From Chryseobacterium sp. LJ668 (lineage in GTDB: Bacteria; Bacteroidota; Bacteroidia; Flavobacteriales; Weeksellaceae): a stretch of DNA of 64,000 nucleotides. Of this stretch, positions 1 to 64,000 are shown piece after piece. How positions within the stretch are numbered: the stretch's first letter is position 1; each line of letters opens with the position of its first letter. Both the position numbers and the translations under genes were made by a program. The notes below the pieces were generated by a model that saw only the letters and a program-made list of their open reading frames with translations, did not search any database and was not told where the DNA came from. The DNA is taken from the NCBI RefSeq assembly GCF_019613955.1, contig NZ_CP080443.1, positions 3,209,001 through 3,273,000 of the forward strand. The letters are read 5' to 3'.

Positions 1-1379
1 ACCGCTTGAAGGGAAACGGGTACAGATGCCAATCCTACTCTTGCTCTCACGGCATCTAATAGAGCCTGAGCTCTAGCGCCAGATCCATTTAGAGCTTCTG
101 CCTCCATTAAATAAGTATCTGCTAATCTTATCACCATATAATTCTGACGATAATTAAGTTCGGTAACTCCTAAAGTTGATTTTTTATCTGAAGTAGGCAT
201 GAATTTATTAAGAAAATAACCTGTATCCTTATAAGCCGGTGCATAACTTGCTTTATTCTGCGCTTTTAATGTATTCATATTCAAAACAGTAGAATTCACA
301 CGAGGATCATTTTGGATAAAATTGAACAGATCTGTGGTAATGGTATTAAAAGCCCAACCTGAAACAACATCAGGCGCGTTATTTGCAGGATTTGTTTGAA
401 TAACTCTTGTATAAGATCTTGGCGCCGTCATTACGCAAATAGAATTTCCTTCATCTTTGCCTTGTCCCCAAAAGCCCCAATCAGATTTCCCTTGATCACT
501 GTGGGATGCTTCAATAATAGATTCTGATGTAAATTCATAAGGATCTGCAGTTCCACCCAGTGCTACTCCTGCTTTCCAAAGATCATCATAGCTTGCCAAC
601 AGTTTATATCCATATTGACTGGTTCCTCCTGGGGTTCCGTTTACATCTGCAAATTGTGCAGCAGCTTGGGCTTTTTTATTTTGATATAAATACACTTTGC
701 CTAAAAGAGCTTTTGCCGCTCCTTGCGTTAATCTACCGTTTTGCTCTCCGCTTACCGTCATAGGAAGATTTGGCAAAGCTTCGTTCAGATCATTTTCTAT
801 TTGAGCATAAACTTGTGCAGGTGCAACTTGCGGAACATTATAAAAATCGTCTGTTGCTTCAAAAGGTTTTAAAATAAGAGGAATATTTCCGAAAACCCTC
901 AGTAAATCAAAATAATACATTGCCCGAAGAGTTTTTGCTTCCGCAATGAAGCGTTGCTTTAAATTTTCATCCATTGATGCCTTCGGAGCATTTTGGATAA
1001 GATCATTTGCTCTTGCAATACCCTGATAATAATCTTTCCAGTAACTTACAGGCATTGTAGTTGAGTTAATCTGAAAACTTGATGCTCCTTGAATACCTGC
1101 TCCGTCTGTAGCACTACCACCTCCTGCATAGAAATCGTCTGAAGCCGCATTGAAAAAAGTTACCATATTTTCAAAACCACCTGCATATTTTCTCATCACG
1201 TCATACGTGCCCACAAGACCAAAAAAACATTCCTGCTCATTTCTGAAAAAGTTATCTCCGGCAAATGCACCTTTGTATTCTTTTTCTTCCAAAGTGTCGT
1301 TATTACAAGCTACATTAAGAGTAGACACGCTCACTAAAAATGAAGCTGCTATTGATATTTTTAAAAATTTATTTTTCAT
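1..1379 (-). CDS. SusD/RagB-family nutrient-binding outer-membrane lipoprotein (C-terminus cut by window edge)
   Basis: The reading frame opens at an ATG at 1379 and stays open to base 1, so about 459 residues are visible and the C-terminus lies outside. The N-terminus is a lipoprotein signal ending in LNVAC, with the lipidated Cys at residue 25. The body has SusD features: an early FFRNEQE segment, a YYFDLLRVFG helix and a late YMVIRLADTYLMEAEA segment. SusD proteins sit on the cell surface as a lid over a SusC channel and capture the glycan or peptide ligand. It starts 11 bases after the SusC stop on the same strand, so the two are cotranscribed. The substrate cannot be told from sequence alone. 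Confidence 0.93.
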   Translation of the reverse strand, partial: MKNKFLKISIAASFLVSVSTLNVACNNDTLEEKEYKGAFAGDNFFRNEQECFFGLVGTYDVMRKYAGGFENMVTFFNAASDDFYAGGGSATDGAGIQGASSFQINSTTMPVSYWKDYYQGIARANDLIQNAPKASMDENLKQRFIAEAKTLRAMYYFDLLRVFGNIPLILKPFEATDDFYNVPQVAPAQVYAQIENDLNEALPNLPMTVSGEQNGRLTQGAAKALLGKVYLYQNKKAQAAAQFADVNGTPGGTSQYGYKLLASYDDLWKAGVALGGTADPYEFTSESIIEASHSDQGKSDWGFWGQGKDEGNSICVMTAPRSYTRVIQTNPANNAPDVVSGWAFNTITTDLFNFIQNDPRVNSTVLNMNTLKAQNKASYAPAYKDTGYFLNKFMPTSDKKSTLGVTELNYRQNYMVIRLADTYLMEAEALNGSGARAQALLDAVRARVGLASVPVSLQA

Positions 1380-1390
1380 TGTACTAAAAA

Positions 1391-4291
1391 TTAGAAAGTT
1401 ATATTAGCTCCCAGTATAAAAGTTCTTGCCTGCGGATAAAATGCTCTGTCTATTCCAAAAGAGTCTCCAGCTGCAATTTCCGGATCGTACCCGGTATATT
1501 TTGTAAAAGTAACTAGGTTTTCGGCAGTTACATAAAAGCGTAGTTTGTTAACTCCAAAGTTTTGGGTAACATCCTGAGGAAGTGTATAGCCTAACTGAAT
1601 TAATTTAATTCTGAAATAGTCTCCTTTTTGCAGATACCAGTCAGATAGTCTTGAGTAATTTTTGTTTGCATCTGCTCGTGTTAATCTAGGATTTTCATTA
1701 GTAGAGCCTTCTCCCGTCCACCTGTCTAAGATTTTTGTTTGATAATTAGCATCTAACATATCCAATCTTCTTAAACCCTGAAAGATTTTGTTTCCTCCTG
1801 CACCCTGTCCGAATACCATAAAATCCCAGTTTTTATAGCTTAGATTTAAAGTAGCTCCAAAATTATATTTAGGAATCGAACTTCCCAAATTCACTTTATC
1901 CAAATCACTAATTACACCATCGCCGTTAGAATCTGCCCAGATAAAATCTCCAGGTTTTGCGTCTGTTTGAAGCACTTGTCCATTAGAATTTACATAGGCA
2001 TCAATCTGTGCCTGATTTTGAAAAACACCCAAAGTTTTAAAGCCATAGAAAGAATTATAGGCATCACCTACCACAATTCTCTGGATCGATCCCATAGATT
2101 GGAAACCTGCTCCATCCAGAAATTTTGTTCCCTGTTCAAGTGATAAAACTTCATTTTTATTGTAAGCGAAATTAGTATTTACAGAAACTGTAAAATCATT
2201 CCAATTCTTTTTGTAACCTAATTCTACTTCCAACCCTTTATTACTCATGTCTCCAATATTGGCTATATACGATCCGGTCACGCCTACATACCCTGGAATC
2301 TGAACAGGTCTTAGAATACCTGATGTTTTTTTGTCATAAACATCAACAGTTAAAGTAAAATTTTTGAAAAGGCGTAGATCTGCAGCAATATTGGTTTGGG
2401 TGGTAGTTTCCCATTTTAGATCCTTATTTTCCAGACCTCGTTGCAGATATCCAATTAGTACGCCTCCAGATCCGCTGGTATAATTAGCGTCGGAAACATA
2501 GAATTTTGAAAATTTATAAGCCTCAATACCATCATTTCCTAAAGTTCCGTAACCTCCACGAAATTTTAAACTATTGATAACATTATTTTCCGGCCAGAAG
2601 TTTTCTTTATCCACATTCCATCCTAAAGAGAATGAAGGGAATACACCCCAATGATGGTTTGCCCCAAACAATGATGAACCATCATATCTTAATGTACCGG
2701 TAAACAAATATTTATTTTTATAGTCGTAAATCAAACGTCCAAAGTAAGAAGCTTTGTTCCATTCCTGATTATCCCATGCTGAGGAAGTTTGGTTGACCAA
2801 AGGAACATCAAAGTTAAAGGATGCATCTTCATAACTGCTAATCGGGAGACCTTTATGGGTGACGCTTTGTCCATTTCCAATATTATAATCATAATAACCT
2901 GTTCCCAAAAGCACATTCAGACTGTGATCTCCAAATTTATTTTGGTAATTCAATGTGTTTTCAAAACTCCATTCAAATTTGGTTTGAGTAGTGCGGCTCA
3001 AACTGTTTAGAAGTAAATTGCTGTACGTAGCACTTAGATAGAAAAGTGGAGTGAAATTCTGGCTTCCCCAATATGCTTTTTTACCGTTTAATGAAGACTT
3101 AAAAGTAAAATGATTTAAAAATTTCACTTCTGCAAAAACATTAGCAATAAAATCGTCTGACCAGTTAGTGTTTCCTAATTGTGTATATCTAAAAGCTCTT
3201 GGGTTAGACATTTCCTGGTTTACATAAGGCGAAATTCCGTATGGATTTCCATTTTCATCTCTTACAATATGTTCATTGGTATATAAGGCAGAATTTACCT
3301 GTGACCAATCTGTTACGACAACAGGAGTAATGGGATCCAAATTCACTGCAGAACTTAGAGGACCGCCAAACTCACCATTAGCATTAATCCCCTGATTTTT
3401 TTGATTGGTATACGCAAAAGTTTGACCCAAAGTTAGCCAGTCTGTTACTTTATGAGTTGAGTTCAAACGTCCTGTTAATCTTTTATAATAAGAAATATCG
3501 CTCATTACGATACCGGTCTGGTCGTAATATCCAAATGACGCAAAATAAGTAGATTTTTCGTTTCCACCTTGTATACTGATCTCATGGTTCTGTCTTGCTC
3601 CAGTGCCGAAAATTTCATTCTGCCAATCAGTACCTTTTCCAAAAGACGCCGGATTTTGGAATCTCACAGGTTGTCCATCATTTGCAAAACCTTCATTGAT
3701 TACTGTCGCATATTGTGTAGCATCTAGAAGATCTATTTTCCTTGCAGCGTTACTTACTCCGAAGAAACCATTGTATGATAAACTAAGTTTTCCTTTTTTA
3801 CCTTTTTTAGTGGTTACCAAGATAACCCCTCTTGCAGCAGAAACTCCATAGATGGCAGAAGAAGCACCATCTTTCAGCACTTCAATACTTTCAATATCAC
3901 TCTGACTTAGCCAACCGATACCGTCAACTACAATACCATCCACTACCCAAAGCGGATCGTTATTTGAAGAATAACTGGTAACACCTCTCACTCGAATAGT
4001 TGCAGATGCTCCAGGTTGTCCGGAATTTGAAATCACATTGACCCCTGCAGCCCTACCTTGTAACACCTGTTCCGGTTTACCAGCAGGAATATTTTCAATA
4101 TCACTTGCCTTTATGCTTGATATTGCACCCGTCACATTACTCTTCTTCTGAGTACCATAACCAATCATCACTACTTCTTCAATTTTCTGTTCTTTTTGGA
4201 TTGTGTCAGTAGTGGTGTTTTGGGCATTGAATTGTGCAGTAAAATACAGTACGGCAATTGCCCCTAAACTTCTTGATATTTTTACATTCAT
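1391..4291 (-). CDS. SusC/RagA-family TonB-linked outer-membrane receptor
   Basis: This 966-residue protein has a signal peptide (cleavage near FNAQ, about residue 24), then a KIEEVVMIGYGTQKK segment, the plug domain with the SusC signature LQGRAAGVNV and RVRG, and a long beta-barrel ending in a terminal Phe (ILGANITF). It would import a ligand captured by SusD, powered by TonB. The N-terminal carboxypeptidase-regulatory-like domain found in many SusC proteins is absent: the plug begins about 40 residues after the signal peptide. It is the first gene of the pair with the SusD gene and is divergent from a sugar-type MFS permease, suggesting one uptake locus. Confidence 0.95.
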   Translation of the reverse strand: MNVKISRSLGAIAVLYFTAQFNAQNTTTDTIQKEQKIEEVVMIGYGTQKKSNVTGAISSIKASDIENIPAGKPEQVLQGRAAGVNVISNSGQPGASATIRVRGVTSYSSNNDPLWVVDGIVVDGIGWLSQSDIESIEVLKDGASSAIYGVSAARGVILVTTKKGKKGKLSLSYNGFFGVSNAARKIDLLDATQYATVINEGFANDGQPVRFQNPASFGKGTDWQNEIFGTGARQNHEISIQGGNEKSTYFASFGYYDQTGIVMSDISYYKRLTGRLNSTHKVTDWLTLGQTFAYTNQKNQGINANGEFGGPLSSAVNLDPITPVVVTDWSQVNSALYTNEHIVRDENGNPYGISPYVNQEMSNPRAFRYTQLGNTNWSDDFIANVFAEVKFLNHFTFKSSLNGKKAYWGSQNFTPLFYLSATYSNLLLNSLSRTTQTKFEWSFENTLNYQNKFGDHSLNVLLGTGYYDYNIGNGQSVTHKGLPISSYEDASFNFDVPLVNQTSSAWDNQEWNKASYFGRLIYDYKNKYLFTGTLRYDGSSLFGANHHWGVFPSFSLGWNVDKENFWPENNVINSLKFRGGYGTLGNDGIEAYKFSKFYVSDANYTSGSGGVLIGYLQRGLENKDLKWETTTQTNIAADLRLFKNFTLTVDVYDKKTSGILRPVQIPGYVGVTGSYIANIGDMSNKGLEVELGYKKNWNDFTVSVNTNFAYNKNEVLSLEQGTKFLDGAGFQSMGSIQRIVVGDAYNSFYGFKTLGVFQNQAQIDAYVNSNGQVLQTDAKPGDFIWADSNGDGVISDLDKVNLGSSIPKYNFGATLNLSYKNWDFMVFGQGAGGNKIFQGLRRLDMLDANYQTKILDRWTGEGSTNENPRLTRADANKNYSRLSDWYLQKGDYFRIKLIQLGYTLPQDVTQNFGVNKLRFYVTAENLVTFTKYTGYDPEIAAGDSFGIDRAFYPQARTFILGANITF

Positions 4292-4387
4292 ATACAGTTA
4301 GTTTTTTAATTCTCAAATTGAGACAATAAAAATAAATTTTTTTTTAAATAATTAACATCTAATTCACATTTATTTTAATTTTTCCAC

Positions 4388-4395
4388 TATTTTTG
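4388..4395 (+). promoter_or_regulatory. Candidate -7 promoter box for the MFS/Nudix-regulator pair
   Basis: TATTTTTG matches the Bacteroidota -7 consensus TAnnTTTG and lies 73 bases before the MFS start in the SusC-MFS divergent gap. No TTG is found at the expected 17-23 base spacing upstream, so support is partial. Confidence 0.3.
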
Positions 4396-4468
4396 GGGCT
4401 TCAAAGGCCTAAATTTTATGTTAAAAGTCTTAAAAAATCATTAAAATGCCCGAAATTCCTTCCCGAAA

Positions 4469-5656
4469 ATGAGCCTCAAGCAACCGAATATCACTCTTCC
4501 TTTACGATTGACCTTTTTTATTTTTTCAATGGTTTTAAACTGTATGGGCATTGTCATTTTACAGCTTTCACAGGAAAATATCGGGTATGATAAGCTGGGG
4601 TTTTTAGAATCATTTAAAGATTTGCCCATTGCTTTTATTTCTTTATTCGCAGTAAATTTCATCAGTAAAATTGGGACTAAAAGATCCATCATTTTAGCAC
4701 TAAGTATCGTTGGGATATGCTCATTACTTCTTCCTTTTGTTCAGGTATTCTGGTTTTATAAGCTTTGGTTTGCGATTATAGGAACCTGTTTTGCGATTGG
4801 GAAAATCTGCGTTTACGGGATCATAAGAAACAACATTACAGAAGAAAAATCTTTGGCAAAAACCATGAATACGGTAGAAGCTTCTTTCATGATTGGAATT
4901 TTTGTTGTGAATGTAGGTTTTGGATGGTTGATTGCAGGCGAATATTCAGAATACTGGAAATTTGGCTTTGTTTTCATCTCACTTGTTTCTCTGATAACCA
5001 TTTATTTATTTTCAAAAATAAAAATCCTAGAGGCAGATAAAAATCTGAAAACCAATACCATATCCAACCTGATATCATTCAAGCAAACTTCAATTATCTT
5101 ATTTTTTGCGGTTATATTTTTCATTGTTTTCACAGAACAGAGTTTTAATTCTTGGCTTCCGGCATTTTATAAAAATCATTTAAAAGTCAATTCCTTTTTC
5201 TCAATTCAGGCATCATCTACGCTTGCGTTATTTTCATATCTTGGTCGAATTATTACTGCAAACATTATTCAGCGTTTTTCTTTAATAAAATATTTTATCT
5301 TCTGTCTGATCTGTATTATTTCTCTGCTTAGTCTTATCTTTTGTATTCAGTATTTCGGTTCAGATAATTCAGGGATTCTACTTTATCTTTTCCCTATTAT
5401 TGGTTTTTTTCTCTCACCACTCTATCCGCTTATCAATTCAAAAATGATTGCTCAGATCAATAATCAAAAAATAAATACATTTACATCAATGATTGTTATA
5501 TTCTCGTCACTGGGAAGTTCGGTAAGTTCGATACTCATGTCTGTACTCTTTGAAAATAAGATGTTAACATTTTACTCTCTATATATTCTAGGCGCTGTTG
5601 TAATTCTATTTTGCCTGAGTTTATTTTATTTTAGACAAGATCACATCAAAAATTAA
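4469..5656 (+). CDS. MFS transporter, probable sugar permease
   Basis: A 395-residue, strongly hydrophobic protein with about twelve predicted membrane segments in two halves of six and a short loop near residues 190-205. The segment FAIGKICVYGIIRNN and the loop after TM2 (SKIGTKRS) resemble major facilitator family loops. It is expected to move a small solute across the inner membrane. It is divergent from SusC and followed after 23 bases by a Nudix-type regulator, so it probably takes the product released in the periplasm after SusCD import. The ATG at 4469 was chosen because it gives a short N-terminus before TM1. Substrate is unknown. Confidence 0.85.
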   Translation: MSLKQPNITLPLRLTFFIFSMVLNCMGIVILQLSQENIGYDKLGFLESFKDLPIAFISLFAVNFISKIGTKRSIILALSIVGICSLLLPFVQVFWFYKLWFAIIGTCFAIGKICVYGIIRNNITEEKSLAKTMNTVEASFMIGIFVVNVGFGWLIAGEYSEYWKFGFVFISLVSLITIYLFSKIKILEADKNLKTNTISNLISFKQTSIILFFAVIFFIVFTEQSFNSWLPAFYKNHLKVNSFFSIQASSTLALFSYLGRIITANIIQRFSLIKYFIFCLICIISLLSLIFCIQYFGSDNSGILLYLFPIIGFFLSPLYPLINSKMIAQINNQKINTFTSMIVIFSSLGSSVSSILMSVLFENKMLTFYSLYILGAVVILFCLSLFYFRQDHIKN

Positions 5657-5679
5657 AAAATAATTTTATTTTTACTGCT

Positions 5680-6420
5680 ATGAAAACGTATGGTTCAAAA
5701 AACATAGAAACACTGAAACAGCTTATTGAGGAAAAACATTTTATCCCCAATATCTCCGTTGACTGTACTATTTTTGGTTTTCATGATAACATTCTGAAGG
5801 TTTTGCTTTTAAAATACCATGATCTTGATCTTTGGTCACTTCCCGGAGGTTTCGTTTTTCTGGATGAAGATCTTCGTGAAGCTGCAGACAGGGTTTTGTA
5901 TGAAAGAACCCACCTGAAAGGGCTTTTCCTGGAACAATTTCATACTTTTGGCAGATTAGACCGTACGGTAAATAATGTTCATAAAACGTTAATCAATAAC
6001 AAAGGCCTTGACGTCCCGAAGGATCACTGGATTTTACAACGATTTATTACCGTTGGTTACTGCAGTCTCATTGATTTTTCTTTGGCAAATACTTTTCCGG
6101 ATGCGTTTAATGAAACTTGTGCATGGTTTGAAGTTAGCAAGCTTCCGAAAATGGCTTTTGATCACGATAGGATCATATCAGACGGTCACGAATATTTACG
6201 CAAAAACATTGATACTCAAGTTGCAGCAAGCAATCTTCTGCCTGAAAAATTCACGATGAAAGATCTTCAGTCTTTATACGAAACAATTCTAGGTGAAAAA
6301 TTCAGAAGAAATAATTTTCAGCGTAAAATACTGAGCATGAACTCATTGGAAAGGCTCGAAAAGCTATATGACGGATCTGCAAATAAGGCACCATATCTCT
6401 ACAAATTCATAAAAGATTAG
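5680..6420 (+). CDS. Nudix-fold transcriptional regulator (NrtR/AraR-like)
   Basis: The 246-residue protein has an N-terminal Nudix-like domain (about residues 22-155) and a C-terminal winged helix (about 165-235, with SLYETILGEKFRRNNFQRKIL). The Nudix box starts at G57 and keeps E63, R71 and E75, but V72 and R76 replace two acidic metal-binding residues, so hydrolysis is unlikely and the domain probably senses a ligand. Related proteins in Bacteroidota control sugar use (AraR of Bacteroides is this type), while NrtR senses ADP-ribose. It follows the MFS gene by 23 bases, and likely regulates that gene and the divergent SusCD pair. Confidence 0.88.
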   Translation: MKTYGSKNIETLKQLIEEKHFIPNISVDCTIFGFHDNILKVLLLKYHDLDLWSLPGGFVFLDEDLREAADRVLYERTHLKGLFLEQFHTFGRLDRTVNNVHKTLINNKGLDVPKDHWILQRFITVGYCSLIDFSLANTFPDAFNETCAWFEVSKLPKMAFDHDRIISDGHEYLRKNIDTQVAASNLLPEKFTMKDLQSLYETILGEKFRRNNFQRKILSMNSLERLEKLYDGSANKAPYLYKFIKD

Positions 6421-6491
6421 TTTAAATATTTTTCTTAAAAAGTTTTCTCAGACAGTGTGAAAAGTATTATTTTTAGGAAAATTTAAATTAC

Positions 6492-7670
6492 ATGTCATAT
6501 TATCCTCTCACCAGCATCCCGGATTATTTTGGAATCGATGCTTTACTTACCGAAGAACATAAGCTTATCCGCCAATCAGTAAGAGACTGGGTTGAAAGTT
6601 TTGTGATGCCAAATATCGATCAGGCAGCTCAGGATCACACAGATTTGCCCGGTTTGATGAAAGAATTAGGGAAAATCGGGGCTTTGGGACCTTACATTCC
6701 TGAAGAATATGGCGGTTCTGGTCTTGATCAGATTTCTTACGGTCTGATTATGCTTGAATTGGAAAGAGGAGATTCGGCAGTGCGTTCAGCAGCTTCTGTA
6801 CAAAGTTCATTAGTGATGTTTCCAATCAACGAATTCGGTTCTGAAGAACAGAAAAGAAAATATTTACCCAAATTAGCTTCCGGTGAAATGATTGGTTCTT
6901 TCGGATTGACCGAGCCTAATCATGGTTCAGATCCTAGTTCTATGGAATCTCAGTTTAAGGATATGGGAGACCATTATCTTTTGAATGGTGCCAAAATGTG
7001 GATCACTAACTCTCCTCTTTGTGATATAGCGGTTATTTGGGCTAAAAATGAAGAGGGTAAAGTGCAGGGATTGATCATAGAAAGAGGAATGGAAGGATTT
7101 ACTACACCCGAAACCCACAATAAATGGAGCTTAAGAGCTTCAAAAACAGGTGAGCTTGTTTTTAACAATGTAAAAGTTCCCAAAGAAAATCTACTTCCGG
7201 GAGTTACAGGGTTAAAGGGACCTTTATCATGTTTAAATTCAGCAAGATACGGCATTTCTTGGGGCGTTATCGGAGCTGCGATTGATTGTTATTGTACGGC
7301 CGTTCAATATTCTAAAGAAAGAAAACAGTTTGGAAAACCTATCGGAGCATTCCAGCTTCAGCAAAAAAAATTAGCAGAGTTTCTTACTGAAATTACAAAG
7401 GCTCAATTGCTTTGCTACCAATTGGGAACATTGAAAAATGATCATAAAGCAACCCCTGCGCAAATTTCTATGGCAAAAAGAAATAATGTAAAAATGGCCA
7501 TTGATATTGCAAGAGAATCGCGTCAGATTCTAGGCGGGATGGGAATCATGGGTGAATTCCCGATGATGAGACACGCTGCCAATCTAGAATCGGTGATTAC
7601 TTATGAGGGAACACATGACGTTCACTTACTCATTACAGGTCTAGATATTACAGGTTTTAACGCTTTTTAA
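6492..7670 (+). CDS. gcdH: Glutaryl-CoA dehydrogenase (acyl-CoA dehydrogenase family)
   Basis: A 392-residue FAD enzyme of the acyl-CoA dehydrogenase superfamily. It shows the FAD/substrate segment SFGLTEPNHGSDP (about residue 136), the C-terminal helical domain with RKQFGKPIGAFQLQQKKLA, the QILGGMGIMGEF loop, and a Glu in ITYEGTHDVH, the position of the catalytic base in glutaryl-CoA dehydrogenases. The family oxidises and decarboxylates glutaryl-CoA to crotonyl-CoA in lysine and tryptophan breakdown. Length matches the family. It is alone on the plus strand and is followed by a strong terminator. Substrate is assigned by family resemblance. Confidence 0.85.
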   Translation: MSYYPLTSIPDYFGIDALLTEEHKLIRQSVRDWVESFVMPNIDQAAQDHTDLPGLMKELGKIGALGPYIPEEYGGSGLDQISYGLIMLELERGDSAVRSAASVQSSLVMFPINEFGSEEQKRKYLPKLASGEMIGSFGLTEPNHGSDPSSMESQFKDMGDHYLLNGAKMWITNSPLCDIAVIWAKNEEGKVQGLIIERGMEGFTTPETHNKWSLRASKTGELVFNNVKVPKENLLPGVTGLKGPLSCLNSARYGISWGVIGAAIDCYCTAVQYSKERKQFGKPIGAFQLQQKKLAEFLTEITKAQLLCYQLGTLKNDHKATPAQISMAKRNNVKMAIDIARESRQILGGMGIMGEFPMMRHAANLESVITYEGTHDVHLLITGLDITGFNAF

Positions 7671-7677
7671 AAATATG

Positions 7678-7705
7678 AAAGTCCGGTTTTTACCGGACTT
7701 TTTTA
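7678..7705. terminator. Bidirectional intrinsic terminator between gcdH and the AddB-like gene
   Basis: A 10-bp perfect stem (7678-7687 with 7992-type geometry: arms 7678-7687 and 7692-7701, loop TTTT) is flanked by A and T runs. It sits between two convergent genes and can serve both. Confidence 0.85.
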
Positions 7706-10405
7706 ATAATAATTGTACATTTTAATTTTTTCAGTAAAATCAATATCGGGATCTAGAATTTCCAGGATAAGACTTTTAACCGATTGCATGGCATCATCAA
7801 GGTTTCCTTCAGCAAATTCAAGCGATGCAACTCCTTTTTTAGCATCCGCAAAACTCCAGATTCCTGTCTCAACCGGGAAGCCCCAAAATTCCGGGAGACT
7901 TTGCACAACATACTGATAGATACAAAGCTGTAAAGCCTGTTTACGATCTTCCTTATGGAAATAATGATCTCTATTTTCAGCGTCAATTTTTACAGCTAAA
8001 TTTTTGATTTTGGCTGTCTTATAATCAATAATTCTTATCGTTCCGTTTAAGCGATCAATCCTATCGATGAATCCAAAAAAGGAAACTTTATCTTTAGTGT
8101 TTTCGTTGAGATAAAAATCAATATTTTCAAATCTTCTTTCAATGTCTACTATTTCCAAAGAATTGCCCTTTTTGATCAATTCTAAATCGTAATTCAGAAT
8201 GTTTATGATTACTTTTTTGGCGATAGCTTTATGAATGAAATTCATTCCCTTATTATAAAATTCAGGCTGATGTTTTAGCTTTTCAATAGCTATATTTATA
8301 TATTCATCTATCCGTTGAATTGATTTTTCTAAATCATTTAATTTTAACATTTTACCTATTAAAACCTCATAAATTTCTTGAAGTGTGTAATGCACAAGAT
8401 TTCCGTAGTTTCTTATCGAAAGTTCTTCTTCAATTTCATCCGTCTCTGAGGTATTTAAAATTTTGGATAAATAAAAATCTATAGGATTATAGAGGTAACT
8501 TGTCAAATGTGATGCAGAAACTTTTTCTTTCCACTTGTGCAACTGTTCGATCACAATTGGTGTCTTTTTAATTTCAATCGGTTGACTTGAAATAGGCTCA
8601 GAAGTATTTTCTACAATCAAATGTTCAATATCATGATTGCTCTCCATCTCAATTTGTGTAATGAAACGGCTTTTTTCGCCAGTATTTACTCCGGAACTTA
8701 ATGCATTAAACAACAAATGAACATTTTCCGCATCCTGAATTAATCTATAGAAATGATAGGCATAAATACTGTCGTTTTCGAGAAATGTGTGCAGATCAAA
8801 ATGTTTTCTGATATCAAAAGGAATGTAAGTATTCTGTGAATTTCCTAGAGGTAATTTTCCTTCATTAACGGAAAGCAGAATCACATTTTCAAAATTGAGA
8901 AGCCGCGTTTCCAAAAGCCCCATCACCTGTAGACCTTTAAGCGGCTCACCCTGAAAATCTATACTCTCGGAATTGATATGCTGGTTGATCAAAACCTCCA
9001 AAGTATCCATCTTTATTTCAAAGCCATAAGGAGAAATCTGGTTTTTTATAATCCTAAATGCATTCTCGAAGTGCGATACATTTTCGTACTGTATATCATC
9101 TAGTTCCATCCATTTAATTCGCTGGCAGAAATTAATCAGCAGATCTAAAAAATGATATCCGGAATCAGCTTTCTCAAGCAGATTAAAATAAGATAAATCA
9201 CAAAGTAATTCTGAAAATAGGCGGAAAGAAATGTAGACAATATTTCGTTCCTCAATTTTAGATTTAAACTCATTGATTACTCTTTCATCATCATCACTTT
9301 TAGGCAATTCTTCTAAAATTGGAAAAACATCACGGTAATAATAGGAAGATTTATTTTTTTCTAATTGTTTCTGTAGATAAAAAAGCTGTTTTACTGCATT
9401 TGAAAATGAAAGATTTTTCAAAGGAAAACCCATGGTAATATTCAGGTTTTCAACGTGATGCATCACATCCAGGGTTGCAGGCAGTAGATTTTCATCAAGC
9501 AAGACTACAGCCGTATTTGTAAACGTCTTGTTATCAATATCTTTAAAGAGATCAGGAAGAACTTTTGTCTGCGTTACATTCCCTGAAACTTCATAGATTT
9601 TTATATTTTTTGACCGGCTAAAATCGTCTTCAATCCAGTTAAAAACCCTACTTTCATTGAATTCTTTCCACAATTTATGATTTCGGAGAAATTTTCCGGC
9701 TTCCTGCCTTTCATCATCAAAATAATACTGATCACCCTGGAAAAAACACTGCGCTTTGTCCCATTGCAAAAGATTTCTGACCAATTTTTCTTCTACAGGA
9801 GTAAAAGCATTAAAGCCACAAAAGACAAAATTTCCCTGAGTGGTTTTAGCAAAATCTACGATTTTAGCTTTTGCAGCTTCATGAATCATTCCTGGAGTTG
9901 CCCATTTTTTATCTTTCAACTTCTGTTTTAGAACCGGCAGAAAAACATTCATATTTTTCCAGAAATTCAAAAACTTTTTTCGCGGCACATCTCCGTCATC
10001 TCCTAAATCCTGCGCCCAGTCTTTGATACGCTCTTCATCAAACATATATTGCAAAACCGCAGTATCACTTTCAGAAAATTTCAGAATATCATCCCAATCT
10101 TTTTGCAGCGTTGGGAACCATTTTAAAAATTCGGCAAAATCATCTTTAGGGCTTAGGTTCAACGTTTTATAGACATCAAAAGCAAAAAGCCATAACGCAA
10201 TCCCCTGAATTGTCTGCTGGTCGACAATATTAACAATCAGTTCTTCAATCGTAAAAAAATTCGGAAGAAATCCCGAGTAGTTGTTTTCTTCTAATATCTG
10301 TCTGATAAAAACAATTGGCCTTTTACCCGGTAAAACGATATTAAACTGTGACAAATCTGAATTTTGTAACAGCAGTTCATCTATAATTTTATTGAGAAAC
10401 TTCAA
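7703..10405 (-). CDS. AddB/RecB-like PD-(D/E)XK nuclease
   Basis: This 900-residue protein has a degenerate helicase-like N-terminal part (LPGKRPIVFIRQIL near residue 25) and a C-terminal PD-(D/E)XK nuclease domain. The active-site signature is GFIDRID followed by IIDYKTAK, with D794 and K796, then the QLCIYQY helix typical of RecB-family exonucleases. It probably takes part in double-strand break end processing with an AddA-type helicase, which is not in the window. The start is a TTG that overlaps the TGA stop of the upstream gene by four bases; no ATG lies near, so translation is probably coupled. A terminator follows. Confidence 0.85.
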   Translation of the reverse strand: MKFLNKIIDELLLQNSDLSQFNIVLPGKRPIVFIRQILEENNYSGFLPNFFTIEELIVNIVDQQTIQGIALWLFAFDVYKTLNLSPKDDFAEFLKWFPTLQKDWDDILKFSESDTAVLQYMFDEERIKDWAQDLGDDGDVPRKKFLNFWKNMNVFLPVLKQKLKDKKWATPGMIHEAAKAKIVDFAKTTQGNFVFCGFNAFTPVEEKLVRNLLQWDKAQCFFQGDQYYFDDERQEAGKFLRNHKLWKEFNESRVFNWIEDDFSRSKNIKIYEVSGNVTQTKVLPDLFKDIDNKTFTNTAVVLLDENLLPATLDVMHHVENLNITMGFPLKNLSFSNAVKQLFYLQKQLEKNKSSYYYRDVFPILEELPKSDDDERVINEFKSKIEERNIVYISFRLFSELLCDLSYFNLLEKADSGYHFLDLLINFCQRIKWMELDDIQYENVSHFENAFRIIKNQISPYGFEIKMDTLEVLINQHINSESIDFQGEPLKGLQVMGLLETRLLNFENVILLSVNEGKLPLGNSQNTYIPFDIRKHFDLHTFLENDSIYAYHFYRLIQDAENVHLLFNALSSGVNTGEKSRFITQIEMESNHDIEHLIVENTSEPISSQPIEIKKTPIVIEQLHKWKEKVSASHLTSYLYNPIDFYLSKILNTSETDEIEEELSIRNYGNLVHYTLQEIYEVLIGKMLKLNDLEKSIQRIDEYINIAIEKLKHQPEFYNKGMNFIHKAIAKKVIINILNYDLELIKKGNSLEIVDIERRFENIDFYLNENTKDKVSFFGFIDRIDRLNGTIRIIDYKTAKIKNLAVKIDAENRDHYFHKEDRKQALQLCIYQYVVQSLPEFWGFPVETGIWSFADAKKGVASLEFAEGNLDDAMQSVKSLILEILDPDIDFTEKIKMYNYY

Positions 10406-10938
10406 AGTTTTTGGTAATTTTTTAGTTGTTCAAGCTCAGAGCTAATTAAGATGTCGTACTCGGCCTGTTTTTCTTTATTCATACCATGTTCTGTCACCCC
10501 ATCATACAGTGCCTGAAAATTTTTGTAATCTTTGACAATACGATTATAAAGAGTTTGAAAAAATTTATCGTAATCGCTTGTGGTTTTTATTTTTTCTATA
10601 ATCTCCTTTCGGATTTTTCTTGCATAAATTTCTGCAATATCAAAATGTTTCTGTTCGTGGTTCAAAACGTAATCATTGATTCGTTTATCATCTTTCCAGG
10701 ATTTGTCTTCGTTGAAAACGGTTTCAATATTTACTTTTGCTGAGCCTTTTGGATTTGAAGATTTCACCACAGAATATACCCAGCCACAATGGGTGTAAGC
10801 CACAATATCTTTTCCGTATTGATTATTGATTTTGCTTTTAAAGTTGTTCCAAACCAATTTTTTTTCCGGTCTCCACTCTATTCGTTGACTCCATGCTGTG
10901 CCGTAAATCAAAAATAAAGCTAAAAATATACTTTTCAT
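10402..10938 (-). CDS. Secreted DUF922-family putative zinc protease
   Basis: A 178-residue protein with a signal peptide (cleavage near AWSQ, residue 18). It carries NHEQKHFDIAEIYAR at about residues 93-107, a HExxH zinc-protease motif with a further Glu downstream. This matches the DUF922 family, which has been proposed to be Zn-dependent proteases; activity has not been shown for this protein. Its ATG overlaps the stop of the upstream lipoprotein by one base and its stop overlaps the AddB-like start, so the three genes form one tightly packed unit. Confidence 0.75.
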   Translation of the reverse strand: MKSIFLALFLIYGTAWSQRIEWRPEKKLVWNNFKSKINNQYGKDIVAYTHCGWVYSVVKSSNPKGSAKVNIETVFNEDKSWKDDKRINDYVLNHEQKHFDIAEIYARKIRKEIIEKIKTTSDYDKFFQTLYNRIVKDYKNFQALYDGVTEHGMNKEKQAEYDILISSELEQLKNYQKL

Positions 10939-11345
10939 TATTCAACTACAATTGTTTTGGTAATCCAGGTATTGTCACCTGTCCAGAATTTAAAAGTATA
11001 AGTTCCTGTTTGCTGCGGACTAAAATTGATCTGATTGGCTGAAATGTGATTGGTCTGAGAACACGAACCGTCTGTCTGATATTTGTAAGCAGTCACATTT
11101 CTGGAAAAATTACCGGTATGTACATAATCATATCCGTAAAATCCCTGACATTGAGAAGCATACGTAGAATACGTCCTGATACCTTGCACAGTCATTACAG
11201 CCATGGTATCATTTACAATTCGAACGCTGTCAATTTTTATTTTTTCTGCAGACTCTATGGTCTCATAATCGTCATCTTCCTTACAAGAAACTAATGAAAA
11301 CCCTATAAAGATTATTGATAAGGCTGCATTACACAATGTTTTCAT
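10938..11345 (-). CDS. Small lipoprotein of unknown function
   Basis: A 135-residue protein with a lipoprotein signal ending in FSLVSC (lipidated Cys21), followed by an acidic KEDDDYE stretch, which resembles the surface-export signal of Bacteroidota lipoproteins. The C-terminal part is a beta-rich domain (TGTYTFKFW) and has three more Cys residues (one near YASQCQGF, one in DGSCSQ). No family is recognised. It is the first gene of the overlapping three-gene set that leads to the AddB-like nuclease. Confidence 0.7.
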   Translation of the reverse strand: MKTLCNAALSIIFIGFSLVSCKEDDDYETIESAEKIKIDSVRIVNDTMAVMTVQGIRTYSTYASQCQGFYGYDYVHTGNFSRNVTAYKYQTDGSCSQTNHISANQINFSPQQTGTYTFKFWTGDNTWITKTIVVE

Positions 11346-11407
11346 CTTATATAAAATTATAATTATTAAACGAAAATTATCAAAAAATATTCTTTACAAG
11401 TTCTAAT

Positions 11408-12043
11408 TTACGAATTAAAATTACCTTTTGATAAATAAACTACTTTTTTTGTGTCAAAGAATTCTTCGTCAAAATAATTTTTAAGATTAAAAAGTTCACA
11501 TCTCAATCCAGCCAATTCTTCAGCTAAATCTCCTCCTTTTAAATACAAAACGCCATTGTGTTTTGGGTTAAACTGTTCTTTTTCAAACTTCCCTTTAAGC
11601 CATCGTAAAAATTCAGGCATCTGCGTTACCGCACGGCTTACTACAAAATGAAATTTCTCTTTTACTTTTTCAGCTCTTCCGTGAATTGCGGTAACGTTTG
11701 TTAAGCCCACACCTTCTGCCACAGCATTGACAACCGTAATTTTTTTTCCTATAGAATCAATTAATGTAAACTTTGTTTCAGGAAACAAGATTGCCAAGGG
11801 AATTCCTGGGAAACCACCACCAGTTCCGATGTCCAGAACTTTTGTTCCTGGAGCAAATTCCATGATTTTCGCAACACCTAGAGAATGCAGAATATGCTTT
11901 TCATAAAGCGATTCCATGTCTTTTCGGGAAATGACATTGATTTTCTCATTCCACTCACCATACAGACTTTCTAATTTTGAGAACTGCTCGATTTGCTTTT
12001 CGGAAAGTTCCGGGAAATATTTCTGAATTAACGTTACTGACAT
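11408..12043 (-). CDS. rsmG: 16S rRNA (guanine-527-N7)-methyltransferase RsmG
   Basis: A 211-residue protein of normal family length. It has the SAM-binding motif KVLDIGTGGGFPGIPL (about residues 66-81), a second motif FTLIDSIGKK and the RAVTQMPEFL motif. RsmG methylates G527 of 16S rRNA in the 530 loop. It stands alone on the minus strand; a TATTTTTG -7-like box on its strand lies at 12061-12068, 18 bases before the start. Confidence 0.95.
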   Translation of the reverse strand: MSVTLIQKYFPELSEKQIEQFSKLESLYGEWNEKINVISRKDMESLYEKHILHSLGVAKIMEFAPGTKVLDIGTGGGFPGIPLAILFPETKFTLIDSIGKKITVVNAVAEGVGLTNVTAIHGRAEKVKEKFHFVVSRAVTQMPEFLRWLKGKFEKEQFNPKHNGVLYLKGGDLAEELAGLRCELFNLKNYFDEEFFDTKKVVYLSKGNFNS

Positions 12044-12187
12044 AAGATTGATATAAAAAGCAAAAATAAGTTTTATTTCATATTCAGATTATGTTTTTTA
12101 AACATATTACATATAATTTGCGGTATTCCAGAAGCTTAATTTTTCTAAAATATATTGATCACATTATATTAACATTAAGTTTTTATA

Positions 12188-12195
12188 TATATTTG
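12188..12195 (+). promoter_or_regulatory. Candidate -7 box for the aminotransferase gene
   Basis: TATATTTG fits TAnnTTTG exactly and ends 20 bases before the ATG at 12216. A TTG at the usual spacing upstream is not present. Confidence 0.4.
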
Positions 12196-12215
12196 TTAAA
12201 ACGACAAAAAGATAC

Positions 12216-13406
12216 ATGAATAAACTTTCAGATAGGGTAAACAGACTAGGTTACTCTCAGACTTTCGTAATGTCAAACAAGGCCAGAGAAATGAAAGCCA
12301 GCGGAATAGACGTCATTTCTTTAACATTAGGTGAACCGGATTTCGATGTTCCCGACAATATAAAACAGGCAGCTTTTGATGCCATTAATGAAAATTACAG
12401 CCATTATTCTCCTGTTCCGGGATTTTTGGAACTTCGTCAGGCTATTTCAGATAAATTAAAAAGAGACAATCAATTAGATTATAAACCAACACAGATTTGT
12501 GTGTCAAATGGTGCCAAACAGGCAATTATCAATGTTTTGGCGGCCATTATCAATGATGGAGATGAAGTGATTCTTCCGACACCTTTTTGGGTAAGCTATG
12601 ATGAGATGGTAAAAATGATGGGCGGAAACTCTATCATGCTTTCTACTTCTTATGTAACTGATTTTAAAATCACTGCTGAGCAATTGGATGAAGCGATCAA
12701 TGAAAAAACTAAAGCTATCCTTTTCAGTTCGCCATGCAATCCTTCCGGTGGGTACTACACTTTTGATGAGTTAAAATCTTTGGCAAAAGTGATTGCAAAA
12801 TATCCTCATGTGACCGTAATTTCAGACGAAATTTACGAATACATTAATTATGAAACAAAAACTACGTCTATTGCTCAGTTTCCTGAAATTTATGAGCAGA
12901 CTGCAGTAATCAACGGTATGTCAAAAGCGTTTGCAATGACGGGCTGGAGAATCGGTTATTCGGCATGTCCGGAATGGTTGGCTAAAGCATGCGAAAAAGT
13001 TCAGGGACAAATGACAAGCGGGGCCAATACGATGGCTCAAAGAGCTTCAATTGTTGCTTTACAGACCGACCCTTCAGAATATAAATACATGATTGATGCT
13101 TTTGAGCAGAGAAGAAACGTCATGTTTGATTTGATGAAAGAAATTCCTGGTTTTAAAGTTCTTTTACCAAAAGCGGCATTCTATTTCTTTCCGGATATCT
13201 CGTATTACATCGGGAAAACACTGAACGGAACTGAAATAAAAGACGCGGATGATTTTGCTATGTTTCTGTTAGAAGAAGCTCATGTTGGCTGCGTCGGAGG
13301 TGTATCTTTCGGAAGCCCGGAATGTATACGATTTTCTTATGCTGCTTCTGAAGAAGATTTGATAGAAGCGATGAGAAGAATAAAAGAATTACTGGCAAAA
13401 GTGTAA
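12216..13406 (+). CDS. Aspartate-type aminotransferase, class I (PLP-dependent)
   Basis: A 396-residue fold-type I aminotransferase. Visible features are TLGEPDFDVP near the N-terminus, the SSPCNPSGGYY motif (about residue 172), the SDEIYEYINY motif, the PLP lysine in NGMSKAFAMTGWRIGY (about residue 235), and the C-terminal Arg in ECIRFSYA. This is the subgroup that includes AspB/AspC-type aspartate aminotransferases and prephenate aminotransferases; substrate is not certain. It is monocistronic, with its own promoter box and a terminator at 13411. Confidence 0.9.
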   Translation: MNKLSDRVNRLGYSQTFVMSNKAREMKASGIDVISLTLGEPDFDVPDNIKQAAFDAINENYSHYSPVPGFLELRQAISDKLKRDNQLDYKPTQICVSNGAKQAIINVLAAIINDGDEVILPTPFWVSYDEMVKMMGGNSIMLSTSYVTDFKITAEQLDEAINEKTKAILFSSPCNPSGGYYTFDELKSLAKVIAKYPHVTVISDEIYEYINYETKTTSIAQFPEIYEQTAVINGMSKAFAMTGWRIGYSACPEWLAKACEKVQGQMTSGANTMAQRASIVALQTDPSEYKYMIDAFEQRRNVMFDLMKEIPGFKVLLPKAAFYFFPDISYYIGKTLNGTEIKDADDFAMFLLEEAHVGCVGGVSFGSPECIRFSYAASEEDLIEAMRRIKELLAKV

Positions 13407-13410
13407 AATA

Positions 13411-13438
13411 AAAGTTCTTCCTCAGGAAGAACTTTTTT
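13411..13438. terminator. Bidirectional intrinsic terminator
   Basis: An 11-bp perfect stem (13411-13421 with 13425-13435), three-base loop TCA, A run on the left and T run on the right, between the aminotransferase and the convergent bacteriocin-like gene. Confidence 0.88.
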
Positions 13439-13446
13439 AATTTCGT

Positions 13447-13623
13447 TTAAAGAGAACCTCCTTCTACAGGTGTTTCTGGTACGATAATATAGCATTCTTC
13501 ATTAATCGCGACACAAACATCAGCTTCAGGACAATAATACCTTCCAGGAGGACATTTTGAAGTAACTGCTGATCCTTTAATTGTTTTCAGTTCTTTTCTT
13601 GAAAGAGTTTTTAAATTTTTCAT
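13447..13623 (-). CDS. Small bacteriocin-like peptide with a double-glycine-type leader
   Basis: This 58-residue frame starts at an ATG at 13623. It begins MKNLKTLSRKELKTIKG, matching the leader of the 'bacteriocin-like protein' families common in Chryseobacterium, where KLSRxELKxIxGG precedes a peptidase-processed core. Here the expected GG is GS. The core has four Cys residues (24, 31, 37, 44) in a Pro/Gly-rich, acidic segment, which could form two disulfides. No peptidase-containing ABC exporter is adjacent. A TAACTTTG box lies on its strand at 13667-13674. Function as a secreted peptide is an inference from the leader. Confidence 0.7.
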   Translation of the reverse strand: MKNLKTLSRKELKTIKGSAVTSKCPPGRYYCPEADVCVAINEECYIIVPETPVEGGSL

Positions 13624-13791
13624 AATAACTATTGGATTGGTTATAAACTTTTTAGTTCTACATTTTCAAAGTTAACAATAATATTTTATTATTTGAAATC
13701 TAATTTTTTTTATCTCATTTTGGATAAATAATCAAAAACAATTATAGATTTTATTTATTGATAATCAATTTTTCAATAGACGAAATTATTA

Positions 13792-13799
13792 TATATTTG
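13792..13799 (+). promoter_or_regulatory. Candidate -7 box for the peroxiredoxin gene
   Basis: TATATTTG fits TAnnTTTG exactly, 34 bases before the ATG at 13834. No TTG at 17-23 bases upstream. Confidence 0.45.
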
Positions 13800-13833
13800 C
13801 ACCATTAAATTATAAATCAAAAATTAGAAAATT

Positions 13834-14466
13834 ATGTCTTTAGTAGGTAAAAAATTTCCAAACGTAACGATTGATGCAATGTCTGAGATGGGTGATGATC
13901 TTAGAATCAACATCTTTGAAGAAACTACAAAAAACCAGCAGAAAGTAATCTTGTTCTGGTATCCAAAAGATTTTACTTTTGTTTGCCCGACTGAGCTTCA
14001 CGCTTTCCAGGAAGCTTTAGGTGAGTTCGAAAAAAGAAACACGAAAGTAATCGGTGCTTCTTGCGATACCAACGAAGTACACTTTGCGTGGTTAAATGTT
14101 TCAAAAGACAATGGTGGTATTGAAGGAGTTACTTATCCGCTTTTAGCTGATACTCACAGACAATTGGCCAATTTATTAGATATCGTAGATCAGGATCTTG
14201 AATTTGACGAAGAAGGAAATGAGTATTTCACAGGTTCAAACGTTACTTACAGAGCAACTTATCTGATCGACGAAACCGGAAAAGTATTCCACGAGTCGGT
14301 AAATGATATGCCTTTGGGAAGAAACGTAAAAGAATATTTGAGATTGATCGATGCTTACACGCACGTTCAGAAGCACGGTGAGGTTTGTCCTGCAAACTGG
14401 GAAGAAGGAAAAGATGCAATGAAGGCTGACAGAACTTCTACTGCTGAGTATCTAGCAAAAAACTAA
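13834..14466 (+). CDS. 2-Cys peroxiredoxin (AhpC/TSA family)
   Basis: A 210-residue thiol peroxidase. The peroxidatic Cys is C51 in FVCPTELHAF and the resolving Cys is C185 in HGEVCPANW, so it is a typical 2-Cys enzyme. It reduces hydrogen peroxide and organic peroxides in the cytoplasm with electrons from thioredoxin or AhpF. The next gene downstream is a thioredoxin, the likely partner. The 124-base gap between them holds a large inverted repeat. The TATATTTG box upstream is the probable promoter; I see no clear OxyR site. Confidence 0.93.
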   Translation: MSLVGKKFPNVTIDAMSEMGDDLRINIFEETTKNQQKVILFWYPKDFTFVCPTELHAFQEALGEFEKRNTKVIGASCDTNEVHFAWLNVSKDNGGIEGVTYPLLADTHRQLANLLDIVDQDLEFDEEGNEYFTGSNVTYRATYLIDETGKVFHESVNDMPLGRNVKEYLRLIDAYTHVQKHGEVCPANWEEGKDAMKADRTSTAEYLAKN

Positions 14467-14477
14467 TATAATGTGTT

Positions 14478-14584
14478 AATTTGAAAATGAGATAATTTGA
14501 AAATTAGTCGCATGATTATTTAAATATTATCTCATTTTCCATTATTACCATTTTCAAATTAATAAATTCTCAAATTTTCAAATT
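14478..14584. repeat. Inverted-repeat element between peroxiredoxin and thioredoxin
   Basis: A perfect 14-bp inverted repeat (14483-14496 with 14526-14539) encloses a 29-base loop. In addition AATTTGAAAAT occurs directly twice (14478-14488, 14494-14504) and inverted twice (14550-14560, 14574-14584). The whole gap can fold into a long AT-rich hairpin. It ends seven bases before the thioredoxin ATG, so it may affect readthrough or translation, or be a degenerate mobile intergenic repeat. Confidence 0.75.
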
Positions 14585-14590
14585 GAAATT

Positions 14591-14896
14591 ATGTATACAG
14601 AATTAACAGAAGATATGCTTCAGAATATTGTAAGCGACAATGAAAAAGTAGTAGTGCAATACGGCGCAACATGGTGTGGAAACTGTAGAATTATGAAGCC
14701 AAAATTCAAAAAATTAGCTTCAGAGAACGATGACATTCCATTTTTATATGTAGATGCAGAAAAGCTTCCTGAAAGCAGAAAATTGGCAAAGGTTGATAAT
14801 TTACCAACGTTTGCGATTTTTAAAAATGGTGAATTGGTGAATCAGGTTCAGTCTAATCAAGCAGAAAGTTTAATTAATTTATTTAATGAATTGTAA
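14591..14896 (+). CDS. Thioredoxin-family protein
   Basis: A 101-residue thioredoxin fold with the active-site motif WCGNC (C29 and C32) and the cis-Pro loop NLPTFAIFKNGE. The canonical motif is WCGPC; Asn replaces Pro, which should change the redox potential. It probably reduces the peroxiredoxin encoded upstream. Two bases separate it from the following DUF6952 gene, so those two are cotranslated. Confidence 0.9.
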   Translation: MYTELTEDMLQNIVSDNEKVVVQYGATWCGNCRIMKPKFKKLASENDDIPFLYVDAEKLPESRKLAKVDNLPTFAIFKNGELVNQVQSNQAESLINLFNEL

Positions 14897-14898
14897 CT

Positions 14899-15147
14899 AT
14901 GAAGCTACCCGTAATCAGACAATTTTATCAAAATCAAACTCCTGAAAATCTTGAAAAAACTTTAGAAGTTTTGGAAAGTTTCAGCGAATTCAGAGGAACT
15001 AGCGAAGAAGATTTAAATGTTGCCGGAGAATTGATTACCAATATCTGCGGAGCATTAGAAGTTCATGCCAACATACAAAACGGAATGAGCGAAAAGGATG
15101 CTTTAAACTCATTTGCACAAAAGGTATTAGGATCAATTGATAAATAA
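14899..15147 (+). CDS. DUF6952 family small protein
   Basis: An 82-residue helical, acidic protein without signal or membrane segment. It resembles the DUF6952 family that follows the peroxiredoxin-thioredoxin pair in many Flavobacteriia; the function is unknown. One Cys occurs in ITNICGALEV. It starts two bases after the thioredoxin stop, so it is probably part of the same oxidant-defence unit. A terminator follows. Confidence 0.75.
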   Translation: MKLPVIRQFYQNQTPENLEKTLEVLESFSEFRGTSEEDLNVAGELITNICGALEVHANIQNGMSEKDALNSFAQKVLGSIDK

Positions 15148-15190
15148 AACCTTAAATTTTATAAAGATTTAAGACTTTGTTTTATAAACA

Positions 15191-15224
15191 AAAATCCCGA
15201 TGAAATAACATCGGGATTTTTAAT
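15191..15224. terminator. Bidirectional intrinsic terminator
   Basis: A 12-bp perfect stem (15191-15202 with 15209-15220), six-base loop, flanked by A and T runs, between the DUF6952 gene and the convergent Bax-inhibitor-like gene. Confidence 0.88.
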
Positions 15225-15267
15225 TTTATACAATGAATGAATGATAACTTGAAATCCGTCATTAATT

Positions 15268-15954
15268 TTAGCTTCTTCTGCTCATCAATATTCTTAAAAT
15301 ATACCAGAACAACAGCATAATTGAAGCAAAAAGCTGTAGAGAGGCACCGACATATTGATTGGTCGCAAAGGTATCTTTCAGTTTGCTGGTCTGATATAAA
15401 ATAGTTGCAGAAGCCAGAATCACCATTCCTACTGAGAACCAAAGTCCGAGATTGAAACCGAAAATCATTCCGGCAACAATTAATCCAATAGCGATAAAAC
15501 CTCCGATTGTAATGATATTTCTTAAAAATGAAAAATCTCTTTTAGAAGTAAAAGCGACTGCAGAAATTCCTGCAAACATGGCAATCGTAAGCGTTGCTGC
15601 TTGAAAAATCACATTGTAATCAGAATTAGCTATGGCAATGTAAATCAGAGGAAGAAAAATAACGGCTTCCAATAAAATATAAAACCCTAATCCAAAATAC
15701 TGAGTCGATTTACTCTGAGACATAGACCATTTTGATGCTAAAAAAGAAGCTAACCAAAAAACACCTAATACTAACAACCAAGTGTATTTTTGAGCGAACA
15801 TCAAACCGATTACTTCTGGCGGTACAACATTCAGTAAAACTGTTTCAACTCGTACAAAAGCCAGAATTGCCAACGCAACGTGTAAATAGGTTTTCTTGTA
15901 AAAATTTGCCTTTTCAACGTCTGTTGAATGCGCAACTAAAACATCTGTCATCAT
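15268..15954 (-). CDS. Bax inhibitor-1/YccA-like integral membrane protein
   Basis: A 228-residue protein with about seven hydrophobic segments starting near residue 25, and a short Arg-rich C-terminus. Segments such as FAGISAVAFTSKRDFSFL and the ILYQTSKLKDTFATNQY loop fit the Bax-inhibitor-1 family. Family members are pH-sensitive calcium leak channels or, as with E. coli YccA, FtsH-interacting proteins; the role here is not known. It is downstream of, and on the same strand as, a small secreted protein (22-base gap). Confidence 0.85.
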   Translation of the reverse strand: MMTDVLVAHSTDVEKANFYKKTYLHVALAILAFVRVETVLLNVVPPEVIGLMFAQKYTWLLVLGVFWLASFLASKWSMSQSKSTQYFGLGFYILLEAVIFLPLIYIAIANSDYNVIFQAATLTIAMFAGISAVAFTSKRDFSFLRNIITIGGFIAIGLIVAGMIFGFNLGLWFSVGMVILASATILYQTSKLKDTFATNQYVGASLQLFASIMLLFWYILRILMSRRS

Positions 15955-15976
15955 AATTTTTTCTAATATTTGAATT

Positions 15977-16435
15977 TTATTTAATCTGTTTGTATGGTTT
16001 TATGCCCATAATTTTTCCGTTTTCTTCAAAAACAGCGGTAATAATTTCTTTCGGATCAGGCTTTGCCTGATCGTCTGCATATTTATATTGAATCATAGGA
16101 AAATTTTCTCCGGTCATAAACGACTTATAGCCGGTTTTATAAATCACTATTTTTCTCGTAAAATTGATATCTTTTGAAAGGTTTTCATAAACTTTATCAG
16201 TTACCATCGATTTTGTTTTTTCAGACATCAGACTTTCCATTGTTTTTTTGTCAGATGCTTTCAATGCGGTCATAAACTGCTCAAACTTCCCGTTAAACAA
16301 TTCCTTCTGTTTCTTATCAAGCTCAAATTTCTGCTCAGTCGTTCGGTTGTCTTTTATAACTTCTGCTTTTTTTATCTTCTGCGAAAACCCAAATTGAATC
16401 GCTAAAAAAGAAAAGATGATGGCTATTTTTTTCAT
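15977..16435 (-). CDS. Small secreted protein of unknown function
   Basis: A 152-residue protein with a signal peptide (cleavage near FGFSQ, residue 19). The rest is charged and Lys-rich, with an FMTALKASDKKTMESLM helix and a C-terminal beta region ending KIMGIKPYKQIK. The layout resembles NTF2-like or DUF4878-type periplasmic proteins, but I cannot assign a family. It probably shares a transcript with the Bax-inhibitor-like gene downstream. Confidence 0.65.
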   Translation of the reverse strand: MKKIAIIFSFLAIQFGFSQKIKKAEVIKDNRTTEQKFELDKKQKELFNGKFEQFMTALKASDKKTMESLMSEKTKSMVTDKVYENLSKDINFTRKIVIYKTGYKSFMTGENFPMIQYKYADDQAKPDPKEIITAVFEENGKIMGIKPYKQIK

Positions 16436-16583
16436 TAAATATTTTTTCGTTTACAGGTAAATTTAGTAATAAAAATCAAGAGACTGGTTAAATTTTAAAA
16501 TTCTCATGATTTGAAAGATGGCTCAAGTTTTTCTTTACTAAAATAAATCTATTAATCAGCCAAATCAGCGGGAGAAAATAAAT

Positions 16584-17618
16584 TTAAATAACCTCCAAAA
16601 ACTTCATTGTATCCACATTATCAGCATACGTGTCAAGTCCCGGATTTTGAGCTTCCCCAAAATGAATCGTATCAATCCCCAGATTATCTTTACCAACGAC
16701 ACATTGAATATTTTCATCATTTTCGTGAATGAAATTTTTCACATCATCCAAAGAAGCATATCTGCTGAAATGAATCACAGAAAGCGGACTGAAAAGCTTT
16801 TCGTCCTCTTTCAGCATGACAAAATTATTATCCCAGAATTGATCCTGATTCAAAAGATAAACCGCACGATTATAATCGTAATTATTGGCGTATTTATTAT
16901 GATTTACAATTTCTTTAAAATCAATAAAACTTTCAAAAATTCTGTCAATCACAAAGTCTTCAGGAATAAAAAGTCTGGTAACATTTCTGCAACCCAAACC
17001 AAAATACTGGAAAATATCCTGAGCCAGAAGTTTTAATTCTTCTTCTGTTTCATCACCTTTAATAACAGCAACTGAAGTTCTGTTTTTTCGGATGATACTT
17101 AAATGATTTTTAAAATAATATTCAAGATATCTTGCGGTATTGTTGCTTCCGGTAGCGATTACAGCATCAAAATCTGTTAGTCTTTCAACAAACTCATATT
17201 CAATCTCGTTCTCAGAAAATTCTTTCCATTTTTTTAATAAAAAAGGAGTCATCTGTTTGTCTTTAGAAGATAATTTGATCAAAGGAATGTGATTGCTCAA
17301 AACCACCGAAATCACATCATGCCATCCTACCAAAGGTATGTTCCCGGCAAGAATCAATCCTACTCTTTTTGTAGTTTTTGAGGGTGAATAATTGCTGAGC
17401 CAGGATTTTAAATTTTCCTCTGTCAATAGTTCCGACCATTGCTTCAAAGCAAATTTTTGATTTTCTACAGTGAACCATGGGTTTTCGATTTCAGATTTTT
17501 TAATGACGGATCCCAATTCAGAATCATTTTCATTAAGATCCTCAGGATTTTCTGCTAAATAGCTCTTAATATAATCACTTAATTTAATAAGTCCTAAAAC
17601 TTGTTTTTCGATATTCAT
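16584..17618 (-). CDS. LuxC-type acyl-CoA reductase
   Basis: A 344-residue aldehyde-dehydrogenase-fold protein of the LuxC family. It shows GLILAGNIPLVGWHDV (about residue 89), the ATGSNNTARYLE segment, the KNRTSVAVIKGDE segment and a Cys in FGLGCRNVTRLF (about residue 208), the likely acyl-accepting nucleophile. LuxC reduces acyl-CoA or acyl-protein to aldehyde. No luxAB, luxD or luxE is nearby. It is shorter than luminous LuxC (about 480) but typical for Bacteroidota homologues. It is divergent from a ferredoxin gene, with adjacent -7 boxes. Confidence 0.85.
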   Translation of the reverse strand: MNIEKQVLGLIKLSDYIKSYLAENPEDLNENDSELGSVIKKSEIENPWFTVENQKFALKQWSELLTEENLKSWLSNYSPSKTTKRVGLILAGNIPLVGWHDVISVVLSNHIPLIKLSSKDKQMTPFLLKKWKEFSENEIEYEFVERLTDFDAVIATGSNNTARYLEYYFKNHLSIIRKNRTSVAVIKGDETEEELKLLAQDIFQYFGLGCRNVTRLFIPEDFVIDRIFESFIDFKEIVNHNKYANNYDYNRAVYLLNQDQFWDNNFVMLKEDEKLFSPLSVIHFSRYASLDDVKNFIHENDENIQCVVGKDNLGIDTIHFGEAQNPGLDTYADNVDTMKFLEVI

Positions 17619-17646
17619 AATTACTGTAAAAGTGGGGAATATTTTG

Positions 17647-17664
17647 TAATTTTGTGCAAATTTA
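17647..17664. promoter_or_regulatory. Overlapping divergent -7 boxes for acyl-CoA reductase and ferredoxin
   Basis: TAATTTTG on the plus strand (17647-17654) and TAAATTTG on the minus strand (17657-17664) both match TAnnTTTG, two bases apart, in the 59-base gap between the divergent genes. RNA polymerases on the two promoters would compete. Neither has a TTG at the usual spacing. Confidence 0.4.
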
Positions 17665-17677
17665 AAAAAAATTAGCG

Positions 17678-18028
17678 ATGGCTATTAAAATAACTGATGA
17701 ATGCATTAATTGCGGCGCCTGTGAACCAGAATGTCCGAATAATGCAATATATGAAGGAGCAGTTGACTGGAAAGCTTCTGAAGGTACCGAGTTAAAAGGT
17801 ACTGTAACATTACCATCGGGGTTAACGGTTGATGCAGATGCGCCGCAAGAACCTGTGAATGATGATGTTTATTTCATTGTTACAGACAAATGCACAGAAT
17901 GTAAAGGCTTTCATGAAGAGCCACAGTGTGCAGCAGTTTGCCCCGTAGACTGCTGTGTTCCGGATGAAGATCATGTAGAGTCTGAAGAAACATTGCTAAA
18001 TAAAAAAGCATTCTTACACGGTGAATAA
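17678..18028 (+). CDS. 4Fe-4S dicluster ferredoxin
   Basis: A 116-residue ferredoxin with two cluster motifs: CINCGACEPECPNN near the start (C9, C12, C15, C19) and, after a long insert, CTECKGFHEEPQCAAVCPVDCC. The second motif has the long spacing between the second and third Cys typical of the Alvin-type ferredoxins. It carries electrons in the cytoplasm; its partner is not known. It heads a run of plus-strand genes before serC, but a terminator at 18035 separates them. Confidence 0.92.
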   Translation: MAIKITDECINCGACEPECPNNAIYEGAVDWKASEGTELKGTVTLPSGLTVDADAPQEPVNDDVYFIVTDKCTECKGFHEEPQCAAVCPVDCCVPDEDHVESEETLLNKKAFLHGE

Positions 18029-18034
18029 TATACG

Positions 18035-18064
18035 CCGTCTCATCTTTCTTGAGACGGTTTTTTT
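18035..18064 (+). terminator. Intrinsic terminator after ferredoxin
   Basis: An 8-bp stem CCGTCTCA/TGAGACGG (18035-18042 with 18050-18057), seven-base loop, then T7. It separates ferredoxin from serC. Confidence 0.85.
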
Positions 18065-18141
18065 ATCTTTATATTTTTATAATTGATCACAAATAGCAGA
18101 TTTAGAAATCAGCAAAATCTCACAAAACAAAAAGTAAAATT

Positions 18142-19206
18142 ATGAGCAAAAAGCACAATTTCAGCGCAGGACCATGTATCTTACCTCAAGAAGTGTTCGA
18201 AAAATCGGCAGCAGCGATTTTAGATTTTAACGGCATCGGTTTATCTCTTCTCGAAATTTCGCACAGAAGCAAAGATTTTGTTGCAGTAATGGACGAAGCT
18301 CGTGCCATCGTAAAAAGGTTGATGAATCTCGGAGATGATTATGAAGTTTTGTATTTGGGAGGCGGTGCCAGTCTTCAGTTTGCAATGGTTCCTTACAATC
18401 TGATGAAAGTCGGGGGTAAAGCGGCCTATACAGATACGGGCACTTGGGCTGCAGGAGCTATAAAAGAAGCAAAAAAGATAGGAACAGTAGATGTCGTGGG
18501 TTCTTCAAAAGAAAAAAACTATTCGTTTATTCCTAAAGATTATAAGGTGGGATCAGAATATGATTATTTCCACTGTACATCAAACAATACAATTTTTGGA
18601 ACCCAGATGAAATCTTTCCCTGAAGTAGATACTTTGATGGTTTGTGACATGAGTTCTGATATTTTCTCAAGACAATTAGATTTTTCTAAATTTGATTTAA
18701 TCTACGCCGGAGCCCAAAAAAATATGGGACCTGCAGGTGTAACATTAGTAGTAATCAAAAAAGAAATTTTAGGTAAAACAGGAAGAGAAAACATGTTCTC
18801 GATCTTAGACTATTCTCAGCATATTGATAAAGAATCTATGTACAATACTCCACCGGTTTTCCCTGTGTATGCATCTTTACTGACGCTGCAACATTTAGAA
18901 AACAATGGCGGAATTGCAGCTGCAGAAGCAAGAAATGAAGCAAAAGCAAAACTTTTGTATAACGAAATTGATACTAATCCATTATTTGAAACCTTCTGCG
19001 TTGAAGAAGACCGCTCTTTGATGAATGTTTCATTTAAATTAGTCGATGAAAGCAAAAAAGAAGAATTTGACGCTGCATGGAAAGCTGCCGGGATCAGCGG
19101 ATTGAATGGCCACAGAAGTTTAGGGGGTTACAGAGCCAGCATGTACAACGCTTTACCTATTGAAAGCGTGCAGGTTTTAATAGACGTGATGAAGTCAATA
19201 AAATAA
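18142..19206 (+). CDS. serC: Phosphoserine aminotransferase
   Basis: A 354-residue PLP enzyme of normal length. N-terminal HNFSAGPCILP, the LGGGASLQFAMVPYNL segment that binds PLP phosphate, the PLP lysine in YAGAQKNMGPAG (about residue 195) and the C-terminal GHRSLGGYRASMYNA are SerC signatures. It converts 3-phosphohydroxypyruvate and glutamate to phosphoserine, the second step of serine synthesis, and may also serve in pyridoxal phosphate synthesis. serA follows after 106 bases. Confidence 0.97.
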   Translation: MSKKHNFSAGPCILPQEVFEKSAAAILDFNGIGLSLLEISHRSKDFVAVMDEARAIVKRLMNLGDDYEVLYLGGGASLQFAMVPYNLMKVGGKAAYTDTGTWAAGAIKEAKKIGTVDVVGSSKEKNYSFIPKDYKVGSEYDYFHCTSNNTIFGTQMKSFPEVDTLMVCDMSSDIFSRQLDFSKFDLIYAGAQKNMGPAGVTLVVIKKEILGKTGRENMFSILDYSQHIDKESMYNTPPVFPVYASLLTLQHLENNGGIAAAEARNEAKAKLLYNEIDTNPLFETFCVEEDRSLMNVSFKLVDESKKEEFDAAWKAAGISGLNGHRSLGGYRASMYNALPIESVQVLIDVMKSIK

Positions 19207-19312
19207 CTTAAATTAGGCAACGCAAAAATTGAAAGATGACAAGATTAAATTTATTAAGCAAATCATCGATTTTTTAATAATTAAATCTTAGAATCCTTAA
19301 ATTAAAAAATAT

Positions 19313-20272
19313 ATGAAAGTCTTAGCTAACGACGGAATTTCAAAAGCTGGTGAACTGGCTCTAAAAGAAGCTGGTATCGAAGTGCTCGACAACAGGGTCG
19401 CGCAGGAACACGTTATCAATTTTATCAATGATAATAACGTTGATGTTCTTTTGGTAAGAAGTGCCACAAAAGTAAGACAAGATTTAATTGATGCTTGCCC
19501 GAGTCTGAAAATTGTAGGACGTGGAGGCATCGGCATGGACAATATTGATGTAGAATACGCGATAGAAAAAGGTTTGTACGTCATCAATACACCCAATGCA
19601 TCTTCTAGATCTGTCGCTGAATTGGTTTTTGCCCATTTCTTTTCGCTGGCAAGATTTCTTCATGAATCTAATAGGATGATGCCTCTGGAGGGAGATACCC
19701 ATTTTAATGCGATGAAAAAGTCATTCAGCAATGCGTATGAACTTTCCGGGAAAACATTGGGCGTTATAGGATTTGGGGGCATTGGTCAGGAAGTCGTAAA
19801 AATCGGAATTTCTCTTGGAATGAATGTAAAAGTTCTTACAAGGAAACCGAAAACAAAAACACTTAGTTTGAGTTTTTTTGACGGACAAACTGTTGACTTT
19901 GAGATCACTTCTATGAATGATATGGAATCTTTTCTTAAAGATACAGATTTCATCAGCATTAATACACCGAAGACAAAAGAATATATCATCGATACAGAAC
20001 AGTTTGACATGATGAAAGAAGGTGTATTTATTGTAAATACGGCTAGAGGCGGGGTCATTAATGAAGTAACCCTACTCGATTATATTGACTACGGCAGAGT
20101 GGCGGGTGCGGCATTAGACGTATTTGAAAGCGAGCCTGCTCCTGAACTTATTTTATTAATGAACCCAAATCTGTCTCTTACACCACATCTTGGCGGAAAT
20201 ACCATTGATGCTCAGGAAAAAATAGGGGTAGAGCTTGCCGAACAGATTATTGAGATTAAAAAGAAACTATAA
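19313..20272 (+). CDS. serA: D-3-phosphoglycerate dehydrogenase, short form
   Basis: A 319-residue D-2-hydroxyacid dehydrogenase. The NAD motif is VIGFGGIGQE (about residue 147), and the catalytic Arg, Glu and His are visible in NTARGGV, FESEPAP and TPHLGG. It lacks the C-terminal ACT domain, so it is probably not inhibited by serine as the long enzymes are. It performs the first step of serine synthesis. It sits between serC and the DUF1015 gene, six bases upstream of the latter, so the enzyme and DUF1015 are likely cotranslated. Confidence 0.93.
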   Translation: MKVLANDGISKAGELALKEAGIEVLDNRVAQEHVINFINDNNVDVLLVRSATKVRQDLIDACPSLKIVGRGGIGMDNIDVEYAIEKGLYVINTPNASSRSVAELVFAHFFSLARFLHESNRMMPLEGDTHFNAMKKSFSNAYELSGKTLGVIGFGGIGQEVVKIGISLGMNVKVLTRKPKTKTLSLSFFDGQTVDFEITSMNDMESFLKDTDFISINTPKTKEYIIDTEQFDMMKEGVFIVNTARGGVINEVTLLDYIDYGRVAGAALDVFESEPAPELILLMNPNLSLTPHLGGNTIDAQEKIGVELAEQIIEIKKKL

Positions 20273-20278
20273 TTATAT

Positions 20279-21520
20279 ATGCCAGTTTTTAAACCTTTCC
20301 GTGGAATAAGACCTCATAAAGACTATGAGGCTACATTTCCTACTCATCCTTTAGATAATTTCACCCAGGCTGAAATCACTGAAAAAGCGCAAAAAGAAAA
20401 AACTTACATCAATATGATAAAACCATATGTGGTAAGTAAATCTAAAGATGTCGACCGGAATTTAAGGAAGATACGCACTACTTTTGAAGAACTGATAGAA
20501 GATAAAACACTTATCCAAGACAGCTCGTCATACTATCTTTATGAGCAGATCTATCCTAATAAACAGGTTTTCAGAGGGCTTTTGGGTTTGGCAAATATAG
20601 AAGATTTCTGGGCGGGAAAAATAAAAAGGCATGAAAGTACAATTCCTCATAGAAAAGAGAAATTGGCTCACTATCTTGATAAAGTGAATCTGCAGGCAGA
20701 ACCCGTTTTGTTAACCTATCCATCAAATTCAAAAATTGAATTGTTGATGAATCATGAGGAAAAAAACGTTCCTATTTTCAATCATATAGACTCGGTTGGG
20801 ATCAGACATAAAATCTGGAGAATAGACAATCGTTTAAAACTGCAGCAGTTCAAGGAAGTTATTGATCAGATTGATGCATTCTACATTGCAGATGGGCACC
20901 ACAGAATTGGTTCTACGGCGCTCCATGCCCAACGTTTGAAAGAGAAAAACAAAAAGCACAATGGCACAGAACCTTATAATTTTGTTTACAGTTTTATCGT
21001 TTCCAACCAATCGATCAAAATTCACGATTACAACAGAATTGTAAGCAGTATCGGAGATCTTACCACAGAAGAATTTCTTAAAAGATTAGAAAAATACTTT
21101 TTAATTCATGAAAAAGAAGAGATCCCTTACTATCCTTCTCAGAAATTCCACATTTCTATGTACATCGATGGAAAGTTTTATTCTCTTCACGTGAAACACG
21201 ATCTTCGTTCACAAGAGATGTCTTTAGATAATCTTGACCACCATCTTTTAGATAAATATATTATTAAAGATATTCTTAAAATTGAAGATTCAGACAGTTC
21301 GGATCAGATTTCTTATGTTAAAGGACGATCAAATATTGAAGGTATCAAGCTTTTAAAAGAAAAAATAGACAGTGGTGAAGGCAGAGTTGGCTTCGGAATT
21401 TACCCGGTAAGTTTTAATGATATGATTAAAATATCTGATTTAAAGCTACGAATGCCTCCGAAATGTACGTTTATCGAACCAAAACTGGTCACTGCATTGC
21501 TGATGTACGACATGAAATAA
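20279..21520 (+). CDS. DUF1015 family protein linked to serine biosynthesis
   Basis: A 413-residue soluble protein starting FKPFRGIRP, the signature of DUF1015. A central DGHHR motif at residues 205-209 resembles the active-site motif of ParB-like serine kinases (SerK, SbnI), with further conserved-looking segments YPSNSKIE and DHHLLDK. No function is established for DUF1015. The six-base gap to serA and the nearby serC suggest a part in serine or phosphoserine metabolism; no serB phosphatase lies in the window. The start ATG is immediately after the serA stop region and fits the family N-terminus. Confidence 0.85.
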   Translation: MPVFKPFRGIRPHKDYEATFPTHPLDNFTQAEITEKAQKEKTYINMIKPYVVSKSKDVDRNLRKIRTTFEELIEDKTLIQDSSSYYLYEQIYPNKQVFRGLLGLANIEDFWAGKIKRHESTIPHRKEKLAHYLDKVNLQAEPVLLTYPSNSKIELLMNHEEKNVPIFNHIDSVGIRHKIWRIDNRLKLQQFKEVIDQIDAFYIADGHHRIGSTALHAQRLKEKNKKHNGTEPYNFVYSFIVSNQSIKIHDYNRIVSSIGDLTTEEFLKRLEKYFLIHEKEEIPYYPSQKFHISMYIDGKFYSLHVKHDLRSQEMSLDNLDHHLLDKYIIKDILKIEDSDSSDQISYVKGRSNIEGIKLLKEKIDSGEGRVGFGIYPVSFNDMIKISDLKLRMPPKCTFIEPKLVTALLMYDMK

Positions 21521-21844
21521 TTGGCTTCCGGAGTTTGGCTTTTGGCTGATGATTATACAGTAAAAGCGAAAATCAAAATATAATATTTCCTCAGATTTAT
21601 TTCTCTAAAAAATAAATCTGAGGATTTTTTTAAAATTAAAATCAATATTTAAAATAAATCTTCATGGTCTTTGCTAAGGGAAATCGAAGATTCGACGAAG
21701 TCAACGGCTTTGCGAACCTAAAAACGGTTAGTTGTCAAAAATCTTTGCACCCTTTGCGTTAAAAAGCATTAGTAAAAAGTATTATCTAACAGAATTACTG
21801 AATTTTTCTTTATTTTTATACACCAAAAGAAAAAGGTCAGTATA
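21521..21844. repeat. 324-base intergenic stretch with terminator and a decayed repeat
   Basis: No gene is seen. After a hairpin terminator, 21661-21770 holds a G-rich segment unlike the rest of the gap: TTTGCGAACCTAAAAAC at about 21709 and CTTTGCGTTAAAAA at about 21752. These resemble the TTTGCGnnnnTTTGCG intergenic repeats I associate with flavobacterial genomes; a copy count is needed. The 110-base segment has no frame worth calling. Confidence 0.5.
21589..21630 (+). terminator. Intrinsic terminator after the serCA-DUF1015 genes
   Basis: A 14-bp perfect stem (21589-21602 with 21610-21623), seven-base loop, followed by A and T7. Confidence 0.88.
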
Positions 21845-23242
21845 ATGAAAAAATTCCTGCTCATCATATTTCCGCTCTTTTTGAGTGGATTTTTATTTGC
21901 TCAAAAGAAGCCTGTCAAAAAGCCGAAGCCAATTCCGAAATTCAATTATATTGATGAGTTTAAAAAGATTTCAGATGAAATATTGACCAATGGAACTGCT
22001 TATGATAATCTTGGTGAATTGACCAAAGGTGTCGGACCACGATTCAGCGCAACTCCCGGTTATGCAAAAGCAACCGAATGGGCTGAGAAAAACCTGAAAG
22101 AGGCCGGTGCTGGAAATATCTGGAAGCAGGAAGTGAGAGTTCCGGTCTGGATCAGAGGCAAAGAATCTTTACAGATCAAAGCAGGAAATGGCGAATGGAA
22201 AAGCATCCGCATGCTTTCTTTTGGAAATTCTGAAGGAACTGGCGGAAAAGATATGATTTATGATATTCTTTTAGTCAATGATATTCAGGAGCTAGTGAAC
22301 CTTTCAGGCGCCCAGGTAAAAGATAAAATCATTTTCGTCAACTATCCTATTGATCAGAAAATCGTCAGCACCGTAGATTCTTATCTTATTGCTGCAAAAT
22401 CAAAATTACTGTCTGCTTCTGTAATCGGTAAAAAAGGTGCACGAGGATTAATTATAAGATCATTGACAACGGCTTCAGACGACATCCCGCATGCCAAACA
22501 GATTTATTATGAGCCGGATGACAAAGTGAAAATTCCGGCAGTTACCATCGGAGTTAAATCTGCGGATGAACTGGAAAAACTTCTGAAAAAACAAACCGTA
22601 AAAGCAAAACTCAATATGACCGCCGAATCTAAAGGCGAGGCCATCAGTCATAATATCATCGGTGAAATTCCGGGTAAAAAGGATGCTAAAGTTATTGTTT
22701 TAGGAGCTCAGCTCGATTCTTGGGATTTTGCTGAAGGCGCTCATGACGATGGCTCCGGAGTTGTACAGTGCTTGGAGGTTTTAAGAACATTCAAAGCGCT
22801 GGGTTACGACAACAACCATACGATAAGAGTAGTATTATATGCCAACAGTGAGAATGGTGGGCAAGGCAGGGAAGCCTACGCTGCACAAGTTAAAAAGAAA
22901 GAAGAAAAACATATTATCGCTTTAGGCTCAGATTCCGGAGGGTATTCTCCGAGAGGGTTTTCTCTCGATATGTCGCCCCAGAGACGTCGTCTGATTTTCC
23001 CCTGGAAAGAGTATTTTTTACCTTATGGTGTATATGATTTCGATCAGACGTACGCAATTCAGGATATAGCACCCTTAAAAAAACTCGATATTCCTTTAAT
23101 AGAAATGGTAGTCGACACCCAAAGATATTTCGACTATCATCATTCAGAAAAAGATACTTTTGATAAAGTGAACAAAAGAGAATTACTGCTAGGAGCGGTT
23201 GTGATGACGCAGATGGTTTTTATGATTGATAAAAATTGGTAG
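21845..23242 (+). CDS. M28 peptidase-like protein, probably inactive (carboxypeptidase Q type)
   Basis: A 465-residue secreted protein (signal cleavage near FLFAQ, residue 20) with a PA-domain-like insert and an M28 peptidase domain. It is a close paralogue of the next gene along its whole length. Two key residues are changed: Q289 stands where the zinc-binding His should be (GAQLDSWD against GGHLDSWD), and S335 replaces the catalytic Glu (ANSENG against ANEENG). The other ligands (D in HDDGSG, E336, D in GSDSGG, H in YHHSEKD) remain. Hydrolysis is therefore unlikely; it may bind peptides or partner the active paralogue. Confidence 0.88.
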   Translation: MKKFLLIIFPLFLSGFLFAQKKPVKKPKPIPKFNYIDEFKKISDEILTNGTAYDNLGELTKGVGPRFSATPGYAKATEWAEKNLKEAGAGNIWKQEVRVPVWIRGKESLQIKAGNGEWKSIRMLSFGNSEGTGGKDMIYDILLVNDIQELVNLSGAQVKDKIIFVNYPIDQKIVSTVDSYLIAAKSKLLSASVIGKKGARGLIIRSLTTASDDIPHAKQIYYEPDDKVKIPAVTIGVKSADELEKLLKKQTVKAKLNMTAESKGEAISHNIIGEIPGKKDAKVIVLGAQLDSWDFAEGAHDDGSGVVQCLEVLRTFKALGYDNNHTIRVVLYANSENGGQGREAYAAQVKKKEEKHIIALGSDSGGYSPRGFSLDMSPQRRRLIFPWKEYFLPYGVYDFDQTYAIQDIAPLKKLDIPLIEMVVDTQRYFDYHHSEKDTFDKVNKRELLLGAVVMTQMVFMIDKNW

Positions 23243-23243
23243 T

Positions 23244-24602
23244 ATGGAAAAGATAACAGTAGCCATTGCAGTATTTTTAGGTTTAAATACATTTGCTCAA
23301 TCCAAGGAAGATTCCACCCAGTTTAACAAAATTTCAACCGAGATTCTAAATAAAGGAAAGGCATACACCGAACTAAGAGATCTCACCAAAAACATCGGTC
23401 ACCGTTTAAGCGGGTCTGAAGCATATGAAAAATCGGTTCAGTGGGCGGCGCAAAAATTGCGTGATGCCGGAGCAGATAAAGTGTGGCTTCAGGAAGTGAT
23501 GATTCCGGTTTGGGAAAGAGGAAAAGAATCACTGCACATCCAGGCCGGCAACGGAAAATGGATGAAGCTTAAGATGCTTTCTCTCGGAAATTCTGAAGGT
23601 ACAGGAGGCAAAGATCTTGCGGGAGAGATTATCATGGTAAAATCTTTCGCAGAATATGAAAAAATTCCTGCAGAAAAAATAAAAGATAAGATTGTTTTCT
23701 TCAACTATCCTTTCAGTCAGTCGTATATCGAAACTTTCAAAGGATATAGTGATGCATCTGCATACCGTTCAACTGCTGCTTCTCTGACTGCACAAAAAGG
23801 CGGAAGATTTGCCATCGTAAGATCGCTGTCATCAGCGTTTGATGACGTTCCGCATACCGGAGCGATGAGATACAAAGACAATGTGGCAAAAATTCCTGCG
23901 GTCGCCATCGGAACTATAACAGCTGACGAACTCGAGAACCTTTTAAAATCACAGAAAGTCACAGCAAAGCTTAATTCCAACTGTGGGATGAAGGGCGAAA
24001 AACTCTCTCACTCTGTCATCGGTGAAATCGCCGGAAAGAAAGATCAGAGTGTCATCGTTGTGGGTGGACATCTTGATTCATGGGACGTTGGCGAAGGCGC
24101 ACATGACGACGGCGCAGGAATCGTTCAAAGCATTGAGGTTTTGAGGACATTTAAAAATTTAGGCATTAAAAATAACCATAACATTCGCGTGGTGTGCTTT
24201 GCCAACGAAGAAAACGGAGTAAAGGGTGGACAACAGTACGGGAAGAAAGTAAAGGAAAAAGGCGAAAAACATCTTTTTGCTTTAGAGTCTGATGCCGGGG
24301 GATTTTCACCGAGAGGTATTGCGCTGGAAATGGATGATGCTAAAAGAAATCAGATCAAAAGCTGGTCGACATTGTTTTTACAGTATGGAGCGTATGATTT
24401 TGAAGGCAGATATTCAGGGACAGATGTGTATCCGCTAAAAGATATGGGAATACCAACCGCTGAACTGGCACCTGATTCTCAACGGTATTTTGACATTCAC
24501 CATACCGAAGAAGATACTTTCGAAAAGGTGAACCGCAGAGAATTGCTGTTGGGCGCAACAGTGATGACGCAGATGATTTATATGATTGATAAGAATTGGT
24601 AA
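23244..24602 (+). CDS. M28 family zinc carboxypeptidase/aminopeptidase (carboxypeptidase Q type)
   Basis: A 452-residue secreted peptidase (signal cleavage near NTFAQ). All M28 residues are present: H276 in GGHLDSWD, D in HDDGAG, catalytic E322 and ligand E323 in ANEENG, D in ESDAGG and H in IHHTEED. It should remove amino acids from peptides in the periplasm or outside. The ATG at 23244 was chosen over an upstream in-frame TTG at 23226 because it starts right at the signal peptide; it begins one base after the paralogue's stop, so the two are cotranslated. Confidence 0.92.
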   Translation: MEKITVAIAVFLGLNTFAQSKEDSTQFNKISTEILNKGKAYTELRDLTKNIGHRLSGSEAYEKSVQWAAQKLRDAGADKVWLQEVMIPVWERGKESLHIQAGNGKWMKLKMLSLGNSEGTGGKDLAGEIIMVKSFAEYEKIPAEKIKDKIVFFNYPFSQSYIETFKGYSDASAYRSTAASLTAQKGGRFAIVRSLSSAFDDVPHTGAMRYKDNVAKIPAVAIGTITADELENLLKSQKVTAKLNSNCGMKGEKLSHSVIGEIAGKKDQSVIVVGGHLDSWDVGEGAHDDGAGIVQSIEVLRTFKNLGIKNNHNIRVVCFANEENGVKGGQQYGKKVKEKGEKHLFALESDAGGFSPRGIALEMDDAKRNQIKSWSTLFLQYGAYDFEGRYSGTDVYPLKDMGIPTAELAPDSQRYFDIHHTEEDTFEKVNRRELLLGATVMTQMIYMIDKNW

Positions 24603-24618
24603 GTACAATTTCAGCTGT

Positions 24619-25095
24619 ATGAAAGTGTTATATTTTTTTATCTTTATTATGTCTGTGTTAAATTTTGATGCTCAGGAAAAGGTGTATGGAGATTATAAAA
24701 ATGAGTTTGGTGAACGATTAATACTGAAAACCAATCATACTTTTGAGTATTACTGGAATTTTGATCTTGCATCAAGTTGGAATGTAGGAACTTGGGAAAT
24801 TAAAAATAAAAGATATATTTACTTAACTATTAACGAAGTACAAGATACTTTAAAATCTGGAAATAAAGTTGAGATGGTTTTATCTCCGGACAAAATTTCT
24901 AATGAGATAGATATTAATCATTATGGATTGAGTTTAATTTCAGGTGGCGGACAAAATAGGAGTTTGCCTCCAAAAAAACTTTTAGTGAAAAATAAGAAAT
25001 TATTTACTTTTTCTAAATCAGGCAAAATTCAAAACAAAAAAATAAAATCAGTTATCAACGCGAAAGTAAATTCAAAACCCTGGTTTAAGAAATAA
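24619..25095 (+). CDS. Small secreted protein of unknown function
   Basis: A 158-residue protein with a signal peptide (cleavage near NFDAQ, residue 20). The mature part is beta-rich, with KTNHTFEYYWNFDL and WNVGTWEIKNKRYIYL, a pattern seen in lipocalin-like or META-like small domains of Bacteroidota, then a Lys-rich tail. I recognise no family. The ATG at 24619 places the signal peptide at the very start; it lies 16 bases after the peptidase stop, so it is likely the third gene of that operon. Confidence 0.65.
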   Translation: MKVLYFFIFIMSVLNFDAQEKVYGDYKNEFGERLILKTNHTFEYYWNFDLASSWNVGTWEIKNKRYIYLTINEVQDTLKSGNKVEMVLSPDKISNEIDINHYGLSLISGGGQNRSLPPKKLLVKNKKLFTFSKSGKIQNKKIKSVINAKVNSKPWFKK

Positions 25096-25153
25096 TCTTG
25101 AATACTAAAAAACTTTCTTCCTATTCTATTAAATTTACCGAATTGATGGGATT

Positions 25154-26323
25154 TTAATTATTCAAATATTCCTTCCTATCAACCGTAAAATCTAAAATCT
25201 TACCCTCACGTTTCACTTTTACTTTAATCTGATTTGCTCCCTTCTCTACCCTGTTTAACAAGTAATTACATGAAGATGCTTTATCTAAGTTTTCAAAGCT
25301 GGCGTTGTTGATACTTAAAATTTCATCGTCGATTTTGATAGGATTAGAAGTCCCCTGAAACACCAAAACAACTTTGGCTTTCAAATCAATAAAGCGGTAT
25401 GCAAAACCAAATGACTCCAGCTTTGGAGGTATGTTTGCTAAACGGTGCAGATATACTTTGTTATTCTGCCAGTCTATGATAAACTTAAACTTTTTCAGGA
25501 ACTCATTTCCCACAAGACCAGAGTTTCCTGTCATTATGATTTCGTTTTCAAATTTTTGTCCTGCAAGCATTACCTCATTTGCTCTAAAGTGATAAGATGA
25601 TAATGGTTTTCCTGTTCCGTAAGCGCCAACAGAATTTACCCCGTAAGTCTCAACAGATTGTACTTTTCCATTTTGAGGATCGTAATTGTTTTCAGAAATC
25701 TTGATGCCGCCTGTAAAACCGGTGTCGAAGGTCAGATTCATTTTTTTATCTAAAATCTGAGATTCTATCATCGGTGTTTTCTGGGGCTTCGGCTTAAAAT
25801 TGAAGACTGTTTCATATTCGTTTGTTGAAAATTCTTTGAGATCTTTTGCTGCTTCCAGAAGATTTTCAGAATAATTGATCCTCCAAAAAAGTTTCGCCAT
25901 CTGATTAGCCCCGATGATGCCGTCAATCTTTAAACATCCGAATTCGGGACCTTCAAGATCGAGCACTACGGCACCGATGTTTTTGAAAACAATCTGGTCG
26001 ACGATCATCTCAGGAAGTTCCGTAAAAATTTGTTGCTGTTTGTTTTTCTGTGAATCTCCTACTTTGCTTGTATGCTTTTTCTTAAGATTCAGTTCGTTGT
26101 AAACTGCAGAAGAAATCACCGTGGGTGCACCGGTATCAAACAGAAACTGATACGGTTTTCCATTGATGAATACATTGACTAATGGTAGTTCGTTAGCAAA
26201 AGTCAAATTGATCTTTTCAACAGGATTTATCAATACTACTTCCCCACTTTCAAAAAATCTTTTTCCCTGCGCAGAAACTGATGTGATGTAACATATCAAA
26301 AATATAAAAAGACTTTTCTTCAT
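25154..26323 (-). CDS. Secreted retropepsin-like aspartyl protease with C-terminal PDZ-like domain
   Basis: A 389-residue protein with a signal peptide (cleavage near VSAQG, residue 19). Two aspartyl protease motifs are visible, FLFDTGAPTVIS (about residue 62) and LTFDTGFTGGIK (about 198), so a single chain carries both catalytic Asp residues. The C-terminal region (about 310-385, with DDEILSINNASFENLD and VKVKREGKILDFTV) looks like a PDZ domain. It probably acts in the periplasm on peptides or protein tails. Specificity is unknown. It is convergent with the M28 cluster. Confidence 0.85.
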   Translation of the reverse strand: MKKSLFIFLICYITSVSAQGKRFFESGEVVLINPVEKINLTFANELPLVNVFINGKPYQFLFDTGAPTVISSAVYNELNLKKKHTSKVGDSQKNKQQQIFTELPEMIVDQIVFKNIGAVVLDLEGPEFGCLKIDGIIGANQMAKLFWRINYSENLLEAAKDLKEFSTNEYETVFNFKPKPQKTPMIESQILDKKMNLTFDTGFTGGIKISENNYDPQNGKVQSVETYGVNSVGAYGTGKPLSSYHFRANEVMLAGQKFENEIIMTGNSGLVGNEFLKKFKFIIDWQNNKVYLHRLANIPPKLESFGFAYRFIDLKAKVVLVFQGTSNPIKIDDEILSINNASFENLDKASSCNYLLNRVEKGANQIKVKVKREGKILDFTVDRKEYLNN

Positions 26324-26410
26324 GTATTAATTTTGTACTAAAATAGGTATTTTTTCACCTTTAAAGCTAACAAATAATAAATTCAATTCATATTAATCGT
26401 ATCCTCAAAT

Positions 26411-26986
26411 CTATATTTTATCCAAAATCTTCTTCGGCAAAATTTTGGTAAGCTGAGATTTATTTTCCTTTTCTGCAAAAACAATCTTCCATGATTTTTT
26501 ATCTTTTGAAATGGCGCAGACTTTCATCGGTGCATTGATGAGATAAGAACCTTCACTTGCATTATATTTTACATTGGCTTTGCCATATTTTGAAGTAAGC
26601 ATTTCACCGATTTTCTTCTTCATGTTCTCATCCATGGAACCCACGCTTCCTTTCAACGTAAGGTAATAATTGGCAATCGAAAAGTATTCACCGCTGATCA
26701 GCTCCGGCTTTTCAATGTTCCCGAATTTCATGTTCTGAACTTCGATCTTCATAAACGGATTGTTGTACGTCATATTCAGCAACTGGGTCATCTGATCTTT
26801 TGGCATCACCGTAAAAAATTTGGGATAGATGCAGTTCACTGCCTGATCGATTTTTTTAGATTTAATGCTGTTGACAAAGTAACTGACAGATTTTTTAATC
26901 GCAAGACCTTCGGGAGTTGCATTTGCCTGTGCAAAAGAAAAAACAGAAAATACGATAACAAGAAGTGTGAAAAATTTTGTTTTCAT
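26411..26986 (-). CDS. Small secreted protein of unknown function
   Basis: A 191-residue protein with a signal peptide (cleavage near FSFAQ). After that it has a KKSVSYFVNSIKSKKIDQAVNCIYPKFF helix-rich start and a beta-rich middle, like NTF2-fold or DUF4878-like exported proteins; no family is certain. The ATG at 26986 was chosen because it begins the signal peptide (MKTKFFTLLV); an upstream in-frame ATG would add 18 residues of charged sequence. It is divergent from the ABC exporter. Confidence 0.65.
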   Translation of the reverse strand: MKTKFFTLLVIVFSVFSFAQANATPEGLAIKKSVSYFVNSIKSKKIDQAVNCIYPKFFTVMPKDQMTQLLNMTYNNPFMKIEVQNMKFGNIEKPELISGEYFSIANYYLTLKGSVGSMDENMKKKIGEMLTSKYGKANVKYNASEGSYLINAPMKVCAISKDKKSWKIVFAEKENKSQLTKILPKKILDKI

Positions 26987-27125
26987 AAGTTTAATTTTAA
27001 TAAAAGATGATAAATATCGATGCTCAAATGACGGCTTCAAATATATGTAAATTTTGGAGTTTAATAATTGATAAAATCTTATCCTGCATTTTGATTTAAT
27101 CCGCTATCTATCCGATTTATATCTG

Positions 27126-27133
27126 TAATTTTG
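27126..27133 (+). promoter_or_regulatory. Candidate -7 box for the ABC exporter gene
   Basis: TAATTTTG matches TAnnTTTG, 21 bases before the ATG at 27155. It overlaps an in-frame TTG at 27131, which argues against that TTG as the start codon. Confidence 0.4.
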
Positions 27134-27154
27134 CACCCAAGTATTTCTAACAGA

Positions 27155-28957
27155 ATGAAAACATTATTACATTATCTTAAACCTCATAAATGGCTTCTGA
27201 TCTTATCATTGGTCTTAGCAACAATCAATCAGGTATTTTCTTTATTCGGTCCTGCAATCACAGGAAATATACTCGATCAATTAGTAACGCACCCCAACTT
27301 TTTTGATAAAGAAAAAATGATGTCCAGGTCGCTGGATGAATATTTATACGGAACTGATCTGTACCACGGAGCATTTTATTTCCTTGGTTTATTGATAGGA
27401 ACCGCAATGGTCAGCAGAATTGCCAAAGCTTTTCAGGATTATGTGGTGAATGTAATCACCCAAAAATTCGGGGCCAATATTTTTACCGACGGACTGCAAC
27501 ATTCAATGGCACTTCCTTATCAGGAATTTGAAGACCAAAGAAGTGGCGAAACGCTTTCTATTTTAACGAAAGTAAGAGAAGATTCTGTGAAATTCATTAC
27601 CAATTTCATCAATATATTTTTCGGAATTCTGGTAAGTATTATTTTCGTGTCTGTGTATGCCATTCGTCTGCACTGGTCGATTATGCCGGTATATGTGGTG
27701 GGAATTTTCCTGATTGCATTCATCACCAATTTATTAAGCAAAAGAATTAAAAATATTCAAAAAACAATCGTTACAGAAACAACAGGTTTGGCAGGAAGCA
27801 CCACAGAAAGTCTTCGCAATATCGAGATCGTAAAAAGTTTAGGTTTAACGAAGCAGGAGGTAAAACGCCTGAATAATAATACTTATAAAATTTTAGGGCT
27901 CGAACTTAAAAAGGTAAAAAGTATCCGTTCACTGAGTTTCATTCAGGGAACAATGGTGAATTTTCTTCAACAGATGATTACATTGACACTTTTATACCTG
28001 ATTTTCAAGAACATTGTAACTCCTGGGCAATATCTTTCATTAATGTTTTACGGGTTCTTTATTTTTGGTCCCATGCAGGAAATCGGAAACATCATTATCT
28101 CGTATCGTGAAGCTGAAGCATCACTACATAATTTTGACACGTTGATGAAAAAGCCGGCCGAAGAAAAACCCAATAATCCAAAACAAATTGGTTCAGTTGA
28201 AAAATTAGGATTTAATCATGTTTCTTTTAAGCATCAAAGTGCTTCTTACAAAGCACTGAACGATATTTCTTTTGAAGTGAAAAACGGGGAGACAATTGCT
28301 TTTGTAGGACCGAGTGGTTCAGGGAAAAGTACACTAGTAAAATTACTTGTAGGATTGTATCGACCAAAAGAAGGTGATATTTTTTATAATAACATCAACG
28401 GAAATGAATTCGATTTTGACGAACTGAGAAATCAAATCGGCTTTGTGACCCAAGATACCCAGCTTTTTGCAGGAACCATCAAAGAAAATCTACTGTTTGT
28501 TAATCCAGATGCGACAGATGAAGACCTGCAATTGGCCTTAAAAAAATCCAGCGCCACAACATTGATCGAAAGAGCTGAAAAAGGAATTGACACCGTGATT
28601 GGTGAAGGTGGACTGAAACTAAGCGGCGGCGAAAAGCAAAGAATAGCCATTGCCCGAGCTTTATTAAGAAAACCTAATCTGTTGATTTTTGATGAAGCAA
28701 CCTCTGCATTAGACAGCATCACCGAAGAGGAAATCACTTCTACCATTAAAGAAATTTCTGAAGAAAAAGAACAGATCACCGTACTGATTGCTCACCGGTT
28801 AAGTACGATCATGCATGCAGACCGAATTTATGTTCTGGAGCGCGGTAAAGTGATAGAAACCGGCTCGCATGAGAATCTCTTGGAACTGAAAGGGCTGTAT
28901 TATGCAATGTGGAGACAACAGATTGGAGAGAGAAAGGTGATTACACCAAATATTTAA
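27155..28957 (+). CDS. ABC exporter, fused membrane and ATPase domains
   Basis: A 600-residue type IV ABC half-transporter. Six membrane helices occupy about residues 15-325. The ATPase domain has Walker A GPSGSGKST, Q-loop FVTQDTQLF, signature LSGGEKQRIAIARALL, Walker B LLIFDEATSALD and H-loop LIAHRLST. It should work as a homodimer and export lipid, drug or peptide; there is no peptidase C39 domain. The ATG at 27155 is preferred to a TTG at 27131 that overlaps the promoter box. It is monocistronic or leads into the next small gene. Confidence 0.93.
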   Translation: MKTLLHYLKPHKWLLILSLVLATINQVFSLFGPAITGNILDQLVTHPNFFDKEKMMSRSLDEYLYGTDLYHGAFYFLGLLIGTAMVSRIAKAFQDYVVNVITQKFGANIFTDGLQHSMALPYQEFEDQRSGETLSILTKVREDSVKFITNFINIFFGILVSIIFVSVYAIRLHWSIMPVYVVGIFLIAFITNLLSKRIKNIQKTIVTETTGLAGSTTESLRNIEIVKSLGLTKQEVKRLNNNTYKILGLELKKVKSIRSLSFIQGTMVNFLQQMITLTLLYLIFKNIVTPGQYLSLMFYGFFIFGPMQEIGNIIISYREAEASLHNFDTLMKKPAEEKPNNPKQIGSVEKLGFNHVSFKHQSASYKALNDISFEVKNGETIAFVGPSGSGKSTLVKLLVGLYRPKEGDIFYNNINGNEFDFDELRNQIGFVTQDTQLFAGTIKENLLFVNPDATDEDLQLALKKSSATTLIERAEKGIDTVIGEGGLKLSGGEKQRIAIARALLRKPNLLIFDEATSALDSITEEEITSTIKEISEEKEQITVLIAHRLSTIMHADRIYVLERGKVIETGSHENLLELKGLYYAMWRQQIGERKVITPNI

Positions 28958-28969
28958 ATTGATATTATA

Positions 28970-29458
28970 ATGAAAAAACTGATTACAATTATAGTCGTTA
29001 TTATTTCTACATCTCTTTTTAGTCAGAATAAACCATTTACCAATCTTGTTTTCGATCAAGTTATTATTTACGATTTTGAAGGAGGTAAGGGTTCGGAAAG
29101 CATGTATATCATTGGTGATAATGGAAAATTATCTAAAAATGTAAAAAAGCAGGTTGTTTTAGACCAAAAAACTATTAAAATTTTAAATACGAAACTTGAA
29201 AGTAAGCTATCATATGGCGCAGGAACTGCATCATGCTTCGAGCCTCATCTTGGAATTGTTTATTATTTTAAAAACAAACTTGTGGCGCATATCTCAGTTT
29301 GTTTAGATTGCAATAGACTGCAATCCAGCAAAAATATAATTGCTCAAAATCAGGGTAGAATAGGCACAGGAAAAGATTCTTATTATCTGTTGGATGGCAT
29401 GAGTAAATCATTCAGAATTTTTCAAAAAAATAATTGTTTGATAATCGCAAATCTTTAA
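28970..29458 (+). CDS. Small secreted protein of unknown function
   Basis: A 162-residue protein with a signal peptide (cleavage near SLFSQ, residue 19). The mature part contains ASCFEPHLGIVYYFKNK and HISVCLDCNRL, three Cys residues that might form disulfides or bind metal, and a C-terminal beta strand pair. I recognise no family. It starts 12 bases after the ABC exporter stop and is followed by a terminator, so it is probably cotranscribed with the exporter. Confidence 0.65.
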   Translation: MKKLITIIVVIISTSLFSQNKPFTNLVFDQVIIYDFEGGKGSESMYIIGDNGKLSKNVKKQVVLDQKTIKILNTKLESKLSYGAGTASCFEPHLGIVYYFKNKLVAHISVCLDCNRLQSSKNIIAQNQGRIGTGKDSYYLLDGMSKSFRIFQKNNCLIIANL

Positions 29459-29470
29459 TTAGTAAATCAT

Positions 29471-29500
29471 AAAAAGCCGTCTCTCGCGAGACGGCTTTTT
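29471..29500. terminator. Bidirectional intrinsic terminator
   Basis: A 13-bp perfect stem (29471-29483 with 29488-29500) with a TCGC loop, including A5 and T5 arms, between two convergent genes. Confidence 0.9.
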
Positions 29501-29519
29501 AATTTTATATCAATTTCGA

Positions 29520-30602
29520 TTAAGGAACTTTTACCAATTCCACATCAAAGATCAACCATGCATTTGGCGGAATTACTCCTCCTGCACCTCTCTCTCCGTA
29601 ACCCATTGCCGGCGGAATCAAAAGTGTAGCAGTTTCTCCTTCTTTCAACAATAAGATTCCTTCGTCCCATCCTTTGATTACTCTCCCGGTTCCAACAGGA
29701 AATTCAAGAGGCTCATTTCTTTTAAATGAAGAATCAAACTCAGTTCCGTTGGTTAACTTTCCTGCATAATGTACAGAAATATTGTCTCCAGCTTTTGGTG
29801 CTTTACCTTCGGTTTTCTTAGTGATTTTATAGTATAAGCCGGATGCTGTAACCTGCATTCCTGCTTTTAGATCTTCTAAAGCTTTTTTAGCCTCTGCTTC
29901 AGCTTTTTCAGCCATTGCTTTGTTGTTGGCAGCAATTTTAGATTTTCCTTCGGTGAAAGTTTTTGCAGCATCATAACCTTTGTACTCATCACCTTTACTG
30001 AAAATAGAAACTTTTTGAAGAACAATATCGGTCTTTGGTTTGTCCTGAGGACCTTTTTCTACGTTTGCAATTTTATCAATCACATCATCACCTTTCACAA
30101 CTTCTCCGAAGATCGTGTGCTTTCCATCTAACCAAGGAGTTGCAATTTCAGTAATGAAAAACTGAGAGCCATTGGTATTTGGTCCCGAGTTAGCCATAGA
30201 CAGAATACCTTTTCCTGTATGTTTCAGGTCATTTTTCTCGTCTTCAAATTTATATCCCGGATCTCCCATTCCTGTTCCCTGAGGATCTCCTCCCTGGATC
30301 ATGAAATCTTTGATCACTCTGTGGAAAATTGTTCCGTCATAGAAAGGAACTCCTTTCGCTTTCGCTTTATTTTCAATTTTTCCTTCTGCAAGACCAACAA
30401 AGTTAGCCACAGTCACAGGTGATTTTTTGTCTTCGAATTTTACAATCAGGTTACCCTGAGTAGTCTGAAGATTGGCATAAAGTCCGTCTTTAAGGCCTTC
30501 GTAAGTTTCTTTGTCTACGTTCATTTTCTTATAAATTGGTGTACAACTTAGCAGCGAAGCACTTGCTGCTGCCAGAATTATATTTTTGTTAAACAATTTC
30601 AT
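29520..30602 (-). CDS. Cyclophilin-FKBP fusion peptidyl-prolyl isomerase lipoprotein
   Basis: A 360-residue lipoprotein (signal ending SASLLSC, Cys20). An N-terminal cyclophilin domain (about 45-205) shows FHRVIKDFMIQGGDPQGTG, NGSQFFIT and LDGKHTIFGEV. A linker of about 40 charged residues (AMAEKAEAEAKKALEDL) leads to a C-terminal FKBP domain (about 250-358) with VHYAGKLTNGTEFDSS, VIKGWDEGI and IPPAMGYGERG. Two unrelated isomerase folds thus share one lipid-anchored chain, likely a periplasmic or outer-membrane folding catalyst. It starts one base after gldI, so the two isomerases are cotranslated. Confidence 0.93.
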   Translation of the reverse strand: MKLFNKNIILAAASASLLSCTPIYKKMNVDKETYEGLKDGLYANLQTTQGNLIVKFEDKKSPVTVANFVGLAEGKIENKAKAKGVPFYDGTIFHRVIKDFMIQGGDPQGTGMGDPGYKFEDEKNDLKHTGKGILSMANSGPNTNGSQFFITEIATPWLDGKHTIFGEVVKGDDVIDKIANVEKGPQDKPKTDIVLQKVSIFSKGDEYKGYDAAKTFTEGKSKIAANNKAMAEKAEAEAKKALEDLKAGMQVTASGLYYKITKKTEGKAPKAGDNISVHYAGKLTNGTEFDSSFKRNEPLEFPVGTGRVIKGWDEGILLLKEGETATLLIPPAMGYGERGAGGVIPPNAWLIFDVELVKVP

Positions 30603-30603
30603 T

Positions 30604-31116
30604 TTATAGAACTTTTAATTTTATAATTAAAGGAATATCGTTATCTATTTTATTTTCGTCTCCGAATGTTCCGTAAGCCAGTGATGAGGGAACAAGAAGT
30701 GTAATTTCTTCACTGTCATTCATATATCTCAATGCGTTTTCCACTGCTTTTAATTCATCAAAATGTCCGAATCTGGCGTCATTCCTCTGAATCGATTTGT
30801 CATAAATTTTTGTCTGATCAAAATCATAAAGATCATAAGAATACGAAATCGGAGAATCATCCGGTCTTCTCTTTCTTTTATCAAAATTTTCTACCGTCGT
30901 CCAGTAATTAAGCTGAGTCGGATAAAATTTAATATCCTGGGCATTCACCCAATCCTGAATCTGCTGTCTTTCCAAAGTATTCAGATTTTTCATCCTGTTT
31001 CTAGAGACATCAAGGTCACTTTGGCTCAAAACACCACCTACCGGCGGATGCACTTGCGGAGCATTTCTTTTGCAGCTAAGAAGCCCTAAAGCGGATATGA
31101 GAAGTATTTTTTTCAT
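30604..31116 (-). CDS. gldI: Gliding-motility-associated FKBP-type isomerase lipoprotein GldI
   Basis: A 170-residue lipoprotein (signal ending LGLLSC, Cys15) with an FKBP-like domain: the region LNTLERQQIQDWVNAQ and the late VPSSLAYGTFGDENKI match GldI of Flavobacterium, and the LAYG segment is the FKBP signature. In gliding flavobacteria GldI helps fold motility and type IX secretion components in the periplasm. Presence of gldI does not show the strain glides. It is the first gene of a two-gene unit with the cyclophilin-FKBP fusion. Confidence 0.85.
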   Translation of the reverse strand: MKKILLISALGLLSCKRNAPQVHPPVGGVLSQSDLDVSRNRMKNLNTLERQQIQDWVNAQDIKFYPTQLNYWTTVENFDKRKRRPDDSPISYSYDLYDFDQTKIYDKSIQRNDARFGHFDELKAVENALRYMNDSEEITLLVPSSLAYGTFGDENKIDNDIPLIIKLKVL

Positions 31117-31154
31117 AAAACTTTTGCGAAAATACGCATTTCAAAGGATATAAA

Positions 31155-31186
31155 AAACAAAAAAAGCCAAGAAAAAATCCTGGCCT
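31155..31186 (-). terminator. Intrinsic terminator of ilvE
   Basis: On the minus strand a 7-bp stem with one G-U pair (31078-type arms at 31078 are not used; the arms are 31078-free: 31066 is outside) is formed by 31178-31184 and 31166-31172, followed by a T run to 31155. It lies 25 bases beyond the ilvE stop. Confidence 0.65.
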
Positions 31187-31210
31187 TATATAATTGAATT
31201 CAGCTGAGAA

Positions 31211-32284
31211 TTAAGCTGTTTCTAAAACATCTTTTTCAACCAATACTCTCCATCCAAATGAATCTTCAGTAACGTTGTTTTGTAAATGGACAAGATCATT
31301 TTTCAATAATGCTGCATAACTTTCATCATCAGAAAGTGTCGGAAGCTGTAATTTCTCTCCCTTATATCCTAAGGCTTTAAAAACAGTCGTCACAACAGCT
31401 GTACCTACACCCCAAACTTCTTTTAAAGTTCCGTTTTTGTGAGCTTCTACAACGGCTTTCACAGCAATTGGTTCTACTTTCACATCTAAACCTCTTTTGT
31501 TTGCTAGCTGAATAAAGCTATCTCTGGTTACCCCATCTAAAATTTTCTCAGAAGTTGGCGGCGTATAAATCGTATCATTTATTCTTACGAAAACATTCAT
31601 TGTTCCGCTTTCCTCAAAATATTCGTGTGTAGCATCATCAGTCCAGATAATCTGGTCATAACCTTCTTCCATAGCCAATTGTGTAGGATAAAAAGATGCA
31701 GCATAATTTCCAGCAGCTTTTGCTGAACCTACTCCACCACTTGCCGCTCTGGAATAATGATCTGAAATTTTCACAGATACAGGATCTGCATAATAACTTT
31801 TAGCAGGTGTTGCAACGATCGCAAACATATATTTATTGGCAACTCTCGCTTTCAAAGCTTCCTCTGTTGCGAAAATCAAAGGTCTTATATATAACGACAT
31901 ACCTTCTCCCTGAGGAATCCAGTTTCTGTCTGTATCCACTAATGCTTTAAGGCCATCTAAAAACATTTCTTCTGTAACTTCGGGCATTGCCAGACGTTTT
32001 GCAGACTTATTGATACGTTCAAAATTCTTCTCGGGCCTGAAAAGGAAAACCTGTCCGTCATTGTCTTTGTAAGCCTTCATGCCTTCAAAACAAGCCTGTC
32101 CGTAGTTTACTCCCATCATCGCAGGCGTAAACAGTAAAGGACCGTAGGGAACCAATTTCACATCGCCCCATTTACCGTTTTCATATTCACAGATAATCAT
32201 GTGATCACTGAAAGTATTTCCAAACGAAAAATTATTGGGATCGAAAGTAGAAATTCTAGAGTTTTCTGTTTTTTGAATTATCAT
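31211..32284 (-). CDS. ilvE: Branched-chain amino acid aminotransferase
   Basis: A 357-residue fold-type IV PLP aminotransferase. It has the early GQACFEGMKAYK segment, the PLP lysine in GSAKAAGNYA (about residue 195), YFEESGTMNVF and the GVTRDSF motif. It performs the last step of leucine, isoleucine and valine synthesis and the first of their breakdown. Length and layout match the eukaryotic-like long BCAT group. It is alone on the minus strand, with two -7-like boxes on its strand at 32310-32317 and 32329-32336 and a terminator downstream. Confidence 0.95.
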   Translation of the reverse strand: MIIQKTENSRISTFDPNNFSFGNTFSDHMIICEYENGKWGDVKLVPYGPLLFTPAMMGVNYGQACFEGMKAYKDNDGQVFLFRPEKNFERINKSAKRLAMPEVTEEMFLDGLKALVDTDRNWIPQGEGMSLYIRPLIFATEEALKARVANKYMFAIVATPAKSYYADPVSVKISDHYSRAASGGVGSAKAAGNYAASFYPTQLAMEEGYDQIIWTDDATHEYFEESGTMNVFVRINDTIYTPPTSEKILDGVTRDSFIQLANKRGLDVKVEPIAVKAVVEAHKNGTLKEVWGVGTAVVTTVFKALGYKGEKLQLPTLSDDESYAALLKNDLVHLQNNVTEDSFGWRVLVEKDVLETA

Positions 32285-32368
32285 TTCTTAAAATTTTTAT
32301 GATGTTCTACAAATTTAACATAATTTTTCAAATATAAAAATTTTACATTAAATTTGAAAAAAAATACT

Positions 32369-33043
32369 TTGAAAAGAGAGATCAGAACAACAAATGACGG
32401 TAGTAAAACATTGTTTATCAGCGAATTAAATGAAAACTATCATTCACATCACGGTGCACTACAGGAGGCAGAACACGTGTTTATCAAAAACGGATTAAAT
32501 CTTATCAATTATTGCGAAATTAACATTTTAGAACTCGGTTTTGGAACAGGTTTAAATGTTTTGGTGACAATTAATGAATATTTAAAAACTGACAAAAATC
32601 ATACGATTAATTATTTTACGCTAGAAAAATACCCAATAAATGAATCTGAAATCGAAAATTTAGCCTATTCTGATCTTTTTGATAACCCAGAATTAAAAAA
32701 TATTTATCAAAAAATTCATCAAAGTGAGTGGGGAAAATCGACAGAAATTGTTAAAGGTTTTGTCTTAAAAAAAATACAATGTGATTTTTTTGATCTTAAA
32801 AATATTGATTTACCGGAGATAAATCTTGTCTATTACGATTGTTTTGGTGCGAGAGTGCAACCTGACCTGTGGGAAAAGCCTTTATTTGAGATGGTTTCAG
32901 ATAAAATGGGTATTAACGGACTGTTGACAACATATTCATCAAAAGGAAGCGTCAGAAGAATTCTAGGGGAGCTTAATTTTAATGTAGAAAAAAAACAAGG
33001 GCCACCCGGAAAGAGAGAAATGATCAACGCTGTAAAACTATAG
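32369..33043 (+). CDS. mnmD: tRNA 5-methylaminomethyl-2-thiouridine methyltransferase MnmD
   Basis: A 224-residue Rossmann methyltransferase of the MnmD/MnmC-N type (Methyltransf_30). It shows NENYHSHHGALQEAEHVF, the SAM loop LELGFGTGLNVL, YYDCFGARVQPDLW and the C-terminal GPPGKREM motif. It methylates nm5s2U34 of tRNA to mnm5s2U; it lacks the FAD oxidase half of E. coli MnmC. The start is TTG: 32369 is preferred because the family begins MKREI and because a TAAATTTG box at 32349-32356 overlaps the other in-frame TTG at 32354. No ATG is available. Confidence 0.88.
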   Translation: MKREIRTTNDGSKTLFISELNENYHSHHGALQEAEHVFIKNGLNLINYCEINILELGFGTGLNVLVTINEYLKTDKNHTINYFTLEKYPINESEIENLAYSDLFDNPELKNIYQKIHQSEWGKSTEIVKGFVLKKIQCDFFDLKNIDLPEINLVYYDCFGARVQPDLWEKPLFEMVSDKMGINGLLTTYSSKGSVRRILGELNFNVEKKQGPPGKREMINAVKL

Positions 33044-33155
33044 TTCGGAAGCTGAGTAGCAAAGATACTTAACTAACAAAACAATTCCCAACCTCCAACA
33101 TCGGAACTGCAGCTTCAAATAATTTTCACTATTTTAGCTCTACAAAATATTAAAT

Positions 33156-33569
33156 ATGATAGACAAGATTAACGTAAGGGTTTATGCTTGTGCAGTAAAA
33201 GACAATACGGTTCTTACGCTTTTTGAAGAATATGCAGGACAGCCGTTGTTGAAATTCCCAGGAGGCGGATTAGAATTTGGTGAAGGCTTGACAGACTGTC
33301 TTCATCGTGAGTTTGATGAGGAATTAAATGTCAAAATAGAAATTGTAGAACATCTTTATACTCAGGAAGATTTCTTGGTTTCCAGATTTCGAGAAAATGA
33401 GCAACTCCTTACTATATATTATACGGTTAAAATTGTCAATGAGGAAGATTTCCTGATTCTTGATCCGTGCATCGAAAGAACAGAATGGCTTCCGATTGAT
33501 ACAGAAGTAAATCCTTTCAGTTTACCAATTGATAGAATAGTTTTTGAAAAACTTAAGGAAAAGATTTAA
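33156..33569 (+). CDS. Nudix hydrolase
   Basis: A 137-residue protein with a complete Nudix box: G37, E43, then R51 E52 and E55 E56 (REFDEEL), so metal-dependent pyrophosphohydrolase activity is expected. The substrate (a nucleoside diphosphate linked compound) is unknown. It contrasts with the degenerate Nudix domain at 5680. Its last four bases overlap the 3' end of the convergent secreted-protein gene. Confidence 0.88.
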   Translation: MIDKINVRVYACAVKDNTVLTLFEEYAGQPLLKFPGGGLEFGEGLTDCLHREFDEELNVKIEIVEHLYTQEDFLVSRFRENEQLLTIYYTVKIVNEEDFLILDPCIERTEWLPIDTEVNPFSLPIDRIVFEKLKEKI

Positions 33570-33991
33570 ATATCAATACTATATTTTCCGTAAGATAAAT
33601 CGTTCGCTTTTTCGGCTTTCACATATTTTTTAACCCAAGAGATTATTGTAGAAACAGTACAATCATCATCAATACCATCATATCTTCTTGCGTAGATTAC
33701 CCTTCCACTTTTGTCAACAATATAAAAAATAATAATTTTACCAATTTCAGTTGTACAATTCAAGGGTGGCCGATTTTTCAAATCTCTACCAAAAGTTCCT
33801 GGAATGTAAGAAATCATTTTTCTGTCAACTCCAACCTGACTTTTGATTTTTTGTTCATCAATAAATGTGATACACTGCAATTCTTCATTTTCGTTAGTTT
33901 TACCATTTCCTGTTCCAAGTTTTTGAGAAAGGAATAAGGTATTAAAAACTAGAAAAAAGCAGAATGCAAACGTATATTTTATTAAATTCAT
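33566..33991 (-). CDS. Small secreted protein, possible TonB C-terminal-like domain
   Basis: A 141-residue protein with a signal peptide (cleavage near TLFLSQ, residue 23). The C-terminal half has IIIFYIVDKSGRVIYARRYDG and a final helix ISWVKKYVKAEK, an arrangement like the TonB C-terminal beta-alpha-beta fold of small Bacteroidota exported proteins; this is a weak assignment. Three Cys residues are present (CITF, NCTTE, DDCTV). It follows the DUF4294 gene directly (stop and start touch), so the two are cotranslated. Confidence 0.65.
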   Translation of the reverse strand: MNLIKYTFAFCFFLVFNTLFLSQKLGTGNGKTNENEELQCITFIDEQKIKSQVGVDRKMISYIPGTFGRDLKNRPPLNCTTEIGKIIIFYIVDKSGRVIYARRYDGIDDDCTVSTIISWVKKYVKAEKANDLSYGKYSIDI

Positions 33992-34701
33992 TAATTTGAA
34001 ACTTTAAAATCTTTTGCTCCGGGATATGGTTGCAAGTAGCCTGAATTCCAATTAGATTGCAGAAGCGATTCTAAAAATTCATCGGTTCTGTTTTTATGCG
34101 GATTGTATTTATCCTTCAAATCAATATCTGCCATTTTACCTTTTACATTCCACCAGAAAGCGCTCCAGCCGCCACGCATCTCTTTAATGATTTCAAAGAC
34201 ATTTTTACCTGTAGCACGGTTCATTAATTTAGCGAAAACCTGGCCTTCTGTCGTGGTAAGATCTCTAAGTTGCTTTTCATACTGGTCTGCGAGCATATTC
34301 TGACGGTCCTTTATATATTTTCTTTTAGCAGCAGTATCCATAACCATCATCTCTTTCTGAATATCTCTATATTGTTGTAAAGCTGTTAAAAATAGCGGGT
34401 AAACTCTGTATAACTTTTTATTGAGAAAAAAATAGTAGTTTTTATCCAGCTGATTATTAAATCTGGGTTTATTCAGCAAGACCAATTCATCCATTACCAC
34501 TACCGTTTCACCATTAATTTCATAAATCTTAGCCTTCTGTCTCTCGTCGTAATAATATTTATTTCCAAACTCATCGGTCTTTAGCTGATCTTGCGGATAT
34601 TGGCTCAAAGGCTTTGCAATAATAACAGAATCTCTCTGTTGCCCAAATACAGCAACACCAAAAAAGAAAAGAAAAAGAAAGGTGACTTTGTGAAATTTCA
34701 T
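33991..34701 (-). CDS. DUF4294 family exported protein
   Basis: A 236-residue protein with a signal peptide (cleavage near AVFGQQ). The middle region (MDELVLLNKPRFNNQ, YYFFLNKKLYRVYPLFLTAL) and the later GWSAFWWNVKG segment match DUF4294, a family found in Flavobacteriia, often beside the M42 peptidase gene as here; the function is unknown. The ATG at 34701 was chosen because it starts the signal peptide; an upstream ATG would add eight residues. It is divergent from the M42 aminopeptidase with a 53-base gap. Confidence 0.82.
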   Translation of the reverse strand: MKFHKVTFLFLFFFGVAVFGQQRDSVIIAKPLSQYPQDQLKTDEFGNKYYYDERQKAKIYEINGETVVVMDELVLLNKPRFNNQLDKNYYFFLNKKLYRVYPLFLTALQQYRDIQKEMMVMDTAAKRKYIKDRQNMLADQYEKQLRDLTTTEGQVFAKLMNRATGKNVFEIIKEMRGGWSAFWWNVKGKMADIDLKDKYNPHKNRTDEFLESLLQSNWNSGYLQPYPGAKDFKVSN

Positions 34702-34754
34702 TATTTTTACACGTATTATTAACAAAACTTAATTACAAAAATCATTCCTTAAAC

Positions 34755-35831
34755 ATGAAATTCGAAAAGAAATCTTTGAAATTTTTAGAGAAATATTTAA
34801 ACACTTCATCACCAACCGGATATGAACACAAGGGCCAGGAAGTTTGGATGAATTACATCACACCGTATGTTGACAAAATTGAAATTGATCATTACGGAAC
34901 CTGCTATGGAATTATCAATCCGGAAGCTGAATTCAAAGTGGTTATCGAAGCTCATGCTGATGAAATCTCATGGTACGTAAATTATATTACCGATGACGGA
35001 TTAATCTATGTAATCAGAAATGGAGGTTCAGATCAAACGATTGCCCCTTCAAAAGTTGTACATATACATGGTGAAAAAGGAATTATAAAAGGAGTTTTCG
35101 GCTGGCCTGCCATTCATACAAGAGGAGCAAATCAAGACGAGCCTACTCCAAAGATTGAAAATATTTTTATCGACTGCGGAGCCACAACGAAGCAGGAAGT
35201 AGAAGATTTGGGAATTTTCGTTGGTTGTATGATTACTTATCCGGATGAATTTTTCGAAATGAATGACCGTTATTTTGTATGCAGAGCTTTAGATAACAGA
35301 ATCGGTGGATTTATGATTGCCGAAGTAGCAAGACTGTTAAAAGAAAATAAAAAACAGCTTCCTTTCGGTCTTTACATCACAAATTCGGTTCAGGAGGAAG
35401 TGGGATTGTATGGCGCAGATATGATCGCCGATACTATAAAACCAAATATTGCGATCGTCACCGATGTAACGCATGACACCACAACCCCGATGATCGAAAA
35501 GAAAAAAGAAGGGGATCAAAAATGTGGAAATGGCCCCGTTGTTTTCTTTGCACCAAGCGTTCATCATATCATTAGAGAATTAATTATTGATACTGCAAAA
35601 AAGAAAGAAATTCCTTATCAGCGAGCAGCAGCAAGCAGAGCCACAGGAACAGATACTGATGCGTTTGCGCACTCAAACGGCGGTGTTCCAAGTGCATTAA
35701 TCTCATTACCATTGCGTTATATGCACACAACAGTTGAAATGGTATCAAAAGAAGATGTAGGAAACGTGATTCAATTGATTTATGAAACACTTCTCAACAT
35801 AAAACCTGAAATGAAACTGAAATATCACTAA
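34755..35831 (+). CDS. M42 family glutamyl/leucyl aminopeptidase
   Basis: A 358-residue cytoplasmic di-zinc peptidase. Metal ligands are visible in VIEAHADEISWYV (His and Asp), CRALDNRIGG (Asp), SVQEEVGLYGA (catalytic Glu and ligand Glu), VTDVTHD (Asp) and YMHTTVEMV (His). These are M42 signatures, and members form tetrahedral dodecamers that trim peptides from the N-terminus. Length is typical. A GTG-started small membrane-protein gene begins one base after its stop. Confidence 0.93.
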   Translation: MKFEKKSLKFLEKYLNTSSPTGYEHKGQEVWMNYITPYVDKIEIDHYGTCYGIINPEAEFKVVIEAHADEISWYVNYITDDGLIYVIRNGGSDQTIAPSKVVHIHGEKGIIKGVFGWPAIHTRGANQDEPTPKIENIFIDCGATTKQEVEDLGIFVGCMITYPDEFFEMNDRYFVCRALDNRIGGFMIAEVARLLKENKKQLPFGLYITNSVQEEVGLYGADMIADTIKPNIAIVTDVTHDTTTPMIEKKKEGDQKCGNGPVVFFAPSVHHIIRELIIDTAKKKEIPYQRAAASRATGTDTDAFAHSNGGVPSALISLPLRYMHTTVEMVSKEDVGNVIQLIYETLLNIKPEMKLKYH

Positions 35832-35832
35832 A

Positions 35833-36141
35833 GTGAATGTTTTAATTGATTTAGTAAAACGGCCAACATTTGCATCGGTTTTCGGTCTGTTTGCATCGTC
35901 AATACTTATCCTTTTAATCATCTATCAATTATTATTTAGTGATCTTAATGGTGGTGGAAGTCTAGGAATAGTGATAGAATTTATGATATTACTTTCACTA
36001 ATTTTTTTAGTTGCAGTAGACAGAATAATACTATCTGTATTTAAAAATCTATTTTGGCTTTCAGTTTTTGAAGGCATCTTTATTATATCTTACCTAATCA
36101 ATTATTATATAACTCACGACAACAGCTTTTCTATAAGTTAA
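35833..36141 (+). CDS. Small integral membrane protein of unknown function
   Basis: A 102-residue protein with three hydrophobic segments (about residues 15-35, 45-65, 70-92) and a short polar C-terminus; no family is recognised. It begins with GTG one base after the M42 stop, and no ATG is placed before the first segment, so translation is probably coupled to the peptidase. rpe follows after 20 bases, so the three may share a transcript. Confidence 0.7.
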   Translation: MNVLIDLVKRPTFASVFGLFASSILILLIIYQLLFSDLNGGGSLGIVIEFMILLSLIFLVAVDRIILSVFKNLFWLSVFEGIFIISYLINYYITHDNSFSIS

Positions 36142-36161
36142 TGAAAATATAAAAAGTAAAA

Positions 36162-36812
36162 ATGAAAACTAAGCTAATCGCTCCTTCCCTTTTATCCGCA
36201 GACTTCGGGAATCTGCAAAGAGATATTGAGATGCTGAACAATTCACAAGCTGACTGGTTACACATTGATGTTATGGACGGAAGATTTGTTCCCAACATTT
36301 CTTTTGGTTTTCCGGTCATGAAAACGATTCAGCAACATGCAAGAAAATTCGTGGATGTACATTTAATGATTGTTGAACCAGAAAAATATGTAGAAGAATT
36401 TATCGAATACGGGGCAGATCTGGTTTCAATACATTACGAAGCTTGTACGCATCTCCACAGAACGATCAATTTAATTCAAAGCAAGGGAGCAAAAGCTGGG
36501 GTTGTTTTAAATCCTTCCACCCCTGTTTTAATGCTTGAAGATATTATTGCAGATGTTGATTTGGTTTTACTAATGAGTGTAAATCCCGGATTCGGCGGTC
36601 AGAAATTCATTGAAAACACCTATAAGAAAATTGCAGAAACAAAAGATTTGATTTTAAGTAACAATTCTACTGCACTGATCGAAATAGATGGCGGCGTCAA
36701 CCTTGATAATGCTTCTAAACTTTTCGAAGCAGGAGCAGATGTATTGGTTGCCGGTAATGCAGTTTTTTCGACAGAAAATCCTGAAAGAACTATAGAACTT
36801 TTAAAAATGTAA
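36162..36812 (+). CDS. rpe: Ribulose-phosphate 3-epimerase
   Basis: A 216-residue TIM-barrel enzyme of normal length. It has LIAPSLLSADFGNL at the start, HIDVMDGRFVPNISFG, VDVHLMI, LLMSVNPGFGGQKF and EIDGGVN, which carry the metal-binding His and Asp residues. It interconverts ribulose 5-phosphate and xylulose 5-phosphate in the pentose phosphate pathway. A bidirectional terminator follows at 36873. Confidence 0.97.
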   Translation: MKTKLIAPSLLSADFGNLQRDIEMLNNSQADWLHIDVMDGRFVPNISFGFPVMKTIQQHARKFVDVHLMIVEPEKYVEEFIEYGADLVSIHYEACTHLHRTINLIQSKGAKAGVVLNPSTPVLMLEDIIADVDLVLLMSVNPGFGGQKFIENTYKKIAETKDLILSNNSTALIEIDGGVNLDNASKLFEAGADVLVAGNAVFSTENPERTIELLKM

Positions 36813-36872
36813 TTTCACAATTATTTTTTGTAAGATCCAATAAAGCAATCTTATAATATGATTGAAAAATAA

Positions 36873-36903
36873 AAAAAATCCGGAAATTTTCCGGATTTTT
36901 TTT
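36873..36903. terminator. Bidirectional intrinsic terminator between rpe and ndk
   Basis: An 8-bp stem TCCGGAAA/TTTCCGGA (36879-36886 with 36888-36895), extended by A and T runs that pair, between convergent rpe and ndk. Confidence 0.88.
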
Positions 36904-36920
36904 ATTTTGAAAGAGTTTTC

Positions 36921-37337
36921 TTAGAAAATCTCTCTTCCTGAAAAATGGAATTGTGCTTCAATAAGAGCGTTCTCATCAGAATCAGATCCGTGTACCGCAT
37001 TTTCTCCAATGCTTCTGGCAAACATTTTTCTGATAGTTCCTTCAGCAGCATCTGCAGGATTTGTAGAACCGATTAAAGTTCTGAAATTTTCAACTGCATT
37101 ATCCTTTTCTAAAACCGCAGCAACAATTGGTCCTGAACTCATGAAATCAACTAGTTCACCATAAAATGGTCTCTCAGCATGAACTTCATAGAATTTTTTA
37201 GCATCGGCAACTGTTATCTGAGTTAATTTTAATGCTTTAATTTTAAAACCTCCTTCTGAAATTTTACCTAAAATCGCTCCGACATGTCCATCAGCAACAG
37301 CGTCTGGCTTTATCATTGTAAATGTAATGTTAGACAT
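36921..37337 (-). CDS. ndk: Nucleoside diphosphate kinase
   Basis: A 138-residue enzyme of normal length. It has [10 protein letters not shown] at the start, the [22 protein letters not shown] segment, and the active-site His in [12 protein letters not shown]. It balances nucleoside triphosphate pools by phosphate transfer. The ATG at 37337 gives the family N-terminus; a longer frame adds 15 unrelated residues. A TAGTTTTG -7-like box on its strand lies at 37361-37368. Confidence 0.96.
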
Positions 37338-37399
37338 AAAATGTATATTTTTTAATGGCACAAAACTACGAAAAAAAACCAAATATTATTTTAATTAAA

Positions 37400-37540
37400 T
37401 TTTAACGTTATATAACACTTATTAAGAAATTGATTGCTTCTATTTGGCATATTAATTGCAACTATAATTTCGATTCTCATGTTTAATTTGAGTTTTCATG
37501 GTTATTAGTTTTTACCCAGCCTCGGCTGGGTTTTTTATTT
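37400..37540 (+). ncRNA. Candidate small RNA ending in an orphan terminator
   Basis: The 297-base gap between ndk and rsgA has no frame, yet a strong plus-strand terminator lies at 37515-37536 although both flanking genes are on the minus strand and rpe already has its own terminator. A short plus-strand RNA starting somewhere in 37400-37460 would explain it. A TCTATTTG near-match to the -7 box occurs at 37439-37446. The 5' end is a guess. Confidence 0.35.
37515..37536 (+). terminator. Orphan intrinsic terminator, plus strand
   Basis: A 7-bp GC-rich stem CCCAGCC/GGCTGGG (37515-37521 with 37524-37530) followed by T6 at 37531-37536. On the minus strand no T run follows, so it is not a terminator for rsgA. 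Confidence 0.75.
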
Positions 37541-37634
37541 ATAATATAAGCCAAGTAAAATTTTGTTTTATAAATAGAAAATCTAATTAAACATGTTGAT
37601 GTCTAATTTTGAATAAAAACAAAAAAAATAGATT

Positions 37635-38561
37635 TTAGTTTTCAGAATTTTCTTCAGCCTCTTCCATTAATTTAATGTAGGTTGAATATCGGGAATGTTG
37701 AATTTCACCGGTTTCTAAAGATTCAAGTACAGCACATTTGGGTTCGTTGATGTGCATACAATTATGAAATTTGCATTCTTTTCTTTTTCTGAAAATTTCC
37801 GGAAAATAATGCTGCACTTCTTCTTTTTCAATATCAATCATTGCAAATTCTCTTACACCAGGTGTATCAATCACATTTCCGCCAAAATGCCAAAAGTGCA
37901 TTTGTGCAAAAGTTGTCGTATGTTTCCCTTTGAGATGTGTATCAGAAATTTCTGATGTACGGAGATTCAAATCAGGTTGTAAGGCATTAACCAAAGTAGA
38001 TTTCCCACATCCTGAATGTCCGAAAAATACTGAAGTCTGGTCTTTAATCAGATTTTGTAAATCTTCTAAGTTTAATTTTGAATAAGACGAAATTTCAAGG
38101 CTGTCATAACCAATCTCTTGGTACAAAAACTGAATATCTTTAACGATCTCAATTTCTTCTTCATTTAAAACATCTATTTTATTGAAAAGAATGAGAGGCT
38201 GGATATTGTAGGCTTCACAACATGCCAGAAAACGATCCAGGAAACCGAAAGACGTTTCGGGATGTTTAAGCGTAAAGATAAAACATGCTAAATCAATATT
38301 TGAAGCTATAATGTGCGCTTCTTTTGAAAGGTTAACCGCTTTTCTGATAAGATAATTTCTGCGTGGCTCAATCTTGGTAATCCACGCGATATCATCCTGT
38401 TCAAGCTGAAATTCAACAAAATCACCCACAGCAAGAGGATTAGTCAATCTGGTTTTGATTAATTTGAATTTACCACGAATTCTCGCCTCGAAAATTCTAT
38501 CGGTTTCCATTTCCAAAACCTGATACCAGCTTCCTGTAGATTTAATGATTTTTCCTTTCAT
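37635..38561 (-). CDS. rsgA: Ribosome small subunit-dependent GTPase A
   Basis: A 308-residue circularly permuted GTPase. An N-terminal OB fold (about 1-65) is followed by G4 LFNKIDVL, G1 GHSGCGKSTLVNAL, G3 DTPGVREF and a C-terminal zinc site with CKFHNCMHINEPKC. It assists late assembly of the 30S subunit. Length is typical. A TATATTTG -7-like box on its strand lies at 38573-38580, about 12 bases from the start. Confidence 0.96.
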   Translation of the reverse strand: MKGKIIKSTGSWYQVLEMETDRIFEARIRGKFKLIKTRLTNPLAVGDFVEFQLEQDDIAWITKIEPRRNYLIRKAVNLSKEAHIIASNIDLACFIFTLKHPETSFGFLDRFLACCEAYNIQPLILFNKIDVLNEEEIEIVKDIQFLYQEIGYDSLEISSYSKLNLEDLQNLIKDQTSVFFGHSGCGKSTLVNALQPDLNLRTSEISDTHLKGKHTTTFAQMHFWHFGGNVIDTPGVREFAMIDIEKEEVQHYFPEIFRKRKECKFHNCMHINEPKCAVLESLETGEIQHSRYSTYIKLMEEAEENSEN

Positions 38562-38665
38562 ATATATGAATGCAAATATAAGAAATTAGGATTAAGCTTA
38601 TGTGATTTAGTTGAAGCTGTTGCAAAGCTTCTTACTTCATGATCTTATCCCAATTTCCTACTCTT

Positions 38666-39748
38666 TTACCTTCTGTCGATCATGATATTATTTTGTTTTT
38701 CAATAGATTCTTCGTGTATGGCTTTGAAAACTTTTTCAATAAAATCCTGTGACATTCCTGTTTCTCTGGCTTTCTGCACAGCATATTCGGTAATCACCTT
38801 CCAGCGTTCCGGCTGAAAGATGGCAATATCGTTTTCTTTCTTCAGTTTTCCGATCTGCTCAGATATTTTCATTCTTTGAGAAAGCAATTCGATCATCTGA
38901 AAATCCAGATCAGAAATCAAAGTTCTATGTCTTCCCATTTCATTATCAAAACCCGCCAATCCGGAGTTTCTCACTTTTAAGTTTGAAATTAATTCACCTA
39001 AAACTTCAGGAGTAATTTGCTGAGAAGCATCACTCCAGGCTTCATCAGGATTGGAATGTGATTCTATAATTGCACCTTGATAACCAACATTTAAAGCTTC
39101 CTGTGTGATATCTGCCAAACCGGTTCTATTGCCGCAAATGTGTGAAGGGTCGATCAGCATTGGGATATCCGGGAACTGACTTTTAAAATCTAAAGCAATC
39201 TGCCAATTCGGATTATTCCTGTATTTTGTTTTTTGGTACGTTGAAAACCCTCGGTGAATAGCGCCTAAATTTTGAATATCCTGTCCTAAAAGTCTTTCTA
39301 ATGCACCGATCCACAGTGCTAAATCAGGATTTACAGGATTCTTTACCAGCACTATTTTTTGAGTTCCTTTCAAAGCTTCAGCAATTTCCTGCACTGTAAA
39401 CGGGTTGACCGTAGAGCGCGCTCCAATCCACAAAATATCAACATCTGCTTCTAAAGCTGCCGAAACGTGATGTGCATTGGCAACTTCTGTGGCAGTTTTG
39501 AAACCGTATTCCTGTTTTACTTTTTTTAACCAGTTTAAACCGATAACTCCTACTCCTTCAAAACCATTAGGCTTGGTGCGGGGTTTCCAGATTCCTGCAC
39601 GAAAAATAGGAACCTGAGCACCACTATTCTTTATCCTTTTTGCTGTCTCAAGCATCTGCGCTTCACTTTCTGCACTGCAAGGTCCGGCAATCATCATTGG
39701 TTGCGGAAATTCTTTGATCCAGTCGTTTTTTAAATCTATTAAATTCAT
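38666..39748 (-). CDS. Bifunctional DAHP synthase / chorismate mutase (type II mutase)
   Basis: A 360-residue fusion. Residues about 15-265 form a type I-beta DAHP synthase barrel with MIAGPCSAES, FRAGIWKPRT, WIGARSTVNPF, KNPVNPD and DPSHICGNR; residues about 275-360 form an AroQ-type chorismate mutase (DLDFQMIELLSQRMKISEQIGKLK). It starts the shikimate pathway and also commits chorismate to prephenate; the fusion is common in Bacteroidota and usually couples feedback control. The ATG at 39748 fits the family N-terminus; an upstream ATG at 39772 would add eight residues. Confidence 0.92.
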   Translation of the reverse strand: MNLIDLKNDWIKEFPQPMMIAGPCSAESEAQMLETAKRIKNSGAQVPIFRAGIWKPRTKPNGFEGVGVIGLNWLKKVKQEYGFKTATEVANAHHVSAALEADVDILWIGARSTVNPFTVQEIAEALKGTQKIVLVKNPVNPDLALWIGALERLLGQDIQNLGAIHRGFSTYQKTKYRNNPNWQIALDFKSQFPDIPMLIDPSHICGNRTGLADITQEALNVGYQGAIIESHSNPDEAWSDASQQITPEVLGELISNLKVRNSGLAGFDNEMGRHRTLISDLDFQMIELLSQRMKISEQIGKLKKENDIAIFQPERWKVITEYAVQKARETGMSQDFIEKVFKAIHEESIEKQNNIMIDRR

Positions 39749-40096
39749 GTTGTGTATATCTAAAGGTCGCATTAATGATAAAGCTTTATAAAATTAATTT
39801 ATAATTCTTATCAAAAAATGCTTTTAAAAATGTAATTAATTTAGAGAAGAAAATTATAAATTTTCTGTATTTTTTGAGAAGAAATTCGGTTATCTATACC
39901 AATAAAACCGGCAATAATTTCTGAAATTTCTATTATAAGTAGCAGAAAAACTGATATAGCTGCTAAAATAATCAGCAGATAATAACGTAGACATATATAG
40001 GAATAGTGATTTTTCCAATCGATAATAAGTTGTCTATTTTAAATATTTAATTCCTGTAAATCATTTCCAGTAAATTAAAGGGTAAAGGTATAAAAA
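39749..40096. other. 348-base intergenic stretch with no gene seen
   Basis: AT-rich DNA between dnaX (3' end) and the DAHP synthase start, both on the minus strand. It should hold the dnaX terminator and the promoter of the aromatic gene. I see no convincing hairpin with a T run, no -7 box with good spacing and no frame. Confidence 0.5.
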
Positions 40097-41799
40097 TTAT
40101 GTCAAATCAAACTTCATTAAATCATCAAGATCTTTCAACAAAGGATTAATTTCAACAAATTTTTCAAATTTTTTCTTAGTGGTTAATATTTCCTGTCTGA
40201 GATTTTGAGGCTCGTGTTTAAATTCAAATACAATTGAATGGTTATTTACCTTATGTTTAAAATGATTGAAAAACTCGGTACTGATTTTATCAAATTCTAA
40301 TTTTGCAGAGCCAGACGGATATTGAATCTGTATAATTTTTTCGTCGATCTTTTTTAATTTAAAAGATTTTATAGCGCTGAAAATAACCGGATCTTTTGTC
40401 CGAAGATGTAAGAGAAGAAGATTCCATTCTGACTGAACATCTGTATCTGTAAAATGATGCTCGTGCAGATCTTCATTTTTTGCAATGACGGCATCTTCAA
40501 CTTTTGGAGTATCTTCATTGTTCATTAAAGAACTGATGTTGATCCCGGACGAAACTTTCGATTTTGAAAGAGGTTTTGAGGATGTTTTTATAGTAATATC
40601 CGCAGGAGGTTCTTCTGTGATCTGAGGTTTTATAAGTACTTCTTCTTTCTTTCCTTCAATAATTTTTGAAGGCAATTTTATTTCCGGTTTCTCATGCAGA
40701 AATGGAGCTGATATTATAAACTTTTTTTTTTAGCCGTATCTCCAACGTTTGTAAGTGAAGCTAACTGCATCAAAGCAATTTCTACGGTAAGCCTCGGATT
40801 TTTAGAATTTTTATAATTGATATCCGCATGATTGCAAATCTCAATTCCGTCAATTAATTGCTGAGCATTCCAATTCTTTGCCTGTTCTACAAATTTAATT
40901 TTCGTTTGCTCACCGACTTCAATTAAATCAATCGTTGAAGCATTTTGCGCCATCATCAAATCTCTAAAATGATTTCCTAAACCGGCAATAAAAATATGCG
41001 GATCAAAACCCTTTTTTACAATTTCGTTAAATGCAAAAAGAACTTCAGGAATTTTGTTTTCTTTTGTAAAATCAACGATTTTAAGATACTGATCGTAGTC
41101 CAAGATATTGAGTACTTCAGCAGCTTTTGCAAGCGTAATATTTTTTTGTGAAAACGTTGACAGTCTGTCAAAAATTGAAAGTGCATCTCTCAATGCTCCA
41201 TCAGCTTTTTGTGCGATTAAATATAAAGCATCATCTTCATATTTAATATTTTCTTTTTCGGCAATCTCTTTCAGATGCTCCTGAATATCAAGAATAGTAA
41301 TTCTCTTAAAATCATAAATCTGACAACGAGATAAGATGGTAGGAATAATTTTATGCTTCTCTGTTGTAGCTAAAATAAAAATGGCATGAGCCGGCGGTTC
41401 TTCCAAAGTTTTAAGAAAAGCATTGAAAGCAGCAGAAGAAAGCATGTGCACCTCGTCAATGATATACACTTTATACTGACCAACCTGAGGCGCAAAACGC
41501 ACCTGATCAATCAATTCCCGAATATCATCAACAGAGTTATTGGATGCAGCATCCAATTCATAAATATTATAGGCAAATCCGTCTTCAGAAACTGAACCGT
41601 CTTTTTCGTTAATCTTCCTTGCTAAAATTCTCGCACAAGTTGTCTTACCAACCCCACGTGGACCGCAGAAAAGAAGAGCCTGTGCCAACTGATTTTCTTC
41701 GATCGCATGCTCTAAAGTATCTGTAATATGAGATTGCCCAACTACAGCATTAAACTGTTTCGGACGGTATTTTCTTGCAGATACTATAAAGTTTTCCAT
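40097..41799 (-). CDS. dnaX: DNA polymerase III subunit gamma/tau, read through a -1 slippery site
   Basis: In frame 0 the gene runs from the ATG at 41799 to a TAA at 40714 and gives 361 residues: the AAA+ clamp loader with Walker A GPRGVGKTT, DEVHMLS, SRC motif ILSRCQ and domain III. An A10 run at 40722-40731 is followed at once by the stop. A -1 shift there continues with no stop to 40097, adding the C-terminal domain (about 567 residues in all). The frame-0 product is thus gamma-like and the shifted one tau. The cysteines of the usual zinc module are absent, as in other flavobacteria. A sequencing error in the run is the main alternative. Confidence 0.9.
40722..40731 (-). promoter_or_regulatory. 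Ten-A slippery site in dnaX
   Basis: On the coding strand GCT is followed by A10 then GTTTATAA. GGAG lies eight bases upstream of the run, like the internal Shine-Dalgarno that stimulates E. coli dnaX shifting. About 20 bases downstream a weak 5-bp hairpin TTTCT/AGAAA can form. Both ribosomal -1 shifting and polymerase slippage would restore the long frame. Confidence 0.6.
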
Positions 41800-41884
41800 A
41801 GCCCAAAAGTAAGAAATATAGTTCTAATCTGAAAGTATAAATTTTCAAATCAAAACAATATCAAACTTAAATTTCCAGTAATAA

Positions 41885-42514
41885 TTATTTCTTCTGGTAC
41901 GCAAAATCTATGATATCAGTTATTGCTTTCTCAATTTTTTTTCTTCCGGCCTCAGATTTTGTATCAATTCCACAGAAAGTGCTCCCATTGTGCGCCGTGT
42001 ACAGATTAAGATGATAAATTCCTGCAACAAGCAATGCGGTAATAGCTCTGTATTCTTCAGATTTTTCTCCAAAATACGGATCTGTGATATTTGTAAATAA
42101 ACTTTCACCTACCTCTTCACGTTGCTCAAACAATTTTTTCAGAATAAGACGGCTTTCAGATAGTTCCCAAACAATTATTTTTTGTAGCTCTTTATTTTTT
42201 CTCAATCCTTCAAACTGATTAAGTAAAGCGATTTTAGACATTTCTTTACCACCGTCAGACAGATCGACATCCATCTTTTTTTCATCTACCCTGCTCCAAT
42301 AATCCTGTGATCTTATATATTCATCGATCAACTTGTCTGTACTTCCAAAATACTCATAGATTAATTTCTTATCAAATCCTGCAACAGCAGCGATTTTACT
42401 TACCATCAATCCAGAATAACCTTTGGTTTTTAAGATCTTCCCTACTGCGTTCAGTAGTTTCTGTTTTGTTTTCTCTTTATCCCTTATCGGACCTTGTACA
42501 ACTTTTCTAGGCAT
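41885..42514 (-). CDS. TetR/AcrR-family transcriptional regulator
   Basis: A 209-residue protein with an N-terminal TetR helix-turn-helix (residues about 12-60, with GYSGLMVSKIAAVAGFDKKLIYEYFGSTDKL) and a helical C-terminal ligand domain. The target is unknown; no adjacent transporter or enzyme gene is in the same unit. It is divergent from the MarR-carotenoid operon across 531 bases. The N-terminal tail MPRKVVQGPIRDKEKTKQ is basic, as in many TetR proteins. Confidence 0.88.
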   Translation of the reverse strand: MPRKVVQGPIRDKEKTKQKLLNAVGKILKTKGYSGLMVSKIAAVAGFDKKLIYEYFGSTDKLIDEYIRSQDYWSRVDEKKMDVDLSDGGKEMSKIALLNQFEGLRKNKELQKIIVWELSESRLILKKLFEQREEVGESLFTNITDPYFGEKSEEYRAITALLVAGIYHLNLYTAHNGSTFCGIDTKSEAGRKKIEKAITDIIDFAYQKK

Positions 42515-43045
42515 GGTCTATTATTTAATATTGCAAAAGCAATTTATTATTTATAATTTAAGAGCTGAAACTCTGAATTTTAATATAAAGAGAATAAAAA
42601 CAGCCCTATTATTATATTAAACATCATCCTTATGTTATAGTGAATTGTATAAATTCCCACATTGAGGATAAAGATTTATAATAAATACGATATTAATATG
42701 GATTTGGATTTGGCTATAATCTAAATTTTATTCTTGCAAAAATTTATATCAAATTTCTCACAAGTATTTTTAATGATTCGTTAAACTGGTATTATTTTAT
42801 AGATATGAATTAACGATTTGATAAAAAGCTCTTTAACAACAAAATCACATATATAAATTTAACATAATGTATTTATTTAATTCATTTTTTTAACAAAAAC
42901 AATATTATTTGAATAAATACAAATTAAAACACTAAATTTTTATCTTTCAAATATACTTATTTTGGAATCGTTTTTGATAAAAAATAATTTATAAATAAAC
43001 TTTATTTTAATAATAATAGTATATTTATACACTAAATAAAATCAA
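42515..43045. other. 531-base AT-rich regulatory gap between TetR and the carotenoid operon
   Basis: No gene is seen. It must carry the promoters of two divergent units. GCTCTTTAACA at 42828-42838 resembles a boxA antitermination element, but alone it proves nothing. I find no -7/-33 pair with correct spacing and no clear palindromic operator. Base composition is about 80% AT, higher than the neighbouring genes. Confidence 0.5.
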
Positions 43046-43720
43046 ATGAATTTTGAATTGCTAAAAGATGCGGTCGCTTTGCTGGAAGAATTTGATATCA
43101 TCAACAAAAAATCTTCATACCCTTCTTCTATTGAGGGATTTAAGTTGTGGATATGTGACAATGAATCTCAGAAAAAATCCGACTATGATAATGAAGCTTA
43201 CTGGGAAGGCAAAGAAAATGGCAGAACCATAGAAAGTGCCATTACTACACTGATTGTTCATCTTAATCGATACGCAAAAACATATTCTAAATCTGCAATA
43301 TCAGATTCTGATTTTTCTACACAGGAAGATTTCATTTACCTTATTAATCTTAAATCTTTTGGAGCTATGTCTAAAATCGATTTAATCAAAAAAAATATTC
43401 ATGAAAAGCCCGTGGGAAATCTAATAATCAACAGACTTTTAAAACAAAAATGGATTGAACAAAACGACTCACTTGAGGATAAAAGGATAAAATTGATTAA
43501 TATCACAGAAAAAGGTCTCGAAGTACTTGAAAATCAGATGCTAAAAATTCGTCAGGCTACAAAGATTGTTTCAGGTAATCTCAGCCAGCAAGAAAAAATG
43601 GACTTGATCAGAATTCTCAATAAATTAGACCAATTTCATCATCCGATTTACAGTAAAAATGTCAATAATAAAGATCTCATTGATACCGTTTATAAAGATT
43701 TTTTAAGTGAAAGTAATTAA
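43046..43720 (+). CDS. MarR-family winged-helix regulator of the carotenoid operon
   Basis: A 224-residue protein with a MarR-type winged helix (about residues 100-195): GAMSKIDLIKKNIHEKPVGNLIINRLLKQKWIEQ, then DSLEDKRIKLINITEKG as the wing. It is longer than usual MarR proteins because of an N-terminal region of about 80 residues rich in charged residues. Its stop is one base before the crtI ATG, so it is cotranscribed with the carotenoid genes and probably controls them; whether it represses or activates, and its ligand, are unknown. Confidence 0.85.
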   Translation: MNFELLKDAVALLEEFDIINKKSSYPSSIEGFKLWICDNESQKKSDYDNEAYWEGKENGRTIESAITTLIVHLNRYAKTYSKSAISDSDFSTQEDFIYLINLKSFGAMSKIDLIKKNIHEKPVGNLIINRLLKQKWIEQNDSLEDKRIKLINITEKGLEVLENQMLKIRQATKIVSGNLSQQEKMDLIRILNKLDQFHHPIYSKNVNNKDLIDTVYKDFLSESN

Positions 43721-43721
43721 T

Positions 43722-45185
43722 ATGAAGAAAATAGCGGTAATAGGATCAGGATTTTCAGGGTTGTCGGCAGCGGCTTACTCTGCCCAAAGAGGACATGAAG
43801 TTCATGTCTTCGAAAAAAACAGCAGTTTAGGAGGAAGAGCCAGAAAATTCACGACTGACAATGGTTATGTTTTTGATATGGGACCAAGCTGGTACTGGAT
43901 GCCCGATATTATCGAGAATTTTTTCATCGATTTTAATCAAAAAACTTCAGATTTTTACGAGCTCATTCCATTAAATCCGCAGTTTGAAATGGTTTTTTCT
44001 GATGGAACGATGAAAATTCCACATGATTACAGTGAAATGCGACGCTTGTTTGAAGACACAGAAGCAGGTGCCGGGAGAAAGTTAGATGAGTTTATGAGTG
44101 ATGCAAAATATAAATATGAAGTCGGCATGCAAGATTTTGTCAATAAACCTTGTCACTCATGGTTGGAATTTGTATCGCCAAAAATTGCTAAAAGTGCATT
44201 GAAACTGGATCTGCTTTCCAACTTTCACACTTTTGTAAGAAAATATTTTAAAAATCCTAAGCTTATCATGCTGATGGAGTTTCCCGTAATTTTTCTTGGT
44301 GCTGCTCCGAAAGATATTCCGGCATTGTACAGTTTGATGAACTATGGCGGTTACAAACTGGGGACTTGGTACCCGATGGGCGGATTTTCAAAAATCATTG
44401 ATGCTATGGCAGAAGTTGCGAAAAATCAGGGTGTTCATTTTCACTTAAATTCAACAATAAATTCCATACAAATCAATCAAAATAAAGCTACGGCAATATC
44501 GGTAAATGGTGAAGATATTGAATTTGACACGGTCATTGCATCTTCAGATTATCATCATACAGAAAACAGTCTACTACCGGAAAAATACAGAAATTACAGT
44601 GAAGATTACTGGAAAAAACGGACTTTTGCCCCGTCTTGTTTGATCTATTATTTAGGATTTAAAGAAAAAATACCCAATCTTAAACATCATACTTTGTTCT
44701 TTGAAAATGATTTGGATTTGCATACAACAGAAATTTATGATGATAAAAAATGGCCTACAAAACCATTATTTTACGTTTGCTGTCCTTCAAAAACCGATTC
44801 TAATGTTGCACCAGAAAATTGTGAAAATATATTTCTTTTAATGCCGGTTGCCACTGGTCTTGAAGATACTGAGGAAGTAAGAGAAAAATATTTTAACGAA
44901 ATGATTGCCAGGCTCGAAAAACATACGGAAACAACTAATTTAAAATCTAAGTTAGACTATAAAAAAAGTTATTGCATCAAAGATTTCAAAGAAGATTATA
45001 ACGCATATGGAGGAAATGCATACGGATTGGCCAATACACTCTCTCAAACCGCTGTTTTAAAACCTTCATTAAAAAATAAAAAAGTCAACAATTTATTTTA
45101 TACCGGGCAATTGACCGTTCCAGGACCGGGAGTTCCACCCTCGATCATTTCAGGAAAAATTGCGGCTCATGAAGCCACCAAATAA
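43722..45185 (+). CDS. crtI: Phytoene desaturase (CrtI type)
   Basis: A 487-residue FAD enzyme. N-terminal dinucleotide motif KIAVIGSGFSGLSAAAYSAQRGHEV with GGRARKF, and the C-terminal carotenoid dehydrogenase signature LTVPGPGVPPSIISG are visible. It introduces double bases into phytoene, expected to yield lycopene. The ATG at 43722, directly before MKKIAVIG, is preferred to a GTG at 43707 that overlaps the MarR gene. It is the second gene of the operon, one base after the regulator. Confidence 0.95.
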   Translation: MKKIAVIGSGFSGLSAAAYSAQRGHEVHVFEKNSSLGGRARKFTTDNGYVFDMGPSWYWMPDIIENFFIDFNQKTSDFYELIPLNPQFEMVFSDGTMKIPHDYSEMRRLFEDTEAGAGRKLDEFMSDAKYKYEVGMQDFVNKPCHSWLEFVSPKIAKSALKLDLLSNFHTFVRKYFKNPKLIMLMEFPVIFLGAAPKDIPALYSLMNYGGYKLGTWYPMGGFSKIIDAMAEVAKNQGVHFHLNSTINSIQINQNKATAISVNGEDIEFDTVIASSDYHHTENSLLPEKYRNYSEDYWKKRTFAPSCLIYYLGFKEKIPNLKHHTLFFENDLDLHTTEIYDDKKWPTKPLFYVCCPSKTDSNVAPENCENIFLLMPVATGLEDTEEVREKYFNEMIARLEKHTETTNLKSKLDYKKSYCIKDFKEDYNAYGGNAYGLANTLSQTAVLKPSLKNKKVNNLFYTGQLTVPGPGVPPSIISGKIAAHEATK

Positions 45186-45195
45186 TTTAGTTATT

Positions 45196-46032
45196 ATGAA
45201 AAAACTTTTTGACGATCTATCTTATAAGATCAGTAAACAAACCACTAAACAATACAGTACGAGTTTTTCATTGGGAATTTTGGCTTTGTCACCAAAAATC
45301 AGAAATTCAATCTATGCAATTTACGGCTATGTACGTTTGGCTGACGAAATTGTTGACAGCTTTCATGATTTTGACCGTTCTACTCTACTTAGTCGTTTCA
45401 GGGAGCAGACCAATCAGGCACTTGAAGAAAAAATTTCATTAAATCCTATTTTACAATGCTTTCAGGAGACCATCCACAGGTACGAAATTGATCTGGCATT
45501 AATTTACCAGTTTCTTGACAGTATGGAAATGGATCTTCAGAAAATAGATTATAACTCAGATTTATACAAACAGTATATTCTAGGCTCAGCTGAAGTGGTG
45601 GGTTTAATGTGTCTGCATATTTTCGTTGACGGAAATAAAGAGCAATATGAAATTCTGAAACCTTCTGCGATGAAATTGGGTTCAGCTTTTCAGAAAGTCA
45701 ATTTTTTGAGAGATTTGAAAGATGATTATCAGATTTTGGGACGCACTTATTTTCCGAATGTTGACATTACTTATTTTGATAATTCTGTAAAAGAACATAT
45801 AGAAAATGATATTCAACAGGAGTTTAAGGAGGCTTTGGAAGGCATTAAGAATCTTCCGAATGCAGCAAGATTTGGGGTTTATCTGGCATACAGATATTAC
45901 ATTTCTTTATTTCGGAAAATCAAAAGAACTCCTGCCAAAAAAATTATCAATCAGAGAATCAGAATTTCAAACGGAAGAAAGTTTTCATTGATGATGAGCA
46001 GTTACGTTCAGTATAAAATTTCTTATTTATAG
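45196..46032 (+). CDS. crtB: Phytoene synthase
   Basis: A 278-residue isoprenoid synthase. Both Asp-rich motifs are present: YVRLADEIVDSF (about residue 51) and NFLRDLKDDYQILGRTYFP (about 170), with the YSTSFSLG N-terminal segment. It condenses two geranylgeranyl diphosphates into phytoene. The ATG at 45196 follows the crtI stop by 10 bases; an upstream in-frame ATG overlaps crtI and adds 12 residues. No crtE is in the window. Confidence 0.95.
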   Translation: MKKLFDDLSYKISKQTTKQYSTSFSLGILALSPKIRNSIYAIYGYVRLADEIVDSFHDFDRSTLLSRFREQTNQALEEKISLNPILQCFQETIHRYEIDLALIYQFLDSMEMDLQKIDYNSDLYKQYILGSAEVVGLMCLHIFVDGNKEQYEILKPSAMKLGSAFQKVNFLRDLKDDYQILGRTYFPNVDITYFDNSVKEHIENDIQQEFKEALEGIKNLPNAARFGVYLAYRYYISLFRKIKRTPAKKIINQRIRISNGRKFSLMMSSYVQYKISYL

Positions 46033-46058
46033 AATAAAATTTACTTTAAAATTATAAA

Positions 46059-46529
46059 ATGGTACACCAGCTCAAAAGAGAACAACAATTAAATTGCGAT
46101 ATAGAAACTGCATGGAAATTCTTTTCATCTGCAAACAATCTTTCTAAAATTACTCCAAAAGACATGAACTTCATTGTGCGTACTCAACTGGAAGATGACG
46201 AGATTTACAAAGGAATGATCATTGATTATTATGTTTCACCTATGTTGGGAATTAAGATGGATTGGCAGACAGAGATTACCCAGGTCAATCATCACCAAAA
46301 CTTTACAGATTTTCAAAAAAAAGGTCCCTATAAATTATGGAATCATTTTCATGAATTTATACCCAATGAAAAAGGCGTTTTGATAAAAGATACAGTAGAT
46401 TACGAACTTCCGATGGGATTTTTAGGAGAAATCGCGCATAAGATTTTTGTCAAAAGCAAGCTCGAGCATATTTTCAGTTACCGCTATAATATTTTGGAAG
46501 AAATGTTTAATTCTAAAAAGCATCAATAA
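46059..46529 (+). CDS. SRPBCC-family ligand-binding protein in the carotenoid operon
   Basis: A 156-residue protein with a START-like (SRPBCC) fold: starts HQLKREQQLNCDIETAWKFFSSANNLSKITPKDM and has LWNHFHEFIP and DYELPMGFLGE, as in the SRPBCC proteins called 'cell division inhibitor'. Such folds have a hydrophobic cavity. Its position between crtB and crtZ, with its stop overlapping the crtZ ATG by one base, suggests a carotenoid carrier or assembly factor. That role is an inference. No enzyme motif is seen. Confidence 0.85.
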   Translation: MVHQLKREQQLNCDIETAWKFFSSANNLSKITPKDMNFIVRTQLEDDEIYKGMIIDYYVSPMLGIKMDWQTEITQVNHHQNFTDFQKKGPYKLWNHFHEFIPNEKGVLIKDTVDYELPMGFLGEIAHKIFVKSKLEHIFSYRYNILEEMFNSKKHQ

Positions 46530-46987
46530 TGAATTTTTTAATCGTTTTTTTTACATTTTTTATTATGGAAGGTATGACCTGGATGATACATAAATATATT
46601 ATGCATGGCTTTTTATGGACACTCCATCGCGATCATCATGATCATAGCAATGAGGGGCATATGGAAAGAAATGACTATTTCTTCGCTATTTTTGCGGTTC
46701 CTACAATTGCAATGATGTATTACGGAACGGTGAATAATTTTAATGCTTACTTTTATATTTCTATCGGGATTACATTGTACGGAATGGCATACTTTTTTGT
46801 ACACGATATATTCATTCATCAACGTTTCAAACTTTTAAGAGATACACAGAATCCTTATTTATTGGCAATAAGAAGAGCTCACAAGCAACATCATAAGCAC
46901 ACAGGGAAAGAAAGTGGCGAATGTTTCGGGTTTCTATGGGTTCCGGTAAAATATTTTAAAATGTATTTCAACAAAAACAAAAAATAG
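46529..46987 (+). CDS. crtZ: Beta-carotene 3-hydroxylase (CrtZ type)
   Basis: A 152-residue membrane di-iron hydroxylase. His clusters HKYIMHG, HRDHHDHS, HDIFIHQRF and HKQHHKH are all present, with hydrophobic segments at about residues 1-20, 50-70 and 75-95. It hydroxylates both rings of beta-carotene through cryptoxanthin to zeaxanthin. Its ATG overlaps the SRPBCC stop by one base. Length is at the short end of the family. Confidence 0.93.
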   Translation: MNFLIVFFTFFIMEGMTWMIHKYIMHGFLWTLHRDHHDHSNEGHMERNDYFFAIFAVPTIAMMYYGTVNNFNAYFYISIGITLYGMAYFFVHDIFIHQRFKLLRDTQNPYLLAIRRAHKQHHKHTGKESGECFGFLWVPVKYFKMYFNKNKK

Positions 46988-46991
46988 AATC

Positions 46992-47690
46992 ATGTGGCAA
47001 TACACCTATCTGGCGATCAACTTTTTCACCGTGATTATTTGTTTTTTATTTTCATTTCATCCGAAAATACAGTTTCATAAACATTTTAAAGCATTTATTC
47101 TGGCTTCTTTATTAGTTGCCTTTTTTTTTATTGTATGGGATGTCTGGTTTACAAAAAATGGAGTTTGGTGGTTTAATGACAAATATTTGATTGGCAGCCG
47201 GCTCTTTGGGCTCCCGATTGAAGAACTGATGTTTTTTATCTGCATTCCATTTTCATGTGTATTTACTTATTTTTGCTTAGATAAATTTTTTAAACTTAAT
47301 TGGAAAGGGCAGACTGAAAGAATATTTGTCATCGCTTTAATCACAGTTTTATTATGCTTATCCTTCTATTTTGAGCACAAGATATATCCATTTGTAACTT
47401 TTCTCACAACCGCTACCAGTCTTTTTGTTCTTTATTTTATTCTAAAAGTCAGATGGATAGGCAAAGCGTCTTTGATATATCTCATTTTGATGCCGGGATT
47501 TCTGACGGTGAATGGAATTCTTACCGGAACGGGGCTTGATTCTCCTATCGTGAATTACAATCCTGCGAAAATCATTGGGTTAAGAATTTTCACCATTCCT
47601 GTGGAAGATACAATTTATGGATATGAGATGATTCTCTGGAATCTTTTTTTCTTTAAAAAATTCACCACAAATGAAAAAATCAAAATATAA
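46992..47690 (+). CDS. Lycopene beta-cyclase, CrtYcd-fused membrane type
   Basis: A 232-residue membrane protein with about seven helices in two repeats. Each repeat ends in the conserved acidic motif: LPIEELMFF (about residue 77) and IPVEDTIYG (about 212), as in the fused CrtYc-CrtYd cyclases of flavobacteria. It converts lycopene to beta-carotene. It is the last gene of the operon, five bases after crtZ. The operon order places cyclase after hydroxylase, opposite to pathway order. Confidence 0.92.
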   Translation: MWQYTYLAINFFTVIICFLFSFHPKIQFHKHFKAFILASLLVAFFFIVWDVWFTKNGVWWFNDKYLIGSRLFGLPIEELMFFICIPFSCVFTYFCLDKFFKLNWKGQTERIFVIALITVLLCLSFYFEHKIYPFVTFLTTATSLFVLYFILKVRWIGKASLIYLILMPGFLTVNGILTGTGLDSPIVNYNPAKIIGLRIFTIPVEDTIYGYEMILWNLFFFKKFTTNEKIKI

Positions 47691-47779
47691 TTTGAAATTC
47701 TCATAATCACATACCACATGAACAATGCAGGGCATAATATTTGCAAGAGTTTCACTAACTCACTTATACCACAAATATT

Positions 47780-48202
47780 ATGAACGTTACAGATTTAAAA
47801 ATTAAAAATCTGGTAGATTATAGAGGCCAGATTTTCACAATTACAGAAATTTTTCAAAATGATAAAAATGATTATTCTGTAAAAATTGAAAATGAATATC
47901 AGAGCCTTGCTGTACCTGCAGATGTTATTCAACCTATTACTATTAACGAATACTGGCTGGAAAAATTCGGATTCTTAAGAACATATAGTTCTGATCATAG
48001 AATACGATATGAAAGACCTGAAAATTTTATAAAATATGACATTGATCTTAATTCTAAAAAGATCGCTGACGGTCTAAAAATTTATGGAAATGCAATAAAA
48101 TGCAAATATATCCATGAATTTCAGAATATTTTCTCAAGTCTTTTTGGTAAAGAAACCGGAATTTCTTTAAAAAGTATTTTTAAGAACGAAGCTATTGCTT
48201 AA
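47780..48202 (+). CDS. Small protein of a phage/mobile-element-type Bacteroidota family
   Basis: A 140-residue soluble protein starting MNVTDLKIKNLVDYRGQ. The pattern ITINEYWLEKFGF and YIHEFQNIFSSLFGKETG matches small proteins common in Bacteroidota phages and integrative elements (consensus ending VHQLQNLYFALTGEEL); their function is unknown. No phage or integrase gene is nearby, so this looks like a lone or domesticated copy. It starts 89 bases after the carotenoid operon and ends at its own terminator. Confidence 0.6.
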   Translation: MNVTDLKIKNLVDYRGQIFTITEIFQNDKNDYSVKIENEYQSLAVPADVIQPITINEYWLEKFGFLRTYSSDHRIRYERPENFIKYDIDLNSKKIADGLKIYGNAIKCKYIHEFQNIFSSLFGKETGISLKSIFKNEAIA

Positions 48203-48221
48203 GATATTAGCAAGAAAATCT

Positions 48222-48256
48222 AAATCCTCAACTTTAAAAGCTGAGGATTTATTTAT
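48222..48256. terminator. Bidirectional intrinsic terminator
   Basis: A 9-bp stem AAATCCTCA/TGAGGATTT (48222-48230 with 48242-48250), 11-base loop, between two convergent genes. The right T run is broken, so strength is moderate. Confidence 0.75.
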
Positions 48257-48264
48257 TACTATGA

Positions 48265-48972
48265 TTATGTAATTCTTTTCTTGTTACTGGCCTGTACCCA
48301 GTTTCCTTTACCACAATTCTTGCAGTTGCCTGCTGTACCTATCTCCTTTTCCTCCGTAAACCCACAAAATGTACATGAATATTGGCCCACATTTACTATC
48401 ACCTTCAGAGGTTGATCCAAGGAATGAGGCAAAATGGGTAAACCAAATTTCAAATCTTTTTCGTCATAAAAGAATACACTGATGCCTCCGGATGTTTCTT
48501 CAATAGCCATTTCTATCTGTCCCAAATGAGAAACTCCTTGTAATCTTAATTCAGAAAAAAACTCATCGCTTCCTAAGTTTTCTTTTTTAAAATTATCAAT
48601 AGAGAAAACACCGTCTTGTATCAGACATATCGCTTTTCCTTCCAACAAATTCTCAAATTTTTTAAATCTACCAATGAAATAAGTCAGCAGACTATAAAAA
48701 GGAATGATGACCATAAAAACAACAATAGATGAGGCAATTCCAACATCTTTGTAAAACATAGGATCACCTGCTGCAGAGCCTAAACCGATAATAACCACCA
48801 ATTCAAAAACTGATAGCTGCCTTACGCCTCTTTTTCCCAGTATACGTAAACCGATAATGATGGTCAGGAACATGATGATGGTGCGGAGCACAATTTCTAA
48901 GAGGAAAATCCATTCTTCACCACCAAGTAAAAATTCTTTCCATTCAAAATTTGAAAAAATCGAGAGATACAT
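48265..48972 (-). CDS. YetF/DUF421-family membrane protein with a C-terminal zinc ribbon
   Basis: A 235-residue protein. Three N-terminal helices (about 22-105) with the family motif FLTIIIGLRILGKRGVRQLS and ELVVIIGLGSAAGD are followed by the cytoplasmic YetF domain. Beyond the normal end, a C-terminal segment carries CTFCGF and CKNCGKGNW, two CxxC pairs that look like a rubredoxin-type zinc ribbon. Family function is unclear; YetF-type proteins have been linked to membrane stress and spore germination. It is alone on the minus strand. Confidence 0.85.
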   Translation of the reverse strand: MYLSIFSNFEWKEFLLGGEEWIFLLEIVLRTIIMFLTIIIGLRILGKRGVRQLSVFELVVIIGLGSAAGDPMFYKDVGIASSIVVFMVIIPFYSLLTYFIGRFKKFENLLEGKAICLIQDGVFSIDNFKKENLGSDEFFSELRLQGVSHLGQIEMAIEETSGGISVFFYDEKDLKFGLPILPHSLDQPLKVIVNVGQYSCTFCGFTEEKEIGTAGNCKNCGKGNWVQASNKKRIT

Positions 48973-49024
48973 ATGTATAATTTATAAAATGATCACAAAA
49001 AATACGCCATTGAAGATTGACTAT

Positions 49025-49065
49025 AATAAAAACCTCCGGATCTGAAATTTCAAATTCGGAGGTTT
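49025..49065 (-). terminator. Intrinsic terminator after the 88-residue gene
   Basis: A 9-bp stem (49030-49038 with 49057-49065) whose 18-base loop contains the perfect palindrome TGAAATTTCA. On the minus strand T5 follows to 49025. Confidence 0.75.
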
Positions 49066-49098
49066 CCACTTTTAATACAAGTTTAATGTGACAATTTA

Positions 49099-49365
49099 CT
49101 ACTGCAAATCAAAATAGCTACTGTATTTACTCTGCTTGATTTTCGTCACGAAATCATCATAGGCAGGATATCTTATTCCGGTTGCAATATCAATAACAAT
49201 CTTATTAAGATTTGGTTTAAGCTTTAATCTGATCTGATCAAAACTATAATTATCAGCTTCAGATAAAAAGTTTTTTATCTCATTAAAATTAATGCAATTT
49301 TCAACGAGCGTTTGCTTTGATTTCTGAAACGGCATTTCATCAAAAAAAAATTTAATTCGTTCCAT
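49099..49365 (-). CDS. Small protein of unknown function
   Basis: An 88-residue protein without signal or membrane segment. The N-terminal half is helical (MERIKFFFDEMPFQKSK) and the C-terminal half has KLKPNLNKIVIDIATGIRYPAYDDFV. I recognise no family. It lies between a divergent DoxX-like pseudogene and a terminator, so it is a one-gene unit. Calling it a gene rests on the open frame and the terminator just after its stop. Confidence 0.55.
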   Translation of the reverse strand: MERIKFFFDEMPFQKSKQTLVENCINFNEIKNFLSEADNYSFDQIRLKLKPNLNKIVIDIATGIRYPAYDDFVTKIKQSKYSSYFDLQ

Positions 49366-49536
49366 ATATTTTAGATTTAGTGGTGATTGCTAAGATACGA
49401 AAAAAAATCAACAATTTTATGATTACGATCACATTATCAGCAAACTACCGAGGTATAATCAGTTCATAAAACTTTTCTAAAACCTACGAAAAATCTTGTG
49501 GTGGTCTGATTTTAGTAGTATAGATTAAAAGTGATT

Positions 49537-49914
49537 ATGGATGCTAAAAATACATCAAGAATCGCACTGGGTGCAATGCTGATCGGTGCAGGAATCGGAC
49601 ATCTTACATTTGCAAGAAAAGAATTTCGGGCTTAGGTTCCGGATGTTATTCCAATAAAAAAAGATGATACGATCGCATATTCAGGAATTGTAGAAATCGC
49701 TTTGGGTGCTAGTATAATTGCTTCTCCATCAAGATACAGGAATATATTAGGTAAAATTACTGCTTCATTTTTCATTGCAGTTTTTCCCGGTAATATCTCA
49801 CAATATCAAAACAGAAGAGATGCCTTTCAATTAGACACTGACAATAAAAGGCTGGCAAGATTATTTATACAGCCACTTCTTATTATATGGGCCTTAAAGT
49901 CAATGTGTAAGTAA
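49537..49914 (+). pseudogene. DoxX-like membrane protein gene with an in-frame TAG
   Basis: One continuous frame of 125 codons from the ATG at 49537 to 49914 is interrupted only by a TAG at 49633-49635, after FARKEFRA. Both sides read well: RIALGAMLIGAGIGHLTFARKEF before and VPDVIPIKK, GIVEIALGASIIASP, GNISQYQNRRDAF after. This is the layout of DoxX-type proteins of about four helices. A C-to-T change would turn CAG (Gln) into TAG. So the gene is either recently broken, suppressed, or wrongly sequenced at one base. Confidence 0.75.
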
Positions 49915-49939
49915 ATGATTAAATATTAAATTTGAAAAT

Positions 49940-50347
49940 ATGTTTAAAAAAATTTTAGCAGGTATCGGAGGCGCAATCGTCTTAAATATTGTACATGAAA
50001 CAATTAGAAAAAACTTCAAAGATGTTCCGCACATTAATGAGCTAGGCGAAGAGGCTTTGCTAAAGCTTACAGGTAGTACACCGATAAATATTTCGGGGAA
50101 AGATAGTTTATATGCCGCAACATTGGTAGGAGATATTGTAAGCAATGGCATGTATTATGCAACTACAGCAACGAAAAATGATCTATCTTCCGGCTTGGTA
50201 GCAGGAATCTCAGCAATTATGTTGCCTAAACGTATGGGATTAAATGATCAACCCGTGGCAGAAAATATGCAGAAAAAGGCAATGACGGTTGGCTATTACA
50301 TTTTAGGTGCTTGTGCTACTAAATTTATTTATGACAAAATTAAATAG
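49940..50347 (+). CDS. Glycine-rich membrane-associated protein of unknown function
   Basis: A 135-residue protein with hydrophobic segments at about residues 5-22, 55-75, 80-100 and 110-130 rich in Gly and Ala. FKDVPHINELGEEALLKLTG is the main polar segment. I recognise no family. It starts 25 bases after the DoxX-like pseudogene and is probably in the same transcript. It is convergent with the TPR/AraC gene, nine bases apart. Confidence 0.65.
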   Translation: MFKKILAGIGGAIVLNIVHETIRKNFKDVPHINELGEEALLKLTGSTPINISGKDSLYAATLVGDIVSNGMYYATTATKNDLSSGLVAGISAIMLPKRMGLNDQPVAENMQKKAMTVGYYILGACATKFIYDKIK

Positions 50348-50356
50348 TCAAGATTC

Positions 50357-52042
50357 TTAAGTAACTTCTGTTTCCTTAATTCTATTTTTAATAAAGTCAA
50401 CAGGCCGAATTCCATTCTGTTCTAAAAACACATTTGAGAAGCTCTGCCTGTTGCTAAAACCTGAAGCTGAAGCAATATGTTCTATAGAATATTTCCTCCA
50501 TTCTCTGTCATCATATATTTTTTGTGTAGCATAATTGATCCTGAGAATATTGATATAAGTGTTGAAATTATTTCCTTTGTATTCGTTGATGACCTGAGAC
50601 AGATATGAGGTATTGGTTTTAAACTGGTCTGATAATTTTTTAAGGGTTATCCCTTTTTCAAGATATCCTTTATTCATTTCAAAATTATTAATATCGTTTA
50701 AAAGCTTTTCAACGATGGTTTTGTCTAATTTTACATTTTTACTGACATCATATTTCAGAGAAATCTCAATATTTTCTGTTACCTTGGCTTCCTCCATCTT
50801 TATCAGTAACTGACTGTATTTCTGCTGAATCTGTTTCTGTTTTCTGCTTCTGTAATATACCAATGCACCAAGCAATAAGATAATAACAATGCAGATTATC
50901 AACAAAATTTTTCCAAACGAATTGGTTTTTTCGAGGTCTTCTTTTACCTCTAGCAGACTTTTAGTATCATAATCCCTGTGTATTCTGGTCGATAAGTATT
51001 TGAAATCTGATGATATTACACTGTCAACCTTTAAAAGCTGGTTAGTATAATACAATTGGTTCTCTGCATCATTCTTTTTTTTATAGTAAGTAATAAGTTC
51101 CTCATAATTATTTCTGAGTTCAGGAAGAATAAATTTATACTTATTAAAAATTGAATCTACTTTTTTATAATTTCGCACACCAAGATCCGGATTACCAGTT
51201 TTTGTGTAACTCTTTCCTTTATAAAAATAGACATAGGAGGCCCATGTAAAATCATTTACTTTGATAAGAGAAGGAAGTGCTAGATCAAATTCTTTGATAG
51301 CTTGAGTATAGTTGCCTTTTGAGAATTCAGAAATACCTATACTTTTTTTAAAATAACTGTTTTCAAGATTAAAATCTTTATTTTTCGGAGTAGATTGTTC
51401 AGCTTTTTTCAACAATTGGTCTGCCTGATCAAATTTACCTAAAGCCTGATAACATATGATTGCTTGATGTAAAGAATTTAGGTAACCTTTGGTATTGTTA
51501 TAGATTAGGTTTTCATGCAAATCAAATTTAGTCTGTGATTCAAAAAAAATAATACACTCTTTAAAAATCTGCAAAGCCTCCTTATAATAACCCAAATAAC
51601 TTTTAATAACCCCTATATGATACAAATTCTGGTACTTTAAAAATCCGTTTTTAGAATCTTTAAGATATTCATAAGCTTTTAAATATTCGTTTAGTGCGAA
51701 CTGAAATTCCCGGTAGTTAAAATAATAGATAGCTCCTTTGCTCAAATAAGAATCCCCAATGAAATCACTATTACCCGTCTGCTTTGCTGCAACTATAGCG
51801 CTGTCAGCGTATTCTATTTTCTTGTCCTTAGAAAATAAAATTGCATCTTTGTAAGCCTGAAACAATTCTTGATGATTTTGTTCAGATTTTGCCTTAACAA
51901 TATTTTTATTTAAGTAAATAAATGCTCTTTGGTCATTCTCCTCAAAACTCCAATATTTTTTTCTTACTTCAGAATAAACATCCTGTGAATATAGATATGA
52001 AATAATGAAGAAAAAAAAGAAAGAAATTATTCTTTTTATCAT
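50357..52042 (-). CDS. TPR-containing transmembrane AraC-family regulator
   Basis: A 561-residue protein with a signal peptide (cleavage near LYSQD, residue 20), a periplasmic TPR region (about 40-340: YLSKGAIYYFNYREFQFALNEYLKAYEYLK repeats), one membrane helix at about 377-397, a coiled-coil stretch and a C-terminal AraC helix-turn-helix (about 455-555, SYLSQVINEYKGNNFNTYIN and SIEHIASASGFSNRQSFSNVF). This layout, one chain from periplasmic sensor to DNA-binding domain, is frequent in Chryseobacterium. Target genes are not known. A complete promoter lies upstream. Confidence 0.9.
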   Translation of the reverse strand: MIKRIISFFFFFIISYLYSQDVYSEVRKKYWSFEENDQRAFIYLNKNIVKAKSEQNHQELFQAYKDAILFSKDKKIEYADSAIVAAKQTGNSDFIGDSYLSKGAIYYFNYREFQFALNEYLKAYEYLKDSKNGFLKYQNLYHIGVIKSYLGYYKEALQIFKECIIFFESQTKFDLHENLIYNNTKGYLNSLHQAIICYQALGKFDQADQLLKKAEQSTPKNKDFNLENSYFKKSIGISEFSKGNYTQAIKEFDLALPSLIKVNDFTWASYVYFYKGKSYTKTGNPDLGVRNYKKVDSIFNKYKFILPELRNNYEELITYYKKKNDAENQLYYTNQLLKVDSVISSDFKYLSTRIHRDYDTKSLLEVKEDLEKTNSFGKILLIICIVIILLLGALVYYRSRKQKQIQQKYSQLLIKMEEAKVTENIEISLKYDVSKNVKLDKTIVEKLLNDINNFEMNKGYLEKGITLKKLSDQFKTNTSYLSQVINEYKGNNFNTYINILRINYATQKIYDDREWRKYSIEHIASASGFSNRQSFSNVFLEQNGIRPVDFIKNRIKETEVT

Positions 52043-52068
52043 CTATTAGTTTCTATAGAAATTATATC

Positions 52069-52099
52069 CAAATTTAAACAAAATGTTCAACTATTACAA
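52069..52099 (-). promoter_or_regulatory. Promoter of the TPR/AraC regulator
   Basis: On the minus strand TTG (52097-52099) and TAAATTTG (52069-52076) are 20 bases apart, fitting the Bacteroidota consensus TTG-N17-23-TAnnTTTG. It lies 27 bases before the start codon. Confidence 0.6.
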
Positions 52100-52214
52100 C
52101 CTTCTTTGTGAAATAAGAAATAACATTTAATTAAATAATAACACGAGCAAAACGATTAGTTCTTGTAAAAATTTGTAAATTTTTACAAGATTATTTATAA
52201 TATTTCGCTCTTTA

Positions 52215-52246
52215 TTTGCATTATGAAAAGTTCATTTATATATTTG
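52215..52246 (+). promoter_or_regulatory. Promoter of the small lipoprotein gene
   Basis: TTTG (52215-52218) and TATATTTG (52239-52246) are 20 bases apart, an exact fit to the Bacteroidota consensus. The ATG follows 33 bases downstream. Confidence 0.65.
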
Positions 52247-52278
52247 TATACTTTAAAAATTAAAATAAATCTTTAATC

Positions 52279-52512
52279 ATGGTACAAAAATATTTTTTCA
52301 TTTCAATTATGCTTATGGGCTTAACGCTTATATCTTGTCGCCAGTCTGAAGAATTGAGTACTAATGAAGAGGTTACTACAAATGTTCAGAATATAACAGC
52401 TAAAGATAAAGGGAACGAAAATCCAAGTGAGGTTGCAAGAGATTCTACCGATGTAAATCTTGACCCAAATGATCCTCCAAAATCAGGAACTCACTGGAAA
52501 ATTAAAAAGTAG
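52279..52512 (+). CDS. Small lipoprotein of unknown function
   Basis: A 77-residue protein with a lipoprotein signal ending LTLISC (Cys20). The mature part is short, acidic and likely disordered, with SEELSTNEEVTT and DVNLDPNDPPKSG. I recognise no family. It has a full promoter match and a terminator of its own, which supports a real one-gene unit. It is divergent from the TPR/AraC regulator and could be its target. Confidence 0.65.
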   Translation: MVQKYFFISIMLMGLTLISCRQSEELSTNEEVTTNVQNITAKDKGNENPSEVARDSTDVNLDPNDPPKSGTHWKIKK

Positions 52513-52569
52513 ATACGCACACCAATCACAAATATTTATTCATTGTATTAATCACATTTTAATATTATT

Positions 52570-52597
52570 AAAGCAAATCTTTACAGATTTGCTTTTT
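52570..52597. terminator. Bidirectional intrinsic terminator
   Basis: An 11-bp perfect stem (52570-52580 with 52585-52595), four-base loop TTAC, between the small lipoprotein and the convergent molybdenum subunit gene. Confidence 0.87.
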
Positions 52598-52610
52598 GTT
52601 ATTCCCACAA

Positions 52611-54821
52611 CTAAAGCATAGTTTCTGGCGTAATTGGTAAATTTCTGAAGCGTTTTCCGGTTGCATTGAAAATAGCATTTGCAATTGCTGGTGCTGCCCC
52701 AATGATGCCTACTTCTCCTAAACCTTTTGCTCCACTCGGGTTAAGATTCGTATCTGGTTTGTTGATAAATGAAACTTCAATGATTGGAGCGTCTGCATTC
52801 ACAGGAAAATGATAACCAGCAAGATCATTTGAGATAATGCTCCCAAGCTTTTCATCAACAGACATTTTTTCCATAAGAGCCATTCCGATTCCACCTATTG
52901 CTGCGCCCGAAATCTGATTAGCTGCAGGTTTTTCATTAATGATTTTCCCACCGTCTACAATAACAACCATTTTGTCAACAACTACTTTTCCGGTCTTTGT
53001 ATTTACTTTAACCTTACAGAAATGCGCTGCTGAAGAACAAAAAGAAAATTTCTTCTTCTCTTCTCCCGCTTCTGATGAAGCTTCTACTTCAACTACTTTT
53101 AAATTATTTTTAGTGAAAATATCTTGATAAGAAAGGAAATCCTCACCCTCTTTTTTATAGAAAATACCATTATCAGAAAGTATAATATCTGTAACAACAG
53201 CATTTTTAAATTTCTCATTTGAAATTGAGGCATATTCCGCAAGTTTCAACTTTAGAGCGTCACTTACTGCAGCCACTGCTCCACTTATAGATGATAGTCC
53301 CGTACTTCCTCCCTGACTTCCGGCTGGTGGCAAATCTGAATTTCCTAATTCAATTTTGATTTTATTTCTAGAAATACCTGAACGTTCGTGCATGATATTT
53401 ACCATACCAGTACCTGTACCTGTTCCTATGTCGGTCATTGCGGTCTGCAAAACAATATTTCCATCTATGGTCATTTTGATTCCAGCACCGGCTTTGTTTC
53501 GTCCTGCGTTCCACATTCCGACAGCCATACCGTAACCAATCTTCCAATCGCCCTCTGTTACAGCTCCGGGTGTTGACTTTCTCAAATTCCAGCTGATCAT
53601 TTTGGCTCCTTTTTCTACTGCTTCTTTCAGGAAATTGGTTGACCACGGCAATCCGGTTTCAGGATTTTTTTCGAGGGCAAGATTTTTATATCTTAACTGT
53701 ATAGGATCTATTTTTAGCTGATAGCTCAATTCGTCTAAAGCACTTTCTACTGCAAAATCACCAGTGCAATCTCCGGGGCCTCTCATCCAAGTTGGTGCGC
53801 TCAGATTTAAAGGGACAACAGCATTTTCAGTTTTCAAATTATCAAACTGATAAATCAACCTTGTTACTCGTGTTATCCCATCACTGAATTGGTCATAAAG
53901 TGCACAGCCGTTTTTTGCCTGGTGCAAAACTCCGGTGATTTTACCATCCTTATCTGCACCTAATTTAATTCTCTGCCATGATGCCGGTCTGTATCCTACA
54001 GAATAAAACATTTGTGGCCTTGTCAACATCAATTTAACAGGTCTTTTAACTTGTTTAGCTCCTAAAACTGCTGCAAGAGCATGTGGCCAAACTTTTAACC
54101 CTGAACCAAAACCACCACCTACAAATTCACTGATGACCTGAATGTTATCAACAGGGATTCCAAATAATCCTGAGAAAATCTTTTGCACATTGTTGACTCC
54201 CTGATTTTTGTCGTGTAATCTCAGTTTGTCATCAGCATACCAGTGAGCAATCGTTGCGTGCATTTCCATGGGATTGTGAATCTCCGCAGCAATAGTATAT
54301 TCCTGATCTACATAAAATGGTGAGTCGCTCCACGCTTTTTCATCTCCTCTTTCTTTGCCTGCCGGTTTTAGGTCAATTTTATCTTTTGCTTTATTAAAAT
54401 CAACTTCAAATGGCTCTTTTGTATATTCAATCTTAATTAAAGTAGCAGCATATGTGGCTTCCTCTAATGTTTCAGCAATTACCAAGGCAACAGGTTGTCC
54501 TTTAAAGTAAATCTTATCTGTATGAAAAACGGGAAGTCCGAATTTTGATTCTTTTATTTTAGTTTCATCTGCAAATCCAGGAACTGAAGGTTTTTTAAGG
54601 TGAGAAATAACATCTATCAATCCTTCTGCCTGCATTGCAGCTTCAGTATTGATAGACCTTATGGTTCCGGAGGCTATTTCACTTGTAACTAAAACCGCAT
54701 AACAGAGATTATCCACTTGATATTCCGCAGCATATTTCCCGAGCCCTTTTACTTTTGCAATGGCTTCAACACGACCTTCTAAAGGCATGTTAAATTCAGT
54801 TTCATCATCAAAAAATCCCAT
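52611..54821 (-). CDS. Molybdenum-binding large subunit of an aldehyde oxidoreductase (PaoC type)
   Basis: A 736-residue protein of the xanthine oxidase family. It has the N-terminal (a/b hammerhead) domain with VKGLGKYAAEY, the molybdopterin-binding regions with FVGGGFGSG, MRGPGD and QGGSTGLSS, and the C-terminal GAKGLGEVG loop whose Glu (about residue 703) is the catalytic base. It oxidises aldehydes or N-heterocycles with water as oxygen donor. It has no signal peptide; export with the Tat-tagged small subunit is likely. It is last in the three-gene operon, after the FAD subunit. Confidence 0.92.
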   Translation of the reverse strand: MGFFDDETEFNMPLEGRVEAIAKVKGLGKYAAEYQVDNLCYAVLVTSEIASGTIRSINTEAAMQAEGLIDVISHLKKPSVPGFADETKIKESKFGLPVFHTDKIYFKGQPVALVIAETLEEATYAATLIKIEYTKEPFEVDFNKAKDKIDLKPAGKERGDEKAWSDSPFYVDQEYTIAAEIHNPMEMHATIAHWYADDKLRLHDKNQGVNNVQKIFSGLFGIPVDNIQVISEFVGGGFGSGLKVWPHALAAVLGAKQVKRPVKLMLTRPQMFYSVGYRPASWQRIKLGADKDGKITGVLHQAKNGCALYDQFSDGITRVTRLIYQFDNLKTENAVVPLNLSAPTWMRGPGDCTGDFAVESALDELSYQLKIDPIQLRYKNLALEKNPETGLPWSTNFLKEAVEKGAKMISWNLRKSTPGAVTEGDWKIGYGMAVGMWNAGRNKAGAGIKMTIDGNIVLQTAMTDIGTGTGTGMVNIMHERSGISRNKIKIELGNSDLPPAGSQGGSTGLSSISGAVAAVSDALKLKLAEYASISNEKFKNAVVTDIILSDNGIFYKKEGEDFLSYQDIFTKNNLKVVEVEASSEAGEEKKKFSFCSSAAHFCKVKVNTKTGKVVVDKMVVIVDGGKIINEKPAANQISGAAIGGIGMALMEKMSVDEKLGSIISNDLAGYHFPVNADAPIIEVSFINKPDTNLNPSGAKGLGEVGIIGAAPAIANAIFNATGKRFRNLPITPETML

Positions 54822-54857
54822 GTTTTTACTCTTTAAAATTTGTTATAAATAAAACTG

Positions 54858-55835
54858 TTATAAATTGGAAGCATTTTGCAAAGCCAGCTCGATTGCACCT
54901 CTCAACATCTTAACTTTATATCCGTTGTGAGCTAAAGGTTTTACTTTCTCAGTTACAATTTCTGATGCTTTTTTAAATACTTCCTCTGATACTTTTTTAC
55001 CTTTCAGATAATCTTCGGCTTCGTACCATCTCCAAGGTTTGTGGGAGACACCGCCTGAAGCTAATCTCACGTTTTTAATTGTATTCCCTTCCATTTCCAA
55101 AGCTGAGGCTACAGAAATCATGGCAAAAGCATACGAAGTACGTTCTCGCAGTTTTACGTAGGAATATTTTTTATGAAATTCATTTTTCGGAACTTCAATA
55201 TATGTTATGACAGCGTTCTGAGGTAAATTATTATCTAACCAAGGCGTATCTTCCGGCAATTTGTGAAAATCTTTGAACTGAATTATAAATTTTTCGTTTT
55301 TAGAATTAATTCCATGAACATTTGCATCTAAGGCGCTCAAAGCAACACATAGATCAGATGGATGAACCGCTACACACTGCTCGTTATAGCCTATTATTGC
55401 ACTCATTTTGTTATCGCCATTCAAAGCACTACAGCCACTGCCTGGTTTTCTTTTATTGCATGGTGTTGTGATGTCGTAAAAATAGGGACATCGTGTTCGC
55501 TGTAGTAGATTTCCGGCAGTACTTGCCATATTTCTGATCTGTGGAGAAGCTCCTGCTAAAACCGCTTTGGTTATTAACGCATAATTTTTCAGTAAATCAG
55601 AATCTGTCGTTAAAGCCGTATTTCTAACCATTGCCCCAATGTTCACCGACTTTTCAGACAATTTAATCTCCATTGGCAAAGCATTAGAAATATCAACCAT
55701 CCCATCGGGTTGTGCAATATTTTTCTTCAGAAGATCAACAATATTGGTTCCTCCGGCGATAAAATCTTTTTTTGCGTTTTTTAGTTGAAGCGCTTCAGCA
55801 GAGGTCTTTGCTTTTTCAAATGTAAATGGTTTCAT
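54858..55835 (-). CDS. FAD-binding subunit of the aldehyde oxidoreductase (PaoB type)
   Basis: A 325-residue subunit with the FAD motifs FIAGGTNIVD (about 25-34) and a SPQIRNMASTAGNLL segment (about 97-111). C116, C126 and C135, with a fourth Cys at about 157, match the [4Fe-4S] cluster site found in E. coli PaoB and absent from most xanthine oxidase FAD subunits. It passes electrons from the iron-sulphur subunit to an acceptor. Its ATG overlaps the stop of the iron-sulphur gene by four bases. Confidence 0.92.
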   Translation of the reverse strand: MKPFTFEKAKTSAEALQLKNAKKDFIAGGTNIVDLLKKNIAQPDGMVDISNALPMEIKLSEKSVNIGAMVRNTALTTDSDLLKNYALITKAVLAGASPQIRNMASTAGNLLQRTRCPYFYDITTPCNKRKPGSGCSALNGDNKMSAIIGYNEQCVAVHPSDLCVALSALDANVHGINSKNEKFIIQFKDFHKLPEDTPWLDNNLPQNAVITYIEVPKNEFHKKYSYVKLRERTSYAFAMISVASALEMEGNTIKNVRLASGGVSHKPWRWYEAEDYLKGKKVSEEVFKKASEIVTEKVKPLAHNGYKVKMLRGAIELALQNASNL

Positions 55836-56425
55836 AATGCTGCCACTTTTTGTATAGATTCAACAATTCCGTTGTATGCACCGCAACGGCAGAGATTTCC
55901 GCTCATATATTCTTTTATTTCTTCAACAGAACCAGTGCGACCTTCTTTCACGCACGCAACCGCCGACATGATCTGTCCAGGTGTACAATATCCACATTGA
56001 AATCCGTCACACTCGATGAACGCTTCCTGCATCGGATGAAGCTGATTTCCAGTGGACAAACCCTCTATTGTTGTAATTTCTTTTCCCGGAACCATTGCAA
56101 CTAAAGTTAGACAGCTTAATGCTCTTTCGCCATTAATATGAACGGTACATGCGCCACATTGCCCGTGGTCACAACCTTTTTTAGTTCCGGTAAGATAAAG
56201 GTTTTCACGAAGGACGTCTAAGAGTGTGGAACGACTGTCTGTTTTAATTTCATGTAATTTTTTATTAACCGATATTTTTATGGGTAAGATTGTTTTCTTT
56301 GGCAGAATAAAATCTTTAACGTCCTGATAAAAAGCTTTGACAGATGTCGGAATTGCAGAAAATAATGCTACAATAACTGTACTTTTTAAAAAGGATCTTC
56401 TGCTGTGATTAGTTTTGTCAGACAT
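55832..56425 (-). CDS. Tat-exported 2Fe-2S subunit of the aldehyde oxidoreductase (PaoA type)
   Basis: A 197-residue subunit. A twin-arginine signal SRRSFLKS (R9, R10) starts it. The ferredoxin domain holds CDHGQCGACTVH with a following SCL; the C-terminal domain holds CDGFQCGYCTPGQ and NLCRCGAY, giving two [2Fe-2S] clusters. The Tat signal indicates that the assembled complex works in the periplasm. It is the first gene of the operon. No XdhC/PaoD-type maturation gene is adjacent. Confidence 0.93.
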   Translation of the reverse strand: MSDKTNHSRRSFLKSTVIVALFSAIPTSVKAFYQDVKDFILPKKTILPIKISVNKKLHEIKTDSRSTLLDVLRENLYLTGTKKGCDHGQCGACTVHINGERALSCLTLVAMVPGKEITTIEGLSTGNQLHPMQEAFIECDGFQCGYCTPGQIMSAVACVKEGRTGSVEEIKEYMSGNLCRCGAYNGIVESIQKVAAL

Positions 56426-56589
56426 ATCTGATATTTTTTTTGAGAAGGGCTGAATTAATTTATTTGAATCTAATTTTTAAAAATGATTCAATGCTATCAA
56501 ATTTAATGAAAACTTCCAGTAAAAGTTACTAACTAAATCTAAACTTATAGTTATACAGCGTAATTTATAATCGAAATAAATTAAATTCA

Positions 56590-56625
56590 TAATAAAAAAT
56601 CCAACAAAATATTTTCTGTTGGATT
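56590..56625 (-). terminator. Intrinsic terminator of the receptor-DUF4249 pair
   Basis: A 9-bp stem AATCCAACA/TGTTGGATT (56598-56606 with 56617-56625), ten-base loop; on the minus strand T6 follows to 56592. Confidence 0.8.
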
Positions 56626-56646
56626 GTATTATAAAACTTACAAGAT

Positions 56647-57453
56647 TTACTGAATCACATAGCTTAATTTGCTGACTGTATGTGCCGAAAAATATCCTAA
56701 CGCACCATTGCTGATATTACTCGGAGGGTTTGAAGGGGTGATTCCACCGCCGGGACCGCCACCATCAATAATCTGTAACAGTGCAGAAAAATAAGTAAAG
56801 ACATTGGTATCGATACACTGCATTTCTACATAAATGGTATCTCCCACTTTTGTTTTTTCAGTTTCGCCGTCTTCATCATCATTCGGAAGCAACAAAGGTC
56901 TTTGATTCAACAATCCGTTGTTGACATTATCGGAGAAAGCTTCATATATTTTTTTTGAATTATTTACCCTGTAGCTAAAAAGATATCTGTTTCCCAACGA
57001 GTAAGGATCTGTAAAAATAGGCAATAGTGTATATGATAATTCCCCTGCGACCATAAAAGAATCTTGCTGTAAATCTTCAAGCAAAACAGGTTGCGGCATT
57101 GTACTCGTTGCAGTATACTCTTTCCCTTCTGCTGAAATTTTTAAAGTATATGTTCTTCCCGGCACAGCAGTAAAAGTTGTCGTTTGATAAATCCCCTGAC
57201 CGATATGATTTAAAGTTTCGGTCTGTCCGGTATTGTCGCTTAATACTACTAAAGCATTACTTACGACCGGATACATATTGTTTTCAGTAAATGCCACAGA
57301 TTTATTAATTTTCACCTGATAAGGCCCCGGCTGATTGGTTACATTTGCTTCAATGACGATATTTCCGCTTTGATCATCTAAGTCTAAGTCAATTTCTTTC
57401 TCACAACTCGTCAATAAAAATAGTGAGACAATGATTAAAAATATATTTTTCAT
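56647..57453 (-). CDS. DUF4249 family surface lipoprotein
   Basis: A 268-residue lipoprotein (signal ending LLTSC, Cys17) with an acidic EKEIDLDLDD start, a CarboxypepD-like beta domain (NIVIEANVTNQPGPYQVKI, GRTYTLKISAEGKEYTAT) and the C-terminal part of DUF4249. The family is almost always paired with a TonB-dependent receptor, as here (85-base gap), and presumably helps capture its ligand. Function is unknown. Confidence 0.88.
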   Translation of the reverse strand: MKNIFLIIVSLFLLTSCEKEIDLDLDDQSGNIVIEANVTNQPGPYQVKINKSVAFTENNMYPVVSNALVVLSDNTGQTETLNHIGQGIYQTTTFTAVPGRTYTLKISAEGKEYTATSTMPQPVLLEDLQQDSFMVAGELSYTLLPIFTDPYSLGNRYLFSYRVNNSKKIYEAFSDNVNNGLLNQRPLLLPNDDEDGETEKTKVGDTIYVEMQCIDTNVFTYFSALLQIIDGGGPGGGITPSNPPSNISNGALGYFSAHTVSKLSYVIQ

Positions 57454-57538
57454 ATGTAGTGTACATTGTTTTTTAAGGTCATCTTTAATGGCTTACCTTG
57501 ATTGATTATGCACCTTCAATCATGGCGATTTCATTAAA

Positions 57539-59869
57539 TTAAAATTTAAAGTTATACGTTATATTGGGTACAAATTTGAAAAGTGAAGTCTGCATAGCAC
57601 GAGTTGTTCCCAGTTTTTCAGGGTTGTCTTCAAACGCAATGGTATAAGCATTTTCTCTTCCGTAAACATTATAGATTCCGAATGACCATGAGCTTTGAAA
57701 ACGTTTGTTGTTGCCCGGTTCATAGGTTGCACTCAAATCCATCCTGTGGTAGGCAGGCATTCTATCTGCATTTCGTTTGCTGTATTGAAAGATTGTTTGT
57801 CCCAGAAGTTCATATTTCCCTGTCGGGAACGTCACAGCATTTCCTGTACTGTAAACAAATAATCCTGAAAAGGACCATTTAGGATTCAGCTCATACGTTG
57901 CGACTACTGATAAATCGTGTGTTTTATCCTGTCTCGCATTATACCAGTTGTTATCGTTGATCCCGTTTATTTTTCTTTCTGTTTTTGATAAGGTGTAGGA
58001 GATCCATCCAGTCAGTTTCCCGCTTTTCTTTTTTGCAATAATTTCAAAACCGTAAGCTCTTCCTTTTCCAAATAATAATTCGGCTTCTACATCAGCTGCG
58101 GTATCAAATGTAATTTCTGCTCCGTTTTTATAGTCTATTTGATTCTGCATTAATTTATAATAAACTTCTGCATTGATCTCATAATTATTGTTATTGAAGT
58201 TTCTGCTATAACCTGCGCTGATTTGATCTGCAATTTCAGGTTTTACCGTATAGCTGCTTCCAATCCACTGATCGGTGGGGTTTCCGCTGCTACTGTTGCT
58301 AAGCAGGTGAAGATTCTGAGTATTTCTTGCATAACCACCTTTGATACTGCTCACTTCATTGATCCTGTAATTAGCCGTAATCCGCGGTTCCAGATTGATA
58401 TATGTTTTTCCGAATTTGCCTTTTTCTAAAAATTGACTGTCGGTCAAAACTCCGTTATTATAAGTATTAAAAGTATCTCCACCTAAAACGCTGAACATTG
58501 ATAATCTTAAACCATAATTTACCGTCAGCTTTTCAGTTGCTTTAAAATCATCGTTGATATACAATGCATTTTCCCATGAATATCTGGAATTTCTAGGAAA
58601 ACTGCTCACACTTGTTCCCGAAGCGCTGCTCGGTGTAATTGTATGGTAAATTGATTGAAGACCAAAACGAACGGAATGCTTGTTCCCTGCAAACCATGAA
58701 AAATCCTGCTTCAAATTCCAGTCTTGGATCTGCGAATCTAATCCAAAAGTATTGTCATTGCTCGTAAGGCTGACTTTGTAATCATAATTGCTGTAAATGA
58801 ATGAAGTATTTGAGAATAATTTGCTATTGATGATGCTGTTCCAGCGCAAAGTAGCTGTAGTATTTCCCCAATCGGTAGCAAATGTGTTACCCAATCCCAA
58901 AACATCTCTTCCAAAATATCCGGATATGTACAAACGGTTATTTTCGTTGATCTGGTAATTGGCTTTTAAATTTAAATCATAAAAGTACAGCTTGCTGTCT
59001 TTAAAATCATCTGTTGCTTTTAAGAAAACATCGGCATAGGTTCGTCTTCCTGAAACGATGAATGAAGATTTTTCTTTCTGAATAGGCCCTTCCACACTTA
59101 ATCTACTACTGATCAAACCAATTCCGCCATTGACGTTGTAATCTTTGTTGTTTCCGTCTTTCATTTTAACATCCATTACAGAAGAAAGTCGGCCACCGTA
59201 TTGTGCGGGACTGTTTCCTTTAATGATGCTTGCATCTTTTAGGGCATCACTGTTAAAAGTGCTGAAAAATCCCAGTAAATGTGATGCATTATACACGGGT
59301 GCTTCATCCAATAAAATCAAATTCTGATCGGTTGCACCTCCTCGTACGCTGAATCCGCTGCTTCCTTCTCCGTTACTTTTGATGCCGGGTAAAAGCTGAA
59401 TGGTTTTCAAAACATCTTTTTCGCCAAAAAGAACAGGAAGTTTTTCTATGCTTTTGATGCTTAACGTTTCTGTCCCCATCTGCGCTGATGTCAGATTTTT
59501 ATCTTTTTTTACTGCTGAAATGATGACTTCATCAATTTGTGTTGTCCTTTCTTTTTCCTGGTTTAAAATCAAATCTAATTTTACATTTTGATCAAGTTGC
59601 ACGGTCTGCCTGTAGTTCTCATAACCACCATATGCAACGGCAACAGTATAATTTCCCTGTGGTAGAGAAAGTGAGTAAAATCCATATTCATTGGCTGTGA
59701 TATTGATTGTGGGATCTTCTTCCACTTTTATTGTGGCCCCGATAACGAGTTCGCCGTTCTTTCCGTCTCTTACTGTTCCGCTGATCGTCCTCTGTTCCTG
59801 AGCGAAAGCTGTAATGCTGAAAACGGAAAGCCCGATTGTGGTAAAAATTTTACAATAGTTTGCCTGCAT
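57539..59869 (-). CDS. TonB-dependent receptor with carboxypeptidase-regulatory-like N-domain
   Basis: A 776-residue outer-membrane protein. Signal peptide (cleavage near TAFAQ), then a carboxypeptidase-regulatory-like domain (about 27-115: ISGTVRDGKNGELVIGATI), a plug with DVLKTIQLLPGIKS and GFSVRGGATDQNLILLDEAPVYN, and a barrel ending YNFKF with a terminal Phe. It belongs to the receptor group paired with DUF4249 lipoproteins. Ligand is unknown. No sigma/anti-sigma pair is next to it. Confidence 0.92.
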   Translation of the reverse strand: MQANYCKIFTTIGLSVFSITAFAQEQRTISGTVRDGKNGELVIGATIKVEEDPTINITANEYGFYSLSLPQGNYTVAVAYGGYENYRQTVQLDQNVKLDLILNQEKERTTQIDEVIISAVKKDKNLTSAQMGTETLSIKSIEKLPVLFGEKDVLKTIQLLPGIKSNGEGSSGFSVRGGATDQNLILLDEAPVYNASHLLGFFSTFNSDALKDASIIKGNSPAQYGGRLSSVMDVKMKDGNNKDYNVNGGIGLISSRLSVEGPIQKEKSSFIVSGRRTYADVFLKATDDFKDSKLYFYDLNLKANYQINENNRLYISGYFGRDVLGLGNTFATDWGNTTATLRWNSIINSKLFSNTSFIYSNYDYKVSLTSNDNTFGLDSQIQDWNLKQDFSWFAGNKHSVRFGLQSIYHTITPSSASGTSVSSFPRNSRYSWENALYINDDFKATEKLTVNYGLRLSMFSVLGGDTFNTYNNGVLTDSQFLEKGKFGKTYINLEPRITANYRINEVSSIKGGYARNTQNLHLLSNSSSGNPTDQWIGSSYTVKPEIADQISAGYSRNFNNNNYEINAEVYYKLMQNQIDYKNGAEITFDTAADVEAELLFGKGRAYGFEIIAKKKSGKLTGWISYTLSKTERKINGINDNNWYNARQDKTHDLSVVATYELNPKWSFSGLFVYSTGNAVTFPTGKYELLGQTIFQYSKRNADRMPAYHRMDLSATYEPGNNKRFQSSWSFGIYNVYGRENAYTIAFEDNPEKLGTTRAMQTSLFKFVPNITYNFKF

Positions 59870-59997
59870 TCTTAGATGATGTTAAAATATTTTGTACTTG
59901 AAAGCCTAAAGATAAGCTTTAATTAAGCCGACCTGAAAGTGAAGAAACGGATAAAGTGACTTTTAATTGTTTTTGATTATATGAATTTTCGTTCATG

Positions 59998-60031
59998 AAA
60001 AAATCCTCAGTCTGTGAGATAGAGGATTTTT
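59998..60031 (-). terminator. Intrinsic terminator of the signalling operon
   Basis: A 10-bp stem (59999-60008 with 60022-60031), 13-base loop; on the minus strand T6 follows. It is about 30 bases beyond the response regulator stop. Confidence 0.8.
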
Positions 60032-60060
60032 AGTCATACAAAAAAAACAATAACTGATTG

Positions 60061-60426
60061 CTAGCTTTTAATATATTTCGCTACCTTATCTTCCAAATCA
60101 TCAAGATTAAAAGGTTTTGCCACATAATCATCTGCCTGTGCACTTGCGGCCAATGTAACAATATCATTATTTGCGGTTACGTAAATTACCGGAATATGCT
60201 TGTAATCATCATGGCTTTTCAGAAGTTTTGTAGCTTCTACACCGCCAATATTGGGAATCCAGTTATCCATCAAGATAACATCCGGCTTAAACTGCGAAAC
60301 TTTTTGTATAATGTCATGTGATGTCTCTGAAATCTCGACTTCATATCCTCCTTCTTCAAAAATGATACTGATGACTTCAAGAATAACTTTATCATCATCA
60401 AAAATCAAAATTTTCTTCTTGCTCAT
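60061..60426 (-). CDS. Single-domain response regulator
   Basis: A 121-residue CheY-like receiver with the acidic pair in IFDDDK (residues 9-12), phosphoacceptor Asp in VILMDNWIPN (about 55), Thr in VIYVTAN and Lys in VAKPFNLDDLE (about 104). It has no output domain. It is last in the operon that starts with the hybrid kinase, 31 bases after the CheB-domain gene. Confidence 0.92.
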   Translation of the reverse strand: MSKKKILIFDDDKVILEVISIIFEEGGYEVEISETSHDIIQKVSQFKPDVILMDNWIPNIGGVEATKLLKSHDDYKHIPVIYVTANNDIVTLAASAQADDYVAKPFNLDDLEDKVAKYIKS

Positions 60427-60457
60427 ATTTTTATTTAATTTATTTAATGAAATTATT

Positions 60458-61039
60458 TTACTGTTTATTTAACTGATTGATATACTCTGCCAATTCTTTT
60501 GGCCCTATCAACAAATCATAATCTACCTGATCGGCTGCCTGTCTCGGCATATAATCAACTTCGGCGGTTTCCGGGTTTTGAATCCAGACTTTTCCTTTAT
60601 TTTTTTTAATGTATTTTAAACCTTCTACTCCATCAACACTGGCTCCTGAAAGCAGAACTCCCACCATGTTTTCTCCAAAAGTTTCTGCGGCAGATTTGAA
60701 CGTTACATCAATTGACGGTCGAGAATAATTCATCTTTTCTGAACTGTCAAGAGAAACCGTCATCTTATTTTCAAACAACAGATGATAATCTGCGGGAACT
60801 ATATATATCGTGCTCTTCTGAATATCGGTTTTATCTTCAATTTCAACGACCTGCATGGAAGTAAACTGTTGCAGTAATGTTGGCAGAATACTTGATGAAT
60901 GAGCTTTTCTGTGAACAACCAAAAGAATCGAAAAACTAAAATCTGCTTCAAGATTTTTTATCATGTCAATAATTACCTGCAGACTTCCGGCAGATCCTCC
61001 GATGACGAGTATTTCGAAATTGTTGTTTTGCACTTCCAT
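60458..61039 (-). CDS. CheB-type methylesterase/amidase domain protein
   Basis: A 193-residue CheB catalytic domain. The triad residues are visible: S16 in VIGGSAGSL, H43 in VVHRKAHSS and Asp in LLSGASVDGVEG (about 135). It lacks the N-terminal receiver domain of chemotaxis CheB, so it is not switched by phosphorylation in that way. It would remove methyl groups from glutamates of a target protein. It follows the CheR gene by eight bases. No chemoreceptor is in the window. Confidence 0.9.
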   Translation of the reverse strand: MEVQNNNFEILVIGGSAGSLQVIIDMIKNLEADFSFSILLVVHRKAHSSSILPTLLQQFTSMQVVEIEDKTDIQKSTIYIVPADYHLLFENKMTVSLDSSEKMNYSRPSIDVTFKSAAETFGENMVGVLLSGASVDGVEGLKYIKKNKGKVWIQNPETAEVDYMPRQAADQVDYDLLIGPKELAEYINQLNKQ

Positions 61040-61047
61040 TCCAGTAA

Positions 61048-61878
61048 CTAATTATGGTCTACTTTTTTCCAGATTTTCTGATCATCAATCTGGTGATAAA
61101 ATTTATCTAAATTGGAGAACCGCAGAGTTTCTTTTGATCCTAAAGCGAGATAGCCTAAATTTTCTAAACTAGCATTAAAAAGATTAAAAACTCTTTCCTG
61201 CAAAGCTTTTTCAAAATAGATCAGCACATTTCTGCAAATGATTAGCTGAAAACTGTTGAATGAACTATCTGACACGAGATTATGTGTCGATAAAATCAGT
61301 TTTTCTTGCAGGCTTTTATCAAAACGTACGCTGTCATAATTTGCAGTATAATAATCAGAAAAATCTTCTTTCCCGCCGGAAAGCATATAATTTTCAGAAT
61401 ATATTTTCATCTGATGCATCGGGAAAACCCCTGATCTTGCTGTTTCTAAAACTGAAGGATTAATATCTGTACCGTAAATAAGACACTTATGATACAGATT
61501 GGCCTCTTTCAGCAAAATAGCCATAGAATAGGCTTCTTCACCAGTCGCACATCCTGCAACCCATATTCTTATCAACGGATATGTTCCCAGCTGGGGCAAA
61601 ATTTCTTCTCTCAGCTTTTTAAAAAAATGTGGGTCCCGGAACATTTCTGTTACATTAACCGTAATTTCCTGTATGAAATGTTTGAGATAATTAGGATCGT
61701 TAAGAACCGTATATCGGAGTTCTGCAAAGCTAGTAAAACGGTCAATGAGACAGATACGATTGACCCTGCGTTTGAAGGATGCTCTGCTGTATAAAGAAAA
61801 ATCGTATCCGTACAAATCGTACACATCTTTGATAAGATATTCTATTTCTTCATCTTTTACGATACTTGGTTCCAGCAT
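61048..61878 (-). CDS. CheR-type protein-glutamate methyltransferase
   Basis: A 276-residue protein of about normal CheR length, with the N-terminal helical CheR domain (YGYDFSLYSRASFKRRV), an NVTEMFRDPHFF segment, the SAM motif WVAGCATGEEAYS (about residue 107) and ICRNVLIYF. It adds methyl groups to glutamate residues of a receptor or kinase. Its ATG touches the stop of the preceding response regulator, and the CheB gene follows. The target could be the hybrid kinase of the same operon. Confidence 0.92.
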   Translation of the reverse strand: MLEPSIVKDEEIEYLIKDVYDLYGYDFSLYSRASFKRRVNRICLIDRFTSFAELRYTVLNDPNYLKHFIQEITVNVTEMFRDPHFFKKLREEILPQLGTYPLIRIWVAGCATGEEAYSMAILLKEANLYHKCLIYGTDINPSVLETARSGVFPMHQMKIYSENYMLSGGKEDFSDYYTANYDSVRFDKSLQEKLILSTHNLVSDSSFNSFQLIICRNVLIYFEKALQERVFNLFNASLENLGYLALGSKETLRFSNLDKFYHQIDDQKIWKKVDHN

Positions 61879-62244
61879 TTAAGATAATTTTTCTATCGCG
61901 ATTAAGAGCAAATCTACATCAATCGGCTTTTTAATATAATCCTGAGCTCCTGCATCAAGACATTTTTGACGGTCTTCTTCCATTGCCTGTGCCGTCACTG
62001 CAATCACAGGGATATGACTGATTGACGGCGTTTGGCGTATCAATTTAACGGCTTCATATCCATCCATTTCAGGCATCATCATATCCATCAATACCAAATC
62101 AATCGCAGGATTTTTTTCTAAAATCTGAATAGCATCTTTTGCCGTTGTACAGGTTTCCAATTCAAAACCGCGGGCTTTTAACGTTAATTTCAGAGCAAAT
62201 ATATTACGGGGATCATCATCCACAATCAAAATTTTCTTTTGCAT
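61879..62244 (-). CDS. Single-domain response regulator
   Basis: A 121-residue receiver with IVDDDPRN at the start, phosphoacceptor Asp in LVLMDMMMPEMDG, VIAVTAQ and Lys in YIKKPIDVD. It closely resembles the last receiver of the hybrid kinase upstream (both have MDMMMPEMDGYE), suggesting duplication. It directly abuts the CheR start and is 15 bases after the kinase stop. Confidence 0.93.
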   Translation of the reverse strand: MQKKILIVDDDPRNIFALKLTLKARGFELETCTTAKDAIQILEKNPAIDLVLMDMMMPEMDGYEAVKLIRQTPSISHIPVIAVTAQAMEEDRQKCLDAGAQDYIKKPIDVDLLLIAIEKLS

Positions 62245-62259
62245 AAGAGATTCTGTAAT

Positions 62260-64000
62260 TTAACTTTCGTATAACCAGACGCGCAACAAAGACAGCAGCT
62301 GATCTATATCCACAGGTTTTGTAATATAATCTGAAGCACCCGCCTGTATACATTTATCACGGTCACCAATCATTGATTTTGCAGTTACTGCGATAATCGG
62401 AAGCCTTTTGAATTTCGGCATTTTCCTAATTTCCTGAATCGTTTCATAACCATCCATTTCCGGCATCATCATATCCATCAAAACAACATCGATATCCTGA
62501 TGTTCGTTGATCTGCTCTAGAGCCTGAACACCATCCATCGCAAGAACAACCTCCACTTTATATTTTTCTAAAGCTTTAGTCAGAGAAAAAATATTACGGA
62601 CATCATCATCAGTAATCAGAATTTTTTTACCACTGAGAACTTCTGTTAATGACCCTAAAGTTTTATTTCTGATGGTTTCTACCGAGCTGTTTTTCTCTTC
62701 AACCAAATGTAAAAATAATCCTACCTCATCTAAAATACGCTGGTAAGAATGTGCCGTTTTTACAACTATAGAATCAGCATATTGTTTTATTTTTAATTCT
62801 TCCGAAGTTGATAAATTGCGTTCTGTAAAAATAATAATCGGAAGATTTTCTAATCCTTCATACCCTTTGATAGATTCTATAATTTTATAGGCGTTTCTTC
62901 TGTTTGGCCCGATATCTAAAATTACACAGTCGACCTGATCGGTATTGAAAGCTCTCACGCTATCCTCCACATTATCTTCTACAGAAAGCGAAATGTCAAA
63001 ATTGCTTAGGAAATAAGACAATGCATTGGCATGTTTAGCATTTTCTTCTACAATCAGCACTTTTTGCGGAGACTTTTTCAGGGCATCCTCTATTTTTTTG
63101 AATATGCCGTTCATCTGTTGCAGTGCAACAGGTTTATTAATAAAATCAATTGCCCCTTTCATCAGACTTTCCTGCTTTACATGTAACGATGACATCATAT
63201 GTACCGGAATCGGTTTGGTCTGAAAATTAGATTTTAATTCGTCCATTACCTCCCAGCCATCTTTTACGGGAAGCTGAACATCCAAGAGAATTGCAACCGG
63301 ACGATACTGTATCGCAGCAGATAAGGCCTGGTCTCCCCTTACCACTACTACCCCTTTATATTTTTGCATTCTTGCATATTTTAGTAATGCTTTGGCAAAA
63401 TTGGTATCATCTTCAACAATTAAAATAACTTTATCATCTTTTCCGATGCTACTTCTGTCGTCGTCTACATCGTCAGGTATTTCTAAAGTTTTGAATGATG
63501 CTGAAATATCACCTTCATTGTAATCAATTATATGTTTAATTTCTTCCACATCTTCTAAAATGACATTTACCAAACTTTGATCTGATCCTGAATTTGACTG
63601 AACAACTTTCAGTTCTTCTTTTACCGGAATGATTAAACTGAATTCGCTGCCTTCATTGACTTTACTTTTCAGTTCTAGATAACCACCTAATAATTTAGCA
63701 ATTTCACGGCTGATTGACAAGCCTAAACCTGTTCCGCCAAATTTACGCTGTGTAGATCCGTCTGCCTGCTGAAAGGCCTCAAAAATAATTTTCTGCTTAT
63801 CATCCGGAATTCCGATTCCGGTATCCTTTACGGAGAAAATGATGAAATTTTTATTTTTCGGGTCTTTTTTAATATTTAATTCTACACTTCCTTTTTTTGT
63901 AAATTTTAAAGCGTTTGATAAAAGATTTCTCAGCACCTGATCCAAACGCAAACGGTCGGTTTCTAAGGTTTTTGCCAAATCATCTTCAATATTGATGTTA
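62260..64000 (-). CDS. Hybrid histidine kinase with three receiver domains (N-terminus cut by window edge)
   Basis: The frame stays open past base 64000 (the codons before 63978 read NINIEDDLAKTLETDRL), so the N-terminal sensor and the phosphorylated-His helix lie outside; 580 residues are visible. A HATPase domain has NLLSNALKF, DTGIGIPDD and FGGTGLGLSIS. Three receiver domains follow: LIVEDD with LLDVQLPVKDGW, LIVEEN with VILDIGPN (acidic pair changed to E-E), and LITDDD with MDMMMPEMDG. It is the first visible gene of the operon with CheR and CheB. Confidence 0.93.
   Translation of the reverse strand, partial: NINIEDDLAKTLETDRLRLDQVLRNLLSNALKFTKKGSVELNIKKDPKNKNFIIFSVKDTGIGIPDDKQKIIFEAFQQADGSTQRKFGGTGLGLSISREIAKLLGGYLELKSKVNEGSEFSLIIPVKEELKVVQSNSGSDQSLVNVILEDVEEIKHIIDYNEGDISASFKTLEIPDDVDDDRSSIGKDDKVILIVEDDTNFAKALLKYARMQKYKGVVVVRGDQALSAAIQYRPVAILLDVQLPVKDGWEVMDELKSNFQTKPIPVHMMSSLHVKQESLMKGAIDFINKPVALQQMNGIFKKIEDALKKSPQKVLIVEENAKHANALSYFLSNFDISLSVEDNVEDSVRAFNTDQVDCVILDIGPNRRNAYKIIESIKGYEGLENLPIIIFTERNLSTSEELKIKQYADSIVVKTAHSYQRILDEVGLFLHLVEEKNSSVETIRNKTLGSLTEVLSGKKILITDDDVRNIFSLTKALEKYKVEVVLAMDGVQALEQINEHQDIDVVLMDMMMPEMDGYETIQEIRKMPKFKRLPIIAVTAKSMIGDRDKCIQAGASDYITKPVDIDQLLSLLRVWLYES

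Follow-up and report, generated by a model that had tools for sequence, protein, structure and literature searches.

The sections on dnaX in two published accounts (PMC3711429 and PMC5009743) describe Escherichia coli dnaX as a gene that relies on a −1 ribosomal frameshift with an internal Shine-Dalgarno (SD) sequence and a stem-loop. In Thermus thermophilus, the parts of the literature that deal with dnaX describe transcriptional slippage at a run of nine A's (PMC5009743, PMC1088944). According to the dnaX portion of Antonov et al. (2013; PMC3711429), 17 dnaX genes from 12 genera need recoding to yield tau, nine of them having 10 A's; transcriptional realignment was proposed there for the split dnaX genes, and none of the 17 frameshifts had been annotated. 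The slippage sections of a 2016 review (PMC5009743) further describe a Roseiflexus insertion sequence (IS) in which a stem-loop in the nascent RNA beside the slip motif stimulates slippage by RNA polymerase, state that at efficiencies near 50% the roles can be swapped by one nucleotide change, and note that the role of gamma was disputed for a long time.

The window, meaning the whole 64,000-nucleotide stretch of Chryseobacterium sp. LJ668 analyzed here, carries a dnaX gene with a run of ten A's (A10) at the gamma/tau boundary (Table 1). Frame 0 extends from an ATG at 41799 to GCT AAA AAA AAA AGT TTA TAA and encodes a gamma protein of 361 aa (40.8 kDa) with the C-terminal end ...GDTAKKKSL. One full codon lies between A10 and the TAA in frame 0, and nine lie between A10 and the TGA in the +1 frame. 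The −1 frame reads AAA AAA AAA AAG TTT ATA ATA ... and is open down to a stop at 40099-40097, giving a predicted tau of 567 aa (64.6 kDa). In profile searches, gamma aligned with positions 1 to 372 of the 614 positions of NF011531 and also matched NCBI dnaX_nterm, and the tail aligned with positions 429 to 613 (E value, 1e−9). The original prediction, made from the letters of this region, had called the gene dnaX, which is borne out by the clamp-loader ATPase, lid, and domain III matches and by TIGR02397 and NF011531. Rereading both frames returned the short gamma in frame 0 and the long tau that it had described, the latter after a net −1 shift, with products of 361 and 567 aa and in an order reversed relative to E. 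coli, since the templated A10 gives gamma. Its placement of the gamma/tau boundary after domain III agrees with the domain matches, and its long open −1 frame with a C-terminal domain is found as 207 codons ending at 40097 with a match to the tau C terminus.

Table 1. Features of the dnaX region, in window positions
Feature	Positions	Strand	Support or remark
dnaX frame 0, gamma, 361 aa (AAA+ ATPase, lid, domain III)	40714..41799	−	PF13177, PF22608, PF12169; TIGR02397, 387 bits
A10, putative slippage run, AAA AAA AAA + A in frame 0	40722..40731	−	T10 on the + strand
TAA ending gamma in frame 0, starting five bases after A10	40714..40716	−	
TGA closing the third (+1) frame, 9 codons past A10	40692..40694	−	
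Tau tail, 207 codons + stop, reached by one added A or a ribosomal −1 shift	40097..40720	−	
GGAG, 8 bases 5′ of A10	40740..40743	−	Judged no required part (not conserved in genus)
Weak stem TTTCT/AGAAA, ∼16 to 19 nt past A10	40688..40702	−	Stronger in some congeners; unsupported as stimulator

A dnaX gene was found in all 173 Chryseobacterium genomes of the genus set, of which 172 loci were classified and 171 were readable past the run. Comparison with these genes, along the lines of a check proposed in the original prediction, revealed A9 to A12 at the same place in dnaX in 173 of 173 genomes and a closed frame 0 in every one of the 171 readable loci. Among the 172 classified loci, the run was A10 in 122, A11 in 45, A9 in 4, and A12 in 1; the locus outside this group (L237) had A10 followed by GTTTATAA. 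Production of tau required exactly one extra A in 164/172 loci and the opposite shift in four (L239, L289, L322, and L325), the long frame was absent in three (L088, L342, and L343), and L105 terminated at the run. The +1 frame was closed 7 to 9 codons past the run in 157/172 loci. The synonymous codon AAG never interrupted the run, the shortest of which was 9 bases, and accounted for 298 of the 1,269 Lys codons in the gamma genes counted. Across the 3.47-Mb genome, 18 distinct A/T runs of ≥10 were present, whereas a first-order Markov model built from the window predicted ∼347; this scarcity, together with the universal A9 to A12 in dnaX of the genus, places A10 beyond chance. Elsewhere in the same genome, an A11 (G000:C1:970670-970680; L349, ORF 1163-2143) lies inside a 326-aa open reading frame (ORF) that is open through the run. 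This ORF starts MKRFQLLIIFLTIISCSE..., appears lipoprotein-like by eye, and could possibly contain another slippage site.

The wider set consisted of 167 loci, 80 kept from a first search and 87 from a phylum sample (20 of the latter from outside the class); wider locus L005 and genus locus L233 are one and the same record. Runs of A9 to A11 were identified in 141 loci (A10, n = 115; A9, n = 16; A11, n = 10), with A7 or A8 in 3 and no run in 23, and were carried by 8/20 loci from outside the class compared with 133/147 of the others. The tau frame of the 141 loci with a run was frame 0 in 86 (tau-first), −1 in 51 (gamma-first), and +1 in 4. Both non-tau frames met a stop within 6 codons past the run in 122/141 loci, compared with 14.0% of 47,250 control codon positions from the same genes, although these loci are kin and such counts are not independent trials; the figure was 115/133 when the 20 loci from outside the class were set aside, and 19 of the 141 lacked closure of both frames inside this distance. 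Taken by frame, the 86 tau-first loci were closed within 6 codons 84 times in the −1 frame and 75 times in the +1 frame (controls, 38.7% and 34.3%), and the 51 gamma-first loci 46 and 51 times, respectively (controls, 47.6% and 38.7%). The closing stops occur in dissimilar sequence across distant families. On a gamma-protein tree (FastTree; 168 proteins, with long branches flagged), no fewer than 18 switches from tau-first to another layout or back were required, strongly supported branches by themselves force 11 for the tau-first label, and two Aquimarina loci (L008 and L012) differ in being tau-first or gamma-first. The original prediction had counted relatives with a continuous frame as evidence against recoding. 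Such relatives do exist outside the genus (86/141), but they keep the run and the near stops in their other frames, and they therefore swap the roles of the two products rather than refute recoding.

A later draw, of one genome per family, covered 50 family codes that the earlier phylum sample lacked, with overlap with records of the first search possible, and gave 49 matches. From the best 30 of the 49 by likeness to the L079 query, which were read as loci, the run was found in 24, A7 in 2, and no run in 4. Both other frames were closed within 6 codons in 21/24, and tau was in frame 0, −1, or +1 in 17, 5, and 2 loci, respectively; in L421, which is one of the two +1 loci, the frame reaches the end of the contig. 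Within the wider set, loci L040, L060, L061, L067, L076, L163, L166, and L173 have a single long dnaX frame without an A run of ≥7 at the site, as do 11 of the 20 loci from outside the class (among L305 to L318). The Bacteroidales locus L066, which also lacks an A run, has an open stretch of 266 codons that overlaps the end of gamma in another frame, an apparent break that may be real or an error.

Many families have an RNA hairpin whose end lies 0 to 3 nt 5′ of the run. The hairpin of Flavobacterium is CTCTATCA-NNNN-TGATGGAG followed directly by A10, that of Rufibacter (L050) is GACCTCTCTG...GGAGAGGTC followed by A10, and those of other families were unlike either in sequence among the loci listed. 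Using 66 representatives at <80% identity and a threshold of −6 kcal/mol, hairpins were predicted in 26/66, compared with 13.5% of 1,650 control positions (p = 4e−8), and the mean energy peaked at the run and returned to background level within ∼8 nt. Of the 24 loci with a run from the later draw, 9 had such a hairpin compared with 10.2% of 600 controls (p = 6e−7), with the peak placed likewise. The enrichment persisted at 35/90 when the controls were base-matched at the two preceding positions (12.6%; p = 4.5e−13) and when dinucleotide shuffles were used instead (19.4%; p = 2e−6). The hairpin is not universal, being weaker than −6 kcal/mol in 55 of the 90 wider representatives. Within the genus sample it reached the threshold in 8/58 loci compared with 7.9% of controls, and the mean energy was −3.85 compared with −2.45 kcal/mol for controls (p = 9e−7, by a rank test on close kin). 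No hairpin was predicted 5′ of A10 in the window (−1.5 kcal/mol). For the Flavobacteriaceae hairpin, covariation gave 10 double-change cells, a value reached by 0 of 300 column shuffles, but one slid version gave 11.

The tail was assessed using 167 complete tails from the genus (204 to 210 codons). Median dN/dS was 0.129 (578 usable of 2,500 sampled pairs), compared with 0.055 for at most the last 80 codons of gamma (563 pairs), and variation at the three codon positions was 0.152, 0.110, and 0.347. Judged by these substitution patterns, the tail is coding and under purifying selection. Its predicted structure had a mean pLDDT of 73 and a pTM of 0.44, with residues 1 to 90 of low confidence and residues 91 to 170 forming a confident alpha/beta region. 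The last domain of tau has a fold like that of DnaA domain I and DciA. The solved folds nearest to the model were DnaA domain I (4tps; E value, 0.013) and the helicase loader DciA (8a3v; E value, 0.027), none reaching an E value of 0.001, and the best match of the tail profile to sequences of solved structures had an E value of 0.12. These weak fold matches are consistent with a replication-type domain.

Several explanations other than transcriptional slippage were considered. Homopolymers are error-prone, and a sequencing or assembly error concealing a single open dnaX frame could have produced the break. Some genus records probably do carry run-length errors: six of the seven loci with a missing long frame or an opposite shift are in assemblies of ≤3 contigs, which make up 52 of the 173 by hand count (hypergeometric p = 0.003), and on the basis of this enrichment L088, L239, L289, L322, L342, and L343, with runs about one A shorter than those of their kin, are likely to be such errors. 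The seventh, L325, comes from an assembly of ∼250 contigs. An error in the window itself is nevertheless scarcely credible, given that frame 0 is open through the run in none of the 171 readable loci, that near stops are present in the other frames, and that the same break occurs in Flavobacterium (L010 and L014 to L016), Myroides (L027), Flavicella (L011), and a member of the Cesiribacteraceae (L048). With A9 to A12 in all 173 genomes, this explanation was rejected for the genus. Only slightly less improbable is a split gene, in which gamma is accompanied by a separately translated tail or by the decaying tail of a pseudogene. A TTG at 40675 in the tail frame could serve the former, but before column 130 of the 242-column alignment no start codon is common to a majority of the 167 genus tails. 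The low dN/dS of the tail (0.13) and the continuity of gamma and tail in 86/141 wider loci with the run also argue against a separate or dead tail, and it was rejected on these grounds.

The strongest rival is a programmed −1 ribosomal frameshift at A_AAA_AAG inside the run, resembling that of E. coli with the products reversed. The shift needed has the right direction in 164/172 genus loci, A_AAA_AAA/G heptamers are found inside any A10, and A_AAA_AAG is contained in the A10G of the window; 28/172 genus loci have A11 and then T instead. Both tRNA-Lys genes found in the genome (18 of 59 tRNA matches scanned) read UUU, which favors ribosomal slipping as in E. coli, and some congeners have a downstream stem (10 to 11 of 29 sampled at −6 kcal/mol, from single end positions; mean z, −1.76 for the downstream fold in 35 sampled congeners). 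This stem is not general, however. It reached −6 kcal/mol in 10/66 representatives compared with 17.9% of controls (p = 0.95) and in 4/24 later loci compared with 12.0% (p = 0.62), and covariation in the genus stem (22 double-change cells compared with up to 78 in slid versions) was inseparable from protein constraint. In congeners it begins ∼12 to 16 nt past the run, and the spacing in E. coli dnaX is shorter than this. The original prediction had likened the GGAG to a stimulatory internal SD sequence, a proposal that fails in the genus, where SD-like tetramers occur within 20 nt upstream in just 23/172 loci; together with the lack of enrichment of the downstream stem, this led to rejection of E. 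coli-type stimulators. About seven A's are enough for a −1 ribosomal shift, which needs no stop in the +1 frame and usually has stimulators. The uninterrupted A9 to A11 is kept although 7 bases would suffice. Closure of the +1 frame, which exceeds chance even in tau-first loci (75/86 compared with 34%), is unnecessary for such a shift, and a −1 shift cannot reach tau where it is in the +1 frame (L024, L133, L439, and also L325). The E. coli-like ribosomal reading of the original prediction is thus the weaker one, and an unlikely one, because stops close both non-tau frames and lineages differ in the frame that holds tau while the homopolymer stays, a combination that points to slippage by RNA polymerase.

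Programmed transcriptional slippage is therefore the preferred account of how dnaX in the window makes both gamma and tau, with a probability of roughly 0.77. That recoding of some kind takes place at this gene appears nearly certain, and, granted recoding, a transcriptional event is considerably more probable than a ribosomal one. The length of A10 equals that of the 9- to 10-bp RNA-DNA hybrid within RNA polymerase, so that the enzyme could hold an all-rA:dT hybrid on the run and slip, which would yield dnaX mRNAs with differing numbers of A's. Transcripts that keep the templated 10 A's (or have 13) would be read normally to the TAA and give gamma, those with 11 (or 8) A's would give tau with its C-terminal tail, and those with 9 or 12 A's would meet a stop after ∼9 codons, yielding a further gamma-like protein. 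As two of the three frames would give gamma and one tau, the mixed mRNA pool could set the ratio without any ribosomal signal. We infer slippage, its efficiency, and the product ratio from the anatomy, conservation, coding tail, and frame closure seen in the sequences. The missing upstream hairpin in the window, given its presence elsewhere, counts against slippage. Across most of the relatives examined, as in this bacterium, slippage by RNA polymerase at a stretch of some ten A's is the probable means by which a single dnaX gene yields both a short and a long product.

A different arrangement was found in two Bacteroidales loci without the run (L068 and L079), in which gamma ends at a TAG and the tau tail continues in the same frame. 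L449 denotes the dnaX locus of the L079 genome (example site, L449:2206-2277, minus strand). A search of this genome and 40 relatives found a match in 38/41, and exactly one TAG was present in 22 of the 39 matches listed. Of the loci read (L068 and L449 to L471), 23/24 had gamma, the TAG, and a further 186 to 254 codons; L471 did not. The three tails tested from this lineage matched the tau C terminus. The codon after the TAG was ATT or ATA (16 and 7 loci, respectively) and never ATC, though ATC accounts for 55% of Ile codons elsewhere in the genes, followed by GCA in 22/23 (16% of Ala codons) and AGA or AGG in 23/23 (10.8% of Arg codons), while the bases 5′ of the TAG varied. A 1,272-codon frame with the rpoB domain PF00562 contained no TAG (one gene from one genome), and no CTA anticodon was identified in 21 scanned tRNA loci of 41 matches from one genome of the lineage; TAG is thus probably not generally a sense codon there. 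A small hairpin 3′ of the TAG was modestly enriched (12/23 at ≤−4 compared with 30.7%; p = 0.002), and RNAalifold predicted no pairs in the TAG region. Searching with two mismatches allowed returned matches to the TAG signal in 78 of 395 class genomes, which appear chance-like, as all those listed had one or two mismatches. The plain reading of the conserved TAG is a candidate programmed stop-codon readthrough; reinitiation at the ATT or ATA is a further candidate.

On a broader reading, to which even odds may be given, dnaX of Bacteroidia would be indifferent to frame. A10 of hybrid length and stops in two frames would be selected, often primed by a hairpin of the nascent RNA directly before the run, RNA polymerase would set the gamma:tau ratio, indels would swap the templated product, and one Bacteroidales lineage without the run would use readthrough at UAG AUW GCA AGR instead. 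Retention of the switch through at least 18 inferred frame swaps, and the other form of recoding seemingly used in one lineage, says that gamma and tau are both under selection in Bacteroidia. These genes could serve as natural cassettes for hairpin-stimulated slippage by RNA polymerase, and the layouts suggest that many Bacteroidota dnaX genes are annotated as gamma and an orphan ORF.

The layout in the window was already known, since a 2013 paper had reported that tau is made by recoding at a run of 10 A's. In titles and abstracts of the open literature, nothing nearer was found on dnaX recoding in Bacteroidetes or Flavobacterium, and the upstream hairpin, the frame indifference of Bacteroidia, and the in-frame TAG of Bacteroidales were not found; how widely the A-run layout occurs, and the RNA hairpin that accompanies it in many relatives, appear to be new. 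As far as the dnaX portion of Antonov et al. describes them, the split genes resemble the window in having two ORFs, a frame 0 that ends soon past the run, and a −1 relation in the DNA, and the 17 may include kin of the window. That set of 17 genes from 12 genera compares with 173/173 genomes of one genus and 141/167 wider loci here, and the present survey adds to what that portion reports loci with tau in frame 0, −1, or +1 and, in many families, a hairpin adjacent to the run on its 5′ side. The Roseiflexus IS, in the review's account, has a hairpin 5′-adjacent to its slip site, an arrangement shared by many Bacteroidia dnaX genes though not by the window; the IS slip site is a heteropolymer (T5C5) that allows only a one-base deletion, whereas that of dnaX here is A10. 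E. coli dnaX, as summarized in the sections cited, shares with the window a single gene for gamma and tau and an A-rich slip site, but in the window the products are reversed, no conserved SD sequence or general downstream stem accompanies the site, and the run is a homopolymer of 9 to 12 A's. The Thermus gene, in the published parts that treat it, has an A homopolymer at the gamma/tau boundary and near stops in both non-tau frames, as does the window, and differs in that its templated length is A9 and gives tau, whereas the templated A10 of the window gives gamma. A gene that works like that of Thermus but is laid out in reverse, as in Antonov et al., fits the window better than the E. coli type.
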